Shown: one piece after another, positions 1 to 64,000 of the stretch
How the letters are laid out: every line of letters begins with the position of its first letter
Position numbering within the stretch: position 1 is the first letter of the stretch
NCBI GenBank assembly: GCA_937872175.1
Contig: CALMPI010000024.1
Span: 1-64,000, forward strand
Length of the DNA stretch: 64,000 nt
Direction: 5' to 3'
Source: an uncultured Flavobacteriales bacterium
Lineage (GTDB): Bacteria; Bacteroidota; Bacteroidia; Flavobacteriales_F; PHOS-HE28
Notes under the pieces: generated by a model
The model's input: the letters and a program-made list of their open reading frames with translations, nothing else
The model's database searches: none
What the model was told of the DNA's origin: nothing
Program-made: the position numbers and the translations under genes

Positions 1-1826
1 CGTGGGATGCGAACTGCACCTGCGTGGGCCAGCTGATCGACTGCGAAGGCACCCCGGGCGGCAGCGCCCTCCCCGGCACCGCCTGCGACGATGGCAACCC
101 CAACAGCAGCAACGACACCTGGGATGCCAACTGCACCTGCAGCGGCACCCTGGCCAACGACTGCGAAGGCACCCCGGGCGGTCCTGCCCAGCCGGGTACG
201 CCCTGCGATGACGGACTTGCCACCACCGGCAACGATACGTGGGATGCGAACTGCGTGTGCGTGGGTCAGCTGATCGACTGCGAAGGCACCCCGGGCGGCA
301 GCGCCCTCCCCGGCACCGCCTGCGACGATGGCAACCCCAACAGCAGCAACGACACCTGGGATGCCAACTGCAACTGCAGCGGCACCCTGGCCAACGACTG
401 CGAAGGCACCCCGGGAGGCCCTGCCCAGCCGGGTACGCCCTGCGATGATGGCCAGGTCCAGACCGGCAACGACACCTGGGATGCCAATTGCAACTGCATC
501 GGTCAGCTGATCGACTGCGAAGGCACCCCGGGCGGTAGCGCCCTGCCTGGCACGGCTTGCGATGACGGTGATGCCTGCACCACGGGCGATGTGTACGACG
601 CGAACTGCAACTGCGCGGGTCTCTTCGCGGATGCGGACAACGACGGTACCTGCGACGCCAACGACGTGTGCCCGGGCAGCCCCGAGCCTGGTCAGAGCTG
701 CGACGACGGTGATGCGTGCACGACGAACGATGTGGTGGATGCGAACTGCAATTGCGCCGGCACCTTCGCCGATGATGACAATGATGGTACCTGCGATGCG
801 GATGATGTGTGCCCGGGCAGCCCGGAGCCCGGTCAGTCCTGCGACGATGGCAACCCCTTCACCATCAACGATGTGGTGGATGCTAACTGCGACTGCGCCG
901 GCACCCCGATCGGCAACTGCACCGAGATCCTCACGCTGGACATCACCCTGGACAACAACGGGGCGGAGACCACTTGGGAGGTGCGCGACCAGACGGGAAC
1001 CACGGTGATCTTGTCCGGTGGTCCGTATCAGAACGGTCAGGCCGGCAGCATCGTCACCGAGACCCTCTGCCTCAACCAGCTGTGCTACCGCCTTGTGGTG
1101 AACGACGCCGGTGGTGATGGCATCAACGGTGGTGGTTACGTGCTGCGCGACGCCAACGGCCGCCGCATCGTGGACGCCAACGGCTCCTTCACGAGCACAA
1201 GCAGCGTGATCAACGAGTTCTGCCTGCCGCTGAGCGTGGCGCGCCTGATCAACGCCAGCTGCGATCGCACGAACCTGCTCTACAAGACGAGCACGCAGAT
1301 CTACGCCAGCTTCTACCCGGGTGCCAGCGGCTACCAGTTCTGGATCTTCGATCCGCACGGCTTCTACAGCCGCCGCGTGTTCAGTTCCATCCAGAACCTG
1401 GTGCCGGCCAACCTGGTGACCAATCCGGTGCCTGCGGACCTCGACCTGAACGTGCGTGTGCGCGCCCTGGTCGGTGGCAACTACACCGAGTTCGGTCCTG
1501 CCTGCCGCTTCCGTCTCAACACCCCGGGTGGTGGCGGTCGTGAGGCCATCCTCTTCGACGAGGCCAGCAATGTGACCATGAGCCTGTACCCGAACCCGAA
1601 CCGTGGTGAGGTGGTGAACGTGGCCTTCGACGGCATCGCCGCCGCCGAGCGGATGGACATCGACGTGATGGACATCTTCGGCAAGCGTGTGATGGCCGAG
1701 CAGATCGCTGCTCCGGGTGGTGCCTTCGTGCACACCATGGACATGGGACTGCTGGCGCCCGGTGTGTACATGGTGAACGTCCGCGTCGACGATCGCTTCT
1801 ACACCCAGCGCCTGGTCCGCCAGTAA
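1..1826 (+). CDS. Cys-rich tandem-repeat T9SS-secreted surface protein, 5' partial
   Basis: The reading frame is open from base 3, so the N-terminus lies outside the window. About 607 residues are visible. The first half alternates two Cys-rich units of 39-40 residues with the pattern CEGTPGG..PGT.CDDG...NDTWDANC.C. Two variants follow that carry Asp/Asn-rich DxDNDGTCDxxDVCPG calcium-binding stretches resembling thrombospondin type 3 repeats. A beta-rich region follows (about residues 305-520), and the last ~80 residues form a type A T9SS sorting domain: a YPNPNRG motif, then GVYMVNV and a basic QRLVRQ end. The protein is therefore probably exported through the T9SS and anchored or released at the cell surface, with an adhesive or stalk-like role inferred from the repeats. 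A hairpin 20 nt after the stop suggests transcription ends here. Confidence 0.85.
   Translation, partial: WDANCTCVGQLIDCEGTPGGSALPGTACDDGNPNSSNDTWDANCTCSGTLANDCEGTPGGPAQPGTPCDDGLATTGNDTWDANCVCVGQLIDCEGTPGGSALPGTACDDGNPNSSNDTWDANCNCSGTLANDCEGTPGGPAQPGTPCDDGQVQTGNDTWDANCNCIGQLIDCEGTPGGSALPGTACDDGDACTTGDVYDANCNCAGLFADADNDGTCDANDVCPGSPEPGQSCDDGDACTTNDVVDANCNCAGTFADDDNDGTCDADDVCPGSPEPGQSCDDGNPFTINDVVDANCDCAGTPIGNCTEILTLDITLDNNGAETTWEVRDQTGTTVILSGGPYQNGQAGSIVTETLCLNQLCYRLVVNDAGGDGINGGGYVLRDANGRRIVDANGSFTSTSSVINEFCLPLSVARLINASCDRTNLLYKTSTQIYASFYPGASGYQFWIFDPHGFYSRRVFSSIQNLVPANLVTNPVPADLDLNVRVRALVGGNYTEFGPACRFRLNTPGGGGREAILFDEASNVTMSLYPNPNRGEVVNVAFDGIAAAERMDIDVMDIFGKRVMAEQIAAPGGAFVHTMDMGLLAPGVYMVNVRVDDRFYTQRLVRQ
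27..580 (+). repeat. 237-bp tandem super-repeat coding for alternating A/B Cys-rich units
   Basis: The same sequence (GQLIDCEGTPGG in translation) recurs at 27, 264 and 501, exactly 237 bp apart. Each super-unit codes for one 39-residue A unit and one 40-residue B unit. Copies one and two are nearly identical at the DNA level, indicating recent duplication or gene conversion. The third diverges after its first half into the Asp-rich variants. Confidence 0.9.
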
Positions 1827-1845
1827 GCTGAACGAACTTCATGGC

Positions 1846-1875
1846 GAAGGGCCGCTCCTCACGGGGCGGCCCTTC
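1846..1875 (+). terminator. Hairpin terminator after the repeat protein
   Basis: Perfect 10-bp stem 1846-1855 / 1866-1875 with a 10-nt loop, 20 nt after the stop codon. It lacks a clear T tract. The rest of the gap to 2150 shows no gene or RNA that I can recognise. Confidence 0.6.
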
Positions 1876-2150
1876 GTGCTTTGGGGTGGGGGGGGACGTG
1901 CGGATCGCCATGCAGTGTGCCCCGCTTCCGTGACGAACAACGCCTGATCGGCATGTCGTCCGGGCAATGGCGCCGCTGCTGCAGGTCATCCACCGTCCTG
2001 TGGGGGTGCGCGGGAACAACGGCGATCGCGCTTATCAAGGCGAGCTGTCCATGTCGCTCCAAAGGTCAACAGGCGGGCATGGAGCGCGGATCGGATGCGC
2101 GGGCACGCTTGCGGTCGCCACAGCCCCGGGTCCCACCTCGCTGGAGGGGA

Positions 2151-2185
2151 ACGAAAAAGCCCCGCGCTAGGCGGGGCTTTTTCGT
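2151..2185 (-). terminator. Strong bidirectional terminator downstream of gap
   Basis: Perfect 15-bp stem 2151-2165 / 2171-2185 with a 5-nt loop. Its outer arms are A-rich and T-rich, so it would work as an intrinsic terminator on either strand. It lies 13 nt beyond the stop codon of the minus-strand GAPDH gene. Confidence 0.85.
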
Positions 2186-2197
2186 CACTGGGCGGGT

Positions 2198-3652
2198 TCA
2201 GTAGTAGATCAGTCTGCGCACCTTGGCCACATGCTTGGCCAGGCGGATCACCTGCTTGGTGTAACCGAACTCATTGTCGTACCAAGCGTAGAGCACGGCC
2301 GTGCGCCCGTCGGGACCGACGATCGTGGCATTGCTGTCGAACACACTGCAGCAGGTATCGCCGATGATGTCACTGCTCACCAGTTCGGGGTCGATCTGGT
2401 AGTGGATCTGGTTCACCAGTTCTCCGTTCAGGGCTGCATGGCGCACCATTTCGTTCACCTCGTCCCGGGTCACCACCTTTTTCAGGCTCAGGCTCATGAT
2501 GGCCAGCGATCCGTTGGGTGTCGGCACACGCACGGCGTTGGCGGTGAGCTTGTCCTTCAGGCTGGGAATGGCCTTCGTGACCGCACTGCCGGCACCGGTG
2601 CTGGTGATCACCATGTTGACGGCCGCACTGCGACCACGGCGAGGCTTCTTATGGTAGTTGTCCAGCAGGTTCTGGTCGTTCGTGTAGGCGTGCACCGTCT
2701 CGATGTGGCCCTTTTCGATCCCGATCCCGTCCTCGATCACCTTCAGCACCGGGCAGATGGCATTGGTGGTGCAGCTGGCCGCGCTGAACAGTTGTTCATT
2801 CTCAATGTCCAGCTCCTTGTGATTGATGCCGTACACGATGTTCGGCATCTCCTTGCCGGGTGCGGTAAGGATCACCTTGTTCACTCCCTTGGCGTTCAAA
2901 TGCCGGGCGAGATCGGCGCGCTTGGTGAAGGCGCCTGTGTTGTCGATGATCAGTGCGTTGTTGATGCCGTGGGCCGTGTAGTCCACATCCTCCGGGTTGT
3001 TGGCCGCGATGAGCTGCACACGCTGGCCATTGATGATCAGGCACTTGTTCTCCAGGTCCTCCACCACACTGCCCTTGAAGGCGCCATGAACGCTGTCATT
3101 ACGCAGGAGTGCCGCACGTTTCACGATCTCCTCGTCGGTGAGGGAGCGGGTGACGATGGCCCGTAGGCGCAGCTGCTGGCCTTTTCCTGCCTGCTTCACC
3201 AGCTCCCGGGCTGCGATGCGCCCAATGCGGCCGAACCCATACAGCACCACATCCCGTGGTTCGAACTTGTGCTTGTCCGCACCGATGAAGCCGTTGAGCG
3301 TGGTCTTGAGGAACGCATCGAGGTCCTTGCCACCGCTCTGGCCGTATTCCCAGGTCAGCTTGCCGATGTCGATCTTGCTGGGCGCGAGGTCCATGGCGAG
3401 TAGGGCTCTTGCGACCTCCGAGGTGGTGAACACATCGATCGGCTTCTGCACCACGTCCTTGGCGTAGTTGAAGAGGTTCAGCACCTCACTGATGTTGGTG
3501 TCGAGCAGGTGGTTGCGGAAGAACACGAGCTCCACACCGCGGCCGTACATGAGCTGGCCTACGGAATTCTCCAGGTCGACGGCCGCCTTCTCGCGGTCCA
3601 CAAAATCCTTCAGGCCGGTCTCGTAGCCGGTCCTGGCTTCCAGGGTCTGCAT
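2198..3652 (-). CDS. gap: Glyceraldehyde-3-phosphate dehydrogenase, long form
   Basis: 484 residues. It catalyses the NAD(P)-dependent interconversion of glyceraldehyde-3-phosphate and 1,3-bisphosphoglycerate in glycolysis or gluconeogenesis. The Rossmann motif GFGRIGR is at about 139-145, the catalytic Cys is at about 294 in SAASCTTNA, and the partner His is at about 321 in HAYTND. The family core is about 335 residues. Here an extra N-terminal segment of about 130 residues (MQTLEARTGYETGLKDFVDRE onward) precedes it, as I recall for a long-form GAPDH class found in Bacteroidota. The ATG start is the first in frame. The gene is monocistronic, ending at a strong terminator. Cofactor preference and whether it runs in the catabolic or anabolic direction cannot be told from sequence alone. 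Confidence 0.93.
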   Translation of the reverse strand: MQTLEARTGYETGLKDFVDREKAAVDLENSVGQLMYGRGVELVFFRNHLLDTNISEVLNLFNYAKDVVQKPIDVFTTSEVARALLAMDLAPSKIDIGKLTWEYGQSGGKDLDAFLKTTLNGFIGADKHKFEPRDVVLYGFGRIGRIAARELVKQAGKGQQLRLRAIVTRSLTDEEIVKRAALLRNDSVHGAFKGSVVEDLENKCLIINGQRVQLIAANNPEDVDYTAHGINNALIIDNTGAFTKRADLARHLNAKGVNKVILTAPGKEMPNIVYGINHKELDIENEQLFSAASCTTNAICPVLKVIEDGIGIEKGHIETVHAYTNDQNLLDNYHKKPRRGRSAAVNMVITSTGAGSAVTKAIPSLKDKLTANAVRVPTPNGSLAIMSLSLKKVVTRDEVNEMVRHAALNGELVNQIHYQIDPELVSSDIIGDTCCSVFDSNATIVGPDGRTAVLYAWYDNEFGYTKQVIRLAKHVAKVRRLIYY

Positions 3653-3691
3653 GGATGGGTGATGGGGGTTGGTCCGATGGTGTGAAAGGAC

Positions 3692-3714
3692 GCGCCCCGC
3701 CGAGGGCGGGGCGC
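3692..3714 (-). terminator. Terminator after the sigma factor gene
   Basis: Perfect 10-bp GC-only stem 3705-3714 / 3692-3701 with a 3-nt loop, beginning 6 nt after the minus-strand stop codon of the sigma factor gene. Confidence 0.7.
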
Positions 3715-3720
3715 GGTGGT

Positions 3721-4584
3721 TCAGCCGAGGTAGGCCTTGAGCAGCTTGCTCCTGCTGGTATGCCGCAATCGCCGGATCGCTTTCTCCTTGATCTGGCGCA
3801 CGCGCTCACGGGTGAGGTCGAACTTGGCGCCGATCTCCTCCAGGGTGAGACCGTGGTTGATGCCGATCCCGAAGAAGAGCTTCACCACATCACGCTCCCG
3901 CTCGGTGAGGGTGCTCAATGCCCGCTCGATCTCCTTGCTGAGGGATTCGTTCAGGAGCAGCCTGTCGGCCGGGGCGCTGTCATTGTTGGGCAGCACATCC
4001 AGGAGGCTGTTGCTCTCACCTTCCACAAAGGGGGCGTCCATGCTGATGTGGCGGCCGCTCACTTTCATGGTATCGGCCACCTTCTCGGGGGGGAGGTCCA
4101 ACAGGGCGGCCAGCTCGTCCGCGCTGGGCGGGCGCTCATACTCCTGCTCCAGCTTGGCGAAGGCCTTGTTGATCTTGTTCAGCGAACCCACCTGGTTGAG
4201 CGGAAGGCGCACGATGCGGCTTTGTTCGGCCAGCGCCTGCAGGATGCTTTGGCGGATCCACCACACGGCGTAGCTGATGAACTTGAAGCCCCGTGTCTCG
4301 TCGAAACGCTGGGCCGCCTTGATCAGGCCGAGGTTGCCCTCGTTGATCAGATCGGGAAGGCTGAGGCCCTGGTTCTGGTACTGCTTGGCCACGGATACCA
4401 CAAAGCGCAGATTGGCCTTCACCAGCTTCTCCAATGCACGAGTGTCCCCTTCCTTGATCCGGCGGGCCAGCTCCACCTCCTGGTCCGCGGTGATCAACCC
4501 TTCCTTGCCGATCTCCTGCAGGTACTTGTCAAGCGATTGGCTTTCCCGGTTGGTGATCGACTTGGTGATCTTAAGCTGACGCAT
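3721..4584 (-). CDS. rpoD: Primary RNA polymerase sigma factor, Bacteroidota short type
   Basis: 287 residues from the ATG at 4584, which gives the conserved Bacteroidota N-terminus [16 protein letters not shown] start four codons upstream is possible but less likely. Region 1.2 ([14 protein letters not shown]), region 2 ([31 protein letters not shown] and the -10 recognition helix [13 protein letters not shown]), region 3 and region 4 ([29 protein letters not shown]) are all present. Region 1.1 and the long non-conserved insert of proteobacterial RpoD are absent, as usual in this phylum. It directs housekeeping transcription, presumably from the TAnnTTTG-type promoters seen throughout the window. 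A -7-like box lies about 90 nt upstream. Confidence 0.95.
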
Positions 4585-4674
4585 CCTGCTGGTCACGGTG
4601 CGGAGGGTGTTAGGGGTTGGTGGTCAGGGACTTGAGAAGTGGTCGGTCCACTGGACCCCACCACGGGTGTGGCG

Positions 4675-4682
4675 CGAAGGTA
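4675..4682 (-). promoter_or_regulatory. -7 promoter box for the sigma factor gene
   Basis: Reads TACCTTCG on the minus strand, one mismatch from the Bacteroidota TAnnTTTG box. It would give a leader of about 85 nt before the start at 4584. Confidence 0.5.
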
Positions 4683-4764
4683 AGGCCCCACCTCCCTACG
4701 GGACAAGATGCCCGTTCCTTGGGCCGTGGGCGGGGGCACTAGGACCTTCTGGGCCCCAACTCCT

Positions 4765-6225
4765 TCAAACCCCCAGGCCATAGTAGGCGCGCGTGCCGTT
4801 GGGGTACACGCCCTCGATCAGGACGCCGCCACGTTTGTTGGAGAGCGCGCGTTCGATGTCATCCGGCTTGCTGATCGGCTGGTCGTCCACGCGCGTGATG
4901 ATGAACCCCTCCCGGATGCCGCTGCTGCGCAGGCGACCGGTGTCCACCGAGACCACCTTCACCCCGTTCGTCAGTTTGAGGGCGCGCAGTTCCTCGGCCG
5001 TGGCCGCGGACAACTGGGCACCCAGTACTTCGCTCAGTTCGCGTTTGGCGGGTGTGGCCGCAAGCGTGCCGGAACCATCGCGGCCGCGCAGCGTAAGGTC
5101 GACCACACGCTCCCGGTTGTCGCGCATCACGGTCACCGTCACCTGGTCACCCGGTCGGAATTTGCCCACCTGCTCCTGGAGCTGCGGCACATTGTTCACC
5201 TCGATATTGCCCACCTTGAGGATCACATCGCCTTCCTTGAGGCCCGCCGACTGTGCGGCACCACCCTCGGTGAGCCCGTTCACGTACACGCCCCGGATCC
5301 GGTCCATGCGGGCCTCTTCCGCGAGCGCCTGATCCATGTTCCGGATGCTCACCCCCAGATAGGCGCGCTGGACACTACCATACTCCAGCAGGTCGCTGGT
5401 GACCTTGCGCACGATGTTGGCCGGTACGGCAAAGGAATACCCGGCATACTGGCCGGTGGTGCTGGCGATCGCCGTGTTGATGCCGATCAGCTGGCCCTGG
5501 GTGTTCACCAAGGCGCCACCGCTGTTCCCGGGGTTCACGGCGGCGTCCGTCTGGATGAAGCTTTCGATGGGGAAGATGTCGCGGCCCGGATCGTACTGAA
5601 GAAGGTTGATGTTCCTGGCCTTGGCGCTCACGATACCGGCCGTCACCGTGCTCGTCAGGTTCATCGGGTTGCCCACGGCGAGGACCCATTCCCCCACTTT
5701 CACCTCGTCGGAGTTCCCGAAGGCCAGTGTGGGCAGGTCGGTGGCGTCGACCTTCAGGAGCGCGATGTCCGTGCTTGGATCGCGCCCGATCACGCGTGCC
5801 GGGAGCGATCGGTTGTCGTTCAGGTGCACGGAGATCTTATCCGCACCTTCCACCACGTGGTTGTTCGTCACGATGTAGCCATCGTCGGCGATGATGACCC
5901 CGCTGCCGACACCCTCACGCGGCTGCGGCTGGCTGGGCCTGTAGCCCCAGAAGAAATCCTGGAACGGGTCCCGGTAGCGCACCATCGTCTCGGTGGTGAC
6001 ATGCACCACCGCGTTCACGGAGACCTCGGCGGCAGGCACCAGATCCACCGGGGCGGTTCCCGGGGTCAGGGTGGGCATGCTCACCGGCACGGTGGCCGTG
6101 TTCACGCTCTTCATCGGTGGATCATCGGACCTGAACGGAGATGGACGGAGCAACAGGTCATACCCGCTCATCGCCAGGATCCCACCGGCAAGGGCGGCCA
6201 GGAAGTAGGAGAAGGTGCGTTTCAT
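4765..6225 (-). CDS. DegP/HtrA-type periplasmic serine protease with two PDZ domains
   Basis: 486 residues from the ATG at 6225, which places a signal anchor (MKRTFSYFLAALAGGILAM) at the N-terminus; upstream in-frame ATGs would spoil it. The trypsin-like domain carries the triad His about 123 (TNNHVVEG), Asp about 153 (STDIALLKVD) and Ser about 235 (NPGNSGGA). Two PDZ domains follow, roughly 265-370 and 390-480, the first with YLGVSIRNMDQ and the second ending in FIITRVDDQPI. The family degrades or refolds misfolded envelope proteins. It is divergent from dapF across a 148-bp gap that shows no strong operator, so stress regulation cannot be assessed here. Confidence 0.93.
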   Translation of the reverse strand: MKRTFSYFLAALAGGILAMSGYDLLLRPSPFRSDDPPMKSVNTATVPVSMPTLTPGTAPVDLVPAAEVSVNAVVHVTTETMVRYRDPFQDFFWGYRPSQPQPREGVGSGVIIADDGYIVTNNHVVEGADKISVHLNDNRSLPARVIGRDPSTDIALLKVDATDLPTLAFGNSDEVKVGEWVLAVGNPMNLTSTVTAGIVSAKARNINLLQYDPGRDIFPIESFIQTDAAVNPGNSGGALVNTQGQLIGINTAIASTTGQYAGYSFAVPANIVRKVTSDLLEYGSVQRAYLGVSIRNMDQALAEEARMDRIRGVYVNGLTEGGAAQSAGLKEGDVILKVGNIEVNNVPQLQEQVGKFRPGDQVTVTVMRDNRERVVDLTLRGRDGSGTLAATPAKRELSEVLGAQLSAATAEELRALKLTNGVKVVSVDTGRLRSSGIREGFIITRVDDQPISKPDDIERALSNKRGGVLIEGVYPNGTRAYYGLGV

Positions 6226-6373
6226 GGTGGTCGGTGGCATATCAAGTGGCATGCCGCGCTGTACGAAACAACGTTCCTGTCAGGCCCGCGAGCGGCGCTC
6301 CAGCGTTAAAAAGTGTTGATCATGGACGGGCGTGAGCGCTGCGGTGCCGGCGGACGGGCCGCATCTTTGCGCC

Positions 6374-7159
6374 ATGGCCGGTGGTTGGAGCTTCAGCAAG
6401 TGGGAGGGTTCGGGCAACGATTTCATCGTGGTCGATGACCGCAGGCTGGAATTCCCGGACCATGACGTGGCCATGGTCCGGCGCTGGTGTGACCGCCATT
6501 TCGGCATCGGCTCCGATGGGTTGATCCTGATCAGACCGGCGATCGCCGATGGCATGGCGTTCCACATGGAGTTCCTGAACCCGGACGGCAGCCGAAGTTT
6601 CTGCGGGAACGGAAGCCGCGCCGCATTCGGATCCTGGTCGGACCTCACCGGGGATCGTTCGTCCGTGCGCTTCACGGCCATCGACGGTCCGCATCGTGCT
6701 GAATGGTCAGGCCATGGTGTTCGCGTGGGCATGTGCGACGTCGGCATGGTGGACCGCATCAACGAACGCATGGACCGCATCGATACCGGATCGCCGCACC
6801 TCATCGTCTGGGTGGATGATCCCGAAGCGGTCGATCTGATCACCGAGGCCCGGGCCATCCGGTACGCACCGGAACATGCCCGTACAGGGATCAACGTGAA
6901 CTTCGTGAGATGGGCAGGGGGCGGATTGGAGATGCGGACCTATGAACGTGGCGTGGAGGCCGAGACCTTGAGCTGCGGCACCGGGGTGACGGCGGCCGCG
7001 CTATCGGCCATGTCGCGTGGACTGGTGGACGGCCGGTGCGAGGTGGTCACGCGGGGCGGGCGGCTGATGGTCGAGGCGGCGCCGGCCGGTCCAGGGTTCA
7101 ACGATGTCCATCTCAGCGGCCCGGTGGGTCATGTGTTCTCTGGAACCATCCGGCGATGA
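6374..7159 (+). CDS. dapF: Diaminopimelate epimerase
   Basis: 261 residues. It converts LL- to meso-diaminopimelate for lysine and peptidoglycan synthesis. The two active-site cysteines are visible: Cys about 77 in SFCGNGSR and Cys about 201 in LSCGTGVTAAA. The N-terminal SKWEGSGNDFIVVD motif is also typical. The ATG at 6374 was chosen because the family starts close to this motif; an upstream alternative start would add 14 unrelated residues. A -7-like CATCTTTG lies at 6362-6369, 4 nt before the ATG. The stop overlaps the mltG start by 4 nt (ATGA), implying one transcript and coupled translation with another cell-wall gene. Confidence 0.95.
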   Translation: MAGGWSFSKWEGSGNDFIVVDDRRLEFPDHDVAMVRRWCDRHFGIGSDGLILIRPAIADGMAFHMEFLNPDGSRSFCGNGSRAAFGSWSDLTGDRSSVRFTAIDGPHRAEWSGHGVRVGMCDVGMVDRINERMDRIDTGSPHLIVWVDDPEAVDLITEARAIRYAPEHARTGINVNFVRWAGGGLEMRTYERGVEAETLSCGTGVTAAALSAMSRGLVDGRCEVVTRGGRLMVEAAPAGPGFNDVHLSGPVGHVFSGTIRR

Positions 7160-8190
7160 AGCGTTGGCGCATTGTGCTGGCCGTGGTGACCGTCCTGCTT
7201 GTGCTCGCCGGGGCCCTGGGCTACCGCACCTGGCGAACGGTCTTCGGTCCCGGTCCTGAGTTCGTTACCGCGGAGCGTGTGCTGCTCATCCCCACGGGAG
7301 CCACGTTCGATCAGGTGGTGGACAGCCTGAAGGGCGCGGGCATGGTGGTCGACGAGGCGGCGCTGCGCTGGCTGGCCAGGCGGAAGAACTACGTGTCCCG
7401 CGTGAAGCCCGGGCGCTACGTGATCCCGAGCGGGACCAGCCTGAACGCCTTGATGAACAGACTGCGGAGCGGTGAGCAGGACCCCGTTCGGGTGACCTTC
7501 ACGAACATCCGCACCTTGCCACAGTTGGCCGGGCAGGTGGCGAGGTATGTGGAGGCGGATTCGATGGCCATGCTCGACGCCATGACCGATCCCGGGCTGA
7601 TCGCACGTGCCGGCCTGCGGCCCGAGACCATGATCGGGCTGTTCCTGCCGAACACGTATGAGGTGTGGTGGACGGAGCGACCAGAGGCGTTCATCAAGCG
7701 GATGGAACGGGAGCACCAACGGTTCTGGAACGAGGACCGCAGGTCGAAGGCCGCGCTCATCGGGCTGAGCCCGATGGAGGTGAGCACCTTGGCGAGCATC
7801 GTGCAGGCCGAGACCGCAAGACGGGATGAGGCGCCGATGATCGCCGGTGTGTACCTGAACCGGTTGCGGATCGGCATGCCTCTGCAGGCGGACCCGACGT
7901 TGAAGTTCGCGCTGGGACTGGACAGCGTGAACAGGGTGCTCGATGCCGACAAGCGTGTTGATTCCCCCTACAACACGTACACGCACACGGGCCTGCCTCC
8001 CGGGCCCATCAACATGCCCGAGCCGGGCTACATCGATGCGGTGCTGAACGCCACCAGGCACGACCACCTGTATTTCTGTGCACGGGAAACGCTGGACGGG
8101 TACAGCAATTTCGCACGCACCTACGAACAGCACCTGGTGAACGCACGACGCTACCAGCGGGCCCTGAACGCCCGTGGTATTTACCGCTGA
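7156..8190 (+). CDS. mltG: Endolytic murein transglycosylase MltG
   Basis: 344 residues. A single N-terminal transmembrane helix (about 5-22) is followed by a LysM-like region and the YceG domain. The catalytic Glu is at about 219 in LASIVQAET, matching the family ASIVEKE-type motif, and LPNTYEV and the late PYNTYTHTGLPPGPI block are also conserved. MltG cleaves nascent glycan strands and is thought to set their length or release them from the synthase. It is translationally coupled to dapF through an ATGA overlap. Confidence 0.94.
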   Translation: MKRWRIVLAVVTVLLVLAGALGYRTWRTVFGPGPEFVTAERVLLIPTGATFDQVVDSLKGAGMVVDEAALRWLARRKNYVSRVKPGRYVIPSGTSLNALMNRLRSGEQDPVRVTFTNIRTLPQLAGQVARYVEADSMAMLDAMTDPGLIARAGLRPETMIGLFLPNTYEVWWTERPEAFIKRMEREHQRFWNEDRRSKAALIGLSPMEVSTLASIVQAETARRDEAPMIAGVYLNRLRIGMPLQADPTLKFALGLDSVNRVLDADKRVDSPYNTYTHTGLPPGPINMPEPGYIDAVLNATRHDHLYFCARETLDGYSNFARTYEQHLVNARRYQRALNARGIYR

Positions 8191-8239
8191 GCTGTTGATA
8201 CACGCCTCCCGCGCGGGACAGCGGACGGTCGGAGCCCCC

Positions 8240-8247
8240 TACTTTCG
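8240..8247 (+). promoter_or_regulatory. -7 promoter box for the phosphohexomutase gene
   Basis: TACTTTCG, one mismatch from TAnnTTTG, 19 nt before the ATG at 8267. Confidence 0.5.
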
Positions 8248-8266
8248 CCCCTTCAAGAACAAGTCG

Positions 8267-9673
8267 ATGACGAAGATCAAGTTCGGGACCGATGGCTGGC
8301 GTGCCATCATCGCCGAGGAGTTCACCGTGGACAATGTGGCCCGTGTGAGCCTGGCCACCGGGAACTGGGTGAAGCAGCGGTTCCCGGACGCGCCATCGAT
8401 CGTGGTGGGGCACGATTGCCGGTTCGCCGGCGAGCTCTTCGCCGAGACGGCCGCGAAGGTCTTCGTCTCGATGGGCATCAAGGTGCATCTGGCGCGCGGC
8501 TTCGTGAGCACGCCGATGGTCTCGCTGGGCGCCTTTCGGCTCAAGGCCAGCATGGGGGTGATCCTCACCGCGAGCCACAACCCGCCGAGCTACAACGGCT
8601 ACAAGCTCAAGGGGTATTACGGGGGACCGCTGATCCCCGAGCACGTGCAGGAGATCGAGGACATCATCCCGGCCGCGCACGGTATCGACCTCGCCGCGGT
8701 CGACCTGAAGAAGGCCGAGGCGGAGGGCATGCTGACCATCGTGGACCTGGAAACGATGTACGTGGAACATGTGGAGCGGAACTTCGACCTTGACGCCATC
8801 CGGAACAGTGGGCTGCGCCTGGGCTACGATGCCATGTACGGCGCCGGCCAGAACGTGATCCGGAGGATCCTGCCCGGGACCACCCTGCTGCACTGCGAAC
8901 ACGACCCGTCGTTCAAGGGACAGGCACCGGAGCCCATCCACAAGAACCTGAAGGAGTTCAGCGACCTGATCGGGAAGGGGGGCATCGATTGCGGTCTGGC
9001 CACCGACGGTGATGCCGACCGCATCGGGCTTTACAACAGCAAGGGTGAGTTCGTGGACAGCCACCACATCATCCTGCTGCTGATCCACTACCTGGTGAAG
9101 TACAAGCAGTTCAACGGGAAGGTGGTGGTGGCCGTGAGCACCACACCGAAGGTGGAGAAGATGTGCCGCCACTACGGCCTGGAGTACCAGGTGGTCAAGA
9201 TCGGATTCAAGTGGATCTGCGGCATCATGATCGAGGAGGACGTGTTGCTGGGCGGGGAGGAGAGCGGTGGCATCGCCATCAAGGGTCACATCCCCGAGCG
9301 CGACGGCATCTGGATGGGGCTCACCATCTGGGAGTTCATGGCCAGGAGCGGCAAGACGCTGGAGGAGTTGATCCAGGAGGTGTACGCCATCGTGGGGCCC
9401 TTCAGCTACGACCGCAACGACCTTCACATCAGCGAGGTGCTCAAGCAGGAGGTGCTGCGGAAGTGCGCCAGCGGCGCCTTCACGAAGTTCGGTGACCTTG
9501 AGGTGCGGAGGCTGGAGACGATCGATGGGTGGAAGTACCACTTCGATCGCGACCAGTGGCTCATGATCCGGGCCAGCGGCACCGAACCGGTGCTGCGTAC
9601 GTACGCCGAAAGTGATTCCCTCGAGAACGCGCGCGCGATCCTTGAGGCCTGCAGGACCTCGATCGGCGCCTGA
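8267..9673 (+). CDS. Phosphoglucomutase/phosphomannomutase family protein
   Basis: 468 residues from the ATG at 8267 (MTKIKFGTDGWRA). Four-domain alpha-D-phosphohexomutase. The phosphoserine loop TASHNPP has its Ser at about 103, the metal loop DGDADR is at about 247-252, the sugar-specificity loop is GGEESGG and the phosphate-binding loop is RASGTEPVLR. It interconverts hexose 1- and 6-phosphates for glycogen, LPS or surface polysaccharide precursors; which hexose is used cannot be fixed from these motifs. The GGEESGG loop is found in both glucose and mannose enzymes. It ends 2 bp from the convergent FG-GAP gene, with no visible terminator between them. Confidence 0.93.
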   Translation: MTKIKFGTDGWRAIIAEEFTVDNVARVSLATGNWVKQRFPDAPSIVVGHDCRFAGELFAETAAKVFVSMGIKVHLARGFVSTPMVSLGAFRLKASMGVILTASHNPPSYNGYKLKGYYGGPLIPEHVQEIEDIIPAAHGIDLAAVDLKKAEAEGMLTIVDLETMYVEHVERNFDLDAIRNSGLRLGYDAMYGAGQNVIRRILPGTTLLHCEHDPSFKGQAPEPIHKNLKEFSDLIGKGGIDCGLATDGDADRIGLYNSKGEFVDSHHIILLLIHYLVKYKQFNGKVVVAVSTTPKVEKMCRHYGLEYQVVKIGFKWICGIMIEEDVLLGGEESGGIAIKGHIPERDGIWMGLTIWEFMARSGKTLEELIQEVYAIVGPFSYDRNDLHISEVLKQEVLRKCASGAFTKFGDLEVRRLETIDGWKYHFDRDQWLMIRASGTEPVLRTYAESDSLENARAILEACRTSIGA

Positions 9674-9675
9674 GC

Positions 9676-12600
9676 TTATTCCTTGACGATGGTGGTGCGG
9701 TCGATGACCGCTCCGGATGGATCGTGCAGCGTGAGCACGTAAACGCCCAGGGGAAGCGCTCCGATGTGGAGCTCCTCGGTCCGCTTCTCAGCAGGGATCT
9801 TCCTTTTCAGAACAGGTCTGCCCGCCGCATCGCACAGTTCAAGCCATGCGGCAGATGTGGTCCAGGTCACATGCAGGAGATCGGTCGCGGGCTTGGGCGC
9901 CACCACCATGGTCTGAGCGATCCGCTGCCGGTCTATCGTGATGACGGGCCCCGTGCTGAGGCTGCCATCAAGGTCCTCGACGACCAGTCGGTAATAGCTC
10001 AATCCCGCAGGTGGCTCGATGTCGGTGAACGCGTACTCCACCAGATCCTGACTTTCCCCCACGGCCGCCACGCTGCCGATGGGTGCGAGCTCGTCCGGAT
10101 CGGGTCCGCGCTCGATGAGGAACCGTGCCGTGGCGTGCTCGGTGGCGGTGCTCCACACCAGCTGGTTGCTGCGTTCCTCGGGCCAGCCGCTGAAATGCAC
10201 GAGCTCCACGGGCAGGACGCCAATGTCTCCCATTCCTGATGCGTAGCCATAGAACCAGCGGCTGAACCGCTGACCGTCGAAGAGTTTGGCCGGTTCGTAT
10301 TCCACCCGCACCCGCCACTTGTACCGCAGGTACCCCGCCGTCTTGTAGATCAGCTCCTTGATCTCCGTTCCGCCCACGCCCATGTCGGTCCATCCGGCGC
10401 TCTGACCGGTGCTGACCAGGCTGTTGGTGATCGGGGCGCCACTGAAGGGCTGCCCCTCGAAGACGACCTCCCAGTGCAGGCGTCCATCGGTCCGGTGCAT
10501 CGGGCTGCGCGCGCGATGCCCGATCCCGAAGAAATCCGGCACCCCGAAATCCATGCAATTGGTGGCCAGGGGGGAGACCAGGTCGGCCATGTACTGGCGC
10601 GAATACCGGTCGAGCGAATAGCCCCGGTTGCCGCGGTGCCATTGCCAGCGTCCTTCATTGGCGAACGCGGGCGAGGCGAAGGGAGCCCCGGCGATGATCT
10701 CGGAGTATCCATCGCCATCCGCGTCCCCTCCACCGCTGACCGCGCTGCCGAACTGCTCACCGGCCACGTTGGACTCGATGATGTCGATCAAGGCCGGGTT
10801 GATGCCGGCGGGCGTGCCTTGATAGACGTACACGGCACCTTCGTCGGCCTGCGCCAAAGCGCTCTCGTACCTGGGGCTGCCCACGACGATGTCGGCGTAT
10901 CCGTTGCCATTGATGTCCCCCGCTTCCGCGACGCTGGCGCCCATGAAGCCGTTGGCGATGTTGCGCTGCAGGGTGGTGTTGGGCACTGCTCCGATGCCGC
11001 CGGCCGAGCCGTGGAACACGAACGCGGCCCCTTCGTCGGTCTGGCCCGATTCCCAGCGGTCCGCGCCGACGACGACATCGAAGTAGCCATCACCGTTGAT
11101 GTCGCCGCCACCGGCGACGCTCACGCCGAAACGGGCCCCGGCCTGGTCCACTTCGAGGCGCCGCGCGAACGGGAGCACCACACCGGTGGCCGATCCGTGG
11201 TGGACGAACGCAGCCCCTTCTCCGGCTTGGCCGTTGCCGAGGTCACGGGCGCCGATGATGATGTCCGAGAACCCATCCCCGTTCACATCGCCGGCCGTGC
11301 ACACCGAGTGGCCGAACCGGTTCGCAGCCGGAGGTTCGCTGAGCACGACGTGCGGGGCGGTCGGAATTCCGGTCGGGGCCCCCAGGTACACGTAGGTCTG
11401 CGACGTGCCCGGTGCACCGACCAGGACATCGGCATAGCCGTCGGTGTTGATGTCGCCCGCCGCGCTGACGCTGAACCCGAACTCCGATCCCGCTGTGCCG
11501 ATGAGGGTGGTGGAGGGTGCCGCGCCGAGCCCACCGGGGCCACCATGGTGGATGTACGCGCGGCCGACCCCACCGGACAGTGGTGCGCCGACGATGACGT
11601 CCGCGTAGCCATCACCGTTCACATCACCCGCGGTGCATACGCTGGCGCCGAAGCGCGCACCGCCGACGTTGGCCTCCAAGGTGGCCGTGGGGGCTCCGGG
11701 AAGGCCTGCGGGCCCGCCGAGCCGGAGCTCCACCAGCCCTTCGCCCGCCTGACCGTTGCTACCGTCGGGTATCCCGACAAGAGCGTCGGCATAGCCATCA
11801 CCATTGACATCGCCGGCGTTGCCCACGGCGGCGCCCATCGAAGCCCCGGCTGCTCCTCCGGTGCCCGTGGTCGTGGGGGCCAGACGCATGGAGTAGGGGC
11901 CGCCCATATACACCGCCGCCCCGCCGCCGAACCCGTACTTGAACGCGCCGACGACGAAGTCGGAGAACCCATCACCGTTCAGGTCTCCCGCAGTGGACAC
12001 GCACTCGCCCATGAACGCGCCGGGCGTGTTCAGCTCGTAATTGAAGATGGCCGGAGTGGTGATCCCCGCAGCGGATCCGAAGTACAGCCGCACCTGGCCT
12101 TCCTGGCTTTGGGGGTTCGCGAAGTATGGGATCCCCACGAGCAGGTCGCCGTAGCCGTCGCCGTTCACGTCGCCGGCCGTGCTCACCCAGCGCCCCATCC
12201 AAGCGTTGTTCTGATTGCTTTCCAGAGCGATGGCGGCCGTGGTGCTCAGGCCCGAAGCACTGCCATGGAAGACGCGGACCACCCCTTCGCCGGTCTGCAC
12301 ACCGATCTGGTCGCGGTAGGCGCCGATGGCCACGTCGCTGTAGCCGTCACCGTTCACGTCACCGGCACAGGCCACGCTCCAGCCGAAGTTGTTATCGTTC
12401 ACTGTGGGTGTGCCGAACAGGGTGAGGACAGGGGCGGGGTTGAACGCAGCGCCGAGCGCATTGGGCCCGCCATGGTAGATGAACGCCGCACCCTGGTCGT
12501 AGCCCGGCGAGACGCTCCATTGTGAGGCGCCAATGATCACATCGCTGTAGCCATCGCCATTGATGTCGCCGGCGCAGGCGAGGCTGCGGCCGAAGTGTGC

Positions 12601-13833
12601 GCCGCCCTGGTTGCGCTCCAGCCGGTGCGTGGGAGCGGTGTTCAGCCCGGCGGCGCCACCGAGGAAGACGAACACGGTGCCCTCCTGGAACGAGGGGTAG
12701 GCGCTGAGATAGGCGCCGACGCCGACATCGCTGTACCCGTCATTGTTGATGTCGCCGAGGCAGGCCACGTTCGCGCCGAAGTTGTCGCTGGCCTGGTTCG
12801 TCTGCAGGGTCACGTCGGGCACGGTGGAAACCCCGCCTGCGGAACCGTAGTACACGAAGGCCGCCCCCTCGGTGAGCTGGTTGACCACATCGTCCTCCCA
12901 GGACCGTGCGCCCACGATGAGGTCGCTGAACCCGTCGCCGTTGACATCACCTGCCGTGCTGGCGGAGCAGCCGAACTGGGCTCCCTGCTGGTCCACCTCC
13001 AACACCACGCTCGGTGCGGCCACGATCCCGGTATTGGACCCGTAGTGCACGTAGACCACCCCTTCGTTCGTCTGGCCGTTGTTCGCCAAAGGAGCGCCGA
13101 TGACAAGGTCGCTGTATCCATCGCCGTTCAGGTCGCCCGCCGTGGCCACGGCGGTACCGTAGTCGGCCCCGGTGACCGGCGAGGACAGCACCAGTGCCGG
13201 GCTGGAGCTTACCGGATCGATGGTGATCGGATATTCGGCGAGGACATCCTCCACCGTGATGGTGATCCGGGCTCCTGCCGCATGATCCACGGCAAGCTTG
13301 GCGGGGAGTTCGACGCCACGCGCATCCCAACAACGGAGGTCCCTATAGCTGAGGCGGTGGACGCCACGATGGTCAAGGAATTGGACCTCCCCACCATCCA
13401 CCGCCACCGGGATCAGATCGCCATTGGTTCCCAGATCAACGACCAGTGGCCCGTTCCCGGCGGGACGCGCTGCCAGGAGGAAGTTCTGGCGAAGCCCTTC
13501 CTGCGAGCCGGTGTACTGGACGGTGAGGGTGCCCTGTTGCCAACGGAGGTCGCCATCGTGATCGCGCACAGCGGAAGGACGCCAAGGTCGGGTGCTGTCC
13601 GTTCGTCCGATGGAGCGAACCTGCAGCGATTGCTGCCAGGAGCCGTCCGCGGCTGCCAAGGAGAAGCCGGCCGCCCTCACCCGTCCGGACATGCCGTGGT
13701 CCGCCAATTCGCTTGCCCAGATGGAGCGCAGGCCTTTGCGGGTCAGTCCGTGCGCGTGTTGAAGGTCCGCTGCGGGCCCTGTGAGGCCCACGGCCGAAAG
13801 CACGGCGGCCATGATGGAGCGGGAGAGCCTCAC
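9676..13833 (-). CDS. Giant FG-GAP/VCBS repeat protein with T9SS sorting domain
   Basis: 1385 residues. I chose the GTG at 13833 because it gives a signal-peptide-like start (RLSRSIMAAVLSAVGLTG); an ATG at 13812 is the alternative. About 14 FG-GAP repeats spaced 60-70 residues apart follow, each with a GDVNGDGYSDLIVGA calcium-binding loop, and together should form integrin-like beta-propellers (two sets of seven is a natural reading). A C-terminal region (about 1150-1385) holds VELVHFSGW, a fibronectin-like segment and a divergent type A sorting domain ending TIVKE. A secreted surface protein, probably for binding or adhesion; no enzymatic motif is seen. Its promoter box is at 13856-13863. 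Confidence 0.88.
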   Translation of the reverse strand: MRLSRSIMAAVLSAVGLTGPAADLQHAHGLTRKGLRSIWASELADHGMSGRVRAAGFSLAAADGSWQQSLQVRSIGRTDSTRPWRPSAVRDHDGDLRWQQGTLTVQYTGSQEGLRQNFLLAARPAGNGPLVVDLGTNGDLIPVAVDGGEVQFLDHRGVHRLSYRDLRCWDARGVELPAKLAVDHAAGARITITVEDVLAEYPITIDPVSSSPALVLSSPVTGADYGTAVATAGDLNGDGYSDLVIGAPLANNGQTNEGVVYVHYGSNTGIVAAPSVVLEVDQQGAQFGCSASTAGDVNGDGFSDLIVGARSWEDDVVNQLTEGAAFVYYGSAGGVSTVPDVTLQTNQASDNFGANVACLGDINNDGYSDVGVGAYLSAYPSFQEGTVFVFLGGAAGLNTAPTHRLERNQGGAHFGRSLACAGDINGDGYSDVIIGASQWSVSPGYDQGAAFIYHGGPNALGAAFNPAPVLTLFGTPTVNDNNFGWSVACAGDVNGDGYSDVAIGAYRDQIGVQTGEGVVRVFHGSASGLSTTAAIALESNQNNAWMGRWVSTAGDVNGDGYGDLLVGIPYFANPQSQEGQVRLYFGSAAGITTPAIFNYELNTPGAFMGECVSTAGDLNGDGFSDFVVGAFKYGFGGGAAVYMGGPYSMRLAPTTTGTGGAAGASMGAAVGNAGDVNGDGYADALVGIPDGSNGQAGEGLVELRLGGPAGLPGAPTATLEANVGGARFGASVCTAGDVNGDGYADVIVGAPLSGGVGRAYIHHGGPGGLGAAPSTTLIGTAGSEFGFSVSAAGDINTDGYADVLVGAPGTSQTYVYLGAPTGIPTAPHVVLSEPPAANRFGHSVCTAGDVNGDGFSDIIIGARDLGNGQAGEGAAFVHHGSATGVVLPFARRLEVDQAGARFGVSVAGGGDINGDGYFDVVVGADRWESGQTDEGAAFVFHGSAGGIGAVPNTTLQRNIANGFMGASVAEAGDINGNGYADIVVGSPRYESALAQADEGAVYVYQGTPAGINPALIDIIESNVAGEQFGSAVSGGGDADGDGYSEIIAGAPFASPAFANEGRWQWHRGNRGYSLDRYSRQYMADLVSPLATNCMDFGVPDFFGIGHRARSPMHRTDGRLHWEVVFEGQPFSGAPITNSLVSTGQSAGWTDMGVGGTEIKELIYKTAGYLRYKWRVRVEYEPAKLFDGQRFSRWFYGYASGMGDIGVLPVELVHFSGWPEERSNQLVWSTATEHATARFLIERGPDPDELAPIGSVAAVGESQDLVEYAFTDIEPPAGLSYYRLVVEDLDGSLSTGPVITIDRQRIAQTMVVAPKPATDLLHVTWTTSAAWLELCDAAGRPVLKRKIPAEKRTEELHIGALPLGVYVLTLHDPSGAVIDRTTIVKE

Positions 13834-13855
13834 GGAAAGAGGGGGGTGTAACTGG

Positions 13856-13863
13856 CAAAGTTA
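13856..13863 (-). promoter_or_regulatory. -7 promoter box for the FG-GAP protein gene
   Basis: Reads TAACTTTG on the minus strand, a perfect TAnnTTTG match, 22 nt upstream of the GTG start. It supports 13833 rather than 13812 as the start. Confidence 0.65.
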
Positions 13864-13906
13864 CTGGAAATGAGGCCCGTTGGCAAGGTGTGCGGCACGC
13901 GCTGGA

Positions 13907-13914
13907 TACCTTTG
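13907..13914 (+). promoter_or_regulatory. -7 promoter box, probably leaderless transcript
   Basis: TACCTTTG, a perfect match, ending 6 nt before the ATG at 13921. Transcription would begin at or within a base or two of the start codon. Confidence 0.65.
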
Positions 13915-13920
13915 GGTCCC

Positions 13921-14838
13921 ATGTTCCGGAGGGGGTCAGGCCGCGCTGCAGGCGAGCGCCACGGTTTCCGTTCAACGGGGCTTCTGGCCGTGTTGTTCGT
14001 GTTCGGCCACGCTTCGGCGCAGACCGCGGCATCCGATCCGGATGTGCACCGGGGCCGGCTTGCCGCCGTTTCCGGTGCCGGTGTTGCGGTGATGGCCGGG
14101 AGCCTGATCGGCTTGAACGAGGCCTGGTATGCGCAGTATGAACGCAGCAGGTTCCATGGGTTCAACGATGGCGCCGAATGGCTGCAGATGGACAAGGCCG
14201 GCCATGTGTTCAGCAGCTACTGGATCGGGCGGTGGGGGCAGGGGCTGATGCGCGCGGCGGGTGTTCCACAGCGGCAGGCGGCGTGGGTGGGTGCGGGCAC
14301 GTCGCTGGTGTTCCTCACCGGGGTCGAGGTGCTGGACGGGTTCAGCGCGGGATGGGGGTTCAGCGGCTGGGACATGATGGCCAATGCGGCGGGAGCCGGC
14401 CTGTTCCTCGGTCAGGAGCTGGCCTGGGGACAGCAGCGCGTCAAGGTCAAGTACAGCGTGTGGCCGGGTCCGTACGCGGCGCAACGACCGGACCTGCTGG
14501 GCGCATCCTTCGCCGAGCAGGTGCTGAAGGACTACAACGCGCAGACCATCTGGCTCACGCTCTCTGCAGGGGCCGTGCGTCGAAGAGCGAGCGCATGGGG
14601 CTGGCTCGGACTGGCGCTGGGCCATGGAGGCGACGGCATGCTCACCGCCGAAGCGGAACCCGGGGATGGGCGGTTCAGGCAGGTGCTTCTGGCCGTGGAT
14701 GTGGACCTCGAACGGATCCCCGTGCGCGGGAAGGCGTGGCGGACGGTCCTGTTCCTGCTGAACTGCATCAAGCTTCCATCGCCGGCCATCGAGTGGCGGA
14801 GCGATGGCCGGTTGATGCTGCACGGCCTCTATTTCTGA
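13921..14838 (+). CDS. DUF2279 family membrane-associated protein
   Basis: 305 residues from the ATG at 13921, the first ATG after a perfect -7 box. An N-terminal signal or anchor (LLAVLFVFGHASAQ) is followed by a second hydrophobic stretch (AAVSGAGVAVMAGSLIGLNEAWY) and the family signature WLQMDKAGHVFSSYWIGRW, then a GWDMMANAAGAGLF segment. The match to DUF2279 (YfiM-like predicted periplasmic proteins) is by recognition of the MDKxGH...YxxxRW pattern. The function is unknown. Its 3' end overlaps the convergent NUDIX gene by 10 bp. Confidence 0.75.
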   Translation: MFRRGSGRAAGERHGFRSTGLLAVLFVFGHASAQTAASDPDVHRGRLAAVSGAGVAVMAGSLIGLNEAWYAQYERSRFHGFNDGAEWLQMDKAGHVFSSYWIGRWGQGLMRAAGVPQRQAAWVGAGTSLVFLTGVEVLDGFSAGWGFSGWDMMANAAGAGLFLGQELAWGQQRVKVKYSVWPGPYAAQRPDLLGASFAEQVLKDYNAQTIWLTLSAGAVRRRASAWGWLGLALGHGGDGMLTAEAEPGDGRFRQVLLAVDVDLERIPVRGKAWRTVLFLLNCIKLPSPAIEWRSDGRLMLHGLYF

Positions 14839-15401
14839 GCGAGGGCACCCGCGCCGTCCTGGAGCAGCATCACCTGCACCTTCAGCACGGCGGCCACCGT
14901 GAGGCTGTCGGTCACCTCGCCGTCCATCACCATGCGAAAGAGCTCGGCGAAGGGCACCTTGCGCAGGACGAGCTCCTCGTCGTGGTCGGGCTGCGGGGGC
15001 TGGAAGCTGAGGCCCCGGGCCAGATAGATGATCGCATGCTCGTCGCTGGCCGAGTTGCTCAGGTCCATGTGGAGCAGTTCGGTCCATCGTTCGGCCACGA
15101 TGCCGGCCTCTTCGCGGAGCTCGCGTTGGGCGCTGAGCAGTGGAGGGATGTCGCGCCGGCCACCACCCTCGGGGATCTCCCAGCTGTATGCCTTCACCGG
15201 ATAGCGGTACTGCCCCACGATCCAGGTGTTGAGCTCCTCATCGAGCGGCACGATGCCGATCGCCAGGTTCTTGAAGTGGACCACGCCATAGATGCCCTGA
15301 CGGCCGCCGGGGTCGATCACGTCGTGGTGACTGACCGCGATCCAGGGGGTCTCGTAGCGCAGTTCCTCGTGCAGGGTGGTCCAGGGTCCTCGTTGCTTCA
15401 T
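14829..15401 (-). CDS. NUDIX hydrolase, ADP-ribose pyrophosphatase-like
   Basis: 190 residues from the ATG at 15401. The NUDIX segment EIPEGGGRRDI...AQRELREEAGI holds the catalytic REL.EE core. The Glu usually found seven residues before the RE pair is replaced by Ile, with Asp just before it, so metal coordination may differ slightly. Overall layout (YGVVHFKNLAIGIVPLDEE, then QYRYPVKAYSWEIPEGG) matches ADP-ribose or nucleotide-sugar pyrophosphatases. Substrate is not determinable from sequence alone. A TATCTTGG box at 15420-15427 lies 18 nt upstream, divergent from the Smr gene promoter. Confidence 0.85.
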   Translation of the reverse strand: MKQRGPWTTLHEELRYETPWIAVSHHDVIDPGGRQGIYGVVHFKNLAIGIVPLDEELNTWIVGQYRYPVKAYSWEIPEGGGRRDIPPLLSAQRELREEAGIVAERWTELLHMDLSNSASDEHAIIYLARGLSFQPPQPDHDEELVLRKVPFAELFRMVMDGEVTDSLTVAAVLKVQVMLLQDGAGALAQK

Positions 15402-15419
15402 GGCCTCAGGGGGTGACGG

Positions 15420-15427
15420 CCAAGATA
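15420..15427 (-). promoter_or_regulatory. -7 promoter box for the NUDIX gene
   Basis: Reads TATCTTGG on the minus strand, one mismatch from TAnnTTTG, 18 nt before the ATG at 15401. Confidence 0.45.
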
Positions 15428-15445
15428 CCCGCCCGGTGCTCCATG

Positions 15446-15453
15446 TACCTTTG
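15446..15453 (+). promoter_or_regulatory. -7 promoter box, probably leaderless Smr transcript
   Basis: TACCTTTG, a perfect match, ending 4 nt before the ATG at 15458. Confidence 0.65.
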
Positions 15454-15457
15454 GCGC

Positions 15458-16042
15458 ATGGGCGTGGTGCTGCGGGCCGGTGACCGGGTGTCCTTCCTCG
15501 ATGAGGCGGGCGGTGGTACCGTGCTGCGCGTGCTGCCACGTGAGCGGGTGGTGGTGCGCACCCACGACGGGTTCGAGCTGGAGTATCCTGTGCGGGCATT
15601 GGTCCCCCAGGTGATCGACGAGCACGAGCACCGGGTGACGGACCACCAGGCGGGGATGATCGCGGCCAATGACGTGATGGAGGAGCGCCGTCGCCGGAGG
15701 ACCGCAGGCCGTGACCTGCGGCCGGGCAAGACCCCGAAGCGGCCGGAGGACAGCAGCGTGGCCGAGGTGGACCTGCACCTGCACGAGCTGGTGGAGGATG
15801 AGACGCGGCTGAGCGATGAGGAGAAGCTGAGCTACCAACTGGCCTACTTCGAACGTGCCCTCGAAGGGGCCATTCGCGATGGCAAGCGGAAGCTCATCGT
15901 GATCCACGGGGTGGGTGAAGGGGTGTTGCGCGAGGAGGTGCGCCGCATCCTTCAGTACTACGATACAGTGCAGTTCCACGACGCCGATCCGCGGCGTTAT
16001 GGTTCGGGGGCCACCGAAGTGCTGATCCACCGTCGTCGGTGA
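15458..16042 (+). CDS. Smr domain protein, short Bacteroidota form
   Basis: 194 residues from the ATG at 15458, selected because it directly follows a perfect -7 box. An SH3-like N-terminal part (VLRAGDRVSFLDEAGGGTVLRV) and a basic linker precede a C-terminal Smr domain with VDLHLHEL (the LDLHG-type motif) and IVIHGVGEGVLREEV (the HGxGxG motif). Smr domains have nuclease or nucleic-acid-binding activity, as at the C-terminus of MutS2. Related Bacteroidota proteins with an extra DUF2027 N-terminus are longer; this one is a compact version. RNase P RNA follows 18 nt downstream on the same strand. Confidence 0.85.
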   Translation: MGVVLRAGDRVSFLDEAGGGTVLRVLPRERVVVRTHDGFELEYPVRALVPQVIDEHEHRVTDHQAGMIAANDVMEERRRRRTAGRDLRPGKTPKRPEDSSVAEVDLHLHELVEDETRLSDEEKLSYQLAYFERALEGAIRDGKRKLIVIHGVGEGVLREEVRRILQYYDTVQFHDADPRRYGSGATEVLIHRRR

Positions 16043-16060
16043 ACGTGTTCGTTGACATCC

Positions 16061-16469
16061 TGTGCATCGCTTCGTCGCTGCCCGCCGCAAGGCGGGGAGA
16101 GGAAAGTCCGGGCAGCGCAGGGCACCGTGCTTCCTAACGGGAAGGGGGCGTGGCGGGAACGCCACGTTCACGGAAAGTGCCACAGAAAGGGAGACCGCCG
16201 AACCGCAGCGATGCGGTGGCAAGGATGAAAAGGTGGGGTAAGAGCCCACCAGTTCCGGTGGTGACATCGGAAGCTTGGTAAACCCCACGGGCTGAAAGAC
16301 CAAATAGGCCGGGGTCCGGCCGGGCCACCCTGCAAGGGGCCCCGGTCGGTAAGGGCGGCCCGTCCGATCCCGGCGGGTAGGTCGATGGAGGTCCATCGCG
16401 AGGTGGACCCTGGATAGATGACGAGGGCCCCGCTCCGGCGGGGAACAGAACCCGGCTTACAGATGCACA
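16061..16469 (+). ncRNA. rnpB: RNase P RNA component, bacterial class A
   Basis: About 409 nt. It is the catalytic RNA that removes 5' leaders from pre-tRNAs. The universally conserved core is clear: GAGGAAAGTCCGGGC at 16097, the ACAGAAAGGGAGACCGCC block, GGTAAACCCCACG, the CAAATAGGCC loop and the closing AGAACCCGGCTTACAG at 16446. Ends were placed from the P1 helix, in which 16061-16068 pairs perfectly with 16462-16469. No -7 box is evident directly upstream, so it may be cotranscribed with the Smr gene or use a degenerate promoter. An imperfect hairpin at 16470-16490 may terminate it. The stretch to 16566 holds no gene. Confidence 0.97.
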
Positions 16470-16566
16470 GGCCTTCTTCGAAGGGCCTTCACGCCATGCC
16501 GTTGCGGTGTGTGCGTGGGGCCCTTCGTCGTGTCCGGATGCGGCACGACGCTTGCCATCACCGGTC

Positions 16567-16574
16567 TACCTTTG
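16567..16574 (+). promoter_or_regulatory. -7 promoter box, probably leaderless transcript
   Basis: TACCTTTG, a perfect match, ending 4 nt before the ATG at 16579. Confidence 0.65.
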
Positions 16575-16578
16575 ACCC

Positions 16579-17313
16579 ATGTGGCGAACGATCCGTGCCT
16601 GCGCCCTGCTGTTCGTGAGCGCATTCACGGCCGCCGTTCCCCAGGTGTCCGCCCAGGAGGAGGTCACGGTGCGCGGCCGCGTCGTGGCCCAGGGTCATCA
16701 AGGCAGCTATTACGACCTGATGGTGGTGAACAAGCGCACGCGGACGGGCAGTTTCGGCAATGCGGATGGCACCTTCATCACCCGGATGCTGCGCACGGAC
16801 ACCCTGCTGGTGGGGCTGGGGGGATATGTCACCAAACCGTTCACCGTGCGCGACAGCGTACCCAGGTCGGCGTATGACGTGGTGATCGCGCTGTCGCCAT
16901 GGACCATCGTGCTGCCCGAGGCCAGCGTGTTGAGCGAGAGGACGCTCAAGCAGATCCAGCAGGATATCGCCAGGCTGGGCTACAAGGAATCGGACTATCG
17001 GGTGAGCACCGTGGACGCGCTGCAGAGCCCCATCACCTTCCTGTATCAGGAGTTCAGCCGGCGTGAACGCAGCAAGCGCGAGGTGGCGCGCCTTCAGAAC
17101 GAGGACCGCAAGCGCGAGCTCCTGAAGGAACTGCTGCACAAGTACGTGGAGTACGACATCATCAATCTGAGCAACGACAGCTTCGATGACTTCATCGACT
17201 TCTGCGCGGTGCCTGATGAGGTGATGCAAGGCCTTAGTCAGTACGAGTTCCTGATCTATGTGAGGAAGAAGTACGAACTGTACACCAGCCTGGGGCCCAC
17301 CCGGAGGTATTGA
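16579..17313 (+). CDS. Secreted protein with carboxypeptidase-regulatory-like fold
   Basis: 244 residues. A signal peptide (ACALLFVSAFTAAVPQVSAQ) precedes a domain that starts VTVRGRVVAQGHQGSYYDLMVVNKRTRTGSFGNADGTF, which reads as the CarboxypepD_reg-like beta-sandwich common in Bacteroidota envelope proteins. The C-terminal half is helical and charged (RRERSKREVARLQNEDRKRELLKELL, likely coiled coil). No catalytic motif. The next gene starts 8 nt downstream and is also exported, so the two form a small operon of unknown envelope function. Confidence 0.7.
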   Translation: MWRTIRACALLFVSAFTAAVPQVSAQEEVTVRGRVVAQGHQGSYYDLMVVNKRTRTGSFGNADGTFITRMLRTDTLLVGLGGYVTKPFTVRDSVPRSAYDVVIALSPWTIVLPEASVLSERTLKQIQQDIARLGYKESDYRVSTVDALQSPITFLYQEFSRRERSKREVARLQNEDRKRELLKELLHKYVEYDIINLSNDSFDDFIDFCAVPDEVMQGLSQYEFLIYVRKKYELYTSLGPTRRY

Positions 17314-17321
17314 CCGATCCC

Positions 17322-18266
17322 ATGACCGCGCGATGGATGGTCCGCACGATCGCGACGGTCCTCGCTCCGCTGTTTCCCGCTGCACCTGACCTGAAGGCCC
17401 AGCCGGACAGCCTGCCATCCGGGATCCTGTTGGACGAGGCGGTCGTGGTGGCGCAACGGGAGGGGTTCGATGTGAAGGCCTTCATCGCCCGGGTACGCTC
17501 GGACACCACGTACCAGGACGCGTTCCTCAACCTGCGCCGGCATCCGCACCGGACGGAAGGGGAGCTGCGTGTGTACGATCCGCATGCCGGTGAACGGGCC
17601 GGGTTCTTCCGCGTGGTCCACCTGGTGCGTGAAGGGGGGATGGCCACCCTGATGATCGACAGTGTGCGCGAGCAAGGACGGTTGCGAAAAGCGGACGGGG
17701 ACCATCGCTACCTCACGGCCCGCATGTTCCAGAACCTGTTCTTTCCCGATGGACCCCGCCCCGTGCCCGCGACCGTTGCGGAGGTGGACGAGGCCCGAGC
17801 GGGCGGTTCACGCTTCGAGCGGTATCGCGCGGACCTCAAAGCTTTCATGTTCAACCCGGGCGAAGGGTTGGATGTGCCGATCGTGGGGGACAAGCTGGCG
17901 CTGTTCGATCCGGGGATGGCACGGCACTACACCATGAGCATCTGGAGCGGGGAGCGCAACGGGCACGATTGCTGGGTGTTCAGTGCGGACGCGCGTGCGG
18001 ACATCCCCCGGAACGCGGTGGTGATCCGCACGATGGACACCTGGTTCGACAAGGGAACCGGGCAGGTGATCGCCCGCGAATACCACCTGACGCACGCGGG
18101 CTTGCTGCTGAGCTTCGACATCACGATGGTGGTGGACCTGGCCGTGACCGATGGGCTGCTGGTGCCCACCCATGTGAAGTACGACGGGGATTGGGACCTG
18201 CCCTTGCAGCGTCGGGAGCGGGTGCGCTTCTTCCTGCGCACCATGGAGTGGCAGGCGTGGCGGTGA
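17322..18266 (+). CDS. Hypothetical secreted protein
   Basis: 314 residues from the ATG at 17322 (MTARWMVRTIATVLAPLFPAAPDLKAQ, a signal peptide). I do not recognise the family with certainty. Visible features are a LDEAVVVAQREGFDVKAFIARVRSDTTYQDAFLNLR segment, a central FNPGEGLDVPIVGDKLALFDP motif and a C-terminal beta-rich part with LLVPTHVKYDGDWD. This layout resembles exported Bacteroidota proteins of unknown role that sit beside carboxypeptidase-regulatory-like proteins, as here. It lies 8 nt after the upstream gene, so cotranscription is likely. It ends 15 nt from the convergent trxB. Confidence 0.65.
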   Translation: MTARWMVRTIATVLAPLFPAAPDLKAQPDSLPSGILLDEAVVVAQREGFDVKAFIARVRSDTTYQDAFLNLRRHPHRTEGELRVYDPHAGERAGFFRVVHLVREGGMATLMIDSVREQGRLRKADGDHRYLTARMFQNLFFPDGPRPVPATVAEVDEARAGGSRFERYRADLKAFMFNPGEGLDVPIVGDKLALFDPGMARHYTMSIWSGERNGHDCWVFSADARADIPRNAVVIRTMDTWFDKGTGQVIAREYHLTHAGLLLSFDITMVVDLAVTDGLLVPTHVKYDGDWDLPLQRRERVRFFLRTMEWQAWR

Positions 18267-18281
18267 ACGACGGTCCTCAGG

Positions 18282-19229
18282 TCAATGACGGCCCTGTGCC
18301 GCCAGCCAGCGCTCGGCGTCCAATGCCGCCATGCACCCGGTGCCCGCACTGGTCACGGCCTGGCGATACACCTTGTCCGCCGCATCCCCGGCCACGAACA
18401 CGCCCGGGACCTTGGTGCTGGTGCGGTCGGGGTCGTGCTTCAGGTAGCCCGCCTCGTCCATGTCCAGCCAGCCCTTGAAGATCTCCGTCGCCGGCTTGTG
18501 ACCGATCGCCACGAAGAGGCCCGTGACATCCAGCCGGCGCTCTTCGCCGGTCTTGTTGTGGACGGCCAGGATGCCATCAACGGCGTGCTCACCGAGCACA
18601 TCCTTGACCTCGGTGTTGTAGAGCACCTCGATGTTGGGGGTGTTCTCCACCCGATGCACCATGGCCTTGGAGGCGCGGAACTTGTCGCTTCGCACCAGCA
18701 TGTACACCTTGGGGCAGAGCTTGGCGAGGTAGGTGGCCTCCTCCGCTGCGGTGTCCCCGGCACCCACCAGGGCCACGGTCTGACCACGGTAGAAGAAGCC
18801 GTCGCACACCGCGCAGGCGGTGACCCCGCCACCCATGTCGCGCAGCCGGAGCTCGTTGGGCAGCCCGAGCCATTTGGCGCTGGCTCCCGTGCTGATGATC
18901 ACCGTGTCGGCGTGGACCTCCTCCTTGTCATCCACCCACACCTTGTGCACCGGGCCGGTGAAGTCCACCTTCGTGACCCATCCGTTCCGGATGCGGGTGT
19001 CGAACCGGAGCGCCTGCTGCTTGAGGTCCTCCATCATGTCGGGGCCCGTGCGTCCCTTGGGATAGCCGGGATAGTTGTCCACCTCGGTGGTCTGGGTGAG
19101 CTGGCCTCCGGGCAGGGGGCCTTCGATCACCAGCGGCTTGAGGTCGGCACGGGCGGCATAGATGGCGGCACTGTAACCGGCGGGGCCCGATCCGATGATC
19201 AGGCACTTGACGTGTTCGGGGGTGGACAT
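18282..19229 (-). CDS. trxB: Thioredoxin-disulfide reductase
   Basis: 315 residues. The N-terminal FAD-binding motif GSGPAGYSAAIYAAR, the redox-active CAVC at about 139-142 (ACAVCDGFF), the NADPH motif GAGDTAAEEA and the C-terminal FAD motif VAGDAADKVYRQAVTSAGTG identify TrxB. It reduces thioredoxin with NADPH in the cytoplasm. The start is the first ATG after a perfect -7 box 16 nt upstream. Convergent with the upstream secreted-protein gene, with no terminator visible in the 15-nt gap. Confidence 0.96.
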   Translation of the reverse strand: MSTPEHVKCLIIGSGPAGYSAAIYAARADLKPLVIEGPLPGGQLTQTTEVDNYPGYPKGRTGPDMMEDLKQQALRFDTRIRNGWVTKVDFTGPVHKVWVDDKEEVHADTVIISTGASAKWLGLPNELRLRDMGGGVTACAVCDGFFYRGQTVALVGAGDTAAEEATYLAKLCPKVYMLVRSDKFRASKAMVHRVENTPNIEVLYNTEVKDVLGEHAVDGILAVHNKTGEERRLDVTGLFVAIGHKPATEIFKGWLDMDEAGYLKHDPDRTSTKVPGVFVAGDAADKVYRQAVTSAGTGCMAALDAERWLAAQGRH

Positions 19230-19245
19230 GGGGATGAAGGGGGCG

Positions 19246-19253
19246 CAAAGCTA
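19246..19253 (-). promoter_or_regulatory. -7 promoter box for trxB
   Basis: Reads TAGCTTTG on the minus strand, a perfect TAnnTTTG match. Confidence 0.65.
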
Positions 19254-19294
19254 TGCGCCCGGATCGGGCGGCAGGGTGATGCGCATCACGGGGC

Positions 19295-20263
19295 TCAGGG
19301 AATGCAGACCAGCGTATCGAGATAGGCATGCAGGCCTGCCCAGACGCCGAGACCGCCCTCGATATTGCTGCGCACGTTGGCCGGCTGGGTGAAGAGGTCG
19401 CCCTGCGTGGCCACATTGCTCTCATAGCTCCGATAGAAGTCGTAGCTCGCTTTGTCCAATGAGATGAGCTTCACGGCCACGGTGTCGCCCCGCTTGAAGG
19501 TGCTTCCACGGTCCTCGGGATCGGAGAAGCTGCTGCTGCCGCGTGAGATGATGAACTCGATGGCCTGACCGTTGAAGTACTGATCGTTGCTGGTGCTGCC
19601 CAGGGGGGCGGCGAAGGTGGCGTCCAACGCGGTCCCATCATCCCCAAGGTTGAGCCGGCGCGTCATGACCCGATAATAGTTGTTCGGCGCTGGTGGATCG
19701 AAGCTTCGGGCCCAGAGGAAGCCGGTGCTGTCGTCGCCGTCGCTGCCATCCTGGTCGATGAGCTGGAACCAGAGGGAGTCCAGCGGCACTGCGGGCACGA
19801 TGGTGGTCGTGCTGGTGAGGGTCTTGCCCTCCGCCTCGACCCGGAGATCGTACACCCCGCCCTCCTCACCGTAGATGGCCGTGTTGGTGGTCGAATACAG
19901 GCAGATGTCGATGTTGGCCAGCAGTTGGGGGTCCAGGCCGGTGACCTCGGCCGCAAGCAGGATCTGATCCTCGGTGAGAATGGACGAACAGATCATGTCG
20001 AGCGTATCCGCGACCAGCCCGTTGCTGACGATCACCGTGGCGTTCTTCACGAAGATCGAGGCGAACGAGCTCAGGTCCGTCGGGTCGAAAAAGCTCTGGG
20101 TGCGGGTGAGGATGATGATGGGCGGTTCGCCGGGTTCGATGGTGCCCTCCACCACCAGGCGGGGCTCCGTCTCGGGCACGTCCACGGTGATCTCCTTCTC
20201 GCAGGCGCTGAGCAGGAGAACCAGGGCTGCGGGCAGCAGGAAGGGCAGGGTGTGGTTCTTCAT
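19295..20263 (-). CDS. DUF4249 lipoprotein, TonB receptor partner
   Basis: 322 residues from the ATG at 20263. A lipoprotein signal (MKNHTLPFLLPAALVLLLSAC, lipobox LSAC) is followed by CEKEITVDVPETEPRLVVEGTIEPGEPPIIILTRTQSFFD, the characteristic opening of DUF4249 proteins. Such proteins sit directly after TonB-dependent receptors in Bacteroidota and are presumed surface lids or accessory binding lipoproteins, like SusD. The start codon overlaps the receptor stop by one base (TGATG), a sign of translational coupling. The substrate is unknown. Confidence 0.85.
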   Translation of the reverse strand: MKNHTLPFLLPAALVLLLSACEKEITVDVPETEPRLVVEGTIEPGEPPIIILTRTQSFFDPTDLSSFASIFVKNATVIVSNGLVADTLDMICSSILTEDQILLAAEVTGLDPQLLANIDICLYSTTNTAIYGEEGGVYDLRVEAEGKTLTSTTTIVPAVPLDSLWFQLIDQDGSDGDDSTGFLWARSFDPPAPNNYYRVMTRRLNLGDDGTALDATFAAPLGSTSNDQYFNGQAIEFIISRGSSSFSDPEDRGSTFKRGDTVAVKLISLDKASYDFYRSYESNVATQGDLFTQPANVRSNIEGGLGVWAGLHAYLDTLVCIP

Positions 20264-22665
20264 CAGAACTTGAAGTTCCAGGTGATGGAAGGAAGGATGC
20301 TGAACAGGCTCACCTGCTTGGCCACCACCTGCAGGCTGCCGTCCGCCACGTTGCCCTCGTTGTCGAAATAGATGAAATAGGGGTTGGCGCGGTTGTACAC
20401 GTTGTACACGGCCAGGGTCCAGCTGCTGCGCCAGCGGCGTGTGCGGTAGGTGACCTCCCCGGTGGACCGGTCCTTCACCTTGCGCTGTTCCTTGTTGTTC
20501 AGGGTGATGGCCAGGTCCAGGCGGTGATAGGGGGCCATGCGGAACCCGTTGCGCTCGGTGTATTCGCTCACCAGGTTGCCTTCCACGAAGTAGCGGTTCA
20601 CCGGCAGTGTGGCGGCCTGGCCGGTGGCGTACACGAAGGTGCCGGCGAAGTTCCACCGCTTGTTCAGCTCGTACACGGCCACCACGCTCAGGTCATGCCG
20701 GCGGTCCCACCGGCTGGGGAATTCGCGCCCTTCGTTGATGTCGGGGAAGATCCGCATGGTCTTGCTCCAGGTGTAGCCCACCCAGCCGTTGAGCTTTCCG
20801 GTGGACTTCTTGACGAAGAGCTCCGCGCCATAGCTGTAACCATCCCCGAAGACGAGCTGGGTGTAGTAGTTGGTGTTGCCGTTGGCCTGGGGTTCGGCGC
20901 CTTCGGCGTACTCGACCAGGTTGCGCATGTCCTTGTAGTACACCTCCACGCTCGTCTCGATCATGTTGTCGAGGAAGTTGCGGAAGTAGCCTGCGGCGTA
21001 CTGCGTGCCGATCAGGGGCTTCACTTCCCGGCTGGCGGGGATCCACACATCGGTGGGCAGGGCGATGCTGCTGAAGCTGGCCAGGTGCACATACTGCTGG
21101 CCGCGGTTGAAGCTGGCCTTCACGCTGCTGCGTTCGTTGATGCGGTACCGGGCGCTGAGCCTCGGCTCCAGGGCGAAGTAGCTGCCCACGGTCTCCCCCC
21201 CGGAGAAGGAACGGGTGTCCGTGCGCTCCCCCTGCTCGTCCAGCACGAACTCATCGAAGGGGCCCACGTGCGCGAAGCCGGTGAACCGCAGACCGGCATT
21301 GATGCGGATCTCGTCCGTGAGGTCGAATTCGTCCTGGACGTAGGCCGCACCCTCGTGGGCGATGAGCAGGCTGGGTGCCAGGATGTCAAAATCGGTGCTG
21401 CCGCTGCGGGCCTCGACCGTGCTCGGGGTATAGGTGTGGTGGATGTACTGCCCGCCGTATTTCAGGGTGTGGCGCACACTGGCATAGTGGCTGAGGTCCA
21501 TTTTCAGCCCCACGTCCTTGATGCCACTGAAGAGCGAGAAGGCGAAGAACTCCTGGTCGGCCTTGAACTCGAAGCGGTAGTCGCTGAAGGTGGCGGTGGT
21601 GTTCAGGAAGAGCTTGGGCCCGAAGACGTGGTTCCACCGTGCGCTAACCGTCGCGTTGCCCCAGGGGATGCGGAAGGTGGGCGCGTCCGGGTCGCTGTTG
21701 GCGAAGGTGAACACGTCGCGGCCGAAATAACCGCTGAGGTACAACCGGTCCTTGTCGCTCAGCCGGTAGTTCACCTTGGCGTTCACGTCATAGAAGTAAT
21801 AGCCCGACCCCCCGAAGGCCGAGCTGTCCGGGATGAAGGGCTTGGTGATGACGTCGATGTAGGTGCGGCGGCCGCTCAGCAGGAAGCTCGCGCGCTCCTT
21901 CACGATGGGGCCTTCCACGGTGAGGCGCGAACTGATGAGGCCGATGCCGCCTTGGGCGTGGAAGGACTTGTCGTTGCCCTCCTTCATGCTGATGTCGAGC
22001 ACCGAGCTGATGCGCCCGCCGTACATGGCCGGGATGCCGCCCTTGATGAGCTCGATGTTCTTGACGGCATCGGCGTTGAACACGCTGAAGAACCCGAACA
22101 GGTGGCTGGCGTTGTACACCGTGGCCTCGTCCAGGAGGATCAGGTTCTGGTCCGGTCCGCCGCCGCGCACATAGAACCCGGCGTTGCCCTCGCCGTTGCT
22201 TTTCACACCCGGCAGGTACTGCAGGGTCTTCAGCAGGTCCACCTCGCCGAGCAGGGCCGGGAGCAGTTTCACCTGCTGCACGTCCAGTTCGGCGCGGCCC
22301 ATGTCGGTGCTTTCGGTGTTCTTGCGGGCATCCTTGCCGGTGATGGTCACCTCCTGGGCGATGATGGCGTCGGGCTGGAGCTCGATGTTCAGCACCTGGT
22401 CGGCCTTCAGTTCCACCGTGATGGACCGATCGCCGTAGCCCAGATAGCTGGTGTTCACCGTGTAGGTCCCGGGGTCCAGGGTCAGCGAATAATACCCGTA
22501 GGCGTTCGTGGCGGTCCCTTTCTTGAGCGCCGGCAGGTAGATACCGGCGCCGATGAGGGCCTCACCGCTGGCCGCGTCCTTCACGTAGCCGCTCAGGGTA
22601 TGCCGTTCCTGGGCGGAAAGGAGGCACGTGCAGAGGAATGCCGGGAGGAGAGCGGAAAGGCGCAT
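20263..22665 (-). CDS. TonB-dependent outer membrane receptor
   Basis: 800 residues from the ATG at 22665, which gives a signal peptide (MRLSALLPAFLCTCLLSAQ) that an upstream start would bury. A carboxypeptidase-regulatory-like domain (HTLSGYVKDAASGEALIGAGIYLP) leads into the plug (LPALLGEVDLLKTLQYLPGVKSNGEGNAGFYVRGGGPDQNLILLDEATVYN) and a beta-barrel ending in the aromatic signature ITWNFKF. It imports a large substrate across the outer membrane using TonB energy. The nature of the substrate is not revealed by neighbours other than the coupled DUF4249 lipoprotein. Confidence 0.93.
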   Translation of the reverse strand: MRLSALLPAFLCTCLLSAQERHTLSGYVKDAASGEALIGAGIYLPALKKGTATNAYGYYSLTLDPGTYTVNTSYLGYGDRSITVELKADQVLNIELQPDAIIAQEVTITGKDARKNTESTDMGRAELDVQQVKLLPALLGEVDLLKTLQYLPGVKSNGEGNAGFYVRGGGPDQNLILLDEATVYNASHLFGFFSVFNADAVKNIELIKGGIPAMYGGRISSVLDISMKEGNDKSFHAQGGIGLISSRLTVEGPIVKERASFLLSGRRTYIDVITKPFIPDSSAFGGSGYYFYDVNAKVNYRLSDKDRLYLSGYFGRDVFTFANSDPDAPTFRIPWGNATVSARWNHVFGPKLFLNTTATFSDYRFEFKADQEFFAFSLFSGIKDVGLKMDLSHYASVRHTLKYGGQYIHHTYTPSTVEARSGSTDFDILAPSLLIAHEGAAYVQDEFDLTDEIRINAGLRFTGFAHVGPFDEFVLDEQGERTDTRSFSGGETVGSYFALEPRLSARYRINERSSVKASFNRGQQYVHLASFSSIALPTDVWIPASREVKPLIGTQYAAGYFRNFLDNMIETSVEVYYKDMRNLVEYAEGAEPQANGNTNYYTQLVFGDGYSYGAELFVKKSTGKLNGWVGYTWSKTMRIFPDINEGREFPSRWDRRHDLSVVAVYELNKRWNFAGTFVYATGQAATLPVNRYFVEGNLVSEYTERNGFRMAPYHRLDLAITLNNKEQRKVKDRSTGEVTYRTRRWRSSWTLAVYNVYNRANPYFIYFDNEGNVADGSLQVVAKQVSLFSILPSITWNFKF

Positions 22666-22676
22666 GCGAAGGCCGG

Positions 22677-22684
22677 CAAAAGTA
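22677..22684 (-). promoter_or_regulatory. -7 promoter box for the TonB receptor operon
   Basis: Reads TACTTTTG on the minus strand, a perfect TAnnTTTG match, 11 nt upstream of the ATG at 22665. Confidence 0.65.
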
Positions 22685-22697
22685 GCCGTGCACGGGG

Positions 22698-22769
22698 AGG
22701 ACAACGCTCGGGATCCATGAATGTTTGACATGATCCATGAATGGTGGAAAGGGGGGTGTGGACAACGCT
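22698..22769. repeat. Interleaved direct repeats upstream of the TonB receptor
   Basis: GATCCATGAATG occurs at 22712-22723 and 22732-22743, exactly 20 bp apart. GGACAACGCT occurs at 22698-22707 and 22760-22769. Twenty-bp spacing puts the first pair on the same DNA face, as expected of an operator, but a local duplication would look the same. Confidence 0.45.
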
Positions 22770-22853
22770 GTGCAAAACCTCACGGAAGCTTCACATCCGC
22801 GAAGCACGATCCCGACGGGCCGATCGGACCTTTGTCCGCACATCGGAACCGCG

Positions 22854-22955
22854 ATGAACACCTTCCTCCGCAAGTACCATACGAGCCTGCTGACCTTTGG
22901 GATCTACCTGGCCTTGACGGCCTTCGCCCTGATGGTGTCGCTGGGGCTGTTGTGA
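22854..22955 (+). CDS. Small single-pass membrane protein, 33 residues
   Basis: MNTFLRKYHTSLLTFGIYLA followed by LTAFALMVSLGLL: a short basic N-terminus and one hydrophobic helix, then a stop. A GACCTTTG box at 22827-22834 lies 19 nt upstream, matching the -7 consensus except for the first base. Too short for standard gene callers. The hydrophobic pattern and the promoter-like box make it a credible small membrane protein. No family or function is recognised. Confidence 0.5.
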   Translation: MNTFLRKYHTSLLTFGIYLALTAFALMVSLGLL

Positions 22956-22990
22956 GGCGCCTCCGGGTCCACCTGTTCGCTTAAGATGCA

Positions 22991-22998
22991 TACATTTG
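22991..22998 (+). promoter_or_regulatory. -7 promoter box for the tRNA-Pro transcript
   Basis: TACATTTG, a perfect TAnnTTTG match, ending 7 nt before the degenerate tRNA copy at 23006. Transcription would therefore start at the pseudo-tRNA and continue into the real one. Confidence 0.6.
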
Positions 22999-23005
22999 CG
23001 CCCCC

Positions 23006-23079
23006 TTGGGTGTAGCGCAGCCCGGTAGCGCATCCCGCCGTTGGCGGGATGGTCGCTGCGAAATGCGGGACAAGGCACT
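23006..23079 (+). pseudogene. Degenerate tRNA-Pro-like tandem copy
   Basis: Exactly 74 nt, the same length as and abutting the true tRNA-Pro. Positions 3-27 are nearly identical to it, including the whole D arm (TAGCGCAGCCCGGTAGCGC), and TGGTCGCTG after the anticodon arm is shared. The anticodon arm is different in sequence but still paired (TCCCG/CGGGA, loop CCGTTGG), and C replaces the universal T33. The T arm and acceptor 3' strand no longer pair. It cannot be a normal tRNA; it is either a decayed duplicate or a tRNA-like leader RNA. Confidence 0.7.
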
Positions 23080-23153
23080 CGGGGTGTAGCGCAGCCCGGT
23101 AGCGCACTTGCATGGGGTGCAAGTGGTCGCTGGTTCGAATCCAGTCACCCCGA
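23080..23153 (+). tRNA. tRNA-Pro(GGG)
   Basis: 74 nt. Acceptor CGGGGTG pairs perfectly with CACCCCG, discriminator A. D arm GCGC/GCGC, anticodon stem CTTGC/GCAAG with loop ATGGGGT giving anticodon GGG, and T loop TTCGAAT. CCA is not encoded. Followed 9 nt later by a strong terminator. Confidence 0.95.
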
Positions 23154-23162
23154 CTGGTCCGC

Positions 23163-23188
23163 GAGGGCCGCCCGATCGGGCGGCCCTC
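23163..23188 (+). terminator. Terminator after tRNA-Pro
   Basis: Perfect 26-nt inverted repeat (13-bp arms) followed by CTTC, 9 nt after the tRNA 3' end. The rest of the gap to 23374 shows no gene. Confidence 0.75.
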
Positions 23189-23374
23189 TTCACATCCAGA
23201 CGTGGGCGCCACACCACATGGTCCTGTGGCCTGCACCAACGATCGGTCCGTTGGCCACCCAGGTCGGTCGAGGTCAACGCGTTCGTGCCACAGGTGCATC
23301 ACGAAGGTGGGGGGCGAACCGTTGGTTCCTGTGTCTAAGGGCCGAACGGTCCGAACGATGCACCGGCGCTGCGG

Positions 23375-23382
23375 TACTTTCG
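23375..23382 (+). promoter_or_regulatory. -7 promoter box for the M1 aminopeptidase gene
   Basis: TACTTTCG, one mismatch from TAnnTTTG, 16 nt before the ATG at 23399. Confidence 0.5.
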
Positions 23383-23398
23383 CACCCTCCTTCCCACC

Positions 23399-25309
23399 AT
23401 GTCCGATCCCCGTCATCTGGTCGTCCCCGGCCTCGTCCTTCTTCTTTCGCACTGCACCCCGCAAGCGGGGCAGGATGAAGGAAGGGGCCAACAGGTGGAC
23501 GCCTCCCAACGCTCCTCCGCCGCCATGGACGTCCACAGCGCCGCACGGCCCCTGGAGGCCGTCATCACCCACCTGCACCTCGACATCTCCGTGGATATGC
23601 AGGCGCGGAGGATCACCGGTGTGGCGGGCTATGCGCTGGCGCCCGGACATGGCCCCCGCATCGTGCTGGACACCGACGGCCTGCGGATCGATTCGGTCAC
23701 GGACGGCGGAGGTCGCCCATTGCCCTTCACCCTCGGCGAAGCAGGCGCCTTGGGTGCGGCGCTGGAGGTGGAGCTGCCCGGGCAGGTGGACAGCATCCGC
23801 ATCGCGTACGCCACCGGTCCTTCGGCTCGGGCGCTTCAATGGTTGAGCCCCGCACAGACCAAAGGAGGGCGGCATCCCTTCCTCTTCACCCAGGGTCAGG
23901 CCATCCTCACCCGCAGCTGGATCCCGATCCAGGACAGCCCGGGCATCCGGTTCACCTACGAGGCGGATGTGCGGGTCCCCGGTGGGCTGATGGCCGTGAT
24001 GAGCGCGGCCAATCCCCAGGACCGGACGGCGGATGGGGTCTACCACTTCAGGATGGACCAGCCCATACCGGCCTATCTGATGGCCCTGGCCGTGGGGGAC
24101 ATCGACTTCAAGCCGATCGGCACCCGCACGGGCATCTACGCCGAACCCGAACTGGTCGAGAAGGCGGCCTGGGAGTTCGCGGACATGGAGGAGATGGTGG
24201 AGGCCGCCGAGGCGCTCTACGGCCCGTACCGGTGGGAACGGTATGACGTGCTGGTGCTCCCTCCCAGCTTTCCCTTCGGTGGCATGGAGAACCCCCGCCT
24301 CACCTTCGCCACGCCCACCATTCTGTCCGGTGACCGGTCGCTCACCGCCCTCATCGCCCATGAACTGGCGCACAGCTGGAGCGGCAACCTCGTGACCAAC
24401 GCGACGTGGAACGACTTCTGGCTGAACGAGGGCTTCACGGTGTACTTCGAGAAGCGGATCTGTGAACGGCTCTATGGCCCGGAGTACGCAGGCATGCTCG
24501 CGCTGCTCGGCTATCAGGACCTCCAGCATTCGGTGGAGCGCTTCACCGCGGATGGTGCGGTGCAGGACACCCGGCTCAAGCTGGACCTGGCAGGGCGCGA
24601 TCCCGATGATGGGGTGTCCGACATCGCCTATGAAAAGGGGTATGCGTTCCTGCGCCGGTTGGAGGAGGAGGTGGGTCGCGAGCGGTTCGACGCCTTCCTG
24701 CGCGCCTACTTCGACCGCTTCGCCTTCAAGGCCATCACCACGGAGGAGTTCCTGGCGCACCTCGATGAACACCTCGTTCGGCCTCTGGGCGTGAAGGTGG
24801 ACGTGAAGGAGTGGGTGTATGGTACCGGAATTCCCAAGGACCTTGTGGTGCCGGTGAGCGACCGGTTCCTGAAGGTGGAGGTGGAGATCGAACGGTGGCG
24901 GACCGGCACTCCGGCCAAGGAACTGCGCACCACGGGCTGGAGCACCTTCGAGTGGATCCACTTCGTGCGGCATCTGCCGGACAGCCTTGATGGCGACCGG
25001 ATGGCCGATCTGGATGCGGCTTTCGGCTTCACGCGCTCGGGCAATGCGGAGGTGGTGGCGGCCTGGTTGGAGCAATGCGTGCGCAACGACTATCCGCCGG
25101 CCTACGAACGCCTGGACGCCTTCCTCACCGAGGTGGGGCGCAGGAAATTCGTGCAACCCCTGTTCGAGGCCCTACAGACCAGTGAGAAGGGAAGGGCCAT
25201 GGCACGGAACATCTACCAGCGCGCACGCCCCAACTACCACTCGGTCACGGTGCGCACGATCGATGAGCTGTTGGACTGGACGCCGATGAGCGATCCGGTC
25301 ACCCTTTGA
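23399..25309 (+). CDS. M1 family aminopeptidase lipoprotein, LTA4-hydrolase-like
   Basis: 636 residues. The N-terminus LVVPGLVLLLSHC fits a lipoprotein signal with Cys about 19. The substrate-binding FGGMEN motif precedes the zinc site HELAH (about 321-325) followed, after the canonical 18 residues, by Glu in LNEGFTVYFE. A C-terminal helical repeat domain of the leukotriene A4 hydrolase type completes it. It removes N-terminal residues from peptides, probably in the periplasm or at the outer membrane. It ends flush with the convergent esterase gene. Confidence 0.93.
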   Translation: MSDPRHLVVPGLVLLLSHCTPQAGQDEGRGQQVDASQRSSAAMDVHSAARPLEAVITHLHLDISVDMQARRITGVAGYALAPGHGPRIVLDTDGLRIDSVTDGGGRPLPFTLGEAGALGAALEVELPGQVDSIRIAYATGPSARALQWLSPAQTKGGRHPFLFTQGQAILTRSWIPIQDSPGIRFTYEADVRVPGGLMAVMSAANPQDRTADGVYHFRMDQPIPAYLMALAVGDIDFKPIGTRTGIYAEPELVEKAAWEFADMEEMVEAAEALYGPYRWERYDVLVLPPSFPFGGMENPRLTFATPTILSGDRSLTALIAHELAHSWSGNLVTNATWNDFWLNEGFTVYFEKRICERLYGPEYAGMLALLGYQDLQHSVERFTADGAVQDTRLKLDLAGRDPDDGVSDIAYEKGYAFLRRLEEEVGRERFDAFLRAYFDRFAFKAITTEEFLAHLDEHLVRPLGVKVDVKEWVYGTGIPKDLVVPVSDRFLKVEVEIERWRTGTPAKELRTTGWSTFEWIHFVRHLPDSLDGDRMADLDAAFGFTRSGNAEVVAAWLEQCVRNDYPPAYERLDAFLTEVGRRKFVQPLFEALQTSEKGRAMARNIYQRARPNYHSVTVRTIDELLDWTPMSDPVTL

Positions 25310-25942
25310 TCAGCCGAAGCAACGGCGCAGCACCACCGGATCCAGGGCGTGTCCGCCGGGGAACAGGTGGCGCTCCACGGTGACACCGGCCGCCGCAAGG
25401 CGCTCGGCGTTCTGCTCCCACTGCGCCACCGGCACCAGCGGGTCCTGTTCGCCGTGCGCCAGGTCCACCCGGCAGCTTCCGAAGGCCCGCGTCAATTCGC
25501 CTTGCTGCAGCTCGGGTGGCAGGCTTCCACCCCAGAACACGACCTGTGCGGGCCGGTGTTCGCTTCGTGTGAGCCAGCGCGCCACGGTGGCCACACCTTG
25601 GGAGAACCCCAGCACGTGCAGCGGGCGGCGCCCGTCGGCGGGCTGAAGCAGCTTGACCAGTGCATCGAGGTAGTGCACATGGTCGTCGATCTCGTGCGCG
25701 CGGTCCTCGCGGGTCATCCACGTGGCGCCCACGCGTTGATGCGCCGGATCGAGGTAGAAGCGGCTCAAGCCCTCGGGGGCCACCACCGCAACACCATCCG
25801 CCACCGGGGCGAAGGCGTTCAGGAAGTAGCGGGCCAGCTGCCCGTAGCCGTGCACGACCACCCAGAGCCGCGAGGCGGTGCGTGGATCACCGAGCTGGTG
25901 GTAGCGGGCCGTTCGGCCCACGCGGATGAAGTGCTCCTCCAC
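25310..25942 (-). CDS. Alpha/beta hydrolase, phospholipase/carboxylesterase type
   Basis: 210 residues from the GTG at 25942; no in-frame ATG precedes the conserved core, and this start sits 2 nt after the dehydrogenase stop. The oxyanion region is VVVHGYGQLA, the nucleophile elbow GFSQGVATVARW, the acid HGEQDPLVP and the catalytic His in FPGGHALD near the end. Family members hydrolyse carboxylic esters or lysophospholipids in the cytoplasm. No signal peptide. Cotranscription with the E1 dehydrogenase is likely from spacing but the functional link is unclear. Confidence 0.85.
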   Translation of the reverse strand: MEEHFIRVGRTARYHQLGDPRTASRLWVVVHGYGQLARYFLNAFAPVADGVAVVAPEGLSRFYLDPAHQRVGATWMTREDRAHEIDDHVHYLDALVKLLQPADGRRPLHVLGFSQGVATVARWLTRSEHRPAQVVFWGGSLPPELQQGELTRAFGSCRVDLAHGEQDPLVPVAQWEQNAERLAAAGVTVERHLFPGGHALDPVVLRRCFG

Positions 25943-25944
25943 GG

Positions 25945-28050
25945 CTAGTAGCTGAGCAGCTCGTTCAGCGCCACCGCCACCTTGTCCGCGCTGGGGATCA
26001 TCGCCGCCTCCAAGGTGCTGTTGAGGGGGATGGCGGGCATGTCCACGGCGCCAAGCGTACGAACAGGTGCATCGAGCTGTTCGAAGCACTGGTCGGCGAT
26101 GCGGGCGGCCAGGGCCTGGGCGAAGCTGTTGGTGAGCTGCTCTTCGGTGACCACGAGGCAACGACCATGCGCACGCACCTGCTCCATCACCGTGTCCTCA
26201 TCCAGCGGCACCAGCGTGCGGAGGTCGATGAGGGTGATCCGTCCCGCGAAGCCCTTGGCGGCGGCCTGAGCCCAATACACGCCCATGCCGTAGGTGACCA
26301 CCACCGCCGCCTGCCCGCGGGTCACGGCATCGGCGTCGGCCCGCAGCACGATCCGCGCCTTGCCGAAGGGGATGATGTAGTCGGGGGAGGGCTCCACGCT
26401 TTTCGCGTCCTCCGTGCCCTTGATCTTGCTCCAGTAGAGGCCCTTGTGCTCGAGCATCACCACCGGATTGGGGTCGTGGTAGGCGGCCTTCATCAGGCCC
26501 TTGAGGTCGGCGCCGGTGCTGGGGTAGGCGATCTTGATGCCCTTGATGGTGCAGAGCACGCTCTCCACGCTGCTGCTGTGGTAGGGGCCACCGCTGCCGT
26601 AGGCGCCGATGGGCACGCGGATGATGCACGAGACCGGCCATTTGCCCACGGTGAGGTAGGCGCTCCGGGCCACTTCGGTGAAGAGCTGGTTGAGCCCCGG
26701 CCAGATGTAATCGGCGAACTGCACCTCCACGATGGGCTTGAGACCGGCGGCGCTCATGCCCACCGTGCTGCCGATGATGAAGGCCTCCTGAATGGGGGTG
26801 TTGAACACGCGGTGGTCGCCGAAGTCGCGCGCCAGCGTGGCGGCCTCGCGGAACACGCCCCCCAGCCGGGCGCCCACGTCCTGCCCGTAGAGCAGGCAGC
26901 GCGGGTCGTCCTGCATCAGCTCGCGGATGGCGAAGAGCGCACAGTCCACCATCACGGTCGGCTGCCGGTCCTTCGGCGCGCGCTCGCCGCGTTCCTCGGT
27001 CACCGGCGTCGGCGCGAAGGCATGGGTCAGCAGGTCCTCGGGGGTCGGGTCGGCCGCGGCGCAGGCCCGCTCGAAGTCGGCCTTCACCCGGGCGATGGCC
27101 TTCTGTTCGATCTGCTTGAGCCCGTCGAGCTGCAGGCGCTGGTCGAGGCAGAGCTGCAACAGGCGGGGGTGCGGGTCGCGCCTGCGATGCTCCGCCAGGT
27201 TCTCCTCGCTGCGATAGAACTCCATGCGCACACCGCTGGTGTGGTGGTTCAGCAAGGGCACCTTGGCGTGCACCAGGAAAGGACGGCGCTCCCGGCGCAC
27301 GGTGGCGATGACCTCGCTGAGCGTGGCGTGGCAGGCGGGGAAGTCACTGCCATCGATGCTGCGCACCTCAAGCCCCTTGAAACCCTTGGCGTACTCCGGC
27401 GCGTCGGCCGCGCGGATCTCGTCCGCGCTGGCGCTGATGTCCCATTCGTTGTCCTGGACCAGATAGATGATGGGCAGCTTCTTCAGCACGGCCATCTGGA
27501 AGGCCTCGGCCACCTCGCCCTCCGTGATGGAGGCATCGCCCAGCGAGCACACCACCACCGGGGGGGCGTCATCCGCCGACCCGTTGCGGTCGTGGGGGAT
27601 GCCTGCCCGTTCCTTGTACCACAGGCCCAGGGCGATGCCCGTGGTGGGGATGGCCTGCATGCCGGTGGCGCTGCTCTGGTGGGGGATGCGCGGCATGCCT
27701 TCGCGGCGCAGACTGGGGTGGCCGTAGTAGGTGCGGCCGCCGCTGAAGGGGTCGTCGCGTTTGGCCAGCAGCTGCAACATCAGCTCGAAGGGTTCCATGC
27801 CGATGCCGAGCAGGATGCTGTCGTCGCGGTAGTAGGGGGCCACGAAGTCCTGCGGCTTCAACTGCAGGCCGAGCGCGAGCTGGATGGCCTCGTGGCCGCG
27901 GCTGGTGGCGTGGACGTACTTGCTGGTGAGCTTGAAGTGCTCCTCGTACAGCTCCGTCATCGCCTTGGCCGTGCACATCAGCTCCCAGGCGCGCAGCAGG
28001 GTGTCGGTGCTCGTGGATGCCGGTGCGGAGCGGGTCGTGGCGGTGGTCAT
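25945..28050 (-). CDS. Branched-chain 2-oxoacid dehydrogenase E1, fused alpha and beta subunits
   Basis: 701 residues from the ATG at 28050 (MTTATTRSAPAST). Residues about 1-330 are the E1 alpha subunit with the thiamine-diphosphate motif GDASITEGEVAEAFQMAVLKKLPIIYLVQDNEW. Residues about 360-701 are the E1 beta subunit with RVFNTPIQEAFIIG and the RVPIGAYGSGGPYHSSS region. The complex decarboxylates 2-oxo acids from Val, Leu and Ile, feeding branched fatty acids or catabolism. As I recall, alpha-beta fusion is common in Bacteroidota. E2 and E3 are not in the window. A TACCTTGG box lies 19 nt upstream. Confidence 0.93.
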   Translation of the reverse strand: MTTATTRSAPASTSTDTLLRAWELMCTAKAMTELYEEHFKLTSKYVHATSRGHEAIQLALGLQLKPQDFVAPYYRDDSILLGIGMEPFELMLQLLAKRDDPFSGGRTYYGHPSLRREGMPRIPHQSSATGMQAIPTTGIALGLWYKERAGIPHDRNGSADDAPPVVVCSLGDASITEGEVAEAFQMAVLKKLPIIYLVQDNEWDISASADEIRAADAPEYAKGFKGLEVRSIDGSDFPACHATLSEVIATVRRERRPFLVHAKVPLLNHHTSGVRMEFYRSEENLAEHRRRDPHPRLLQLCLDQRLQLDGLKQIEQKAIARVKADFERACAAADPTPEDLLTHAFAPTPVTEERGERAPKDRQPTVMVDCALFAIRELMQDDPRCLLYGQDVGARLGGVFREAATLARDFGDHRVFNTPIQEAFIIGSTVGMSAAGLKPIVEVQFADYIWPGLNQLFTEVARSAYLTVGKWPVSCIIRVPIGAYGSGGPYHSSSVESVLCTIKGIKIAYPSTGADLKGLMKAAYHDPNPVVMLEHKGLYWSKIKGTEDAKSVEPSPDYIIPFGKARIVLRADADAVTRGQAAVVVTYGMGVYWAQAAAKGFAGRITLIDLRTLVPLDEDTVMEQVRAHGRCLVVTEEQLTNSFAQALAARIADQCFEQLDAPVRTLGAVDMPAIPLNSTLEAAMIPSADKVAVALNELLSY

Positions 28051-28069
28051 CCTGAAGGGGAGGATGCGG

Positions 28070-28077
28070 CCAAGGTA
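28070..28077 (-). promoter_or_regulatory. -7 promoter box for the E1 dehydrogenase gene
   Basis: Reads TACCTTGG on the minus strand, one mismatch from TAnnTTTG, 19 nt upstream of the start at 28050. Confidence 0.45.
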
Positions 28078-28165
28078 CGGCCCGCGGCCGGAGGCCGGCG
28101 TTGCGCCGCTCCCCGCCGCCATGCGCCGCCGGTGTGATCGCCAACACGTCACCGGACGGCCGGTC

Positions 28166-28173
28166 TACTTTTG
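28166..28173 (+). promoter_or_regulatory. -7 promoter box for the AIM24 gene
   Basis: TACTTTTG, a perfect TAnnTTTG match, 18 nt before the ATG at 28192. The TTG inside it is an in-frame alternative start and is rejected for that reason. Confidence 0.6.
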
Positions 28174-28191
28174 GCCATCATTCAACATCCC

Positions 28192-28992
28192 ATGGACCGC
28201 AGAGCACACGAGATCGACCACCGCATCGTCGGCGACGACATGCAATGCGTGGAGATCACCCTTGATCCGCAGGAGACCGTCATCGCCGAGGCGGGCAGCC
28301 TGATGATGATGGACGACGGCGTGCAGATGCAGACCATCTTCGGCGATGGCAACGGCCAGGAGCAGAGCTTCATGGGCAAGTTGTGGGGTGCGGGCAAGCG
28401 GGTGCTCACGGGGGAGAGCCTGTTCATGACCGCCTACACGAACCAGTCCACCGGTCGGCGGACGGCGTGGTTCGCGGCGCCGTACCCGGGCAAGATCCTG
28501 CCCATGGACCTGCGCGACCACGGTCAGCGGCTCATCTGCCAGAAGGACTCCTTCCTCTGCGCGGCCAAGGGCGTTTCGGTGGGCATCGAGTTCCAGCGGA
28601 AGCTCGGCACCGGCCTGTTCGGGGGCGAGGGCTTCATCATGCAGAAGCTCGAGGGCGATGGCCAGGTGTACATCCATGCGGGCGGCACCGTGGTGGAGCG
28701 GCAACTCGCCCCCGGCGAGGTGCTGAAGGTGGACACGGGATGCCTGGTGGCCATGACCTATGGCATCGACTACGACATCCAGTTCGTGGGCGGCATCAAG
28801 AACACGCTGTTCGGGGGCGAGGGCCTCTTCTTCGTCACCCTGCGCGGGCCGGGCCATGTGTGGCTGCAGAGCCTGCCCTTCAGCCGCCTGGCGGACACCA
28901 TCGTGGCCGCTGCACCGCGCGCCGGTGGGCGCCGCCGCGAGGAGGGTTCCATCCTCGGCGGGCTGGGCGGCCTGCTGGATGGGGATAACTGA
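28192..28992 (+). CDS. AIM24/TIGR00266 family protein
   Basis: 266 residues from the ATG at 28192. Repeated beta-strand motifs (CVEITLDPQETVIAEAGSLMMMDDGV, FLCAAKGVSVGIEF, GEGFIMQKLEGDGQVYIHAGGTVVERQLAPGEVLKVDTGCLVAM) and a Gly-rich tail (GSILGGLGGLLDG) are typical. The family has a double-stranded beta-helix-like trimer fold; its bacterial role is unknown and the name comes from a yeast mitochondrial protein. No signal peptide. Convergent with the holin-like gene, with a hairpin between the two. Confidence 0.88.
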   Translation: MDRRAHEIDHRIVGDDMQCVEITLDPQETVIAEAGSLMMMDDGVQMQTIFGDGNGQEQSFMGKLWGAGKRVLTGESLFMTAYTNQSTGRRTAWFAAPYPGKILPMDLRDHGQRLICQKDSFLCAAKGVSVGIEFQRKLGTGLFGGEGFIMQKLEGDGQVYIHAGGTVVERQLAPGEVLKVDTGCLVAMTYGIDYDIQFVGGIKNTLFGGEGLFFVTLRGPGHVWLQSLPFSRLADTIVAAAPRAGGRRREEGSILGGLGGLLDGDN

Positions 28993-29012
28993 GATCGTGC
29001 GCTGCTCGATCG

Positions 29013-29037
29013 CATGGGCCGGTACCCCCGGCCCATG
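29013..29037. terminator. Bidirectional hairpin between convergent genes
   Basis: Perfect 10-bp stem 29013-29022 / 29028-29037 with a 5-nt loop, between the stops at 28992 and 29055. It has no T tract. Confidence 0.55.
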
Positions 29038-29054
29038 TGCATCCCGGTGGTGGG

Positions 29055-29432
29055 TCACTCGGCCCGATCCCGTCGCGGTCCCCGGTCCAGCGCGTTCAGG
29101 AAGCTCTCCACCACGGACAGCAGCAGGCTGAAGCCGAGGGCCCACCAGAAGTTGCGCACTACGAAGCCCGGCACGAGCTCGGCGGCCAACAACACGACAC
29201 CGGCGTTGATCACGAGCAGGAAGAGCCCCAGCGTGAGGACCGTGGCGGGCAGCGTGAGCAGGATGAGCAGGGGCCGCACGAAGGCATTGAGCAGACCGAG
29301 CACGGCGGCGGTGAGCAATGCGGTGAGCACCCCATGGGTCTCGCCCAGATCGCCCAGGCTGACGCCACTGAGCAACAGGTCGCAGATGAGCACCGCGATG
29401 GTGGTGATGATCAACCGGATCAAGGCCTTCAT
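29055..29432 (-). CDS. Phage-holin-4-like small membrane protein
   Basis: 125 residues from the ATG at 29432. Four hydrophobic helices are evident: LIRLIITTIAVLICDLLL, LLTAAVLGLLNAFVRPLLILLTLPATVL, LGLFLLVINAGVVLLAAEL and NFWWALGFSLLLSVVESFLNAL. The NAFVRPLL...LPATVLTLGLFLLVINA block is typical of the PF04020 (phage holin 4 superfamily, YvlD-like) membrane proteins found in many bacterial chromosomes. There is no phage context here, so a lytic role is not implied. The C-terminus is short and charged. Confidence 0.85.
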   Translation of the reverse strand: MKALIRLIITTIAVLICDLLLSGVSLGDLGETHGVLTALLTAAVLGLLNAFVRPLLILLTLPATVLTLGLFLLVINAGVVLLAAELVPGFVVRNFWWALGFSLLLSVVESFLNALDRGPRRDRAE

Positions 29433-29445
29433 GGGCACAAAATAG

Positions 29446-29470
29446 GCAGGGGCCTCCATGAGGCCCCTGC
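29446..29470 (-). terminator. Terminator after the PDZ-T9SS gene
   Basis: Perfect 10-bp stem 29461-29470 / 29446-29455 with a 5-nt loop, 17 nt after the minus-strand stop at 29488 and just upstream of the holin-like gene. Confidence 0.6.
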
Positions 29471-29487
29471 GTGTCGGTCGATCGGGA

Positions 29488-30975
29488 TCAGTGCTTCACC
29501 AGCTTGCGCGGCGTGGCCTTTCCATCCAGCGCCACCACGAGGAAGTAGGTGCCATCGGCCTGGTCGCTGAGGTCCAGCGTGCGCTCGTAGCGGCCCTTGA
29601 ACCCGGTGATGATCTCGTGGTAGATGCGGTCGCCCTGCGCATTGTGCACGTCCACCACGAGCTCGCCGCGCTCGGCCACGTCGAACTGGATGCGGTAGAA
29701 GCCATCGCTGGGATTGGGGGCGCAACGCAGGTCGCCGAGGTCCGGCGACCGGTCAAGGCCGGATACCCCTTTCCGCTCGAGCAGGGCCCGCTCCTCCGGC
29801 GACACCTCCACCGTGCCCACTTCCACGTGCATCTCCCGGAGGATATCGCTCCGCATGGTGCGGCGCAGGTGCTCCATTTCGCGGCGCAGTTCCTCCATCT
29901 CGCGGCGGATGGTGGCGCGGTCCTCATCGGGCAGCGGGGGAAGGGGGGCCAACGGGGCCATCGGAGGCATCACCCACGAGCGCATGCGGCGTTCGCCCAG
30001 GGTCCCGGTGAGGGTGCGTCGTTCGCCATCGCGCAACACCTCCACACGCACGGCCGTTCCCGGTTCCATGCCGGCGATGCGTTCCGCCAGGTCACCGAAG
30101 CCGGTGATCGGCGCCTCGTTGATGGCCACGATGCGGTCGCCCGCCTGCAGGCCCATCCGTTGGGCGGCCGAACTGTCCACCACGGAACCGACGCGTGCGC
30201 CCTCTCCGGAGGGCTCCGGGCCTTCATCACCGTTCACGCCCAGGAAGGCGCGTGGTTTCATGGTGAAGGTCATCGGAGGAGCCTCCGGTTCATCCCACCC
30301 ATCGAACTCGAAGGTGAACTCCTCCGGGTCGTCCGGCGTGCCGCCGAGCGTCACCTGGCGATCCGAGCGCTTCCCATCGCGGAGCACCGTAAGCGTGACG
30401 ACAGCGCCGGGCTTGTGGGCGCGGATGCGTTCGGTGAAGGCGGCGAGGCCGCCGGCCGGATCGCCGTCCATCGCCACCACCACATCCCCGTCCTTCAGGC
30501 CGGCCTTGTCGGCCGGTCCATCCTCGATCACCTTCGTGAGCACGATCCCTTCGACATCGGCCTCCTTACGACCCTTGCCCTCCTTCGGCGCGTTGTACAT
30601 CCCCAGATAGGCGCCCAGGTAGCCGCGCGGCTCCTGAGCGCGTGCGCGCGCCATGGCCTCATCGCGGAGGGCGAAGGCGAGGCTCATGTCCTTCAGGGTG
30701 CCGCCGTCACGCAGGCGACGCAGGTCGATGATGAGGTTCTCGTCCGCACCGATGGTGCCCAGTTCCTCCATCACACCCAATTCCCGAAGGGCGTCCTGCA
30801 GCGATCGTTCGTCGTTAAGGTCGAACTCGCGTTCGATGCGGGAGGTGCGGCCGTCCTCGGTGGTGGTGATCTCGATGCGCACCTTCCGGTCGTCGCCACC
30901 ATCATCGGATTGGGCGGGCAGCATGAGCGGAAGGCAGACCAGGGGCAGAAGGGTGAAGCGGAGCGAAGCGTACAT
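29488..30975 (-). CDS. Secreted two-PDZ protein with T9SS sorting domain
   Basis: 495 residues from the ATG at 30975 (MYASLRFTLLPLVCLPLMLPAQ, a signal peptide). Two PDZ domains are visible: about 115-205 (GYLGAYLGMYN, VIEDGPADKAGLKDGDVVVAMDG) and about 235-320 (AFLGVNGDEG, SSAAQRMGLQAGDRIVAINE). An Arg/Glu-rich coiled coil follows (RATIRREMEELRREMEHLRRTMRSD). The last ~85 residues are a type A sorting domain (CAPNPSDGFYRIQFDV to TPRKLVKH). No protease domain is fused, so the PDZ modules probably act as a scaffold or binding protein at the surface. Confidence 0.88.
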   Translation of the reverse strand: MYASLRFTLLPLVCLPLMLPAQSDDGGDDRKVRIEITTTEDGRTSRIEREFDLNDERSLQDALRELGVMEELGTIGADENLIIDLRRLRDGGTLKDMSLAFALRDEAMARARAQEPRGYLGAYLGMYNAPKEGKGRKEADVEGIVLTKVIEDGPADKAGLKDGDVVVAMDGDPAGGLAAFTERIRAHKPGAVVTLTVLRDGKRSDRQVTLGGTPDDPEEFTFEFDGWDEPEAPPMTFTMKPRAFLGVNGDEGPEPSGEGARVGSVVDSSAAQRMGLQAGDRIVAINEAPITGFGDLAERIAGMEPGTAVRVEVLRDGERRTLTGTLGERRMRSWVMPPMAPLAPLPPLPDEDRATIRREMEELRREMEHLRRTMRSDILREMHVEVGTVEVSPEERALLERKGVSGLDRSPDLGDLRCAPNPSDGFYRIQFDVAERGELVVDVHNAQGDRIYHEIITGFKGRYERTLDLSDQADGTYFLVVALDGKATPRKLVKH

Positions 30976-30993
30976 GGTGGTGGGACTGGCACC

Positions 30994-31001
30994 CAAAAGT
31001 A
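30994..31001 (-). promoter_or_regulatory. -7 promoter box for the PDZ-T9SS gene
   Basis: Reads TACTTTTG on the minus strand, a perfect TAnnTTTG match, 18 nt upstream of the ATG at 30975. Confidence 0.6.
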
Positions 31002-31064
31002 CCCGGGGCCCCGCCGGGGTGCGGTGTTAAGGAACGTTAGATCGTGTTAAGCCTTCCGTCGCTC

Positions 31065-34000
31065 TCACGGACGGATGAGCAGACCTTGGCGGACGACGCC
31101 ATCCGCCTCCAGCCGCACGATGTACGCGCCCGATGCGGCCATGGTGAGGTCGATGGGGACCTGGGTGCGATGGCCGGCGGCCAGCGTGCGCACCGGTCGC
31201 CCGGCCGGATCGAACACATGCGCCACGCTGCCCGCTCCGGCCGGCCGGTCGAGCACCAGCACGTAGGAGCCAGCCTCTGCTGTGGGGCGCAGGTCGAGAG
31301 GCTCGGATCCCGCCTGTTCGTGGATCGCTGTGGCCTGTTCCAGGCCGATGTCGTCCAAGGCCATATCACTGTGAGGGGAGTTGCCGGTGATCCCCCGGAA
31401 GCGGGCCGACACGGTGCTGCCGGCGTAGCCCGACAGATCCACGGTGCCCTGCCGCCACTGGTCGCCTTGGTCGCCGCTGATCATCGGAACGATGTCGGGC
31501 ATCAACACTCCGTCCACGATGAGGTCCACGTGCAGTTCACCCTGGGTGGCACCGTACAGGTGGTACCAGAAACCGAGCGCGTAGGCGCCCTGTGCGGGCA
31601 GCGTGAGGCACGGGGTGTGCAGGTCGGCGCGGCGCGCATTGCAATAACCTGAGGACTCGAGGTAGAAGTAGCGTCCGCTCGCGGTGCCGAGCGTATGATC
31701 CGTTCCCGGGCCGGTGGACGCGGTGGGCGTGCCGGCCGCGTCCACGCGCCAGTCGATGTCGTCGTCGATGCCGTTCCGCCCGTTGAACAAGGAGCCCACA
31801 TCTGCGCAGGCGAGGTCGCAGAGCGCCGAGGAGGAGCACAGGTCGAGCCCTTCGCCATTCTCCATGAACGGGAGGCTCGTCGCGTCCATGGTGCTGTACA
31901 CCAGGGTGGTCAGGGTGTCATTCGGAGGGAAGGACTCGTTCTGTGCGGTGGCCCATACGCGCACGGTGCTGCTGTCGTCGTCCGTCAGGCCGTTCAACGG
32001 GGTGATGAAGTTCACGACCACGCTGTCCCCTGGTGCGATGATCTGGCTCAGGGACTGCGTGGTGACCGGGCCGTTGTTCACCTGGCGGCCCACGGTGAAG
32101 TCCTGCACGGGCAGCAGACCCTCGTTGCGCACCATCATGGAGATCGGCGGTGCGGGATGGCATTGGAGCACGAGCGCTCCCGGCCGCACCAGGGCCACCG
32201 CCGCAAGGTCGCGGTCGGCCTGGCAGTTCACGAGCTGCTGGGGGCGTGCCAGCGCGAGCGAACGCCGTGCACGCGCGCCGTTCGGCGCGATGGCCGTGAC
32301 GGCGAACCAATCGTCGTGCGCGGCCTGGAGGCCGGTGAAGGTGTGGGTGGTGCCGATGGTGAAGCCCACGCTGTCCATGTACTGGGCGCCGAGCTTGTGC
32401 AGGATGTAGCCGCTGGCCTGCGGCACCACCGACCAGGAGATCCCCGCGCTGTCGATGCAGTTGAAGGTGACCTGCAGGCCGTCGGCCACGGGCATGATGG
32501 TGAAGGGGCCGCTGATGTCGGTGGTGCCATTGCGTTCCACACGGAACAGGGCGTTCTCCACCACCACGTTGCCCAGGCCCAGGTCGAAGTGGCGACGCAT
32601 CGCAGCGACCGGCGGATAACTGCTCCAGGTGATGCCGCTGTCGAGGCTGAGCGACACGTCGAAGGATGCCGTCCCTTCGAGCGCATCCCAACGGAAGCGA
32701 TGGCTCTCATCGGCGGCCACCACATCGCCGGCCAGTGGATAGGTGATGCGCGGTCCTTCGGGCAGGAACTCGTGCACGAGGAAGTACGGCTGCGGACCCG
32801 CCGGTACGTTGCCGCCGGTGACCGTAAAGCTCCAGGTGCCCTGCACGGGTGACGTCACGGCCACCTGTTCCACGTTGTTCACATGATCGGCGCCACGCTG
32901 CGCGGGTGCGGCGAGGATGCCGGCCACGGGCGTGTTGTCGAGCTCCCAGGGTTGGTGGGTGACGGATTGCGGGTCGGTGCCCAGCAGGTCAAGGTCGTTC
33001 ACGAGCGCCTCGGGGGCCTGCAGCGAGGCTGCAGGGTCCATCCAGTACAGCATCACGCGCAGTTCACCCACGCCGGCGGGCACCTCGATGGTGTGGACCT
33101 GCTGCTGGCCCTGGTCCACTGCGCTGGTGAGGAAACGCTCCTCCACGATGGCCTCCCAGGCGCGTGACGTGTTCAGGCGCCCCCAGCCGTAGGTGTAGTC
33201 CGGCCCGTCGTTGCCGAGGTCATCGGCCGTGTTCAGCACCAGGGCCTTCAGGAGCCCGCTGCTCGGATCGTTGCCGAACAGCTCGCGCCAGCCTTGGTAG
33301 AGCACCGCCAGCGAGCCGGCCACGCCGGGCGAGGCGGCCGAGGTGCCGCTGCCGGTCATGTAGGCGTTGTCCGGGGCGTTGCTGATCTGGCCATTGCCGT
33401 ACGCGCTGATATCCGGCTTCAGGCGGCCGTCGGCGCTGGGACCGCGGCTGCTGCTGTTCACCACCAGGTCGTTGTCCGTGAGGTTGGCGGTGGCGATGCA
33501 GTTCTTGGCGATCTTGTGTCCACCGGTGATGTTGCCCCAATCGCTGCCGGCGCCGTAGCCGCAGTCCTGCCCGCCGTTGTTGCCGGCGGAGAACACTTGG
33601 ATCAGCGCGGGGTTGGCCACGGTCTCCTGGTCCACCTGGCGCGTCACCGTGGTGTAGCCCCCGTTGCATCCGTCGCTGTACGAGCTGTTGAAGATCACGG
33701 CGCCGTTGTTCTGATGCAGCGTCACCGTATTGGGCAGCGACCCTTGATACTGCCGCACGATGATCTCTGCGCCCGGCGCCATGCCCTCGTTGCGCGGGTC
33801 CAGGTTGCCCGCAGCGCCCACGATGCCGGCCACCATATCGCCATGGTCACCCACCAGGTCCTGGGCCACCGAGCTCTGTGCGGTGCGCCCCTTGAAGTCG
33901 ATGTGCGGCCCGGCGAACCCATCGTCGTTCACCACCACGGTGACCCCGCTGCCGTTGAGGCCGCCGGGTGCGCCGGGTACCGGGGCGATGGGGTTCACCC

Positions 34001-34628
34001 GGTGGAAGGTCCGGCCGCGGATGTCCTCGGGCTCGCCGGTCACCGGCGCCGGGGCCACCCACTGCACAGCGGGGCTGTCGAGGAGCTTCCGCAGGGTGCG
34101 GCCGGTGAGCTGCACAGTGCGCGCACCTTCGGAACCCTGCTCCTCATAGGGAAGGTGTTCCAGCACCGGTGCTCGGTCCAATGAACCGCCTCCCAGATCG
34201 GGCCAGGGCACCACGGTGACGGCCACCGAACGGCCGCGCCAGCCCTTGCCGGTGAGCGCGGTGAGCAAGGCAGGGTCCAGTTTGTCCTCCGCGGTGGGTG
34301 CATGCCAGGCCATGAGACCGGCGGTGCGCAACAGCTCGCGATCGATGTCGGCGGGCATGGAAACGGTCCAGGCCTGGGGTGTCAGCGGGTCCAGGAACCG
34401 CACGCCGGAGGTCTCCAGCCGCGCACGTTCGGCGGCGTTCAGCGTGTGGTCGAAGGCCACGTAGCGGTGGATGCGGCCCGCGCGCTGCTCACCCCGCTCC
34501 GATGGCAGCGGACCGGTCCCCGGGCGCAGGGCCTCGAGGATGACCGTGCCGGAGCGCAATTCCAAGGTCACGGACTGGCCGAAGAGGGGAACGGCAAGCA
34601 GCAGGAAGGGGATCGCGGAAAAGCGCAT
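31065..34628 (-). CDS. Subtilisin-like serine protease (S8) with T9SS sorting domain
   Basis: 1187 residues. A signal peptide (IPFLLLAVPLFGQS) is followed by an N-terminal propeptide-like region and an S8 domain with Asp about 235 (VVVNDDGFAG), His about 262 (GDHGDMVAGIVG) and Ser about 430 (SGTSAASPGVAG). Beta-sandwich modules follow, including one with a MAM/jelly-roll look (SLPFMENGEGLD ... DIDWRVDAAGTP ... LGFWYHLYGATQGELHVDLIVDGV). The last ~80 residues are a type A sorting domain (GAGSVAHVFDPAGRPVRTL). Exported by T9SS to act on extracellular proteins. No obvious truncation. Confidence 0.92.
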   Translation of the reverse strand: MRFSAIPFLLLAVPLFGQSVTLELRSGTVILEALRPGTGPLPSERGEQRAGRIHRYVAFDHTLNAAERARLETSGVRFLDPLTPQAWTVSMPADIDRELLRTAGLMAWHAPTAEDKLDPALLTALTGKGWRGRSVAVTVVPWPDLGGGSLDRAPVLEHLPYEEQGSEGARTVQLTGRTLRKLLDSPAVQWVAPAPVTGEPEDIRGRTFHRVNPIAPVPGAPGGLNGSGVTVVVNDDGFAGPHIDFKGRTAQSSVAQDLVGDHGDMVAGIVGAAGNLDPRNEGMAPGAEIIVRQYQGSLPNTVTLHQNNGAVIFNSSYSDGCNGGYTTVTRQVDQETVANPALIQVFSAGNNGGQDCGYGAGSDWGNITGGHKIAKNCIATANLTDNDLVVNSSSRGPSADGRLKPDISAYGNGQISNAPDNAYMTGSGTSAASPGVAGSLAVLYQGWRELFGNDPSSGLLKALVLNTADDLGNDGPDYTYGWGRLNTSRAWEAIVEERFLTSAVDQGQQQVHTIEVPAGVGELRVMLYWMDPAASLQAPEALVNDLDLLGTDPQSVTHQPWELDNTPVAGILAAPAQRGADHVNNVEQVAVTSPVQGTWSFTVTGGNVPAGPQPYFLVHEFLPEGPRITYPLAGDVVAADESHRFRWDALEGTASFDVSLSLDSGITWSSYPPVAAMRRHFDLGLGNVVVENALFRVERNGTTDISGPFTIMPVADGLQVTFNCIDSAGISWSVVPQASGYILHKLGAQYMDSVGFTIGTTHTFTGLQAAHDDWFAVTAIAPNGARARRSLALARPQQLVNCQADRDLAAVALVRPGALVLQCHPAPPISMMVRNEGLLPVQDFTVGRQVNNGPVTTQSLSQIIAPGDSVVVNFITPLNGLTDDDSSTVRVWATAQNESFPPNDTLTTLVYSTMDATSLPFMENGEGLDLCSSSALCDLACADVGSLFNGRNGIDDDIDWRVDAAGTPTASTGPGTDHTLGTASGRYFYLESSGYCNARRADLHTPCLTLPAQGAYALGFWYHLYGATQGELHVDLIVDGVLMPDIVPMISGDQGDQWRQGTVDLSGYAGSTVSARFRGITGNSPHSDMALDDIGLEQATAIHEQAGSEPLDLRPTAEAGSYVLVLDRPAGAGSVAHVFDPAGRPVRTLAAGHRTQVPIDLTMAASGAYIVRLEADGVVRQGLLIRP

Positions 34629-34718
34629 GGGCCGAAGATCGGGTGAGAGGGTGCACGCCGGCCTCCCGGTTGAACATGGAAGGTCTTCACCCTTGTAAAC
34701 CCGCAGGGCGGGATTGGT

Positions 34719-35087
34719 TCACGCCGGATCCTTGAACCGCTCGATGTCGCGACGGTCGCGCTTGGTGGGTCGACCCTCACCTGGAGCGCGGCCTTGGGCC
34801 TGCACCCTGCGTGCCAGCTCCTGCTTCTGGAGGTCCTCCCAGGGCGTCTCGTCCACAATGTGTTCGGGCACGAGCCTGGCGGCCATGCGCGTGCGGGGCA
34901 GGGACGTGACGCGGAACACGCGCCAGATGGGCGGCTCGCGCACGGCGATGCGGTCATCGATGTGCACCTCGGCGGCCGGCTTCACCTCGCGGTCGTTCAG
35001 GCGCACGCGGCCACGCTGGCAGGCCTCGGTGGCCAGGCTGCGGCTCTTGTGAAGCCGCACGCACCAGAGGAACTTGTCGATGCGCAT
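34719..35087 (-). CDS. S4-domain RNA-binding protein, Hsp15-like
   Basis: 122 residues from the ATG at 35087. It opens MRIDKFLWCVRLHKSRSLATEACQRGRVRLNDREVKPAAEV, a canonical S4 domain, and ends in a basic tail (GRPTKRDRRDIERF). Hsp15 homologues bind the 50S subunit carrying a nascent chain and help recycle stalled ribosomes. It lies downstream of the tRNA-Arg terminator on the same strand. Confidence 0.9.
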   Translation of the reverse strand: MRIDKFLWCVRLHKSRSLATEACQRGRVRLNDREVKPAAEVHIDDRIAVREPPIWRVFRVTSLPRTRMAARLVPEHIVDETPWEDLQKQELARRVQAQGRAPGEGRPTKRDRRDIERFKDPA

Positions 35088-35115
35088 GGGAACAGAGGGA
35101 TGGCCGGATGAAAAA

Positions 35116-35138
35116 AGGCGGCGCTCATCGCGCCGCCT
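35116..35138 (-). terminator. Terminator after tRNA-Arg
   Basis: Perfect 9-bp stem 35130-35138 / 35116-35124 with a 5-nt loop and a T6 tract on the minus strand: a textbook intrinsic terminator just past the tRNA. Confidence 0.88.
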
Positions 35139-35140
35139 CG

Positions 35141-35214
35141 TGACCCCGGCAGGACTCGAACCTGCAACCAACAGAACCGGAATCTGTCATTCTATCCAAT
35201 TGAACTACGGGGCC
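35141..35214 (-). tRNA. tRNA-Arg(CCG)
   Basis: 74 nt on the minus strand. Acceptor GGCCCCG pairs with CGGGGTC (one G-U pair), discriminator A. Anticodon stem ACAGA/TCTGT with loop TTCCGGT gives anticodon CCG. T loop TTCGAGT in GCAGG/CCTGC. CCA is not encoded. Confidence 0.95.
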
Positions 35215-35295
35215 GGTCCGCTCGGAGGAAGGTCATCCCCACCCCCGGAAGCGCGGCAAAGATAGCGATCCGCCCCGCCACGCGGCAGGAAGCCC

Positions 35296-35303
35296 TACCT
35301 TTG
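35296..35303 (+). promoter_or_regulatory. -7 promoter box for typA
   Basis: TACCTTTG, a perfect match. It would give a leader of about 45 nt before the ATG at 35354, unlike the leaderless genes elsewhere in the window. Confidence 0.55.
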
Positions 35304-35353
35304 CCGGCCTTTTGCACGGCCCTTCAATCCCTGCCGCCCCTGCGGTGCCTCCC

Positions 35354-37171
35354 ATGACCGACCTGCGCAACATCGCCATCATCGCCCACGTGGACCACGG
35401 CAAGACCACGCTGGTGGACAAGATCCTCCACCAATGCCAGCTCTTCCGGGTGAACGAGGAGGTGAAGGACCTGCTGTTGGACAACAACGACCTGGAGCGG
35501 GAGCGCGGGATCACGATCCTCAGCAAGAACGTGAGCGTGCGTTACAAGGGCACCAAGATCAACATCATCGACACCCCGGGCCACAGCGACTTCGGCGGGG
35601 AGGTCGAGCGCGTGCTGAACATGGCCGACGGGGTGATCCTGCTGGTGGACGCCTTCGAGGGCCCGATGCCGCAGACCCGTTTCGTGCTGGGGAAGGCGAT
35701 CGAGCTCGGCCTGAAGCCGGTGGTGGTGATCAACAAGGTGGACAAGCCGAACTGCACGCCCGAGGAGGTGTACGAGGCCGTGTTCGAGCTGATGTTCGCC
35801 TTGGACGCCAGCGAGGATCAGCTCGATTTCCCGGTCGTGTACGGCAGCAGCAAGCAGGGCTGGATGGGCCCCGACTGGAAGACCCCGACCGAGGATGTGA
35901 GCCACCTGCTCGATGTGATCGTACAGCATGTGCCGGCACCGCGTCAGGTGGAAGGCACGCTTCAGCTTCGCATCACCAGCCTCGATTACAGCAGCTTCCA
36001 GGGCCGCATCGCCGTGGGCCGTGTCTCGCGCGGCACCGTGCGTCCCGGCCAGCAGGTCACCCTGGTGAAGAACGATGGCAGCCAGCAGAAGGGGCAGGTG
36101 AAAGAGCTCATGGTGTTCGAGGGTCTGGGCAAGGAGAAGGTGAAGCACGAAGTGGGCTGCGGCGAGATCGTGGCGGTGATGGGGTTGGAGGGTTTTGATA
36201 TCGGCGACACCATTGCGGACGCCGAGAACCCGGAGGGCCTGCCCCGCTTCTCGGTGGACGAGCCCACCATGAGCATGCTCTTCACCATCAACAATTCGCC
36301 CTTCTTCGGGCGTGAGGGGCAGTTCGTCACCAGCCGCCACGTGCGCGACCGCCTGTTCAAGGAGATCGAGAAGAACCTGGCGATGCGCCTCCAGGAGACC
36401 GACAGCCCCGACCGGCTGCTGGTGTTCGGGCGCGGGATCCTGCATCTGAGCATCCTGGTGGAGACCATGCGCCGCGAAGGCTACGAGTTCCAGCTGGGCC
36501 AGCCGCAGGTGCTGTACAAGGAGGTCGACGGCCAGCGCCACGAGCCCATCGAGCTGCTCACCGTACAGGTGCCGGAGCCCTTCAGCAGCCGCGTGATCGA
36601 CCACGTGACGCGCCGCAAGGGCGATATCCTCAACATCGAGCAGAAGAGCGACCGCACGGTGCTGGAGTTCAGCATTCCGGCGCGCGGCATCATCGGCCTG
36701 CGCAACGTGCTGCTCACCGCCACGGAGGGCGAGGCCATCATCGCCCATCGCTTCAAGGGCTACGAGCCTTACAAGGGCCAGATCGCCACGCCGCGTCCAG
36801 GCTGCATCGTGAGCGCCGAGACCGGCACCGCCATCGCCTACGCCATCGACAAGCTGCAGGACCGGGGCAAGTTCTTCATCGAGCCCGGCGAGGAGGTGTA
36901 CGCCGGCCAGGTGATCGGGGAGAGCCCCAAGCCTGGCGAGGAGCTGGGCGTGAACGTGATCCGCGTGAAGAAGCTCACCAACATGCGCGCCAGCGGCAGC
37001 GACGACAAGGTGAACATCGCACCCGCCGTGAAGTTCAGCCTCGAGGAGTGCATGGAGTACATCGCCGAGGACGAATACCTGGAGGTGACGCCCAAGAGCC
37101 TCCGGATCCGCAAGATCCTGCTGGACGAGAACGAGCGGAAGCGCGCGGCGAAGAAGCTGCAGGAGGCCTAG
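35354..37171 (+). CDS. typA: Translational GTPase TypA/BipA
   Basis: 605 residues from the ATG at 35354 ([20 protein letters not shown]), the usual family start. G1 is [11 protein letters not shown]2 contains RERGITI, G3 [15 protein letters not shown] and G4 NKVDK. EF-G-like domains II, III and V and the TypA C-terminal domain ([44 protein letters not shown]) follow. It is a ribosome-associated GTPase acting in 50S assembly and stress adaptation. Convergent with the ThuA gene; a 7-bp hairpin without T tract lies at 37195-37212. Confidence 0.96.
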
Positions 37172-37223
37172 GGCATTTGTCCATGCGGACGTGTGTCCAT
37201 GTGCCCATGGACTCGCCCCCTGC

Positions 37224-38246
37224 TCAGCGCATGATCTGGATCGGCCGCATGGCTCCCGGCGTGCACACCAGGTAGATCCCTGCTGGAAGGCTGTTCAAAG
37301 GGAACGTCGTCCGTTCGCCGGTGAGCCTTCCCTGCAGCACCACGCACCCTGCGGCATCAACAAGCTGCATGGGCATTCCGGTCCACGAGGCATGCCCCAC
37401 GACGGTCACTTCACCCGAAGCGGGGTTGGGGTGAATGTGCAGCCCGGATCCGCCATCGACCCTCGGGATCCCGGTCGTCCCCTCCAGCAACCATACCAAG
37501 GCATCCTTCACGTGCGTGCGGAAGAGCGTGTCGCTCGTATAGTTGTCCGCTGCGTGCCCGAGGGCGGTGTAGAACACGCGCGAACCGGTGGGCAGGCTGC
37601 GGTACCAGCTCATGGCACGGGGCGCGTCGTAGGAGTTCACCAGGCCGTTCGGCCCCACGGTCTCCTCCACGCGCAGCACCTCCACGTTGTCCGGCCCGTA
37701 GTACCCGCCCTCCCAGTAGTAGTACTCCTCGTTCTTCACCCAGGGGTCGGGCAGGTCGGCGATGCTCGCGTGGCTGCCAATATGCTGTATGGCATACGAG
37801 GGCGTTCCGCTCACATGGTTCGGGTTCTGTTGCACACTGGCGCCGATCAGTTCCGCATAGAAGTCCCACATGCCCGTGTTGCCGCCGTTGGCCGTGCTGT
37901 GGCGGTAGGTGTCGCTGGCGGCATGGATGCCCAGAACATGGCCGCCGTTCGCCACCCAGGTCTCGAAGTGGGCCCGTTGCTGGGCATCGAGGATGGCGTC
38001 GCCGCTGGTGTTGGCGAAGACGATGGCATCGTAGGTGCCGAGCACCTGTGGATCGCTGAAGGGTGCGCCGCTGGCGTCATCGTCCACCAGCAGGCCGAGG
38101 TCCTGCGCGATGCCTTGGAACAGGGAGAAGGACACCGCCCGGGTGCCGTGGTCGAAGCCGCTGGTGCGCGTGAAGTGGAGCACACGCGGTTGGGCGTGCA
38201 CCGCGGATGGCATCGCGAACAGAGCGATGTACAGGAAGCGCTTCAT
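37224..38246 (-). CDS. ThuA-like domain protein with T9SS sorting domain
   Basis: 340 residues. A signal peptide (LYIALFAMPSAVHAQ) leads into a ThuA domain (about 20-255), with RVLHFTRTSGFDHGT, YDAIVFANTSGD, GGHVLGIHAASDTYRH and a late SRVFYTALGHAADNY. This glutamine-amidotransferase-like fold is found in proteins linked to sugar use, though the activity is unproven. The last ~75 residues are a type A sorting domain (LHIHPNPASGEVTVVG to RPIQIMR). Secreted, possibly acting on carbohydrate. A TAGCTTCG box lies 8 nt upstream. Confidence 0.88.
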   Translation of the reverse strand: MKRFLYIALFAMPSAVHAQPRVLHFTRTSGFDHGTRAVSFSLFQGIAQDLGLLVDDDASGAPFSDPQVLGTYDAIVFANTSGDAILDAQQRAHFETWVANGGHVLGIHAASDTYRHSTANGGNTGMWDFYAELIGASVQQNPNHVSGTPSYAIQHIGSHASIADLPDPWVKNEEYYYWEGGYYGPDNVEVLRVEETVGPNGLVNSYDAPRAMSWYRSLPTGSRVFYTALGHAADNYTSDTLFRTHVKDALVWLLEGTTGIPRVDGGSGLHIHPNPASGEVTVVGHASWTGMPMQLVDAAGCVVLQGRLTGERTTFPLNSLPAGIYLVCTPGAMRPIQIMR

Positions 38247-38254
38247 CGATGCCT

Positions 38255-38262
38255 CGAAGCTA
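38255..38262 (-). promoter_or_regulatory. -7 promoter box for the ThuA-T9SS gene
   Basis: Reads TAGCTTCG on the minus strand, one mismatch from TAnnTTTG, 8 nt upstream of the ATG at 38246. Confidence 0.45.
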
Positions 38263-38338
38263 GGCGATCGAACCCGGGGCGGGGATGCGTGTACGGGTGG
38301 GCTGAACGGATGCCGATCGGCATCGAAACCCCACGATC

Positions 38339-39694
38339 ATGCAACGCAACACCTTCATCGTACTTGCCCTTTCGGCCACAGCCGGCATCGTCGTCCTGCT
38401 GGCCTCGTTCACCGCACCGACCACGGACCCGCGCCATGCGGAGGTTCATTGTCCGGTGCCGCCGCCGCCGTCGGCGGAGGCACCGGACTGCGTGTTCATG
38501 ACGGTCTACGAAGGCGCCGGACTGGACAGCACGTTCGTACTGCGCACCCCGGAGAAGGTCCTTCAGGCCGAACAGCGAGGTCTGCAATGGCTGGTGAAGG
38601 CACAGGGTGCGGATGGTGGGTATGGAGCCGGCAGTCATGCGCGACAGGATGTGATGGACCCGCACGCGGTGACCAGCGATCCGGCCACCACCGCGATGGT
38701 CGCAATGGCCATCATGCGGATGGGCAGCACGTTGGATCAGGGCGCCTACGCCCAGCAGCTCAGCCGCGCCACGGAGCATCTGCTGAAGCAGGTGGAGGCC
38801 GCGCCTCGTGATGCGGTGAACATCACCCAGCTGCAGGGCACGCAGATCCAGGCGAAGCTGGGCGCGAACATCGATGTGGCCCTGGCTGCGCAATACCTCA
38901 GCAACCTGGTGGCCAAACTGAACGATCAGCACCCGAAGCGGCTGCGCTGCATGCGTGCGCTGAACACCTGCGTGGGCATGATCCAGCGTGGGCAGAACGC
39001 GGACGGCAGCATGCGCGGTGACGGTTGGGCCGGTGTGCTCCAGAGCAGCTTCGCCGCGAGTGCGCTGGAGAGCGCGAAGGCGCAGGGCGCGGAGGTGGAT
39101 GAGGAGTCGTTGCGCCTGGCGCGCGACTACCAGAAGAGCAACTTCGATGCGGACAAGGGCACGGTGGCCACGGAGCGTGCGGCAGGTGTCACGCTATACG
39201 CTGTGAGCGGCAGCACCCGGAACAGCGCTGCGGAGGCCCGCGAGGTGAACGAGCGGATGGAGCGGGCCAAGCGCGAGGGCAAGGTGGCCGCGGCCGCACC
39301 GGTGAGCGTGGAGACGCTGGAGGATGCGGGATACAGTCGCACCGAGGCCGAGCGGATGAACGCGGCCTGGCAGGTGTACGACGCCGCCAAGCAGCAGGCT
39401 CAGCGTGCGGATGTGGTCAGCGGTTTCGGTAACAACGGGGGCGAGGAGTTCCTCAGCTTCCTGCAGACGGGCGAATCACTGGTGATCGCCAAGGACCAGG
39501 GCTGGCGGAACTGGTACCAGCAGACCACGGGTCGCCTGGTGGGCATTCAGAACAACGACGGCAGCTGGAACGGGCACCATTGCATCACGAGCCCGGTGTT
39601 CTGCACGGCCACATCCCTGCTCATCCTCAGCATCAACAACGACATCGAGCATCTGCTGGCTCAGGGGGCGGTGAAGTACCGGGGGGGCAACTGA
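38339..39694 (+). CDS. Secreted or anchored protein with terpenoid-cyclase-like alpha-barrel repeats
   Basis: 451 residues. A hydrophobic N-terminus (NTFIVLALSATAGIVVLLASF) precedes a helical domain with QW-like repeats characteristic of prenyltransferase/squalene-cyclase barrels: GLQWLVKAQGADGGYG near 83-98 and GRLVGIQNNDGSWNGHHC near 407-424, with GMIQRGQNADGSMRG between. The cyclase catalytic DXDD motif is not seen, so it is more likely a barrel with another role, as in many secreted bacterial proteins of this fold. A charged Ala-rich insert sits around 290-340. Divergent from the ThuA gene. No -7 box is evident. Confidence 0.7.
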   Translation: MQRNTFIVLALSATAGIVVLLASFTAPTTDPRHAEVHCPVPPPPSAEAPDCVFMTVYEGAGLDSTFVLRTPEKVLQAEQRGLQWLVKAQGADGGYGAGSHARQDVMDPHAVTSDPATTAMVAMAIMRMGSTLDQGAYAQQLSRATEHLLKQVEAAPRDAVNITQLQGTQIQAKLGANIDVALAAQYLSNLVAKLNDQHPKRLRCMRALNTCVGMIQRGQNADGSMRGDGWAGVLQSSFAASALESAKAQGAEVDEESLRLARDYQKSNFDADKGTVATERAAGVTLYAVSGSTRNSAAEAREVNERMERAKREGKVAAAAPVSVETLEDAGYSRTEAERMNAAWQVYDAAKQQAQRADVVSGFGNNGGEEFLSFLQTGESLVIAKDQGWRNWYQQTTGRLVGIQNNDGSWNGHHCITSPVFCTATSLLILSINNDIEHLLAQGAVKYRGGN

Positions 39695-39716
39695 GGGCCG
39701 GTGGGCGATGGCGGAG

Positions 39717-39736
39717 GGCCCGGCGCACGCCGGGCC
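39717..39736. terminator. Bidirectional terminator between convergent genes
   Basis: Perfect 8-bp GC stem 39717-39724 / 39729-39736 with a 4-nt loop followed by TTTCG on the plus strand, between the stops at 39694 and 39749. Confidence 0.7.
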
Positions 39737-39748
39737 TTTCGTCCTTGA

Positions 39749-40519
39749 TCAGGAGCGGAGGACCACATGATGGAACGGATCACGAAGGCCGTACAGCCGG
39801 TCGACCGGTGCGTTCCACCCACGAGGCCGCCGCAGGATGAGGTGTGGACCGGCCGTGCGGACGTCCTCGAGCGTGTGGGCATGGTAGTGCGCCGCGAGCT
39901 CCGGCACACCGATGTGGGCGTAGTAGGCCGCCGTGCGTGCCCGCGCCTCCCCGGCCGCCTTCTGGTCCGGATACAGCGTACTGTCCATCACATGCACTTC
40001 GCCGTCGGGGGCCAGCATCCGTGCCCGCTGCAGTGTGGACCGGGCATCAGCGAAGTAGTGGAAGCTGGCGGCGAAGAGCACGACGTTGAAGCGGAGGTCG
40101 TCGAGCGCGGGGTTGAAGAGGTCGGCCAACGCGAAGCGCGGTCCGTCAGGGAACACGCGCGCGGCCTGCCGAAGCTCCGGGAGGTTGCGGTCGATGCCCA
40201 GCACCGTGTGGCCCGCCCGCGCGAGCAATGCGGACATCCAACCGTTGCCACAGCCGACATCGAGCACGGTGGACCGAGGAGCGGGTCGCGCGAGATGCAC
40301 CAGCAAGCGCTGCGCATTGCGGGCGCGCACGCGCCATTCCCACCGGTGCGGCCCGCCGGATCTGTGCGGCAGGCGGGCCACCTCCGCGTCATCCAGGATC
40401 CGACCTTCCAGTCCCCGTGCCCGGTCGTAGAGATCTCCGAACCGACCGGGTCGCTCCAGGAGGGCCACGCCGTGTTCCACCGGACCGAAGGCCTGCAGGG
40501 CGTCCGCCGGGTGCCTCAT
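39749..40519 (-). CDS. Class I SAM-dependent methyltransferase, last gene of the operon
   Basis: 256 residues from the ATG at 40519, which overlaps the stop of the preceding radical SAM gene by 4 nt. Motif I is VLDVGCGNGWMSALLARAG, the acidic motif II residue follows in VLGIDRN, and RFALADLFNPALDDLRFNVVLFAASFHYFAD gives motifs III-IV. The C-terminal part (ARTAAYYAHIGVPELAAHYHAH) resembles that of small-molecule or lipid methyltransferases. The acceptor is unknown. Its place as the last gene of a five-gene overlapping operon makes it likely to act on the same product as the two radical SAM enzymes. Confidence 0.85.
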   Translation of the reverse strand: MRHPADALQAFGPVEHGVALLERPGRFGDLYDRARGLEGRILDDAEVARLPHRSGGPHRWEWRVRARNAQRLLVHLARPAPRSTVLDVGCGNGWMSALLARAGHTVLGIDRNLPELRQAARVFPDGPRFALADLFNPALDDLRFNVVLFAASFHYFADARSTLQRARMLAPDGEVHVMDSTLYPDQKAAGEARARTAAYYAHIGVPELAAHYHAHTLEDVRTAGPHLILRRPRGWNAPVDRLYGLRDPFHHVVLRS

Positions 40520-41922
40520 GCTCTTGTGGACAGGGATCTCCAGAACACCATGCCCGCCCTGCCGCTCCAGGCCCGCAGCTTGTGGCGGAGCGCACGGGGA
40601 CTTGTCCGCAGGCCGGCCTGGTGCGCCTTGTGCCATTCCACCTCGTTCACCACGAAACGCACGGCGTGACCATAGTAGGGTCTGCGGTAGGCCCGTGGGA
40701 AGTCGAGTTCGCGATCACTGCCCAGCTCCCATGGCAGTGGGCGTTCCAGATCGGCCTCCACCTGCGCGTGGAGCTCCGTACCTGCGATGGGGTAGGCCAC
40801 CGTGATGGTGAACACGTCCGGCGCGCTTTCCTTGAGGTGCTCCACGGTCCGCAGGATGTCCTCCTCCTGCTCGCCCGGGTAGCCGAGCATGATGAAGGTC
40901 CCCGTGGCGATGCCCGCTTTCCGGGCGGCCTTGATCATGTCGCGCACGCGCTGCACATCCACGCGCCGGTCCATGGCATCGATCACGGCCTGGCTGCCGC
41001 TTTCCGCACCCACCCACACCTGGACGCAACCGCTCCGCTTCAGCAGGTCGATCACCTCCTCGTTCATCCGGTCGGCGCGGGTGATGCACTCGTAGGCGAT
41101 GCTCAGGCCGCGGCGTTCGACCTCCTCGGTGAAGTCCTTCAGCCATCGGTGGTTCACGGTGAAGACATCATCAACGAACCAGATGCGGTCCGGCGCGAAG
41201 CGCCGCTGGATGTCGGCCAGTTCATCGATCACCTGCTCCACCGGGCGCCGACGGTAGCTCAGACCATACACACCACGGCTGCACCACCGGCAGGTGTAAG
41301 GGCATCCGCGCATGGTGCTCACGTTGATGGTGCTGTACCCGTGCCGGGCGCGCCAGGCATCCAGGTAGGCCTGCATGTCGATCAGGTCCCGGGCAGGGAG
41401 GGACAGCCCGGCGAGGTCCTTGAGCTTCTCGCGCTCCGGAGCGTGATGCAGGGCCCCGTGGGCGTCCCGCCACACCACCCCGGCGATGCCGCTCAGATCG
41501 GTGCGCCCGGCCTCGAACGCTTCGACCAGTTCTGCCATGGTGCGTTCACCTTCGCCCACCACGCAGGCGGTCGCGCCATGGGCGAGGAAGCGTTCGGCAT
41601 GCGCCCGGGTCTCAGGCCCCCCCAGCACGATCGGCAGCTCACGGAGCATCGGATCCTGTCGCACCCGTCGCATGATGCGCACGATGTTCGCTCGGGTCAT
41701 CAGGTTGACGTAGAGGCCGAGGCAGCGCGGCCGTGCGCTGCGCAGCCGGTGGAAGAGGCCATCCAGGGTCCCGAAGGTGCTGTCGAACACCTCCACCTCA
41801 TGCCCGGCATCGCGCAGGTGCCCCGCGATGTGGAGCAGGCCAAGGGGCGGATAGGGGCGCATGAGCCGGCGCTCCTTGGCATCCTCATGGAGGAAGTAGC
41901 CGTGGGAAAGGAGCACCTTCAT
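40516..41922 (-). CDS. B12-binding-type radical SAM enzyme (first paralogue)
   Basis: 468 residues from the ATG at 41922. An N-terminal cobalamin-binding-like Rossmann domain (about 1-140; MKVLLSHGYF, RPYPPLGLLHIAGHLRDAGHEVEVFDS, GGPETRAHAE, VVGEGERTM) precedes the radical SAM domain with the 4Fe-4S motif CPYTCRWC (Cys about 207, 211, 214). The SAM-binding strand IWFVDDVFTVN and VWVGAESGSQ follow. The cobalamin-ligating DxHxxG motif is not evident, as in many of this class. Such enzymes methylate or rearrange unactivated carbons in lipids, cofactors and natural products. ATGA overlaps link it to genes on both sides. Confidence 0.88.
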   Translation of the reverse strand: MKVLLSHGYFLHEDAKERRLMRPYPPLGLLHIAGHLRDAGHEVEVFDSTFGTLDGLFHRLRSARPRCLGLYVNLMTRANIVRIMRRVRQDPMLRELPIVLGGPETRAHAERFLAHGATACVVGEGERTMAELVEAFEAGRTDLSGIAGVVWRDAHGALHHAPEREKLKDLAGLSLPARDLIDMQAYLDAWRARHGYSTINVSTMRGCPYTCRWCSRGVYGLSYRRRPVEQVIDELADIQRRFAPDRIWFVDDVFTVNHRWLKDFTEEVERRGLSIAYECITRADRMNEEVIDLLKRSGCVQVWVGAESGSQAVIDAMDRRVDVQRVRDMIKAARKAGIATGTFIMLGYPGEQEEDILRTVEHLKESAPDVFTITVAYPIAGTELHAQVEADLERPLPWELGSDRELDFPRAYRRPYYGHAVRFVVNEVEWHKAHQAGLRTSPRALRHKLRAWSGRAGMVFWRSLSTRA

Positions 41923-42719
41923 GTGCCGCGACGGAGCTGGATGAGGTAGTGGTCGCCCAGTCGGGCCGTCCACGGCGCCCGCGCGACCAGGCGGTCCGAT
42001 CGGTCCAGCCAGTGGAGCAGGCGGGGCCGATCTCGCAGGCGCGGTTCCAGATAGCCGGGTGGCACGAACAGACCGATGGGGCGAAGGTCCTCCTGGATGA
42101 AACGCGGACCGAACGCATGCTTGAGCACGGACGGTCGGTGGTACCAGGTCGGGACGCTACGGCCACCGACGGGAACATCCAGTGGTCCGCCGGTCCAGCG
42201 TCGGAAGGCCTCCACAGGCCGAGCGCGCAGCAGATGATAGACCGTTTCCATCAGGCACCGGTCGGCCATGAGCACCGCCACGAAACGCCCTCCAGGGCGA
42301 AGCACGGAAGCGACGAACCGGCCGACCGCCGCAAGCCCGACCGCATCGATGCAGTTGAGCCCACCGAGGTCGGACAGCACCAGGTCGAACGGACCCTCGC
42401 CGGGCGGGAGCTGCGGACCCTGGAGATCGAGCGCCGCGGTGCGGACACGATCGCCAAGCCCGTCGTGTCGCGCCTTGGCGCGTGCAACAGAGAGCATGGC
42501 CTCGCTGCGGTCGGTGGCCAGAACGTTGTGGCCGGCGCTGGCGATGTGCATGGCATCGGCACCCGTACCGCAGTTGAGCTCGAGCACCTGCATCGGAGGT
42601 GGTTGCAGCAGCGGGTCCAAGGCCCGCCACACCTGGCCGCGCTGTGCCCTGCCGATGGCGCTGTCGGTGAAATCGGCATCGTAGCTGGCCGCGGCGATGT
42701 CGAACGCGTCCGTGCTCAT
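41919..42719 (-). CDS. Class I SAM-dependent methyltransferase, middle of the operon
   Basis: 266 residues. It begins MSTDAFDIAAASYDADFTDSAIG, a UbiE-like helical entry, then motif I VLELNCGTGADAMHIASAG, motif II VLATDRSEAML and PFDLVLSDLGGLNCIDAVG. The C-terminal region is basic and hydrophobic (FVPPGYLEPRLRDRPRLLHWLDRSDRLVAR), typical of O- or C-methyltransferases acting on membrane lipids or polyketide-like products. The stop overlaps the next radical SAM start by 4 nt and its own start overlaps the upstream gene by 4 nt. Substrate unknown. Confidence 0.85.
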   Translation of the reverse strand: MSTDAFDIAAASYDADFTDSAIGRAQRGQVWRALDPLLQPPPMQVLELNCGTGADAMHIASAGHNVLATDRSEAMLSVARAKARHDGLGDRVRTAALDLQGPQLPPGEGPFDLVLSDLGGLNCIDAVGLAAVGRFVASVLRPGGRFVAVLMADRCLMETVYHLLRARPVEAFRRWTGGPLDVPVGGRSVPTWYHRPSVLKHAFGPRFIQEDLRPIGLFVPPGYLEPRLRDRPRLLHWLDRSDRLVARAPWTARLGDHYLIQLRRGT

Positions 42720-44155
42720 GCGGCGGAGAGGCGGATGCGACCCACCAGGACGGCGGGCAGATAGTAAAGCAGGGACAAGCCGCGACGGAGGTCGCCGGAC
42801 CGGCCGCTGAACGCCTGCGACAGTGCGTGCAGCGCCTGACGACGGCGGTAGCGCGCATGCACGTACCGGTGCAGTCGCTTGTAATAGGCCGGCCGATGGG
42901 TGCTGCGGAACATCATCGCCAGGTCGTCACTGTCGCTCCAGTTCGCCTTGTCACCAAGCTCCGTCCTTACGCGTTCGAAGAAGGGTGTGCCCGGCAGCGG
43001 ATAGCTCACGGAGACCCCGATATCGTCCGGCAAGAGCTCCTCCACCATGCGGATGGTGCGCTCCACATCAGCATCCGTTTCCCCGGGATAGCCGAACTGA
43101 AGGAAGAAGCCGACGCGCACGCCCTTCGCCTTGAGCAGCCGTGTGGCCTCGGCGATCTGCTCCACGCGGGTGCCCTTGTCCATGGCATCCAGGATATGCT
43201 GGCTGCCGCTCTCCGCACCCACCCAGACCTCCTCCAGGCCCGATCGCACCAACGCATCAATGGTGTCGCTCTCCAGCAGCAGGTCCACCCGGCTTTGGAT
43301 CTTGTAGGGGATGCGGATGCCTCGTGCTTCGACCAGGTCGGCGAAGCGCTGCACCCAACCGGGCTTCAGGCCGAAGATGTCATCGCACATCCAGATGTGG
43401 TCCGGTGCGGCCTGGGCCCGGAGCAGTTCCAGCTCGCGCACCACATGCTCGGGTGAACGGCTGTTGTAGCGGTTGCCGTAGATGGGTTTCGCGCACCAGT
43501 TGCACTTGAACGGGCACCCGCGCGTGGTGGCCGCATTGAGGCTGAAGCGGCCCTGGGAGCGCATCCAGATCCGGCGGTACGGGGCAAGGTCGATGAGGTC
43601 CCAGGCGGGCAGGGGGAGGGCGTCGAGGTCACGCATCACGGGTCGCTTGGATGCACGCCGAACTGAACCATCGGGGGCGAGGTGGGCCACGTTGGCCACC
43701 GCGTGCCAGGCCGTTCCGGCGGACCAATGGCCGACCAGCTCACGAAGCGCATCCTCACTTTCGCCGAGCACCACGGCATCCGCGCCGGCCATCAGGTAGG
43801 CCTCCGGATGGTCGGATGCATCCGAGCTGTTCACCACCACCCGGCAGCCGTGTTCCCTGCCCAGGGCGATCATGCGCAGGCAGGCCTCGCGCATCACCGT
43901 GAGGCACATCTTGGTGAGGTAGTTGAACCCGTCGTCGTGGATGACGAGCACCTGTGGCGCGTGGTCCTTCAAGGAATGCACCAGGCTGTCCGGGCCTTCG
44001 GTGAGGCTGCCGTCATGCACGTGCACGGCGTGACCGGCCTCGCGCAGCACGGCCGAGGCGAGCAGGGTGCCGAGCGGGGGATAGGGCCGCGCGTCCCGCC
44101 ACTGCTTGCGGTCGAGCCGGTAGAAGTAGGCGTTGGTGAGCAGTACCCGGGCCAT
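42716..44155 (-). CDS. B12-binding-type radical SAM enzyme (second paralogue)
   Basis: 479 residues from the ATG at 44155 (MARVLLTNAYFYRLDRKQWRDARPYPPLG). Same architecture as the first paralogue: a cobalamin-binding-like domain, then the cluster motif CPFKCNWC (Cys about 214, 218, 221) with IWMCDDIFGLK and VWVGAESGSQHILDAMDKG, and a helical C-terminal part (FRSTHRPAYYKRLHRYVHARYRRR). Similarity to the downstream gene across the whole length indicates duplication followed by specialisation. It starts 1 nt after the nucleotidyltransferase stop. Confidence 0.88.
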   Translation of the reverse strand: MARVLLTNAYFYRLDRKQWRDARPYPPLGTLLASAVLREAGHAVHVHDGSLTEGPDSLVHSLKDHAPQVLVIHDDGFNYLTKMCLTVMREACLRMIALGREHGCRVVVNSSDASDHPEAYLMAGADAVVLGESEDALRELVGHWSAGTAWHAVANVAHLAPDGSVRRASKRPVMRDLDALPLPAWDLIDLAPYRRIWMRSQGRFSLNAATTRGCPFKCNWCAKPIYGNRYNSRSPEHVVRELELLRAQAAPDHIWMCDDIFGLKPGWVQRFADLVEARGIRIPYKIQSRVDLLLESDTIDALVRSGLEEVWVGAESGSQHILDAMDKGTRVEQIAEATRLLKAKGVRVGFFLQFGYPGETDADVERTIRMVEELLPDDIGVSVSYPLPGTPFFERVRTELGDKANWSDSDDLAMMFRSTHRPAYYKRLHRYVHARYRRRQALHALSQAFSGRSGDLRRGLSLLYYLPAVLVGRIRLSAA

Positions 44156-44156
44156 G

Positions 44157-45137
44157 TCAGCGCAGGGATCGGCCGGTGCGCACCTCCAGGTCGCGGAGCC
44201 GCTCGTGGTAGGCATCGAGCACGCGCCGCTGGAAGTTGCGGGGATGATGCTTGCTGACGTAGCTGCGGGTGCGCAATGCCAGGTCGAAGGTGCGGGGGTC
44301 CATGTCGTTGAACTTCCAGCGCCAGTAGCGCCAGGTGAAGGCCATCGACCAGCTGTCGAGCGCCTCGCCCAGGGCACCGCCGAGCAGACGCTCCCAGAAG
44401 GTCTTGCGTCCCTCGTTGCCCGCGAGCACCTCGGGGACCTGCTTCACGCGGGCCGCCGGCAGCTGCTCGAAGGCCCATTGGTTCGCGCGGAAGAAGGCGT
44501 CGCGGGTGCCGTTGCCGTGCAATGGGAGCAGGGTGACGATCTCGGTGGCGGTGAAGCGATTGTGGTCCTCCACGCGCAGGTGGTCGGTGTCCAGGAAGTA
44601 GTTGATGCAGAAGTCGCGACGGCTGTTGAGCAGGAACAGCTTCTTGTAGGCGATGAGCAGGGTCCGCGTGAGCCAAAGACGGCCCGGCGCCGTGATGATG
44701 AAGAAGTCGATGTCGCCATCGGGCGCAAGGCGTCCCTTGCTGAGGCTGCCACTGACGAACACGGCGCGCACGAAGGGGGTGCGGGCGATGCGACGGGCCA
44801 TGCGCCTCGCCCTGGGCATGCGGTCCACGGCACGTTCCGCGTCCTCGCTCCGGGCCCGTACATCGGCCTCCGTGATGTGAAGCCCCCAATAGCCCCCCAC
44901 GTTCGCGACCACCCCTTCGCGGTGCAGCTCGTGCAACAGGCCCTCGACCTCGTTCGGTGCCGGGCACCGGGTGCAGGCGAACGCGAGCACCTCGTCGCTC
45001 CGCAGCGGATGCCGGAACACGTCGAAGTAAGCCAATGTGCGCAGGACGGAGCTCCGCAGGTCCGCCCGGCGTCGGGGATCGCCCACGGGAGGCACCGCGA
45101 CGATGGGGGCGAGGGGTTCGTTGATGATCGTCGGCAC
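44157..45137 (-). CDS. Nucleotidyltransferase-fold protein with N-terminal winged helix
   Basis: 326 residues from the GTG at 45137, the only plausible start after the -7 box at 45164-45171. Residues about 25-88 look like a winged helix (SSVLRTLAYFDVFRHPLRSDEVLAF to GYWGLHI). The Pol-beta-type nucleotidyltransferase motif is clear: GSLSKG (about 130-135) followed by DGDIDFFII (about 140-148), giving the metal-binding Asp pair. The C-terminal region is helical and aromatic-rich. First gene of the rSAM/methyltransferase operon; it could activate a sugar or lipid precursor or be an antitoxin- or regulator-like member of the fold. Confidence 0.75.
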   Translation of the reverse strand: MPTIINEPLAPIVAVPPVGDPRRRADLRSSVLRTLAYFDVFRHPLRSDEVLAFACTRCPAPNEVEGLLHELHREGVVANVGGYWGLHITEADVRARSEDAERAVDRMPRARRMARRIARTPFVRAVFVSGSLSKGRLAPDGDIDFFIITAPGRLWLTRTLLIAYKKLFLLNSRRDFCINYFLDTDHLRVEDHNRFTATEIVTLLPLHGNGTRDAFFRANQWAFEQLPAARVKQVPEVLAGNEGRKTFWERLLGGALGEALDSWSMAFTWRYWRWKFNDMDPRTFDLALRTRSYVSKHHPRNFQRRVLDAYHERLRDLEVRTGRSLR

Positions 45138-45163
45138 GTGGATGGAGCAGGGTGTGCGGTCGT

Positions 45164-45171
45164 CGAAGGTA
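45164..45171 (-). promoter_or_regulatory. -7 promoter box for the radical SAM/methyltransferase operon
   Basis: Reads TACCTTCG on the minus strand, one mismatch from TAnnTTTG, 26 nt upstream of the GTG at 45137. It is the only promoter-like box I find for the five-gene operon. Confidence 0.5.
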
Positions 45172-45256
45172 GACTACGGACCAAGACAGCGGCTTCGGTG
45201 GGGACGTTGCCCGGTCGTGCGCGTGGACCGTTCGGAAGGCCTCCCGACAGGGACGC

Positions 45257-45264
45257 TACATTCG
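45257..45264 (+). promoter_or_regulatory. -7 promoter box, probably leaderless glycosyltransferase transcript
   Basis: TACATTCG, one mismatch from TAnnTTTG, ending 5 nt before the ATG at 45270 and divergent from the operon promoter at 45164. Confidence 0.5.
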
Positions 45265-45269
45265 GCGGC

Positions 45270-46694
45270 ATGATGCGGGGACCTGCACGGGCGCGGGCGC
45301 TGGCGGCCGTGCTGATCTCCGCATGGCTGCTGGTGGCCGCCCTGCTCCACGTGGCCGGGTTCGAGGGGCTGCTCGGCGCCGATGCGCATGACTATCTGCG
45401 GCTGGCCCGGCAGTGGACGGCCTGGGCGCATGGCGGCCCGCGCCCGGTGATGGTGGAGCACCCGATGGGCTATCCCCTGTTGGGCGCGCTCATGGGCGGG
45501 GCCTTCGGTGCGGAACATGCGGCGTTGCGGCTCGTGACCGGCCTGTCCTGGGTGGCGCTGGTGCTTGCCGGTCGGAGCATCCTTCGACCCCTGGCCGGTG
45601 CGCGTCACGAAGCGAGCGGTTACGCAGTGCTCGCCATCGCGGGTGCTCCCTTCGTTCTGCGCTATGCGCACACCGTGATGAGCGACGTGCCGGCGATGGC
45701 GGCGGTCCTCCTCTCCACGGCGTTCACGCTGCGGTGGCACGACCGTCGCCAGTGGTCGGATCTCGGCATGGCGGTGTTGACCGCGGCGGTGGCGGTGGGC
45801 ATCCGCACGGCCTGTGCGCCATTGCTGGCGGTGCTTGCACTGACGTGGCCCCGGGGGCTGCCTTCGGGCCGCCGCGCATGGCTGTGGGCGTTGGCGGCCG
45901 TGGCGGTGCTGGCCGGGGGCATCGCCATCGCGGAGGGCTCCGGCATCTCCGCCTTGCGCACGCCGCTGCAGGAGTGGTCCGTGCGGCATATGATCGCGCG
46001 CACGCACACCTCGGACGATGGTGTGCTGCGTTATGCGCTTCCCAACGTGCTGTATGTGCTCGGGGTGCTGGTGCATCCCGGGCTGCTGCCCATGGGCCTG
46101 CCGCTGCTGCCGTTCGTGCGGCGGAGCGATGCGCAGGTGCCGGCGTTGCGGCTGGCGCTGATGATGCTGGCGGCGTACCTGCTGCTGCTGGCCGGTCTGC
46201 CGTTCCAGAACGACCGGGTGCTGGCCCTGGGGCAGCCGTTCGCGGCCATCGTGCTCTTCCCCGCGTTCCGGCGTGCGCTGGTGTGGTGCGGGGAACGGGG
46301 CATCCGGCGCGGAGCCGTGCTCTGGACCCTCGCGTTGCTGCAGGCCGTGCTCTTTGTGCGGGCGATGGCCCCCTTCGTGCGGCAGGCGGGCGAGGAGCGT
46401 GAGCTGGCGCGGCTGCTGCGCGCCTTGCGGCCGCAGGTGGTGTACACGCACGGGTTGGGCGGCCCGCTGATGGAGCAGGTGCCGGGCGTGGCCGTGCATG
46501 AGCTGTGGTACGGCCGCATCGCGCGGTTCGAGCCTGGTGCATGGGTGGTGGTGCGCCCGGACGCCTTGGCGGCGCAATGGGCCGGTCTGCCGCCGGCCAC
46601 CAATTGGGAGGCCGCCATCGCCCAAGGCGCTCGTGTGGTGTGGCGGGGGCCTGACGGGTGGGTGCTGGCGCGAGTGCCTCCCGATCGTCGCTGA
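45270..46694 (+). CDS. Polytopic GT39/GT83-like membrane glycosyltransferase
   Basis: 474 residues from the ATG at 45270. About nine hydrophobic helices are visible. After the first comes an extracytoplasmic loop with GADAHDYLRLARQW, the acidic motif that GT-C fold dolichyl/undecaprenyl-phosphate-sugar transferases use, then HPMGYPLLGALMG. Transferases of this kind add sugars to lipids or proteins from lipid-linked donors on the outer face of the membrane. It is divergent from the radical SAM/methyltransferase operon with a shared 132-bp promoter region, suggesting a joint role in a surface glycan or glycolipid. Confidence 0.75.
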   Translation: MMRGPARARALAAVLISAWLLVAALLHVAGFEGLLGADAHDYLRLARQWTAWAHGGPRPVMVEHPMGYPLLGALMGGAFGAEHAALRLVTGLSWVALVLAGRSILRPLAGARHEASGYAVLAIAGAPFVLRYAHTVMSDVPAMAAVLLSTAFTLRWHDRRQWSDLGMAVLTAAVAVGIRTACAPLLAVLALTWPRGLPSGRRAWLWALAAVAVLAGGIAIAEGSGISALRTPLQEWSVRHMIARTHTSDDGVLRYALPNVLYVLGVLVHPGLLPMGLPLLPFVRRSDAQVPALRLALMMLAAYLLLLAGLPFQNDRVLALGQPFAAIVLFPAFRRALVWCGERGIRRGAVLWTLALLQAVLFVRAMAPFVRQAGEERELARLLRALRPQVVYTHGLGGPLMEQVPGVAVHELWYGRIARFEPGAWVVVRPDALAAQWAGLPPATNWEAAIAQGARVVWRGPDGWVLARVPPDRR

Positions 46695-46750
46695 GGATCT
46701 GCGGCGTGCTATCTTATCCGTCGCTGGATCGACGTAAAAACCGACATGCC

Positions 46751-46890
46751 CGCCAGGGATGGAAGCGGCGGCCCGGTGAAGCGAAGCGCGAGCAGCGCAC
46801 GGAGCGAGGAGGCTGCGCGGAAGGCGCAGACCCCGCAGCCCGCTGCGATGCCGCGTGCAGCAAGCCGGCCAAAGCGGACAGCCCGTGGGC
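46751..46890 (+). repeat. Structured intergenic repeat, copy A
   Basis: Begins GGGATGGAAGCGGCGGCC, holds a central GAGCGAGGAGGC hairpin, and ends AAAGCGGACAGCCCG. The same 5' and 3' blocks recur at 59434-59572 (plus) and 61811-61945 (minus). It resembles the short structured elements that litter Flavobacteriia intergenic regions (possibly Rfam Flavo-1), but I cannot confirm the family. It lies between the glycosyltransferase and dnaE and fills most of that gap. Confidence 0.55.
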
Positions 46891-46911
46891 GGCCACACCA
46901 CGTGCACGTCC

Positions 46912-49900
46912 ATGTACCTCAACTGCCATAGCTGGTTCAGCTTCACGCACGGCGTGATGAAGCCCGACGCGCTGCTGGAGGAGGCGGCGCGGATGGGCGT
47001 GCGCAGCTTCGCCCTCACCGACATCCATTGTTCGGCCGGCATCCCCGACCTGCTGCGGGATGCGCCGCGCTTCGGCGTGCGCCCGGTGGCGGGCATCGAG
47101 TTCCGGCTGGGGCCGAAGCTGCTGTACATCGGGCTGGCGAAGAGCAACGACGGCTTCCAGCGGCTGAACGAGCTGCTGAGCCCCCACCTGCTGGATGACG
47201 AGGCCCTGCCGGAGCGCGCACCGGAGCTGGACGATGTGTTCTTCATCTATCCCCTGGGCCACGCCCCCCGGCAGCTGCGGCCGAACGAGCGCGTGGGCGT
47301 CAGGCCGTCCGACCTCACGCGCCTGCCCTTCAGCCCTTGGGCGAAGCGGCCGCAGGACCTGGTGGCGCTGATGCCCGTGACCTTCCGCCAGGAACGGCGG
47401 GACGTCAACGTGCACCGCCTGCTGCGGACCGTGGCGAAGAACACCGTGGTGAGCATGCTGCCGAAGGAGGAACTGGCCGAGCCCGATGAGCACTTCCGCA
47501 GCGTGGAGGAGGCGCACCGCCTCTACCGCGACCGGCCGCACCTGCTGGTCAATGCGGAGCGCCTGCTGGAGCAGTGCACCATCACCTTCGACGGCAGCGA
47601 CAAGACGCGCGCGGCCTTCACGGGCGACATGCGCGCCGACCGCGAGAAGCTGCACCGCGACACGCGCGAAGGCCTGCGCTACCGCTATGCGGAGGTGACG
47701 CCGAAGATCCTCGCGCGCATGCACCACGAACTGGACGTGATCGAGCGGATGGGCTTCATCAGCTACTTCCTCATCAACCAGGACATCGTGGACCATGCGC
47801 GCAGCCGGGGCTTCTTCCATGTGGGGCGGGGCAGCGGCGCCAACAGCCTGGTGGCCTATTGCCTGCGCATCACGGACGTGGACCCGATGGAGCTGGACCT
47901 CTACTTCGAGCGCTTCATCAACCCCGCGCGCAGGAAGCCGCCCGACTTCGACATCGACTTCAGTTGGAAGGACCGCGATGAGGTGTACCGCTACGTGTTC
48001 GGCAAGTACAACGCTCCGGATGGACGTGCCGGCGGCATCCACGCGGCGCAGATCGCCACCTATACCACCTTCCAATGGCGCGGTGCGATCCGCGAGCTGG
48101 GCAAGGCCGTGGGGCTGCCCCCGGCGGAGATCGATGCCTTGAGCGAAGGCGACCACGGCTACTACGCCCGCGGACGGCCCAGCGCCTACGCGAAGGGCGG
48201 CGACCTCGACAAGGTGGCGCGCGCGGTGGTGCGTTACGCGCAGGAGCTGATCGGCATGCCGCACCACCTGGGCATCCACGCCGGCGGCATCGTGATCACC
48301 GAGAAACCGGTCGCGCACTTCACCGCGTTGTTCCGTCCGCCGAAAGGCTTCCCGGTGACGCAGATCAGCATGCTGGAGTGCGAGGACATGGGCCTGCACA
48401 AGTTCGACCTGCTGAGCCAGCGCGGGCTGGGTCATATCCGCGATGCGGTGGAGCTGGTGAATGCAGTACCTGCGCACGAGCCACCCCGCGACAGTGCCAA
48501 CGCACAAGCCCGGCACGTGACAATGCCCGCGCACAACAGTGCCCACGCGCAAGCACTGTCCACCGTGCGTGAAGGGCCGTGGGCGGGCACTGTTGCGCGA
48601 GAGCCCGGCGCGGTGGCACTGTCCACTCTGCGCGAAGGGCCGTGCGAGGGCACTCCAGCGCGGACCATCGACATCCACGACATCGCGCGCTTCAAGCAGG
48701 ACCCGAAGATCAAGGAGCTGCTGCGCAGGGGCGACACCATCGGTTGTTTCTACGTGGAGAGCCCCGCCATGCGCATGCTGCTGAAGAAGCTGAAGGTGGA
48801 CGACTACCTCGGGCTGGTGGCGGCGAGCAGCATCATCCGGCCGGGCGTGGCCGAGAGCGGCATGATGCGCGAGTACCTGCTGCGGCACAACGACCCCGAA
48901 CGTCGCAAGCTGGCCCCGAAGCGGCTGCTGGAGATCATGCCGGAGACCTACGGCGTGATGGTGTACCAGGAGGATGTGATCAAGGTGGTGCACCTCTATG
49001 GCGGGCTGGACCTGGAGGAGTCCGATCAGGTGCGGCGCGGCATGAACGTCCGCTACCGGGACCGACCGGAGTTCAAGGTGGTGGAGCAGCGGTTCTTCGC
49101 GAACTGCAGAGCCTTCGGCTATCCGCCCGGCGAGGCCGAGGAGGTGTGGCGGCAGATCCAGAGCTTCGCCAGCTTCAGCTTCGCGAAGGGCCACAGCGCC
49201 AGCTACGCGGTGGAGAGCTACCAGAGCCTCTACCTGAAGGCGCACCACCCGCTGGAGTTCCTGGTGGGCGTGGCCAACAACTTCGGCGGCTTCTACCGCA
49301 CGGAGTTCTACCTGCACGAGGCGAAGCGGGCCGGTGCGGTGATCGAGGCACCGTGCGTGAACCGGAGCGAGGAGTTGTGCTCCCTGCAGAACGTGGCGAG
49401 TGATGAGTGGCGAGTGGTGAGTGATGCCTGTCACGCTGAGCCTGTCGAAGCGCAGCATCACTCACCACTCGCCACTCGGTGCTCATCACTCGCCCCCCGC
49501 ATCTTCCTCGGCCTCTCGAACATCAAGAGCCTTGAGGGCGACACCGTGCAACTGATCCTGAATGACCGCCGCCGGAACGGCCCCTTCGCCGATCTGCAGG
49601 ACCTGCTGGAACGCGTGCCGCTGCATGTGGAACAGGCGCGCATCCTCATCCGCGTGGGCGCACTGCGCTTCACCGGCAGGAGCAAGCCCCAACTGCTGTG
49701 GGACCTCACGCTGCTGCACAGGCCCGCGAGCGTCACCGCCGACGGCGATCTCTTCATCACCCGCGTGGAGGAGCCCCGGTTGCCCGACCTGCAACACTAC
49801 CCGCTCGCCGATGCCTACGATGAGCTGGACCTGCTGGGCTTCCCGCTGTGCGATCCGTTCTCCCTCGTGGAGCAACAGTGCCCACACACGGAGCCGACGC

Positions 49901-50562
49901 ACGACAGTGCCCGCGCGCCAAAACCGCGCTCGACAGTGCCTGCGCACGAGCCAGTGCACGACAGTGCCCGCGCACAGAACCCGCGCACGAAAGTGCCCGC
50001 GCACAGCAGTGCCCACGCACAAGTACTGTCCACTGTGCGCGAGGGACCGAGCGAGGGCACTGTTGCGCGAGAGCCCGGCGCGGTGGCAATGTCCACTGTA
50101 CGCGAAGGGCCGCGGGATGGCACTGTTGCGCGAGAGCCCGGCGCGGTGGCACTGTCAACTGTGCGTGAAGGGCCGCGGGCGGGCACTGTTGCGCGAGAGC
50201 CCGGCGCGGCGGCACTGTCCACTGTGCGCGAAGGGCCGCGCGAGGGCACTGCCCGCATCCTGGCAAAGGAGATGAGCGCGTACGTGGGCCGGAACGTGGA
50301 GATGCTCGGCTACATGATCCATGTGAAGACGACCACCACACAAACAGGCAGCTACATGAGCTTCGGCTCCTTCATCGATCCCGCCGGCGACTTCTGGGAC
50401 AGCACGCAGTTCCCGCAGGTGGCGGCGCAATACCCCTTCCGCGGGCGCGGTGTGTACCGGCTCATCGGCGTGGTGGAGGAGGAGTTCGGGCATTGCGCCC
50501 TGCGCACGACCAGCATGGAGAAGCTCCCGTGGAGACCGGACCCGCGGTACGGCAACAAGTAG
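46912..50562 (+). CDS. DNA polymerase III alpha-type (DnaE) second polymerase, with in-frame repeat insertions
   Basis: 1216 residues from the ATG at 46912 (MYLNCHSWFSFTHGVMKPDALLEEA, the usual start of the PHP domain). The C-family catalytic Asp pair is in PPDFDIDF, Asp about 345 and 347. LHKFDLLSQRGLGHIRDAVEL, TIGCFYVESPAMRMLLKKLK and VAASSIIRPGVAESGMMREYLLRHND are near-invariant blocks. Homologues that I recall are about 1000 residues; the excess is three insertions at 48460-48663, 49395-49494 and 49873-50256, all multiples of three and free of stops. This alternative DnaE is often paired with DinB and an S24 regulator in Bacteroidota, both of which lie 10-16 kb downstream here. Confidence 0.9.
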   Translation: MYLNCHSWFSFTHGVMKPDALLEEAARMGVRSFALTDIHCSAGIPDLLRDAPRFGVRPVAGIEFRLGPKLLYIGLAKSNDGFQRLNELLSPHLLDDEALPERAPELDDVFFIYPLGHAPRQLRPNERVGVRPSDLTRLPFSPWAKRPQDLVALMPVTFRQERRDVNVHRLLRTVAKNTVVSMLPKEELAEPDEHFRSVEEAHRLYRDRPHLLVNAERLLEQCTITFDGSDKTRAAFTGDMRADREKLHRDTREGLRYRYAEVTPKILARMHHELDVIERMGFISYFLINQDIVDHARSRGFFHVGRGSGANSLVAYCLRITDVDPMELDLYFERFINPARRKPPDFDIDFSWKDRDEVYRYVFGKYNAPDGRAGGIHAAQIATYTTFQWRGAIRELGKAVGLPPAEIDALSEGDHGYYARGRPSAYAKGGDLDKVARAVVRYAQELIGMPHHLGIHAGGIVITEKPVAHFTALFRPPKGFPVTQISMLECEDMGLHKFDLLSQRGLGHIRDAVELVNAVPAHEPPRDSANAQARHVTMPAHNSAHAQALSTVREGPWAGTVAREPGAVALSTLREGPCEGTPARTIDIHDIARFKQDPKIKELLRRGDTIGCFYVESPAMRMLLKKLKVDDYLGLVAASSIIRPGVAESGMMREYLLRHNDPERRKLAPKRLLEIMPETYGVMVYQEDVIKVVHLYGGLDLEESDQVRRGMNVRYRDRPEFKVVEQRFFANCRAFGYPPGEAEEVWRQIQSFASFSFAKGHSASYAVESYQSLYLKAHHPLEFLVGVANNFGGFYRTEFYLHEAKRAGAVIEAPCVNRSEELCSLQNVASDEWRVVSDACHAEPVEAQHHSPLATRCSSLAPRIFLGLSNIKSLEGDTVQLILNDRRRNGPFADLQDLLERVPLHVEQARILIRVGALRFTGRSKPQLLWDLTLLHRPASVTADGDLFITRVEEPRLPDLQHYPLADAYDELDLLGFPLCDPFSLVEQQCPHTEPTHDSARAPKPRSTVPAHEPVHDSARAQNPRTKVPAHSSAHAQVLSTVREGPSEGTVAREPGAVAMSTVREGPRDGTVAREPGAVALSTVREGPRAGTVAREPGAAALSTVREGPREGTARILAKEMSAYVGRNVEMLGYMIHVKTTTTQTGSYMSFGSFIDPAGDFWDSTQFPQVAAQYPFRGRGVYRLIGVVEEEFGHCALRTTSMEKLPWRPDPRYGNK
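48460..48663 (+). repeat. In-frame repeat insertion 1 in dnaE (63-bp units)
   Basis: 204 bp between ELV and TIDIHDIARF. It holds CAGTGCC(A/C)-type motifs, then two copies of a 63-bp unit starting at 48556 and 48619 (translated ALSTVREGP..GTVAREPGAV). The left motif (AACAGTGCCC) is the reverse complement of a motif inside the 63-bp unit (GGGCACTGTT), so the whole insertion can fold back on itself. Confidence 0.8.
49395..49494 (+). repeat. In-frame palindromic insertion 2 in dnaE
   Basis: A perfect 23-bp inverted repeat (49405-49427 / 49455-49477) extended by an outer 10-bp arm (49395-49404 / 49485-49494). Its loop contains GCTGAGCCTGTCGAAGCG, a motif I recall as a very common dispersed repeat in Bacteroidota intergenic regions. 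It codes for about 33 residues between SLQN and RIFLGLSNIKS, where homologues have none. Confidence 0.85.
49873..50256 (+). repeat. In-frame repeat insertion 3 in dnaE (63-bp units)
   Basis: 384 bp between FSLVEQ and ILAKEMSAYVG. The left half has five or more CAGTGCCCGCGCAC-like motifs. The right half has four copies of the 63-bp unit starting at 50026, 50089, 50152 and 50215, exactly 63 bp apart. Same family and same internal inverted arrangement as insertion 1. Confidence 0.85.
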
Positions 50563-50565
50563 CCG

Positions 50566-53500
50566 TCAGTCGACCGTGCGCCGGTCATCCCCCCCTTCCC
50601 GATCGAAGAACAGGTGGTCCGGATCGATCACCACGGCCTTGGGCTTCCCGGGAACGGTCAGGCGCAGCTTGTTCTCACCGGAGCGCAGCCGGACGCGTTG
50701 GTCCAGTTCCCCCCCTTCATGCTCAACGCCCACATCCAACCAGTCGTTCATCGGGATCTCGGTCTCCCTGCCCAGCGAGTCGGCGTGGAGCTTGGCGCAT
50801 GTGATCGAAGCGGTCACGGTCCACGAGCCGTCGGCGTTCTCTTCAGCCGTGGCTGCGGTAACGGCGTTCCTGTGGAACGTGATGTGCGCGAGACCATCGT
50901 CCAGCAGGTAGCGCAGGCTGTCCGGTGTTACGGCCGCCAGGGAGCGATGGAGGTCGAGCGCGGTGGGGTACGGCGCATCACGGAAGGCGAATGGATCCAC
51001 GAACGCGCGCAGACCGGCGTTCATGCGCTGCTCGCCCAGGAGGTCGCGCAGGCCGTACAGCACCACACTGCCCTTGTTGTAGTGGATGTGATGCTGGTCC
51101 TCCACGCGCATGAGCGGCTGCTCGCCGATCCCTTCCTTGCCGCGACCGCGCAGGTAGGTATCGCGCTCGTAGTGCAGGAAGCGGCGCATCGCAGGTCGGC
51201 CGTATTCCTTCTCCAGCACCATGAGCGCGGTGTATTGGGCCATGCTCTCGTTCATCATGGTGGTGCCCTGCATGCGCGGGCCGAGCACCTGGTGGCCCCA
51301 CCACTGGTGCGCCACCTCATGTGCCACCACGTAGTACACCATGTCGATCCGCGCCGTATCGCGCAGGTCGGTGATGAAGCCGATGGCCTCGCTGTAGGGC
51401 ATGGTCCCCGGGAACGACTGGGCGAAGCTGCGGTAGCGTGGGAATTCGATGATGCGCGCCACCTTGTGCTGGTAAGGGGAGAAGTTGGATGATGCGTATC
51501 CGATCGCATCGCGCATCGACTTCAACATGCGCCGTACGTTGGTGCCGTGCCCGGGATGGTGGTACACCTCCAGCGTAACGCCATCGGCCTCTTCCTTCAC
51601 CACCTGGTACCGCGCGCTCAACACGGACCAGAAGTTCAGGATGGGCGTCCCGCTCACATAGCGGAACCACCGCTTTCCGTTCCCGGTCCATTCGCGCTCC
51701 AGATCACCAGGAGCGATGGCGACCTGGTCCATGGCCGTTCCGATCGTGCAGGAGAAGCGGATGTGATCCGCGTAGGGCATCACCATGGAGAAGCGCCGCG
51801 CTCGCGGGTCATCGCTCAAGGAGGCCATGCGCCGGGCGGGCGGCAGGCCATGCTTGCGCCGCGCGCCCGGGTCGACAAGTTCCACTTCGGACTGGTAGCC
51901 GATGGATGGAAGCAGGTCGCTGTTGTTGATGAAGGTGCCGTTCTCCACCAGTTCCAGGAAGTCCACGTCGTTCCCGAAACCCCGCCGGCGCCATTCGGAG
52001 GCGATGCCGATCCGGATGCTGTCGCCCACGGCGAGCGGCACGTCCAATCGGAACATGCGCACGTACAGGGCGCTGTCGTTCAGCACATCCTTCGCACCGG
52101 GTATCTCGAACCGCAGCTTCATCCGGTCCGGCGGACCGAACCACAGCGTATCCACCGTCCGTGGTCCCTTGTTGGTGAGCGTCAGGCTGGCGCGGTAACC
52201 GATCGTGCGTGCTTCGGGATCCAGTTCGATGGTGATGTCGGTGGCCGTGATGTGCGGCAATGCCATGTTCGCCAACGGCTTGTAGGTACGCTCATAGGCC
52301 ACCTGCACGGCTTCGGTATCCTGGCGCGTATGCGGTTCGTTCAGGACGTGCGTGTTGTAGTAGCCGGAAGCCAGCAGCACGAGCCATGCGCTGAACAGCG
52401 CCGCACCTGTCGACCAGGATCTCCGGAGCCTGCTTCCCGCGATGCGCGCTCGCCAACGCCAGGTCGTCTCTCCTCCCCGCACCAGAAAGAGCGCCGCGCT
52501 GAAGAACAGCACGCTCGCGGCGGACGTCCAATAGGTGCGGAAGAAGATCCAAGGAGCGAGGAACGGCCCGAAACCGTTCATGTCCGAGTACCACAGCCTG
52601 GGCGCGCCGAACAGCACCACCAGATGCGACTCCACCTTGAGGAACTTCCAGATTAGCGTGTTCACTGCGAAGAGCACGACGAACAGCCCGATGCCCGCGT
52701 ACTTGTGATGCACCAACATCTGAATGGTGAGCGCGAGCATGGACCAGAACGCGAAGGCGACCAGCCCCGGACCGATGAACGCGGCGAGGTAGAGGCCGGG
52801 CTGGAGGCGTGTGTAACCCATGGCCAGCTGTGTGGCCATGCCGGAGAGCGACATGACGGTGAGGACGAAGCCTCCGATGACGAGCAGCGCGACGAAATGG
52901 GCGAGCACCCGCCAGCGTGAACGAACGGGCAGCGCATGCGCGATGCCGTCCAAGCCCGTGTCGCGGTCGCGCCAGTACATCTCCCCGCTGTAGTAGGTGA
53001 TGATCACAAGGATGAACAGCATCGACAGGCCCCGCAGCAGTTCGGTGACGTTGTACGTGACCGGCCATGAGCGATTCCCGAAGGCCTGGTTCACTTCGCT
53101 CAAGGCGACCAGGCACATGAACAGGCCCAGCCCGACGATGATCCAGAACACCGTGGAGCGGAAGATGACGGAGAGGTCGGCCCGGAGAAGCTGGCCGAAG
53201 CGCTTCAGGTCGGACGCTCCACGGTGGGAAAGCCCGACCACCGGTAGTTCGGTGTCCATGGCACCTGACACCGGTCCTTCGGCGGCAGGGGTCGCTCCGG
53301 TCCTGCGATCCGTGAACGAGAACCTCCGGAACCCGAACGCGAACACGGCCGCCGCGATCCCCAGCCAGAGCAGCCGGTTCCAGCTGAGGGCACCGGAGAG
53401 CGGCAGGAGCGCCGTGTTGCTGTCGCGCACGCTCCAGTAGCGGGTCACTTCATCCAGTGCCTGTACGCCGAAGGGATCGAGCAATGAGGCGAGCCACACG

Positions 53501-54099
53501 TTGTCCACTTCGGTGGCATAGGCCGTGGCCACCACATTGAGGACGACCAGGGCGATGGACGTGACGAAGGCCGCGGCCGTGGACCGGGCGAAGGTCGCCA
53601 CGGCGAACATCATCGCGCTTTGGAAGGCGATGCTGCTCATCGCGAACCAGAGGAAGGCCTGGCCATGCACCGCCCAGCTGTTCGGTCCGAATCGGATGGC
53701 ATCGCCGTAGGGCAGCCAGCTGCCGACGACCAGGCCCGCCGAGATACCGAGCGTGGGGATGAGCGCCACCAATGTGCTGCCGGTGAAGCGCCCAAGCAGG
53801 TATTGGCGCCGCGTGACCACCGTGCTGAACACGATGTCCGACGTGCGGTACGCGAACTCGCGGATGGCCGTGGCGTTCACGAAGGCCGTGACCATCGGCA
53901 ACCACAGGAAGGCGAGGTTCGCATACAGCTCGTACACATGGAGCGGTGAGTTCACATGCACCATGCCGGGGCTGCCCTCTCCCCCGTTCTCGAACACCGA
54001 CAGCGTACAGGCGAAGGCGAAGGCGAGCCCGAGGAAGACCCAGAGCAGGGGCTGCCGGGACCAGAACCGCAGCTCGAAGTGGATCAGGCGCGCGATCAT
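50566..54099 (-). CDS. ABC permease fused to an M1 aminopeptidase domain (second copy in operon)
   Basis: 1177 residues. About twelve hydrophobic helices in the first ~580 residues form an ABC-2-type permease (MIARLIHFELRFWSRQPLLWVFLGLAFAFA, ATAIREFAYRTSDIVFSTVVTRRQYLLGRF). An M1 peptidase domain follows, with HEVAH at about 927-931 and NESMAQYTALMVLEKE after it. The gap from HEVAH to the third ligand Glu is 19 residues, one more than in classical M1 enzymes. Related fused proteins are known but uncharacterised; the ATPase is encoded two genes upstream. The 3' end abuts dnaE, 3 bp apart and convergent. Confidence 0.88.
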   Translation of the reverse strand: MIARLIHFELRFWSRQPLLWVFLGLAFAFACTLSVFENGGEGSPGMVHVNSPLHVYELYANLAFLWLPMVTAFVNATAIREFAYRTSDIVFSTVVTRRQYLLGRFTGSTLVALIPTLGISAGLVVGSWLPYGDAIRFGPNSWAVHGQAFLWFAMSSIAFQSAMMFAVATFARSTAAAFVTSIALVVLNVVATAYATEVDNVWLASLLDPFGVQALDEVTRYWSVRDSNTALLPLSGALSWNRLLWLGIAAAVFAFGFRRFSFTDRRTGATPAAEGPVSGAMDTELPVVGLSHRGASDLKRFGQLLRADLSVIFRSTVFWIIVGLGLFMCLVALSEVNQAFGNRSWPVTYNVTELLRGLSMLFILVIITYYSGEMYWRDRDTGLDGIAHALPVRSRWRVLAHFVALLVIGGFVLTVMSLSGMATQLAMGYTRLQPGLYLAAFIGPGLVAFAFWSMLALTIQMLVHHKYAGIGLFVVLFAVNTLIWKFLKVESHLVVLFGAPRLWYSDMNGFGPFLAPWIFFRTYWTSAASVLFFSAALFLVRGGETTWRWRARIAGSRLRRSWSTGAALFSAWLVLLASGYYNTHVLNEPHTRQDTEAVQVAYERTYKPLANMALPHITATDITIELDPEARTIGYRASLTLTNKGPRTVDTLWFGPPDRMKLRFEIPGAKDVLNDSALYVRMFRLDVPLAVGDSIRIGIASEWRRRGFGNDVDFLELVENGTFINNSDLLPSIGYQSEVELVDPGARRKHGLPPARRMASLSDDPRARRFSMVMPYADHIRFSCTIGTAMDQVAIAPGDLEREWTGNGKRWFRYVSGTPILNFWSVLSARYQVVKEEADGVTLEVYHHPGHGTNVRRMLKSMRDAIGYASSNFSPYQHKVARIIEFPRYRSFAQSFPGTMPYSEAIGFITDLRDTARIDMVYYVVAHEVAHQWWGHQVLGPRMQGTTMMNESMAQYTALMVLEKEYGRPAMRRFLHYERDTYLRGRGKEGIGEQPLMRVEDQHHIHYNKGSVVLYGLRDLLGEQRMNAGLRAFVDPFAFRDAPYPTALDLHRSLAAVTPDSLRYLLDDGLAHITFHRNAVTAATAEENADGSWTVTASITCAKLHADSLGRETEIPMNDWLDVGVEHEGGELDQRVRLRSGENKLRLTVPGKPKAVVIDPDHLFFDREGGDDRRTVD

Positions 54100-54214
54100 T
54101 CAACCAAGGGATTCATCGGCAGCCGATCTCGGTCCGGCACCCGTGATGACGCGTGGAATGCGTGTACCCGGGTTCCGTCGCACTGTCTTCCCAGGTCGAC
54201 CGCATCGGCGGACA

Positions 54215-57200
54215 TCACTTCACCTCCACCTTCATTCCGTTGTCCTCCATGACGCGGTCGATGAAGAGGTGATCACGGTCGATCTCCACCCGCATCGGCT
54301 TCCTGTCCACAAGGAAGGTGAACTCGTTCCAGCCGCTCTTCAGGCGCACGCGCTTGTGGAGCAGCGGCACATCGTTCAATGACCTGTCCGCCTTGCGACC
54401 AACGGCAGGGTAACGCAGGATGCTCACGTCCATCCAGTCGTTCATGGCCGCCGGCGTTTCACGGCCCAGGGAGTCAGCGTGGTTCTTCTCGCCCCAGAGC
54501 TTCAGCTTCACCTCGTAGGTGCTGTCCGGCAGCATGCGGGCGGTGGCCTCCTCCACCCGGTTGTTGTACAGCGTGATCTTCTTGAAGCCGTCCTCCAGCA
54601 GGTAGTCCAAACTGTCGGGTACCACCTTGTCCAGCTGGCGGTACATGTCGAGCGCGGTGGGATACGGGGGTTCCGCATAGCCGAAAGTGTCCACCAGCGC
54701 GCGGAAGGCCTTGTTCAGGCTGTCCTCGCCCACGAAGTCGCGCAGGCAGTAAAGGATCACGCTGCCTTTGTTGTAGTGGATGTAGCCCTGGTTCTCCACC
54801 TCCATCAGCGGCACCTCCTTCAACTGCTCGGAGCCACGTGAACGCTGGTACCTGTCGCTTTCGAGCTTGAGGAACTTGCGCATGCGCTCCGTGCCGCGGC
54901 CGAACTCCTTCTCCATCACCATCAGCGCACTGTACTGGCTCATGCTCTCGCTGAGCAGCGTGCTGCCCTGCATGTCCGCCCCCATCACCTGGTGTGCCCA
55001 CCACTGGTGGCCCATCTCGTGCGCCACCACATAGAAGGTCATGTCGATGTCCGCGGTGTCGCTGAAGTCGGCGATGAAGCCGATGCCCTCGCTGTACGGC
55101 ATGGTGCCCGGGAAGGCCTGGGCGAAGCTCTGGTAGCGCGGGAACTCGATGATGCGTGCCTGCTTGTGCCGGTAGGGACCGAAGTTCCGGCTGTAGTAGG
55201 CGATGCTCCTCTTGATGCTGTTCGCCATGCGGGGCACGTTCTCCGCATGTGGGGCGTGGTAGTACACCTCCACGTCCACGTCACCGAGCTTCTCGCGGTG
55301 CACCTCGTAGCGCGCGCTCATGAAGGAGTAGAAGTTCATGCTCGGGTGGTCCACCACGTACTCGTAGTACTTCCGCCCGTTCTCCTCCCACATGTGATTC
55401 AGGCTGCCCGGGGCGATGGCCACCTGGTCCGGGGTGGTGCTGATCACGGTGCTCACGTTCACCCAGTCGCTGTTGTGCATCAGGTACTGCTGCATGCGCT
55501 TCGTCGGATCATCGGTCAACCGCTGCATGCGTTGCTTGGGCGGCAGCTCGTGCTTTCTGCGCTTCATCTTGTCCAGCAGCTCGCCCTGGGCCGTGTAACC
55601 GATCATGGGCAGGATGTCCATGTTGTTGAAGAAGGTGCCGTTGTGGTTCACCTGCATCACCCGCACATCGTTCTCGAAGCCTTTCGGCGCGTAACTGGCG
55701 GTGACCGTGAACTTCAGGTCGGCACCCGGGGCCAACGGCGGTGACAGCCTGTAGATCCGGTAGTTCACCCGTTCATCGTCCAGCACCTTCTCCGCACCGG
55801 GGATCTCCACCTCCTGCTCGATGCCCTCGCCCAGCAGCAGGTGCAGGGAGTCGATCGGCCGCATGCCTTTGTTGCGCACCGTGACCTCCGCCACGCTGTG
55901 GAGCTTCCGCTCCGCCGGGGTCAGGTCGATGGTGAAGCGGATGTCCGTGTAGTGGGGTTGCAGGATGCCTTCGTATTTCTTGTAGGTCTTCTCGTAGTAC
56001 ACGGCGTCCTCCTCCTGTTCATCGCCGCTCATCACCTCGTTGAGGACCTTGGTGTTGTAGTAATTCCATCCGCCCAGCGCGACCCAAAGCCCCAATGCGG
56101 GCAGCGCGAGCCAGCGATTGGGCCGGAAACGCAGCCCCGCCAGCTTCAACCGCTGGCGCCCGACGCTCTCCTTGCCCCGAACCCAGAAGAACAGCGATAC
56201 CAGCAACAACAGCACCGCGAACGCCCACCAGTACGCCTTGAACCAGAGCCAGCCGGTGAGCGCCGTGCCGTAGCTGTTCATGTCGCTGTACTGGATCCGC
56301 GGCGCACCGTTGAAGGAGACCAGGTTCGAGTTGATGTCGAGCGCGCTGAGCAGGATGCCCGGAAGGAAGATGACCGCGATGAACACCCCATAGCCGAGGT
56401 ACTTGTTGTTCACCAGCACGTGCACGGTGAACGACAAGGCCGCCATGATCCCATAGGTGACCAGTCCCGGCAGGATGTACAGGCCCAGGTATACTTCGGG
56501 TTCCAGGCGCGTGTAGCCCTTGATCAGCTGGAAGATCATGCCGCCGAGCGCGCTGCCCACCAGCATCACCAGCAGCATCATCATCAGCGCGGCGAACTTG
56601 CCCAGCAGCGGCACCCCGAGCGCCATCGGTGTGGCGTCCACCACCTCATCGAACTTCGGCTCGCGCTCCTTCCATACCAGCAGGCCGCTGTAGAACACGA
56701 TGAGGATCATGGTGAACAGGTCGAAGGAACCGCGCATCATGTCCACCACGTGGTAGGTCACCGGATGGATCTCGTTCTCGTAGAGCGAGGTGGAGAAGGC
56801 CAGGCCGAAGAACATGTTGACCAGGCCGATGCCGGCGACGATCATGAAGGCCGTGCCTTTCAGCATGCCGGTGAAGTCGTTCCAGGCGATGCGGCGGAAG
56901 CGGCGGGCCTGCGAAGCGAAGCCGTCGGCCTTCGTCACCGCCGGAAGGGCCACATGGGCGGGCACGGCCTCACCGTTCTCCTCCTTGGGTGCGGCCTTGG
57001 TGCGGCGGTCCGTGAAGCTGAAGCGCCAGTAACAGAAGATGAAGACGCCGATGGAGACCGCGATCCACAGCAGGCGGTTCCACAGCAGCACGCCGTGCAT
57101 GGGCAGGAGCATGGTGTTCTTGTCGTCCACCGTCCAGTAGCGGGTGATGAGCTCGAAGGCGGTGCTGCCGTACGGATCGAGCAGTGCACCGAGCGTACGG

Positions 57201-57802
57201 TTCTCCATCTCGCTCATCAGCGTGCTCGCGAACCCGTTGCCCACGAGCACGATCACGGTGGTGATGTAGGCCGCCGCCGTGCTGCGCATGAGCACCGAGA
57301 CGGAGAAGATGATGGCCGCGGAGAAGAGGATGTTCGGCAGGGTGAGGTACAGGAAGGCCTGCGCGTGCGCCAGCAGGTCGTTCGGACCGAGCTTCTCGGG
57401 ATCCACCCAGGGCATCCAGCTGCCCACGACCACACCGAGCGTGACGCCCAGCAAGGGTATCGAGGCCACCAGCGTGCTGCCCAGGAAGCGGCCCAGCAGG
57501 TACTGCGCCTTGCTGATCGGCGTGCTGAACATGATCTGCGCCGTGTTGCTCGCGAAGTCGCGGATGGCGCTCGCGTTCACAAAAGCCGTCACCATGAACA
57601 GGCCGAGGAAGGCCAGCGTGGCGTACCAATTGAACACCACGTAGGGCGAGTTCATCTTCACGTTGGCCATGGGACCGCCGATCTGCAGCTTGTCCCACGT
57701 GGTGGCGCCGAACGCGAGCAGCGCGAACAGCAGCAGGAAGATGTACACCATCGGTTGCACGGACCAATGGCGCAGTTCCTTGAGGAAGAGCCGCCCGGTC
57801 AT
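54215..57802 (-). CDS. ABC permease fused to an M1 aminopeptidase domain (first copy in operon)
   Basis: 1195 residues from the ATG at 57802, which overlaps the ATPase stop by 4 nt (ATGA). Same layout as its neighbour: permease helices (LFLKELRHWSVQPMVYIFLLLFALLAFGATTW, ASAIRDFASNTAQIMFSTPISKAQYLLGRF) then an M1 domain with HEMGHQWW and SESMSQYSALMVMEKE. The zinc site again has 19 residues between HEMGH and Glu. The pair arose by tandem duplication but the copies differ throughout, so it is not recent. They may form a heterodimeric permease. A 115-bp gap separates them; its contents show no recognisable gene. Confidence 0.9.
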   Translation of the reverse strand: MTGRLFLKELRHWSVQPMVYIFLLLFALLAFGATTWDKLQIGGPMANVKMNSPYVVFNWYATLAFLGLFMVTAFVNASAIRDFASNTAQIMFSTPISKAQYLLGRFLGSTLVASIPLLGVTLGVVVGSWMPWVDPEKLGPNDLLAHAQAFLYLTLPNILFSAAIIFSVSVLMRSTAAAYITTVIVLVGNGFASTLMSEMENRTLGALLDPYGSTAFELITRYWTVDDKNTMLLPMHGVLLWNRLLWIAVSIGVFIFCYWRFSFTDRRTKAAPKEENGEAVPAHVALPAVTKADGFASQARRFRRIAWNDFTGMLKGTAFMIVAGIGLVNMFFGLAFSTSLYENEIHPVTYHVVDMMRGSFDLFTMILIVFYSGLLVWKEREPKFDEVVDATPMALGVPLLGKFAALMMMLLVMLVGSALGGMIFQLIKGYTRLEPEVYLGLYILPGLVTYGIMAALSFTVHVLVNNKYLGYGVFIAVIFLPGILLSALDINSNLVSFNGAPRIQYSDMNSYGTALTGWLWFKAYWWAFAVLLLLVSLFFWVRGKESVGRQRLKLAGLRFRPNRWLALPALGLWVALGGWNYYNTKVLNEVMSGDEQEEDAVYYEKTYKKYEGILQPHYTDIRFTIDLTPAERKLHSVAEVTVRNKGMRPIDSLHLLLGEGIEQEVEIPGAEKVLDDERVNYRIYRLSPPLAPGADLKFTVTASYAPKGFENDVRVMQVNHNGTFFNNMDILPMIGYTAQGELLDKMKRRKHELPPKQRMQRLTDDPTKRMQQYLMHNSDWVNVSTVISTTPDQVAIAPGSLNHMWEENGRKYYEYVVDHPSMNFYSFMSARYEVHREKLGDVDVEVYYHAPHAENVPRMANSIKRSIAYYSRNFGPYRHKQARIIEFPRYQSFAQAFPGTMPYSEGIGFIADFSDTADIDMTFYVVAHEMGHQWWAHQVMGADMQGSTLLSESMSQYSALMVMEKEFGRGTERMRKFLKLESDRYQRSRGSEQLKEVPLMEVENQGYIHYNKGSVILYCLRDFVGEDSLNKAFRALVDTFGYAEPPYPTALDMYRQLDKVVPDSLDYLLEDGFKKITLYNNRVEEATARMLPDSTYEVKLKLWGEKNHADSLGRETPAAMNDWMDVSILRYPAVGRKADRSLNDVPLLHKRVRLKSGWNEFTFLVDRKPMRVEIDRDHLFIDRVMEDNGMKVEVK

Positions 57803-58683
57803 GCCACCACCGTGTTGAAGGCCCCGTTGATGTGGCTGAAGAAGACGTCCTCCAGGGAGGCCTCGGCCGGTGTGAAGCCTTCCGGACGCAGCTCGCTGTA
57901 CACGTGGATGATCGGCCGGCCGGCGATCAGTTTGTTGCTGATCACCTTGTGCGTGGCCTGGTGCGCCTCCAGTTCGCTCTTGGCGATGCTCTTCTCCCAG
58001 ATGCGGCCCTTCACTTCGTTGAGCGCATCGCTCGGTGCACCCGCGAAGAGCAGGCGGCCCTTGTTGATGATGGCCATGTTGCGGCACAGCTCCTGCACGT
58101 CCTGCACGATGTGGGTGCTGAGGATCACCACCACGTTCTCACCGATCTCCGTGAGCAGGTTGTAGAAGCGGTTGCGCTCGCCGGGATCAAGACCGGCCGT
58201 GGGCTCGTCCACGATGATGAGCTTGGGCTCCCCGATCAAGGACTGCGCGATGCCGAAGCGCTGCTTCATGCCGCCGCTGAAACCGGAGATCCGGCGCTTG
58301 CGATGCTCCCACAGGTTCACCTTCTGCAAGAGGGCCTCCACCAGCGCCTTGCGCTCCCCGTTGTGCACCACGCCCTTCAGCAGCGCGATGTGGTCCAGCA
58401 TGTCGTAGGCGCTCACGCGGGGATAGACCCCGAACTCCTGGGGCAGGTAGCCGAGCACCTTGCGCACCTCGTGCCTCTGCTTGAGCACATCGAGGTCGCC
58501 GAGCATCACGGATCCACTGTCCGCCTCCTGGAGGGTGGCCAGGATGCGCATCAATGTGCTCTTGCCCGCGCCGTTGGGCCCCAGCAGTCCGAACATGCCG
58601 GTGGGGATGGTGAGGCTCACGTTGTCCAGCGCTTTCACGCCGTTCGCGTAGGTCTTGCTGAGGCCGTTGATGATGAGTTCCAT
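57799..58683 (-). CDS. ABC transporter ATP-binding protein
   Basis: 294 residues. Walker A GPNGAGKST at about 35-43, signature FSGGMKQRFG, Walker B KLIIVDEPTAGLD and the H-loop STHIVQDV are intact. This is the ABC-2 type ATPase and powers the two fused permeases downstream in the same operon. The C-terminal extension SLEDVFFSHINGAFNTVVA is typical. The role of transporters with a built-in aminopeptidase is not established; extrusion or proteolysis of a peptide is an inference. Confidence 0.93.
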   Translation of the reverse strand: MELIINGLSKTYANGVKALDNVSLTIPTGMFGLLGPNGAGKSTLMRILATLQEADSGSVMLGDLDVLKQRHEVRKVLGYLPQEFGVYPRVSAYDMLDHIALLKGVVHNGERKALVEALLQKVNLWEHRKRRISGFSGGMKQRFGIAQSLIGEPKLIIVDEPTAGLDPGERNRFYNLLTEIGENVVVILSTHIVQDVQELCRNMAIINKGRLLFAGAPSDALNEVKGRIWEKSIAKSELEAHQATHKVISNKLIAGRPIIHVYSELRPEGFTPAEASLEDVFFSHINGAFNTVVA

Positions 58684-58809
58684 GGCGGGGCAGGGGGGGG
58701 TGTTGCGTCGGCAAGATGCGAAGCAAGTGTCCAGGGACCGTTGCGATCACACGAACGGCACGCCATGCGCATGGCTGGCGGGAGGGAAGGGGGGAGTTAC
58801 AGGGAGGGG

Positions 58810-58899
58810 TCACTCCTCTCCGAAGAAGTCGCTGTCGATGCGCTTCACGGCATAGGTGCGTTGGGTGGTGACGCCGAGGTCGTGGTCGATACCTTGGTG
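58810..58899 (-). pseudogene. Possible 3' remnant of a truncated gene
   Basis: On the minus strand the frame ending at 58810 reads WHQGIDHDLGVTTQRTYAVK then RIDSDFFGEE and a stop, in high-GC codon style. An in-frame stop lies just upstream, inside the low-GC gene at 58902. It looks like the tail of a gene cut off by insertion of that gene. Family unknown, and the open frame is short enough to be chance. Confidence 0.35.
58890..58897 (+). promoter_or_regulatory. -7 promoter box, probably leaderless transcript
   Basis: TACCTTGG, one mismatch from TAnnTTTG, ending 4 nt before the ATG at 58902. Confidence 0.5.
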
Positions 58900-58901
58900 C
58901 C

Positions 58902-59408
58902 ATGATCAACTGGCAGCTCTTTCCAAAGTCCAATTCGATCCCAGAGCATCTGCTTCAAGTAGTAGAGGTTTTCAGGGATGCTGAGTCCAAGATCGGTTCC
59001 AGCAGCAAGAAGCTCAGCAGCGATGACGTCTTGTCCAAAGTTGCGGATGGATTGGAGGGATGTGGATTCAAGGTTGAGCGCAGCAAGCGAGGACCGGATA
59101 AGATCCGTGTTCCTGTGCTGTTCGGAAGGAACGGAAGGCTTGAGAAGGCATTCGATGCTGATGGGTATAACAAGGACACACGAACGGTGATCGAGGTGGA
59201 GGCTGGTCGAGGCGTCTTGAACAATCAATTCCTGAAGGACTTGTTCCAAGCTTGCATGATGCATGATGTGGACAATCTGGTGATAGCCGTTCGAAATACC
59301 TATCAGAAGGTGGAGGACTTTGAGGTCGTGACGACCTTTTTCGAAACCCTGTATGCCAGTGGTAGACTTCAGCTTCCCTTGAAGAACATTCTGATCATCG
59401 GATACTGA
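58902..59408 (+). CDS. PD-(D/E)XK nuclease-like protein, low-GC
   Basis: 168 residues. The block EKAFDADGYNKDTRTVIEVEAGRGV gives an Asp then E-V-E around a beta-strand, resembling the PD-(D/E)XK core with Glu in place of Lys, as in some restriction enzymes (BglII/BamHI-like). NNQFLKDLFQACMMHDVDNLVIAVRN follows. The DNA is visibly poorer in G+C (about half) than the surroundings (about two thirds) and uses AT-ending codons, so it looks recently acquired. No cognate methylase is adjacent, so it may be a solitary nuclease or act in defence. Confidence 0.6.
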   Translation: MINWQLFPKSNSIPEHLLQVVEVFRDAESKIGSSSKKLSSDDVLSKVADGLEGCGFKVERSKRGPDKIRVPVLFGRNGRLEKAFDADGYNKDTRTVIEVEAGRGVLNNQFLKDLFQACMMHDVDNLVIAVRNTYQKVEDFEVVTTFFETLYASGRLQLPLKNILIIGY

Positions 59409-59433
59409 TATGCTCACTTGTTCATTGGGGGGC

Positions 59434-59572
59434 TGCGTGAGGGGGCGCAGCGGCAGCCTGCTGAAGGAACGGCCACGCAGCCACGTGCAGCGAGGAGGCG
59501 ACCAGCGGAAGCCACCGCAGCGCCGTGGATGCAGGCCGGGACGAAGCAGCTACAGCGAAGCACCCGACCCCG
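59434..59572 (+). repeat. Structured intergenic repeat, copy B
   Basis: Contains GCAGCGGCAGCC near the 5' end, GTGCAGCGAGGAGGCGACC at 59485, and ends AGCTACAGCGAAGCACCCG. The 40 nt at 59485-59524 match copy C (61858-61897, opposite strand) with one mismatch. It fills the gap between the nuclease-like gene and the four-helix-bundle gene. Confidence 0.55.
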
Positions 59573-59611
59573 TGCGCCCGCCGGTGCGAGGGAAGAGGGG
59601 CACGCCCACGC

Positions 59612-60274
59612 CTATGCCCCGCTGTTCCCCTGCTGCTGCTTCAACTCCTTTCGGACTTTGTACAACCGTTCGCTGAACCCACCCTCCTTCTCAAAGGCCC
59701 TGGCCTGGCTATCTACCTGTTTATCCAAAAGGTGGATGGCGATCTTGCATAGGGTCTGGCCCACGTTGGCGCTGATTTCCGCATAGGCTCGGTCCTTCAC
59801 GGTGCGTGGTGTGCGTGCAGTGCGCGGCCCTTCAACGGCCTGCAAGCGCTGGTCCTTCTCCCGCTCCCACACCGCCTTGATCCAACGTGCCACTTGGTCC
59901 GGGTTCTTGCAGCGCGCATTGCTCAGCTCCTTGCGACGCGGGTCCATCGGCGCCCACACCGGAAGCTTACGGTGCTCCAGGAACGATTCGTAATCCTTCC
60001 GCAGTTCATCGATACTGGTGCGTGCCACATTGGTCAGGTTCAGCTCCAACTTCTTCGTGGTGGCGCTGATCTTACTACCCTCGGCGATGTTGCGCACTCC
60101 GCTGCGTGCGGCCTGTTCCATCTGGTCGGCGGTACGGCTGCCCTTTGGGATGTAGCGGTCTACGAAGCGCACGGTCACATCGTACAGCAACTTGGCTACC
60201 TGGTAGCTTACCAGCTTCTCGTAGCCGCCGCTGGGGAAAAGGAGCTGCGGCCTTTCAGGAGTGGGCTTTTCCAT
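59612..60274 (-). CDS. Four-helix-bundle protein, 23S-rRNA intervening-sequence type
   Basis: 220 residues from the ATG at 60274. The helical core YEKLVSYQVAKLLYDVTVRFVDRYIPKGSRTADQMEQAARSGVRNIAEGSK followed by KKLELNLTNVARTSIDELRKDYESFLEHR is the four-helix-bundle family first named from 23S rRNA intervening sequences. The C-terminal extension with the KDRAYAEISANVGQTLCKIAIHLLDKQVDSQARAFEKEGGFSE pattern matches the variant with a four-helix suffix. Family members are common in Bacteroidota at variable sites and the function is unknown; relatives accompany retroelements. A TACTTTAG box lies 4 nt upstream. Confidence 0.8.
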   Translation of the reverse strand: MEKPTPERPQLLFPSGGYEKLVSYQVAKLLYDVTVRFVDRYIPKGSRTADQMEQAARSGVRNIAEGSKISATTKKLELNLTNVARTSIDELRKDYESFLEHRKLPVWAPMDPRRKELSNARCKNPDQVARWIKAVWEREKDQRLQAVEGPRTARTPRTVKDRAYAEISANVGQTLCKIAIHLLDKQVDSQARAFEKEGGFSERLYKVRKELKQQQGNSGA

Positions 60275-60278
60275 GGTT

Positions 60279-60286
60279 CTAAAGTA
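60279..60286 (-). promoter_or_regulatory. -7 promoter box for the four-helix-bundle gene
   Basis: Reads TACTTTAG on the minus strand, one mismatch from TAnnTTTG, 4 nt upstream of the ATG at 60274, so a leaderless transcript is likely. Confidence 0.45.
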
Positions 60287-60316
60287 AGGTTGTGTTCGTG
60301 CCAAATGGACTCCAAT

Positions 60317-60369
60317 GGACGGAAATGGACCCGCCTCCACCTACCATCTTCACAGGTCCATTTCTGTCC
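60317..60369. repeat. Palindromic TGGAC repeats between the four-helix-bundle gene and dinB
   Basis: Arms 60317-60331 and 60355-60369 pair at 14 of 15 positions, within a wider run of TGGAC/GTCCA motifs reaching about 60382. It lies in the gap before the dinB stop and could act as a terminator or as a REP-like element. Confidence 0.55.
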
Positions 60370-60399
60370 ATTCTTGTCCATTGCATTTGCACTTTGCTC

Positions 60400-61617
60400 T
60401 CAGCTCCGCCTGTTCGCCAACAACACCGGCGCCTGCCCGTCAAAGGGATTGTCCATCCGGCCGATGCTGCGCGCATCCATGCCGCTGGCCCGCATCACGG
60501 TGCGGTCGCCGAAGCGCTTGCGGATCTTGTCCATGGCCTGGTAGAGGCTCATGGCCTCCTCGGTGTCGGTGAAGGCATCGATCTGGTGCCCGCCGCCCAC
60601 CAGGTGGCTGAAGCGCACACCGATCAGGCGGATCCGCTGGCGGCGGTCGTATAGGCTGCGGAACAGCTCGTGCACCACGGGCAGGATCAGGTGGTCGCAG
60701 GCGGTGTAGGGGATGCGCTGCTGCTTCAGGTGGGTGTTGAAGTCGGCGTAGCGGATCTTCACGGCCACGCAACTGGTGAGCTTCTGCCCCTTGCGCAGTT
60801 GGAAGGCGAGGCTCTCGGCCATGGCGGTGAGCATGCCCTTCAGCTTCACCACATCGATGGTGTCGCGTTCGAAGGTGCGTTCCGTGCTGATGCTCTTGCG
60901 CTCGTGCCACGCGATCACCGGGCTGTCGTCGATGCCGTTGGCCTTGCGCCACAGCACCGGCCCGTGCTCGCCCAGCAGGCGGTGCATCAGGTCCATGGGC
61001 ACCTCCTGCAGGGTATGGATCTTCGCCACGCCCATGCTGCGCAGCAGGTGCGCCGTCTTCTCGCCCACGCCGGGGATGCGCTCAATGGGCATGGGCGCCA
61101 GGAAGGGCTTCTCGGTACCGCGCTCCACGTACCATTCGCCCGCGCCGCCCTTGGCCTCGCCGGTGGCCACCTTGCTCACCGTCTTGTTGATGCTCATGCC
61201 GAAGCTGTTGGGCAGCCCGCTCTCCCGGATGATACGCTGCCGCAGCTCCTTCGCCAGCTTGCGGCTGCCGTGGAACTTGTCGGTGCCGCTCAGGTCCACA
61301 TAGAATTCGTCCACGCTGCTCTTCTCGAAGAGCGGCACATGCGCGCGGATGATCTCCGTCACCTCATCGCTCTTCTTCAGGTACGCGCCACTGTCGCCGC
61401 GCAGGATGATCGCCTCCGGGCACAGCTGCTTGGCCATCTTCATGGGCATGGCGCTGCGCACCCCGAAGGCCCGCGCCTCGTAGCTGCAGCTGGCCACCAC
61501 GCCGCGGTCGCTGTCGCTGCCGATCAGCACGGGCCTGCCGTTCAGCTTCGGTTCGCGCAGCCGTTCCACGCTCACGAAGAAGGTATTGAGGTCGAGATGT
61601 AGGATCGTTCGTTCCAT
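60400..61617 (-). CDS. dinB: Y-family DNA polymerase IV (DinB-like)
   Basis: 405 residues from the ATG at 61617 (MERTILHLDLNTFFVSVE). Catalytic Asp about 9 (HLDLNTFF) and Asp-Glu about 103-104 (SSVDEFYVDLSG) are present, followed by the helix-hairpin-helix IPGVGEKTAHLLRSMGV and a little-finger domain (SISTERTFERDTIDVVKLKGMLTAM). Translesion synthesis past damaged bases. It belongs with the DnaE at 46912 and the S24 regulator at 62633 in the Bacteroidota mutagenesis set, but here is on the opposite strand from both. A ten-codon copy of its own start and a palindrome lie just upstream. Confidence 0.93.
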   Translation of the reverse strand: MERTILHLDLNTFFVSVERLREPKLNGRPVLIGSDSDRGVVASCSYEARAFGVRSAMPMKMAKQLCPEAIILRGDSGAYLKKSDEVTEIIRAHVPLFEKSSVDEFYVDLSGTDKFHGSRKLAKELRQRIIRESGLPNSFGMSINKTVSKVATGEAKGGAGEWYVERGTEKPFLAPMPIERIPGVGEKTAHLLRSMGVAKIHTLQEVPMDLMHRLLGEHGPVLWRKANGIDDSPVIAWHERKSISTERTFERDTIDVVKLKGMLTAMAESLAFQLRKGQKLTSCVAVKIRYADFNTHLKQQRIPYTACDHLILPVVHELFRSLYDRRQRIRLIGVRFSHLVGGGHQIDAFTDTEEAMSLYQAMDKIRKRFGDRTVMRASGMDARSIGRMDNPFDGQAPVLLANRRS

Positions 61618-61624
61618 GACGTTG

Positions 61625-61644
61625 GGGCGCATCATGATGCGCCC
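61625..61644. promoter_or_regulatory. Perfect 20-bp palindrome between the dinB start and the mini-ORF
   Basis: GGGCGCATCATGATGCGCCC is a perfect inverted repeat with no loop, 7 nt upstream of the dinB start codon. It could be an operator for a dimeric repressor, for example the S24 regulator, or a transcript hairpin. Confidence 0.5.
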
Positions 61645-61677
61645 TTACAGGTCCAGGTGGAGGATGGTGCGTTCCAT
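61645..61677 (-). CDS. Ten-codon ORF repeating the DinB N-terminus
   Basis: Reads MERTILHLDL then a stop, the same ten residues with which dinB begins 27 nt downstream. Six of the ten codons differ, each only at the third base, and the dinB Asn-11 codon is replaced by TAA. Possibly a leader peptide or the stub of a displaced dinB allele. Translation is unproven. Confidence 0.45.
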   Translation of the reverse strand: MERTILHLDL

Positions 61678-61810
61678 GGTCGATCGGTCGATCAGATGAT
61701 GAGATGATCAGAAGATCGAATGCAGGGCCGCGTGCATTCCGGGTGGGCCAAGTGCGCTGGACATTATCTGATCATCTGATCCTCTCATTGTCCGATCCGC
61801 ATTAGGGCGC

Positions 61811-61945
61811 CTGATCGGGCTGTCCGCTATAGCTGCCTTGTCCGGTCCAGCGGCTGGGGCGCTCCGGTGGCTTCCGCTGGTCGCCTCCTCGCTGCACCCA
61901 TCCGCAGGCCCCGCCAGCGGCAGGCTGCCGCTCCCATCCCGGGCG
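61811..61945 (-). repeat. Structured intergenic repeat, copy C
   Basis: On the minus strand it begins GGGATGGGAGCGGCAGCC, has GTGCAGCGAGGAGGCGACC inside, and ends AGCTATAGCGGACAGCCCG. It is in inverted orientation to copies A and B. The flanking stretch 61690-61800 holds further inverted ATGATCAGATGA-like motifs. No gene is seen from 61678 to 62015. Confidence 0.55.
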
Positions 61946-62015
61946 CGGCTCCCGTCCGGCCAACACGTTCGCGCTGACAAAATAACCGTCATGTTGCGTC
62001 CGATAAATTAGTCAT

Positions 62016-62023
62016 TATGTTTG
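62016..62023 (+). promoter_or_regulatory. -7 promoter box for the ORF6N gene
   Basis: TATGTTTG, a perfect TAnnTTTG match in an AT-richer stretch, 25 nt before the ATG at 62049. Confidence 0.5.
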
Positions 62024-62048
62024 CACTGTCGGATAACTGATCACTGGA

Positions 62049-62612
62049 ATGATGGGAACCCTGGCAATGGAGCCGAAGGCGGGATACGGGCCGGATGCCA
62101 TGGTGGCCGATGCGGCCATCACCGGGCGTATCCGGTCGGTGAGGGGAATGAAGGTGCTCTTGGACCGGGATCTCGCTGAACTCTATGGGGTTGAGGTCAG
62201 GGTCCTCAAGCAGGCGGTGCGGCGGAACCTTGAACGGTTCCCCGAGGACTTCATGTTCCAACTGACACGGCCAGAGGCGGAGGCTTCAAGGTCACAGATC
62301 GTGACCATGAAGCGCGGACAGAACTTCAAGTACCTGCCTTTTGCCTTCACTGAGCATGGCATCCTCATGTTGGCCAATGTGCTCCGCAGCGAGCGGGCCA
62401 TCGCAGTGAGCATCCTCATCATCCGGGTGTTCGCCCGCATGCGCGAGGCGCTGATCCAGCAGCAGGATGTTCTTGCCCAACTGGAGGAGTTGCGTCAACG
62501 GGCCGACGGCCATGATGTGGACATCGCGGGCATCCTGCGTGTCCTGCGGCAGCTCTCGGAGCGCCCTTCACCCCCTCGGCAACGCATCGGCTACAAGCCC
62601 ACCGACAACTGA
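62049..62612 (+). CDS. ORF6N-domain DNA-binding protein
   Basis: 187 residues. The first ~100 residues fit the ORF6N domain: ITGRIRSVRGMKVLLDRDLAELYGVEVRVLKQAVRRNLERFPEDFMFQLT, then FAFTEHGILMLANVLRSERAIAVSILIIRVFARMRE. This phage-derived domain binds DNA and is common in Bacteroidota at variable sites and in phage-plasmid genes. The remainder is a coiled-coil tail (QQDVLAQLEELRQRADGHD). It lies 20 nt upstream of the S24 regulator and may share its transcript. Function unknown. Confidence 0.82.
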   Translation: MMGTLAMEPKAGYGPDAMVADAAITGRIRSVRGMKVLLDRDLAELYGVEVRVLKQAVRRNLERFPEDFMFQLTRPEAEASRSQIVTMKRGQNFKYLPFAFTEHGILMLANVLRSERAIAVSILIIRVFARMREALIQQQDVLAQLEELRQRADGHDVDIAGILRVLRQLSERPSPPRQRIGYKPTDN

Positions 62613-62632
62613 ACGAACAAACGCTATCACCC

Positions 62633-63460
62633 ATGGCAAGCCCTGTTTTCGGAGCCAACCTGAAGCTCCTCCGCCAACGCCGCGGCCGCTCCCAGGAGGA
62701 GACGGCGATCGCGCTCGATGTGAAACGCTCCAGCTACAGCGGGTACGAGAACGGCAGCGCCGAGCCGTCGTTCGACCTGCTGGTGCGCATGAGCGAGTAC
62801 TTCAAGGTGAGCATCGACAAGCTGCTCAAGGATGAGCTCACGGCCCTCAGCGAAAGCCAGCTCGGCATCCTGGAGCGCGGGGGCGACATCGACCTCAGCG
62901 GCCGGCGCCTGCGCGTGCTGGCCACCACGGTGGACCGCGAGGACCGCGAGAACGTGGAGCTGGTGCCCGAGAAGGCCAAGGCCGGCTACGCGCTGGGCTA
63001 CGCCGATCCGGAGTACATCAGCATCCTGCCCACCTTCCAGATGCCCTTCCTGGCCAAGGACCGCAAGTACCGCACCTTCCAGATCAGCGGCGACAGCATG
63101 CCGCCGGTGGGTGATGGTTCGTGGGTCACCGGCGAGTACGTGCAGAACTGGCAGACCATCCGCGATGGGCAGCCCTACATCGTGGTCACCAAGGACGACG
63201 GCATCGTATTCAAGGTGGTGTACAACCAGTTGAAGGACAAGGGCACCCTGCTGCTGTGCAGCACCAATCCGCTCTACGCGCCCTTCGAGGTGCCGGTGAC
63301 CAATGTGCTGGAGGTGTGGAAGTTCGTGCACTTCATCAGCGCCGAGCTGCCCGAGCCCAACATGAGCCGCGATGACCTCGCCCGCAGTGTGGTGGAGCTC
63401 CGTAAGGAGGTGGGCCAGCTGCGCCTGGCCATGGAGCAGCAGGGCCGGCTGGCGTTCTGA
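62633..63460 (+). CDS. XRE-family regulator with S24 (LexA-like) peptidase domain
   Basis: 275 residues. An N-terminal helix-turn-helix (about 7-60; NLKLLRQRRGRSQEETAIALDVKRSSYSGYENGSAEPSFDLL) precedes a C-terminal S24 domain with Ser about 155 (ISGDSMPP) and Lys about 194 (IVFKVVYN). The Ala-Gly pair at about 117-118 (EKAKAGYALG) sits where LexA-like repressors cut themselves on damage. It would repress a damage-inducible set until RecA-stimulated self-cleavage. dinB is its likely target. A coiled-coil tail (VVELRKEVGQLRLAMEQQ) may aid dimerisation. It starts 20 nt after the ORF6N stop. Confidence 0.88.
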   Translation: MASPVFGANLKLLRQRRGRSQEETAIALDVKRSSYSGYENGSAEPSFDLLVRMSEYFKVSIDKLLKDELTALSESQLGILERGGDIDLSGRRLRVLATTVDREDRENVELVPEKAKAGYALGYADPEYISILPTFQMPFLAKDRKYRTFQISGDSMPPVGDGSWVTGEYVQNWQTIRDGQPYIVVTKDDGIVFKVVYNQLKDKGTLLLCSTNPLYAPFEVPVTNVLEVWKFVHFISAELPEPNMSRDDLARSVVELRKEVGQLRLAMEQQGRLAF

Positions 63461-63506
63461 TCCGTCGGCCGTTCAAGCGGTCCCCGGGCACTTCCGGCCG
63501 TGGTGC

Positions 63507-63514
63507 TACCTTGC
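63507..63514 (+). promoter_or_regulatory. -7 promoter box, probably leaderless lipoprotein transcript
   Basis: TACCTTGC, two mismatches from TAnnTTTG, ending 3 nt before the ATG at 63518. It recurs in the same position as in other leaderless genes of the window, hence the call. Confidence 0.4.
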
Positions 63515-63517
63515 GCC

Positions 63518-64000
63518 ATGCCCCGTTCCCTGCGCGACCTGCTGTCGGCCCTGACGGCCGTTCTCCTGCTCACCGGCTGCCTCACCATCGAGGAGAATTA
63601 CACCTTCAAGAAGGACGGAAGCGGCACCATGGAGTACGTGGTGGACATGAGCGCCCTGGGCGAGATGCTCAAGAGCCTTGAGTCCATGAGCGAGGGCAAG
63701 GACGGCGACGAAGGGCCGGGCGACCTGGACATGAAGGACCAGGCGGCCAAGCTCAAGTCCCTGCCCGGTATCAGCAAGGTGAAGGTGAAGAACAAGGAAA
63801 AGTATGTGCAGCGCCTCACCTTCCGCTTCAAGGACCTCACCGCACTGAACGGGGCGCTGAACGTGCTGATGCCGGACAGTACCGGGGCCTCGCATGATTT
63901 CTTCCATTGGGACGGCAGCACCCTGGTGCGCACCAACAACCGGCACGCCCTGGAGATGGGCGACGACATGGGGGCCGACGCCTCCGGTGACAGCACCGAC
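63518..64000 (+). CDS. Lipoprotein, 3' partial
   Basis: 161 residues visible and the frame runs off the window. The start MPRSLRDLLSALTAVLLLTGC is a lipoprotein signal with lipobox LTGC. The mature part has TIEENYTFKKDGSGTMEYVVDMSALGEMLK, an acidic EGKDGDEGPGDLD stretch, and KVKNKEKYVQRLTFRFKDLTALNGALN. I recall similar exported lipoproteins in Bacteroidota with this YTFKKDGSG entry; function unknown. A gene finder would miss it only because the stop is outside the window. Confidence 0.75.
   Translation, partial: MPRSLRDLLSALTAVLLLTGCLTIEENYTFKKDGSGTMEYVVDMSALGEMLKSLESMSEGKDGDEGPGDLDMKDQAAKLKSLPGISKVKVKNKEKYVQRLTFRFKDLTALNGALNVLMPDSTGASHDFFHWDGSTLVRTNNRHALEMGDDMGADASGDSTD

Follow-up and report, generated by a model that had tools for sequence, protein, structure and literature searches.

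Rickettsia palindromic elements (RPEs) are palindromes of unique sequence, ~100–150 bp long, and we know of no gene linked to them. The STRR heptanucleotide repeats of cyanobacteria were reportedly described for RNase P RNA by Vioque in NAR in 1997. The S23 protein, a homologue of Avd from retroelements, forms a pentamer, and S23 proteins are not known to have catalytic activity. The intervening sequences (IVS) in the 23S rRNA of Coxiella and Leptospira encode such a protein, S23p, and have been called a selfish element of unknown mobility; in C. burnetii, GACAGAT heptamers lie just upstream of the S23p ORF in numbers that vary between strains (PMC4990558). The PF05635 family resembles Avd (PMC10053308), and RPEs (Ogata 2000; Claverie and Ogata 2003) are among the elements cited in PMC6649704. 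TAACTGA repeats occur in Beggiatoaceae, Cyanobacteria and Bacteroidetes; their origin is unexplained ('no mechanism is evident') in an article that makes no mention of S23 or 'four helix' (PMC4679880).

The window analysed here (64,000 nucleotides of contig CALMPI010000024.1, from an uncultured Flavobacteriales species, a wastewater bacterium) contains a dnaE2 gene with three in-frame inserts, all of them palindromic arrays of tandem repeats (Table 1). With a probability of roughly 0.7, these inserts are non-autonomous hairpin elements, linked to S23 genes, that land in permissive protein loops. Shared with rRNA IVS are the S23/PF05635 gene carried by a hairpin insert, a host site in an essential gene at a loop that tolerates insertion, and adjoining heptamers. 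IVS, however, reside in rRNA, from which RNase III excises them, whereas the copies within protein genes are gene-less and remain part of the message in frame, while the gene-bearing copies seen here are intergenic; since the host of the dnaE2 inserts is a protein gene, they lie outside the 23S rRNA helix that characterizes IVS. The likeness to RPEs put forward in the preliminary description holds insofar as palindromic DNA appears in frame, at seemingly tolerated positions, in several unrelated protein genes (dnaE2, rsgA, radA, icmF and mcm). It fails for the architecture, which here consists of tandem arrays with arms of 7–9 bp units (or derived units of 29–63 bp) and not of unique-sequence palindromes of ~100–150 bp, a separation made on description; moreover, many families coexist per genome and an S23 gene is linked to them. 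With STRRs, which are known inside a structural RNA gene, the arrays share a patchy distribution and tandem heptamers (period 7 in S23 flanks, GAGTGGC in insert 2), the 63-bp arrays being longer-period derivatives; unlike STRRs, they form hairpin arms, lie in frame in proteins and are linked to S23 genes family by family. Finally, Avd of diversity-generating retroelements is a homologous four-helix-bundle protein, and one S23 protein of this genome matches NF033474 DivGenRetAVD (E = 1.4e-6); unlike those retroelements, the S23 loci read showed neither a reverse transcriptase nor a TR/VR pair.

Palindromic arrays in a DNA polymerase gene

The longest ORF of dnaE2 encodes 1235 aa, and the likely start is the ATG at 46912, giving 1216 aa; the beginning MYLNCHSW is common to homologues. 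Pfam and NCBIfam scans detected PF07733, PF17657, PF14579 and PF02811, with TIGR00594 above cut-off, in agreement with the earlier view that the protein around the inserts is a normal DnaE (PolIII alpha), and the frame is, as had been claimed, open throughout. The same scans revealed no intein domain and the inserts are low-complexity repeats, so that a self-excising intein or intron was rejected.

Table 1. Positions of dnaE2, its inserts and further repeat- or S23-related features in the window
Feature	Position	Strand	Residues (aa)	Composition or basis
Second DnaE / DnaE2 (error-prone type) DNA polymerase, host gene	46855..50562	+		Profile matches and homologues
Insert 1, CACTGT-family palindromic array	48460..48663	+	~536–603	Opposite-orientation units, then 63-bp unit
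Insert 2, GAGTGGC-heptamer palindrome	49381..49500	+	~843–882	Arm, spacer, complementary arm
Insert 3, CACTGT-family palindromic array	49870..50253	+	~1006–1130	Opposite-orientation units, then 63-bp unit
Distant PF05635-like match, below Pfam cut-off	59990..60214	-		No flanking arrays
Intergenic period-8 (GATCAGAT) array, further repeat family of same kind	61671..61723	.		Octamer shared with S23 flanks in congeners

The 63-bp unit, a member of the TCCACTG/CACTGT lineage, is present at the two dnaE2 sites previously noted, although the copy numbers given for them (2 and 4) are nearer 1.6 (48555–48654, insert 1) and 3.6 (50025–50251, insert 3; TRF score 370, 89% matches). The inverted-complement motifs said to precede each 63-bp array were likewise found, as ~29/57-bp units in opposite orientation at 48478–48534 and 49891–50004, and inserts 1 and 3 therefore each constitute one large imperfect palindrome. 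What the preliminary description overlooked is insert 2, together with the connection to S23 genes; nor could the single sequence available to it reveal the exchange of entire inserts from one species to another. This third palindrome belongs to another repeat family; its arms (49395–49427 and 49455–49494), which include perfect 23-nt arms at 49405–49427 and 49455–49477, enclose a 27-nt spacer containing CACGCTGAGCCTGTCGAAGCG. RNA-fold z values were −9.8 for insert 2 and −4.9 for insert 3. The proposed mapping on a polymerase structure was answered in part: all three inserts coincide with low-confidence stretches of the AF2 model (residues 522–583 of the modelled chain for insert 1, with low pLDDT at 830–858 and 989–1111 for inserts 2 and 3), and they are predicted to be translated as disordered linkers.

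The proposed alignment with homologues showed the segments to be lineage-specific: of 73 homologues outside the genus, nearly all lack them, and the three sites there have median lengths of 23, 37 and 34 aa (95th percentile 24, 37 and 35), as compared with 27–166, 44–97 and 38–255 aa in congeners. Between flanking anchors, site 1 measures 83 aa here versus 21–24 aa in homologues outside the genus, and site 3 measures 156 aa versus ~34–36 aa. Every congener with an alignable dnaE2 has longer segments in these three loops, and the repeat families that compose them are often unrelated, even between species with ~93% identity of the polymerase core. G023 and G026, for example, differ at all three sites (core identity 0.93), and where species are at least 0.90 identical in the core, 9-mer sharing is <5% in 53% of insert pairs. 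Inserts fold much better than shuffled sequences (median z −3.48 versus −0.30 for the core). They contain no stop in the coding frame where 89 would be expected, a count somewhat biased by taking the longest ORF per locus. The other five frames hold more stops than shuffles (493 versus 404 ± 15), so the repeats are not intrinsically stop-free and that explanation was rejected. At the level of sequence, these comparisons establish insertion relative to homologues, palindromic tandem architecture, turnover and constraint on the frame.

Linkage of the repeats to S23 genes

The genome contains nine PF05635/TIGR02436 genes above cut-off, and NCBIfam and Pfam confirm S23 proteins as a four-helix-bundle family; the dnaE2 inserts themselves carry no S23 gene. 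Among 116 S23 loci, which were the highest-ranking HMM matches and not a random draw, a near-flank tandem score of at least 0.606 was reached by 60% of S23 flanks versus 7% for ParE and 0% for cold-shock (CSD) genes (p ~1e-23), and by 4–5% of distal S23 flanks. The two control gene sets led us to reject intergenic location alone as the cause of the enrichment. Phylum-wide, near and distal flanks scored 0.603 and 0.506. The dominant period around S23 genes is 7, followed by 8 and 9; arrays exceed the 95th percentile of the background on both sides in 50 of 112 S23 loci and on at least one side in 83, while no array of period 5–10 was detectable in 29 of the 112, about a quarter. The two flanks of one S23 gene share at least three inverted 8-mers in 86% of cases, as against 30% of mismatched pairs. 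Repeat similarity rises with S23 protein identity, even at non-syntenic loci (from 9.0 to 25.0 shared 8-mers); below 60% protein identity the signal in raw shared 8-mers at such loci is modest, and the assignment of repeats to S23 clades thus rests on the bins above 60%. S23 genes have dN/dS of ~0.05–0.16 where dS > 0.25, which indicates purifying selection.

The family of the 63-bp unit, as well as other insert families, matches arrays flanking S23 genes, and the heptamer of insert 2 recurs in arrays around an S23 gene (G000:C9:35089). Overall, 18% of dnaE2 insert 11-mers occur in S23 near flanks, compared with 5–6% in distal libraries of equal size. DnaE2 inserts match the S23 flanks of their own genome best (5.64 versus 1.76 ± 0.46 permuted, 0/5000), although the corresponding value for the three nearest relatives (2.93, p = 0.02) indicates that this partly reflects shared ancestry. 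For the insert families ACAAGTC, CTVDPLGRP and TRRREGAKG, no matching flank was present among the S23 loci fetched. Sequence comparison nevertheless establishes both the S23 linkage and the match to S23 loci, resident ones included. A literature search for a link between S23 and heptamers returned only a remark on the C. burnetii IVS (PMC4990558), and we found no previous description of it.

The 63-bp unit had been described as selfish-looking. That it is itself the selfish entity is not supported: genome searches found no copy outside dnaE2 (other matches reached at best E = 0.03), and the unit, being confined to that gene in this genome, is therefore not itself dispersed there. The suggestion of an undescribed in-frame repeat family is borne out as regards in-frame palindromic inserts, but the wider entity comprises many heptamer and octamer palindromic families (with derived units of ~29–63 bp) linked to S23/PF05635 genes. 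The GAGTGGC family has 109 matches in this genome versus 4 in the control, many of them as +/− hairpin pairs. By their repeats, elements of the same kind are also present in other housekeeping genes, in frame in rsgA, radA, icmF and the methylmalonyl-CoA mutase gene (mcm); the RadA site lacks the insert in G007 and G008, at 96–97% identity. The genome was covered by searches and by a 400-kb sample of stretches. Four ORFs overlying arrays in a 464-kb survey lacked Pfam matches and were set aside as spurious.

Origin of the inserts

Could such arrays arise in the absence of any mobile element? Replication slippage and quasi-palindrome template switching might remake 7–9 bp hairpin arrays wherever they are tolerated, that is, in intergenic gaps and protein loops, with S23 genes as passengers that prefer hairpins. 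Copies are indeed imperfect everywhere, arrays grow and shrink, no enzyme is visible, and perfect inverted repeats are documented to arise by template switching (discussed in PMC6649704). We nonetheless consider this origin improbable because local slippage does not predict sequence shared across loci, whereas one specific unit is found again and again at unlinked loci within a genome (109 versus 4) and follows the S23 protein family at non-syntenic loci, as well as the S23 resident in its own genome. Still less credence is given to REP/BIME-like palindromes whose movement depends on a transposase of the RAYT/IS200 type or on some other recombinase of the host, S23 being an incidental neighbour. 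The hairpin architecture and MITE-like dispersal do recall REPs (PMC3733652), and the missing catalyst could be supplied by a nuclease or transposase of the host; however, no transposase gene was noticed beside the arrays at the S23 loci read, and the arms are tandem 7–9-mers instead of GTAG/CGTC-tagged REPs of 20–40 bp.

That the inserts are nearly universal in the genus and always in frame might hint at an adaptive role in DnaE2, such as that of diversified linkers that adjust fidelity or the binding of partners, with selection maintaining their sequence. This is very hard to reconcile with sequences that are fully exchangeable between close species and predicted to be disordered, and with the same repeat kind in the unrelated RsgA, RadA, IcmF and methylmalonyl-CoA mutase. 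As for an artefact or misjoined repeat, the assembly is a draft of 52 contigs in which C26 ends, and C27 begins, in such an array, but the same three sites recur in independent assemblies, including the single-contig G009 and the near-complete G024 (7 contigs) and G004 (4 contigs), so that this possibility is negligible.

The reading of the inserts as S23-linked hairpin elements suggests an unrecognized type of mobile DNA that takes up residence within proteins without harm. The full-length element would be an S23/PF05635 gene between two arrays, each made of a family-specific 7–9 bp unit or its longer derivatives, and the inserts would be gene-less, MITE-like copies. Such elements would land in, and replace one another at, a small number of loops able to accommodate extra residues (DnaE2 has three of them, RadA one, and there are others), where only in-frame, stop-free copies would survive, translated as disordered linkers. 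We infer that mobility is driven by the S23 protein, which would act in trans and copy the hairpins or seat them, probably where hairpin loops are single-stranded; the analysis revealed neither a transposition event nor an enzyme or a target duplication. On this view, the 23S rRNA IVS would be the same kind of element within an RNA gene. With somewhat less than even odds, S23/IVP four-helix-bundle proteins may be the trans-acting factors behind a widespread, unrecognized class of mobile elements so minimal that each consists of a single small gene with palindromic 7–9-mer arms, and which inserts into hairpin loops; such a class would explain rRNA IVS, STRR-type heptamer repeats and the hairpin inserts lying in frame in housekeeping proteins, across Bacteroidota and probably beyond.

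Two old puzzles, the role of the S23 proteins of rRNA IVS and what spreads heptamer repeats, appear to meet here, and the link is directly testable because each S23 gene is predicted to recognize its own repeat. Housekeeping proteins, among them a polymerase of replication/repair, a recombination protein and a GTPase of ribosome assembly, serve here as repeated landing sites for short hairpin DNA read in frame, whole inserts being exchanged between species ~93% identical in the surrounding protein. The inserts form a natural record of insertion-tolerant protein loops and a source of new disordered segments. Elsewhere in the window, the distant PF05635-like match is probably not part of the system, and the GATCAGAT octamer of the intergenic array also flanks S23 genes (L235–L240 and L243) in congeners.

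The dnaE2 gene and its three in-frame segments

The window derives from contig C24 of a genome (G000; 4.3 Mb, 52 contigs), and its polymerase gene, a dnaE in the preliminary description, is of the DnaE/DnaE2 type; the named relatives of this gene are from uncultured Flavobacteriales, several of them apparently of activated sludge, to judge from record names. In-frame inserts of repeats had been placed at two sites of the gene. They are real, but they number three, and the 63-bp unit, although present at both of those sites, occurs in 1.6 copies in insert 1 and 3.6 in insert 3 rather than in 2 and 4. In both inserts the 63-bp units come after a run of units of approximately 29/57 bp and have the opposite orientation. 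The spacer of insert 2 (window 49429-49455) contains CACGCTGAGCCTGTCGAAGCG, which resembles a palindromic repeat that many genomes of Bacteroidota carry and is possibly a nested element.

Coordinates of the polymerase gene and its inserts in the window
Feature	Position	Strand	Frame	Architecture
DnaE/DnaE2-type polymerase gene	46855-50562	+		
Insert 1	48460-48663		in frame	large imperfect palindrome
Insert 2	49381-49500		in frame	near-perfect GAGTGGC-heptamer hairpin, 27-nt spacer
Insert 3	49870-50253		in frame	large imperfect palindrome

Judged by alignment, the three segments are insertions confined to one genus. The comparison with homologues that had been proposed bears this out, the segments being nearly absent from 73 homologues outside the genus: median lengths at sites 1, 2 and 3 are 23, 37 and 34 aa there (95th percentile 24, 37 and 35; two exceptions), and 27–166, 44–97 and 38–255 aa in congeners with an alignable gene, the shortest in-genus site (27 aa) barely exceeding the outgroup length. 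In the AlphaFold2 model the core of the protein is confident (mostly 80–95), and the inserts form the three longest stretches of low confidence (522–583, 830–858 and 989–1111 of the modelled chain), with shorter stretches at 416–428, 756–760 and 938–958. Site 1 aligns with residues ~575–592 and site 2 with ~811–831 of E. coli alpha, while site 3, from the domain order of the family, would directly precede the OB-like C-terminal region. The longest insert in the genus, 255 aa between anchors, is found at site 3 of a congener gene (L097, G028:C8:3900-9100) and consists of TRRREGAKGAEGL repeated in tandem, with a gap in the assembly inside the array.

S23 genes and their flanking arrays

Searching the genus with insert 3 revealed, in three genomes, intergenic arrays of its own family beside a short gene, which encodes an S23 protein, of the 23S rRNA intervening-sequence, four-helix-bundle family (PF05635, TIGR02436). 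G000 carries nine S23 genes above the cut-off; short tandem arrays of their own are visible around seven and are weak or irregular around two. Insert 2 has its GAGTGGC array in common with the S23 gene at C9:35089, and inserts 1 and 3 belong to the CACTGT family that accompanies the S23 gene at C27:180. Since plain TCCACTG heptamers flank a non-syntenic S23 gene of congener G066, 78% identical to that at C27:180, the 63-bp unit appears to derive from this heptamer family as a repeat of higher order.

Linkage was measured at 116 S23 loci of the genus by a tandem score (period 5–10) over the 250 bp adjoining the gene, the cut-off being the 95th percentile of background. This was exceeded by 56% of upstream and 62% of downstream flanks, as compared with 4–5% at 800–1050 bp, 7% of ParE toxin flanks and 0% of cold-shock gene flanks (p about 1e-23 for these controls). 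The dominant period is 7, followed by 8 and 9. Inverted 8-mers are common to the left and right flanks at 86% of loci versus 30% of mismatched pairs, and flank 8-mers shared by non-syntenic S23 pairs increase from 9.0 to 25.0 as protein identity rises. The pattern recurs phylum-wide (30 loci; near-flank score 0.603 versus 0.506 distally), and the S23 genes are under purifying selection (dN/dS about 0.05–0.16 where dS is informative).

The dnaE2 inserts match these flanks: 18.4% of insert 11-mers occur in S23 near flanks, against 5–6% in distal libraries of equal size, and 11-mers of the dnaE2 core, run as a comparison, showed no excess there. The best match to own-genome S23 flanks averaged 5.64 shared 11-mers, against 1.76 ± 0.46 with genomes permuted (0/5000). 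Shared ancestry accounts for part of this match but not for all of it, the three nearest relatives giving 2.93 (p = 0.02 versus own genome) and the remaining genomes 0.98.

Turnover, reading frame and copies in other genes

The families occupying the three sites vary by species (ACAAGTC, TTGTCAG, ATTCGCC, GAGTGGC, GATCAGAT, GAATGCA and others). With cores at least 90% identical, 53% of same-site insert pairs share <5% of 9-mers; at 93–94% core identity, the congener pairs G025/G033 and G018/G024 have unrelated inserts at site 1, and G023/G026 at all three sites. At site 1 of G024, a TTGTCAG hairpin holds a CACTGT-type stretch inside its loop, which suggests that the elements insert nested, at the tips of hairpins. 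Folding of the inserts is strong (median z −3.48 versus −0.30 for the core).

Their coding frame contains 0 stops against 89 expected from dinucleotide shuffles, a figure somewhat biased by the choice of the longest ORF per locus. The repeats might have been intrinsically stop-free; this explanation is rejected because the other five frames carry more stops than the shuffles. The surviving inserts are copies readable in the host frame.

Such copies are not limited to dnaE2. The GAGTGGC pattern has 109 matches in G000 (4 for the reversed control), many forming plus/minus hairpin pairs, and in-frame copies reside in the housekeeping genes rsgA, radA and icmF. A methylmalonyl-CoA mutase gene has two inserts, from two other families. 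The RadA proteins of G000, G033 and G025 carry the insert, and those of G007 and G008 have a short ordinary loop in its place (proteins 96–97% identical). Arrays of period 7/8 are rare, about eight reaching threshold in a 464-kb sample; for dnaE2 to hold three in 2 kb is therefore a marked concentration.

G066 also has CACTGT-family copies at C6 ~48400-50200 (L116/L251) and C1:8011-8080 (L129), the latter of which appears, by eye, to lie in frame within a gene resembling an acyl-carrier-protein/aminotransferase fusion. Long tandem repeats (237/120/141 bp) at window 1-905, whose coding region reads as cysteine-rich repeats, probably encode a secreted or adhesive repeat protein.

Possible mechanism and precedents

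Rickettsia offers a precedent for palindromes inserted in frame, cyanobacteria and other organisms offer one for heptamer repeats, and rRNA intervening sequences are known to contain S23 genes. In the open-licence literature, a restriction that makes this weak evidence, we found no report that connects S23 genes with dispersed heptamer hairpins or with inserts in protein genes. In Coxiella, heptamers adjoin the S23p start, from which the authors drew no general rule (PMC4990558). There is a substantial chance that the phenomenon is more than a variant of known systems. What the sequences show is insertion, a palindromic tandem architecture, linkage to S23 genes, turnover and a constraint on reading frame. 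By inference, the S23 protein works in trans, on the hairpins that its own repeat forms; hairpin loops as insertion targets would explain both the nested copies and the rRNA intervening sequences. For catalysis, a host enzyme, template switching during replication and a reverse transcriptase are all possible.

Some individual S23 loci deserve mention. At one locus common to G000 (L136) and G009 (L204), the gene is 99.4% identical and the distal flanks 94–95%, which suggests that the element has recently undergone transfer or gene conversion. Two adjoining S23 genes with common heptamer arrays in G016 (C23:284-1168; L147, L180) represent a possible tandem duplication. In the window itself, a below-cut-off PF05635 match at 59990-60214 (−), inside a larger ORF and with no arrays beside it, may represent an S23 member that is divergent and immobile.
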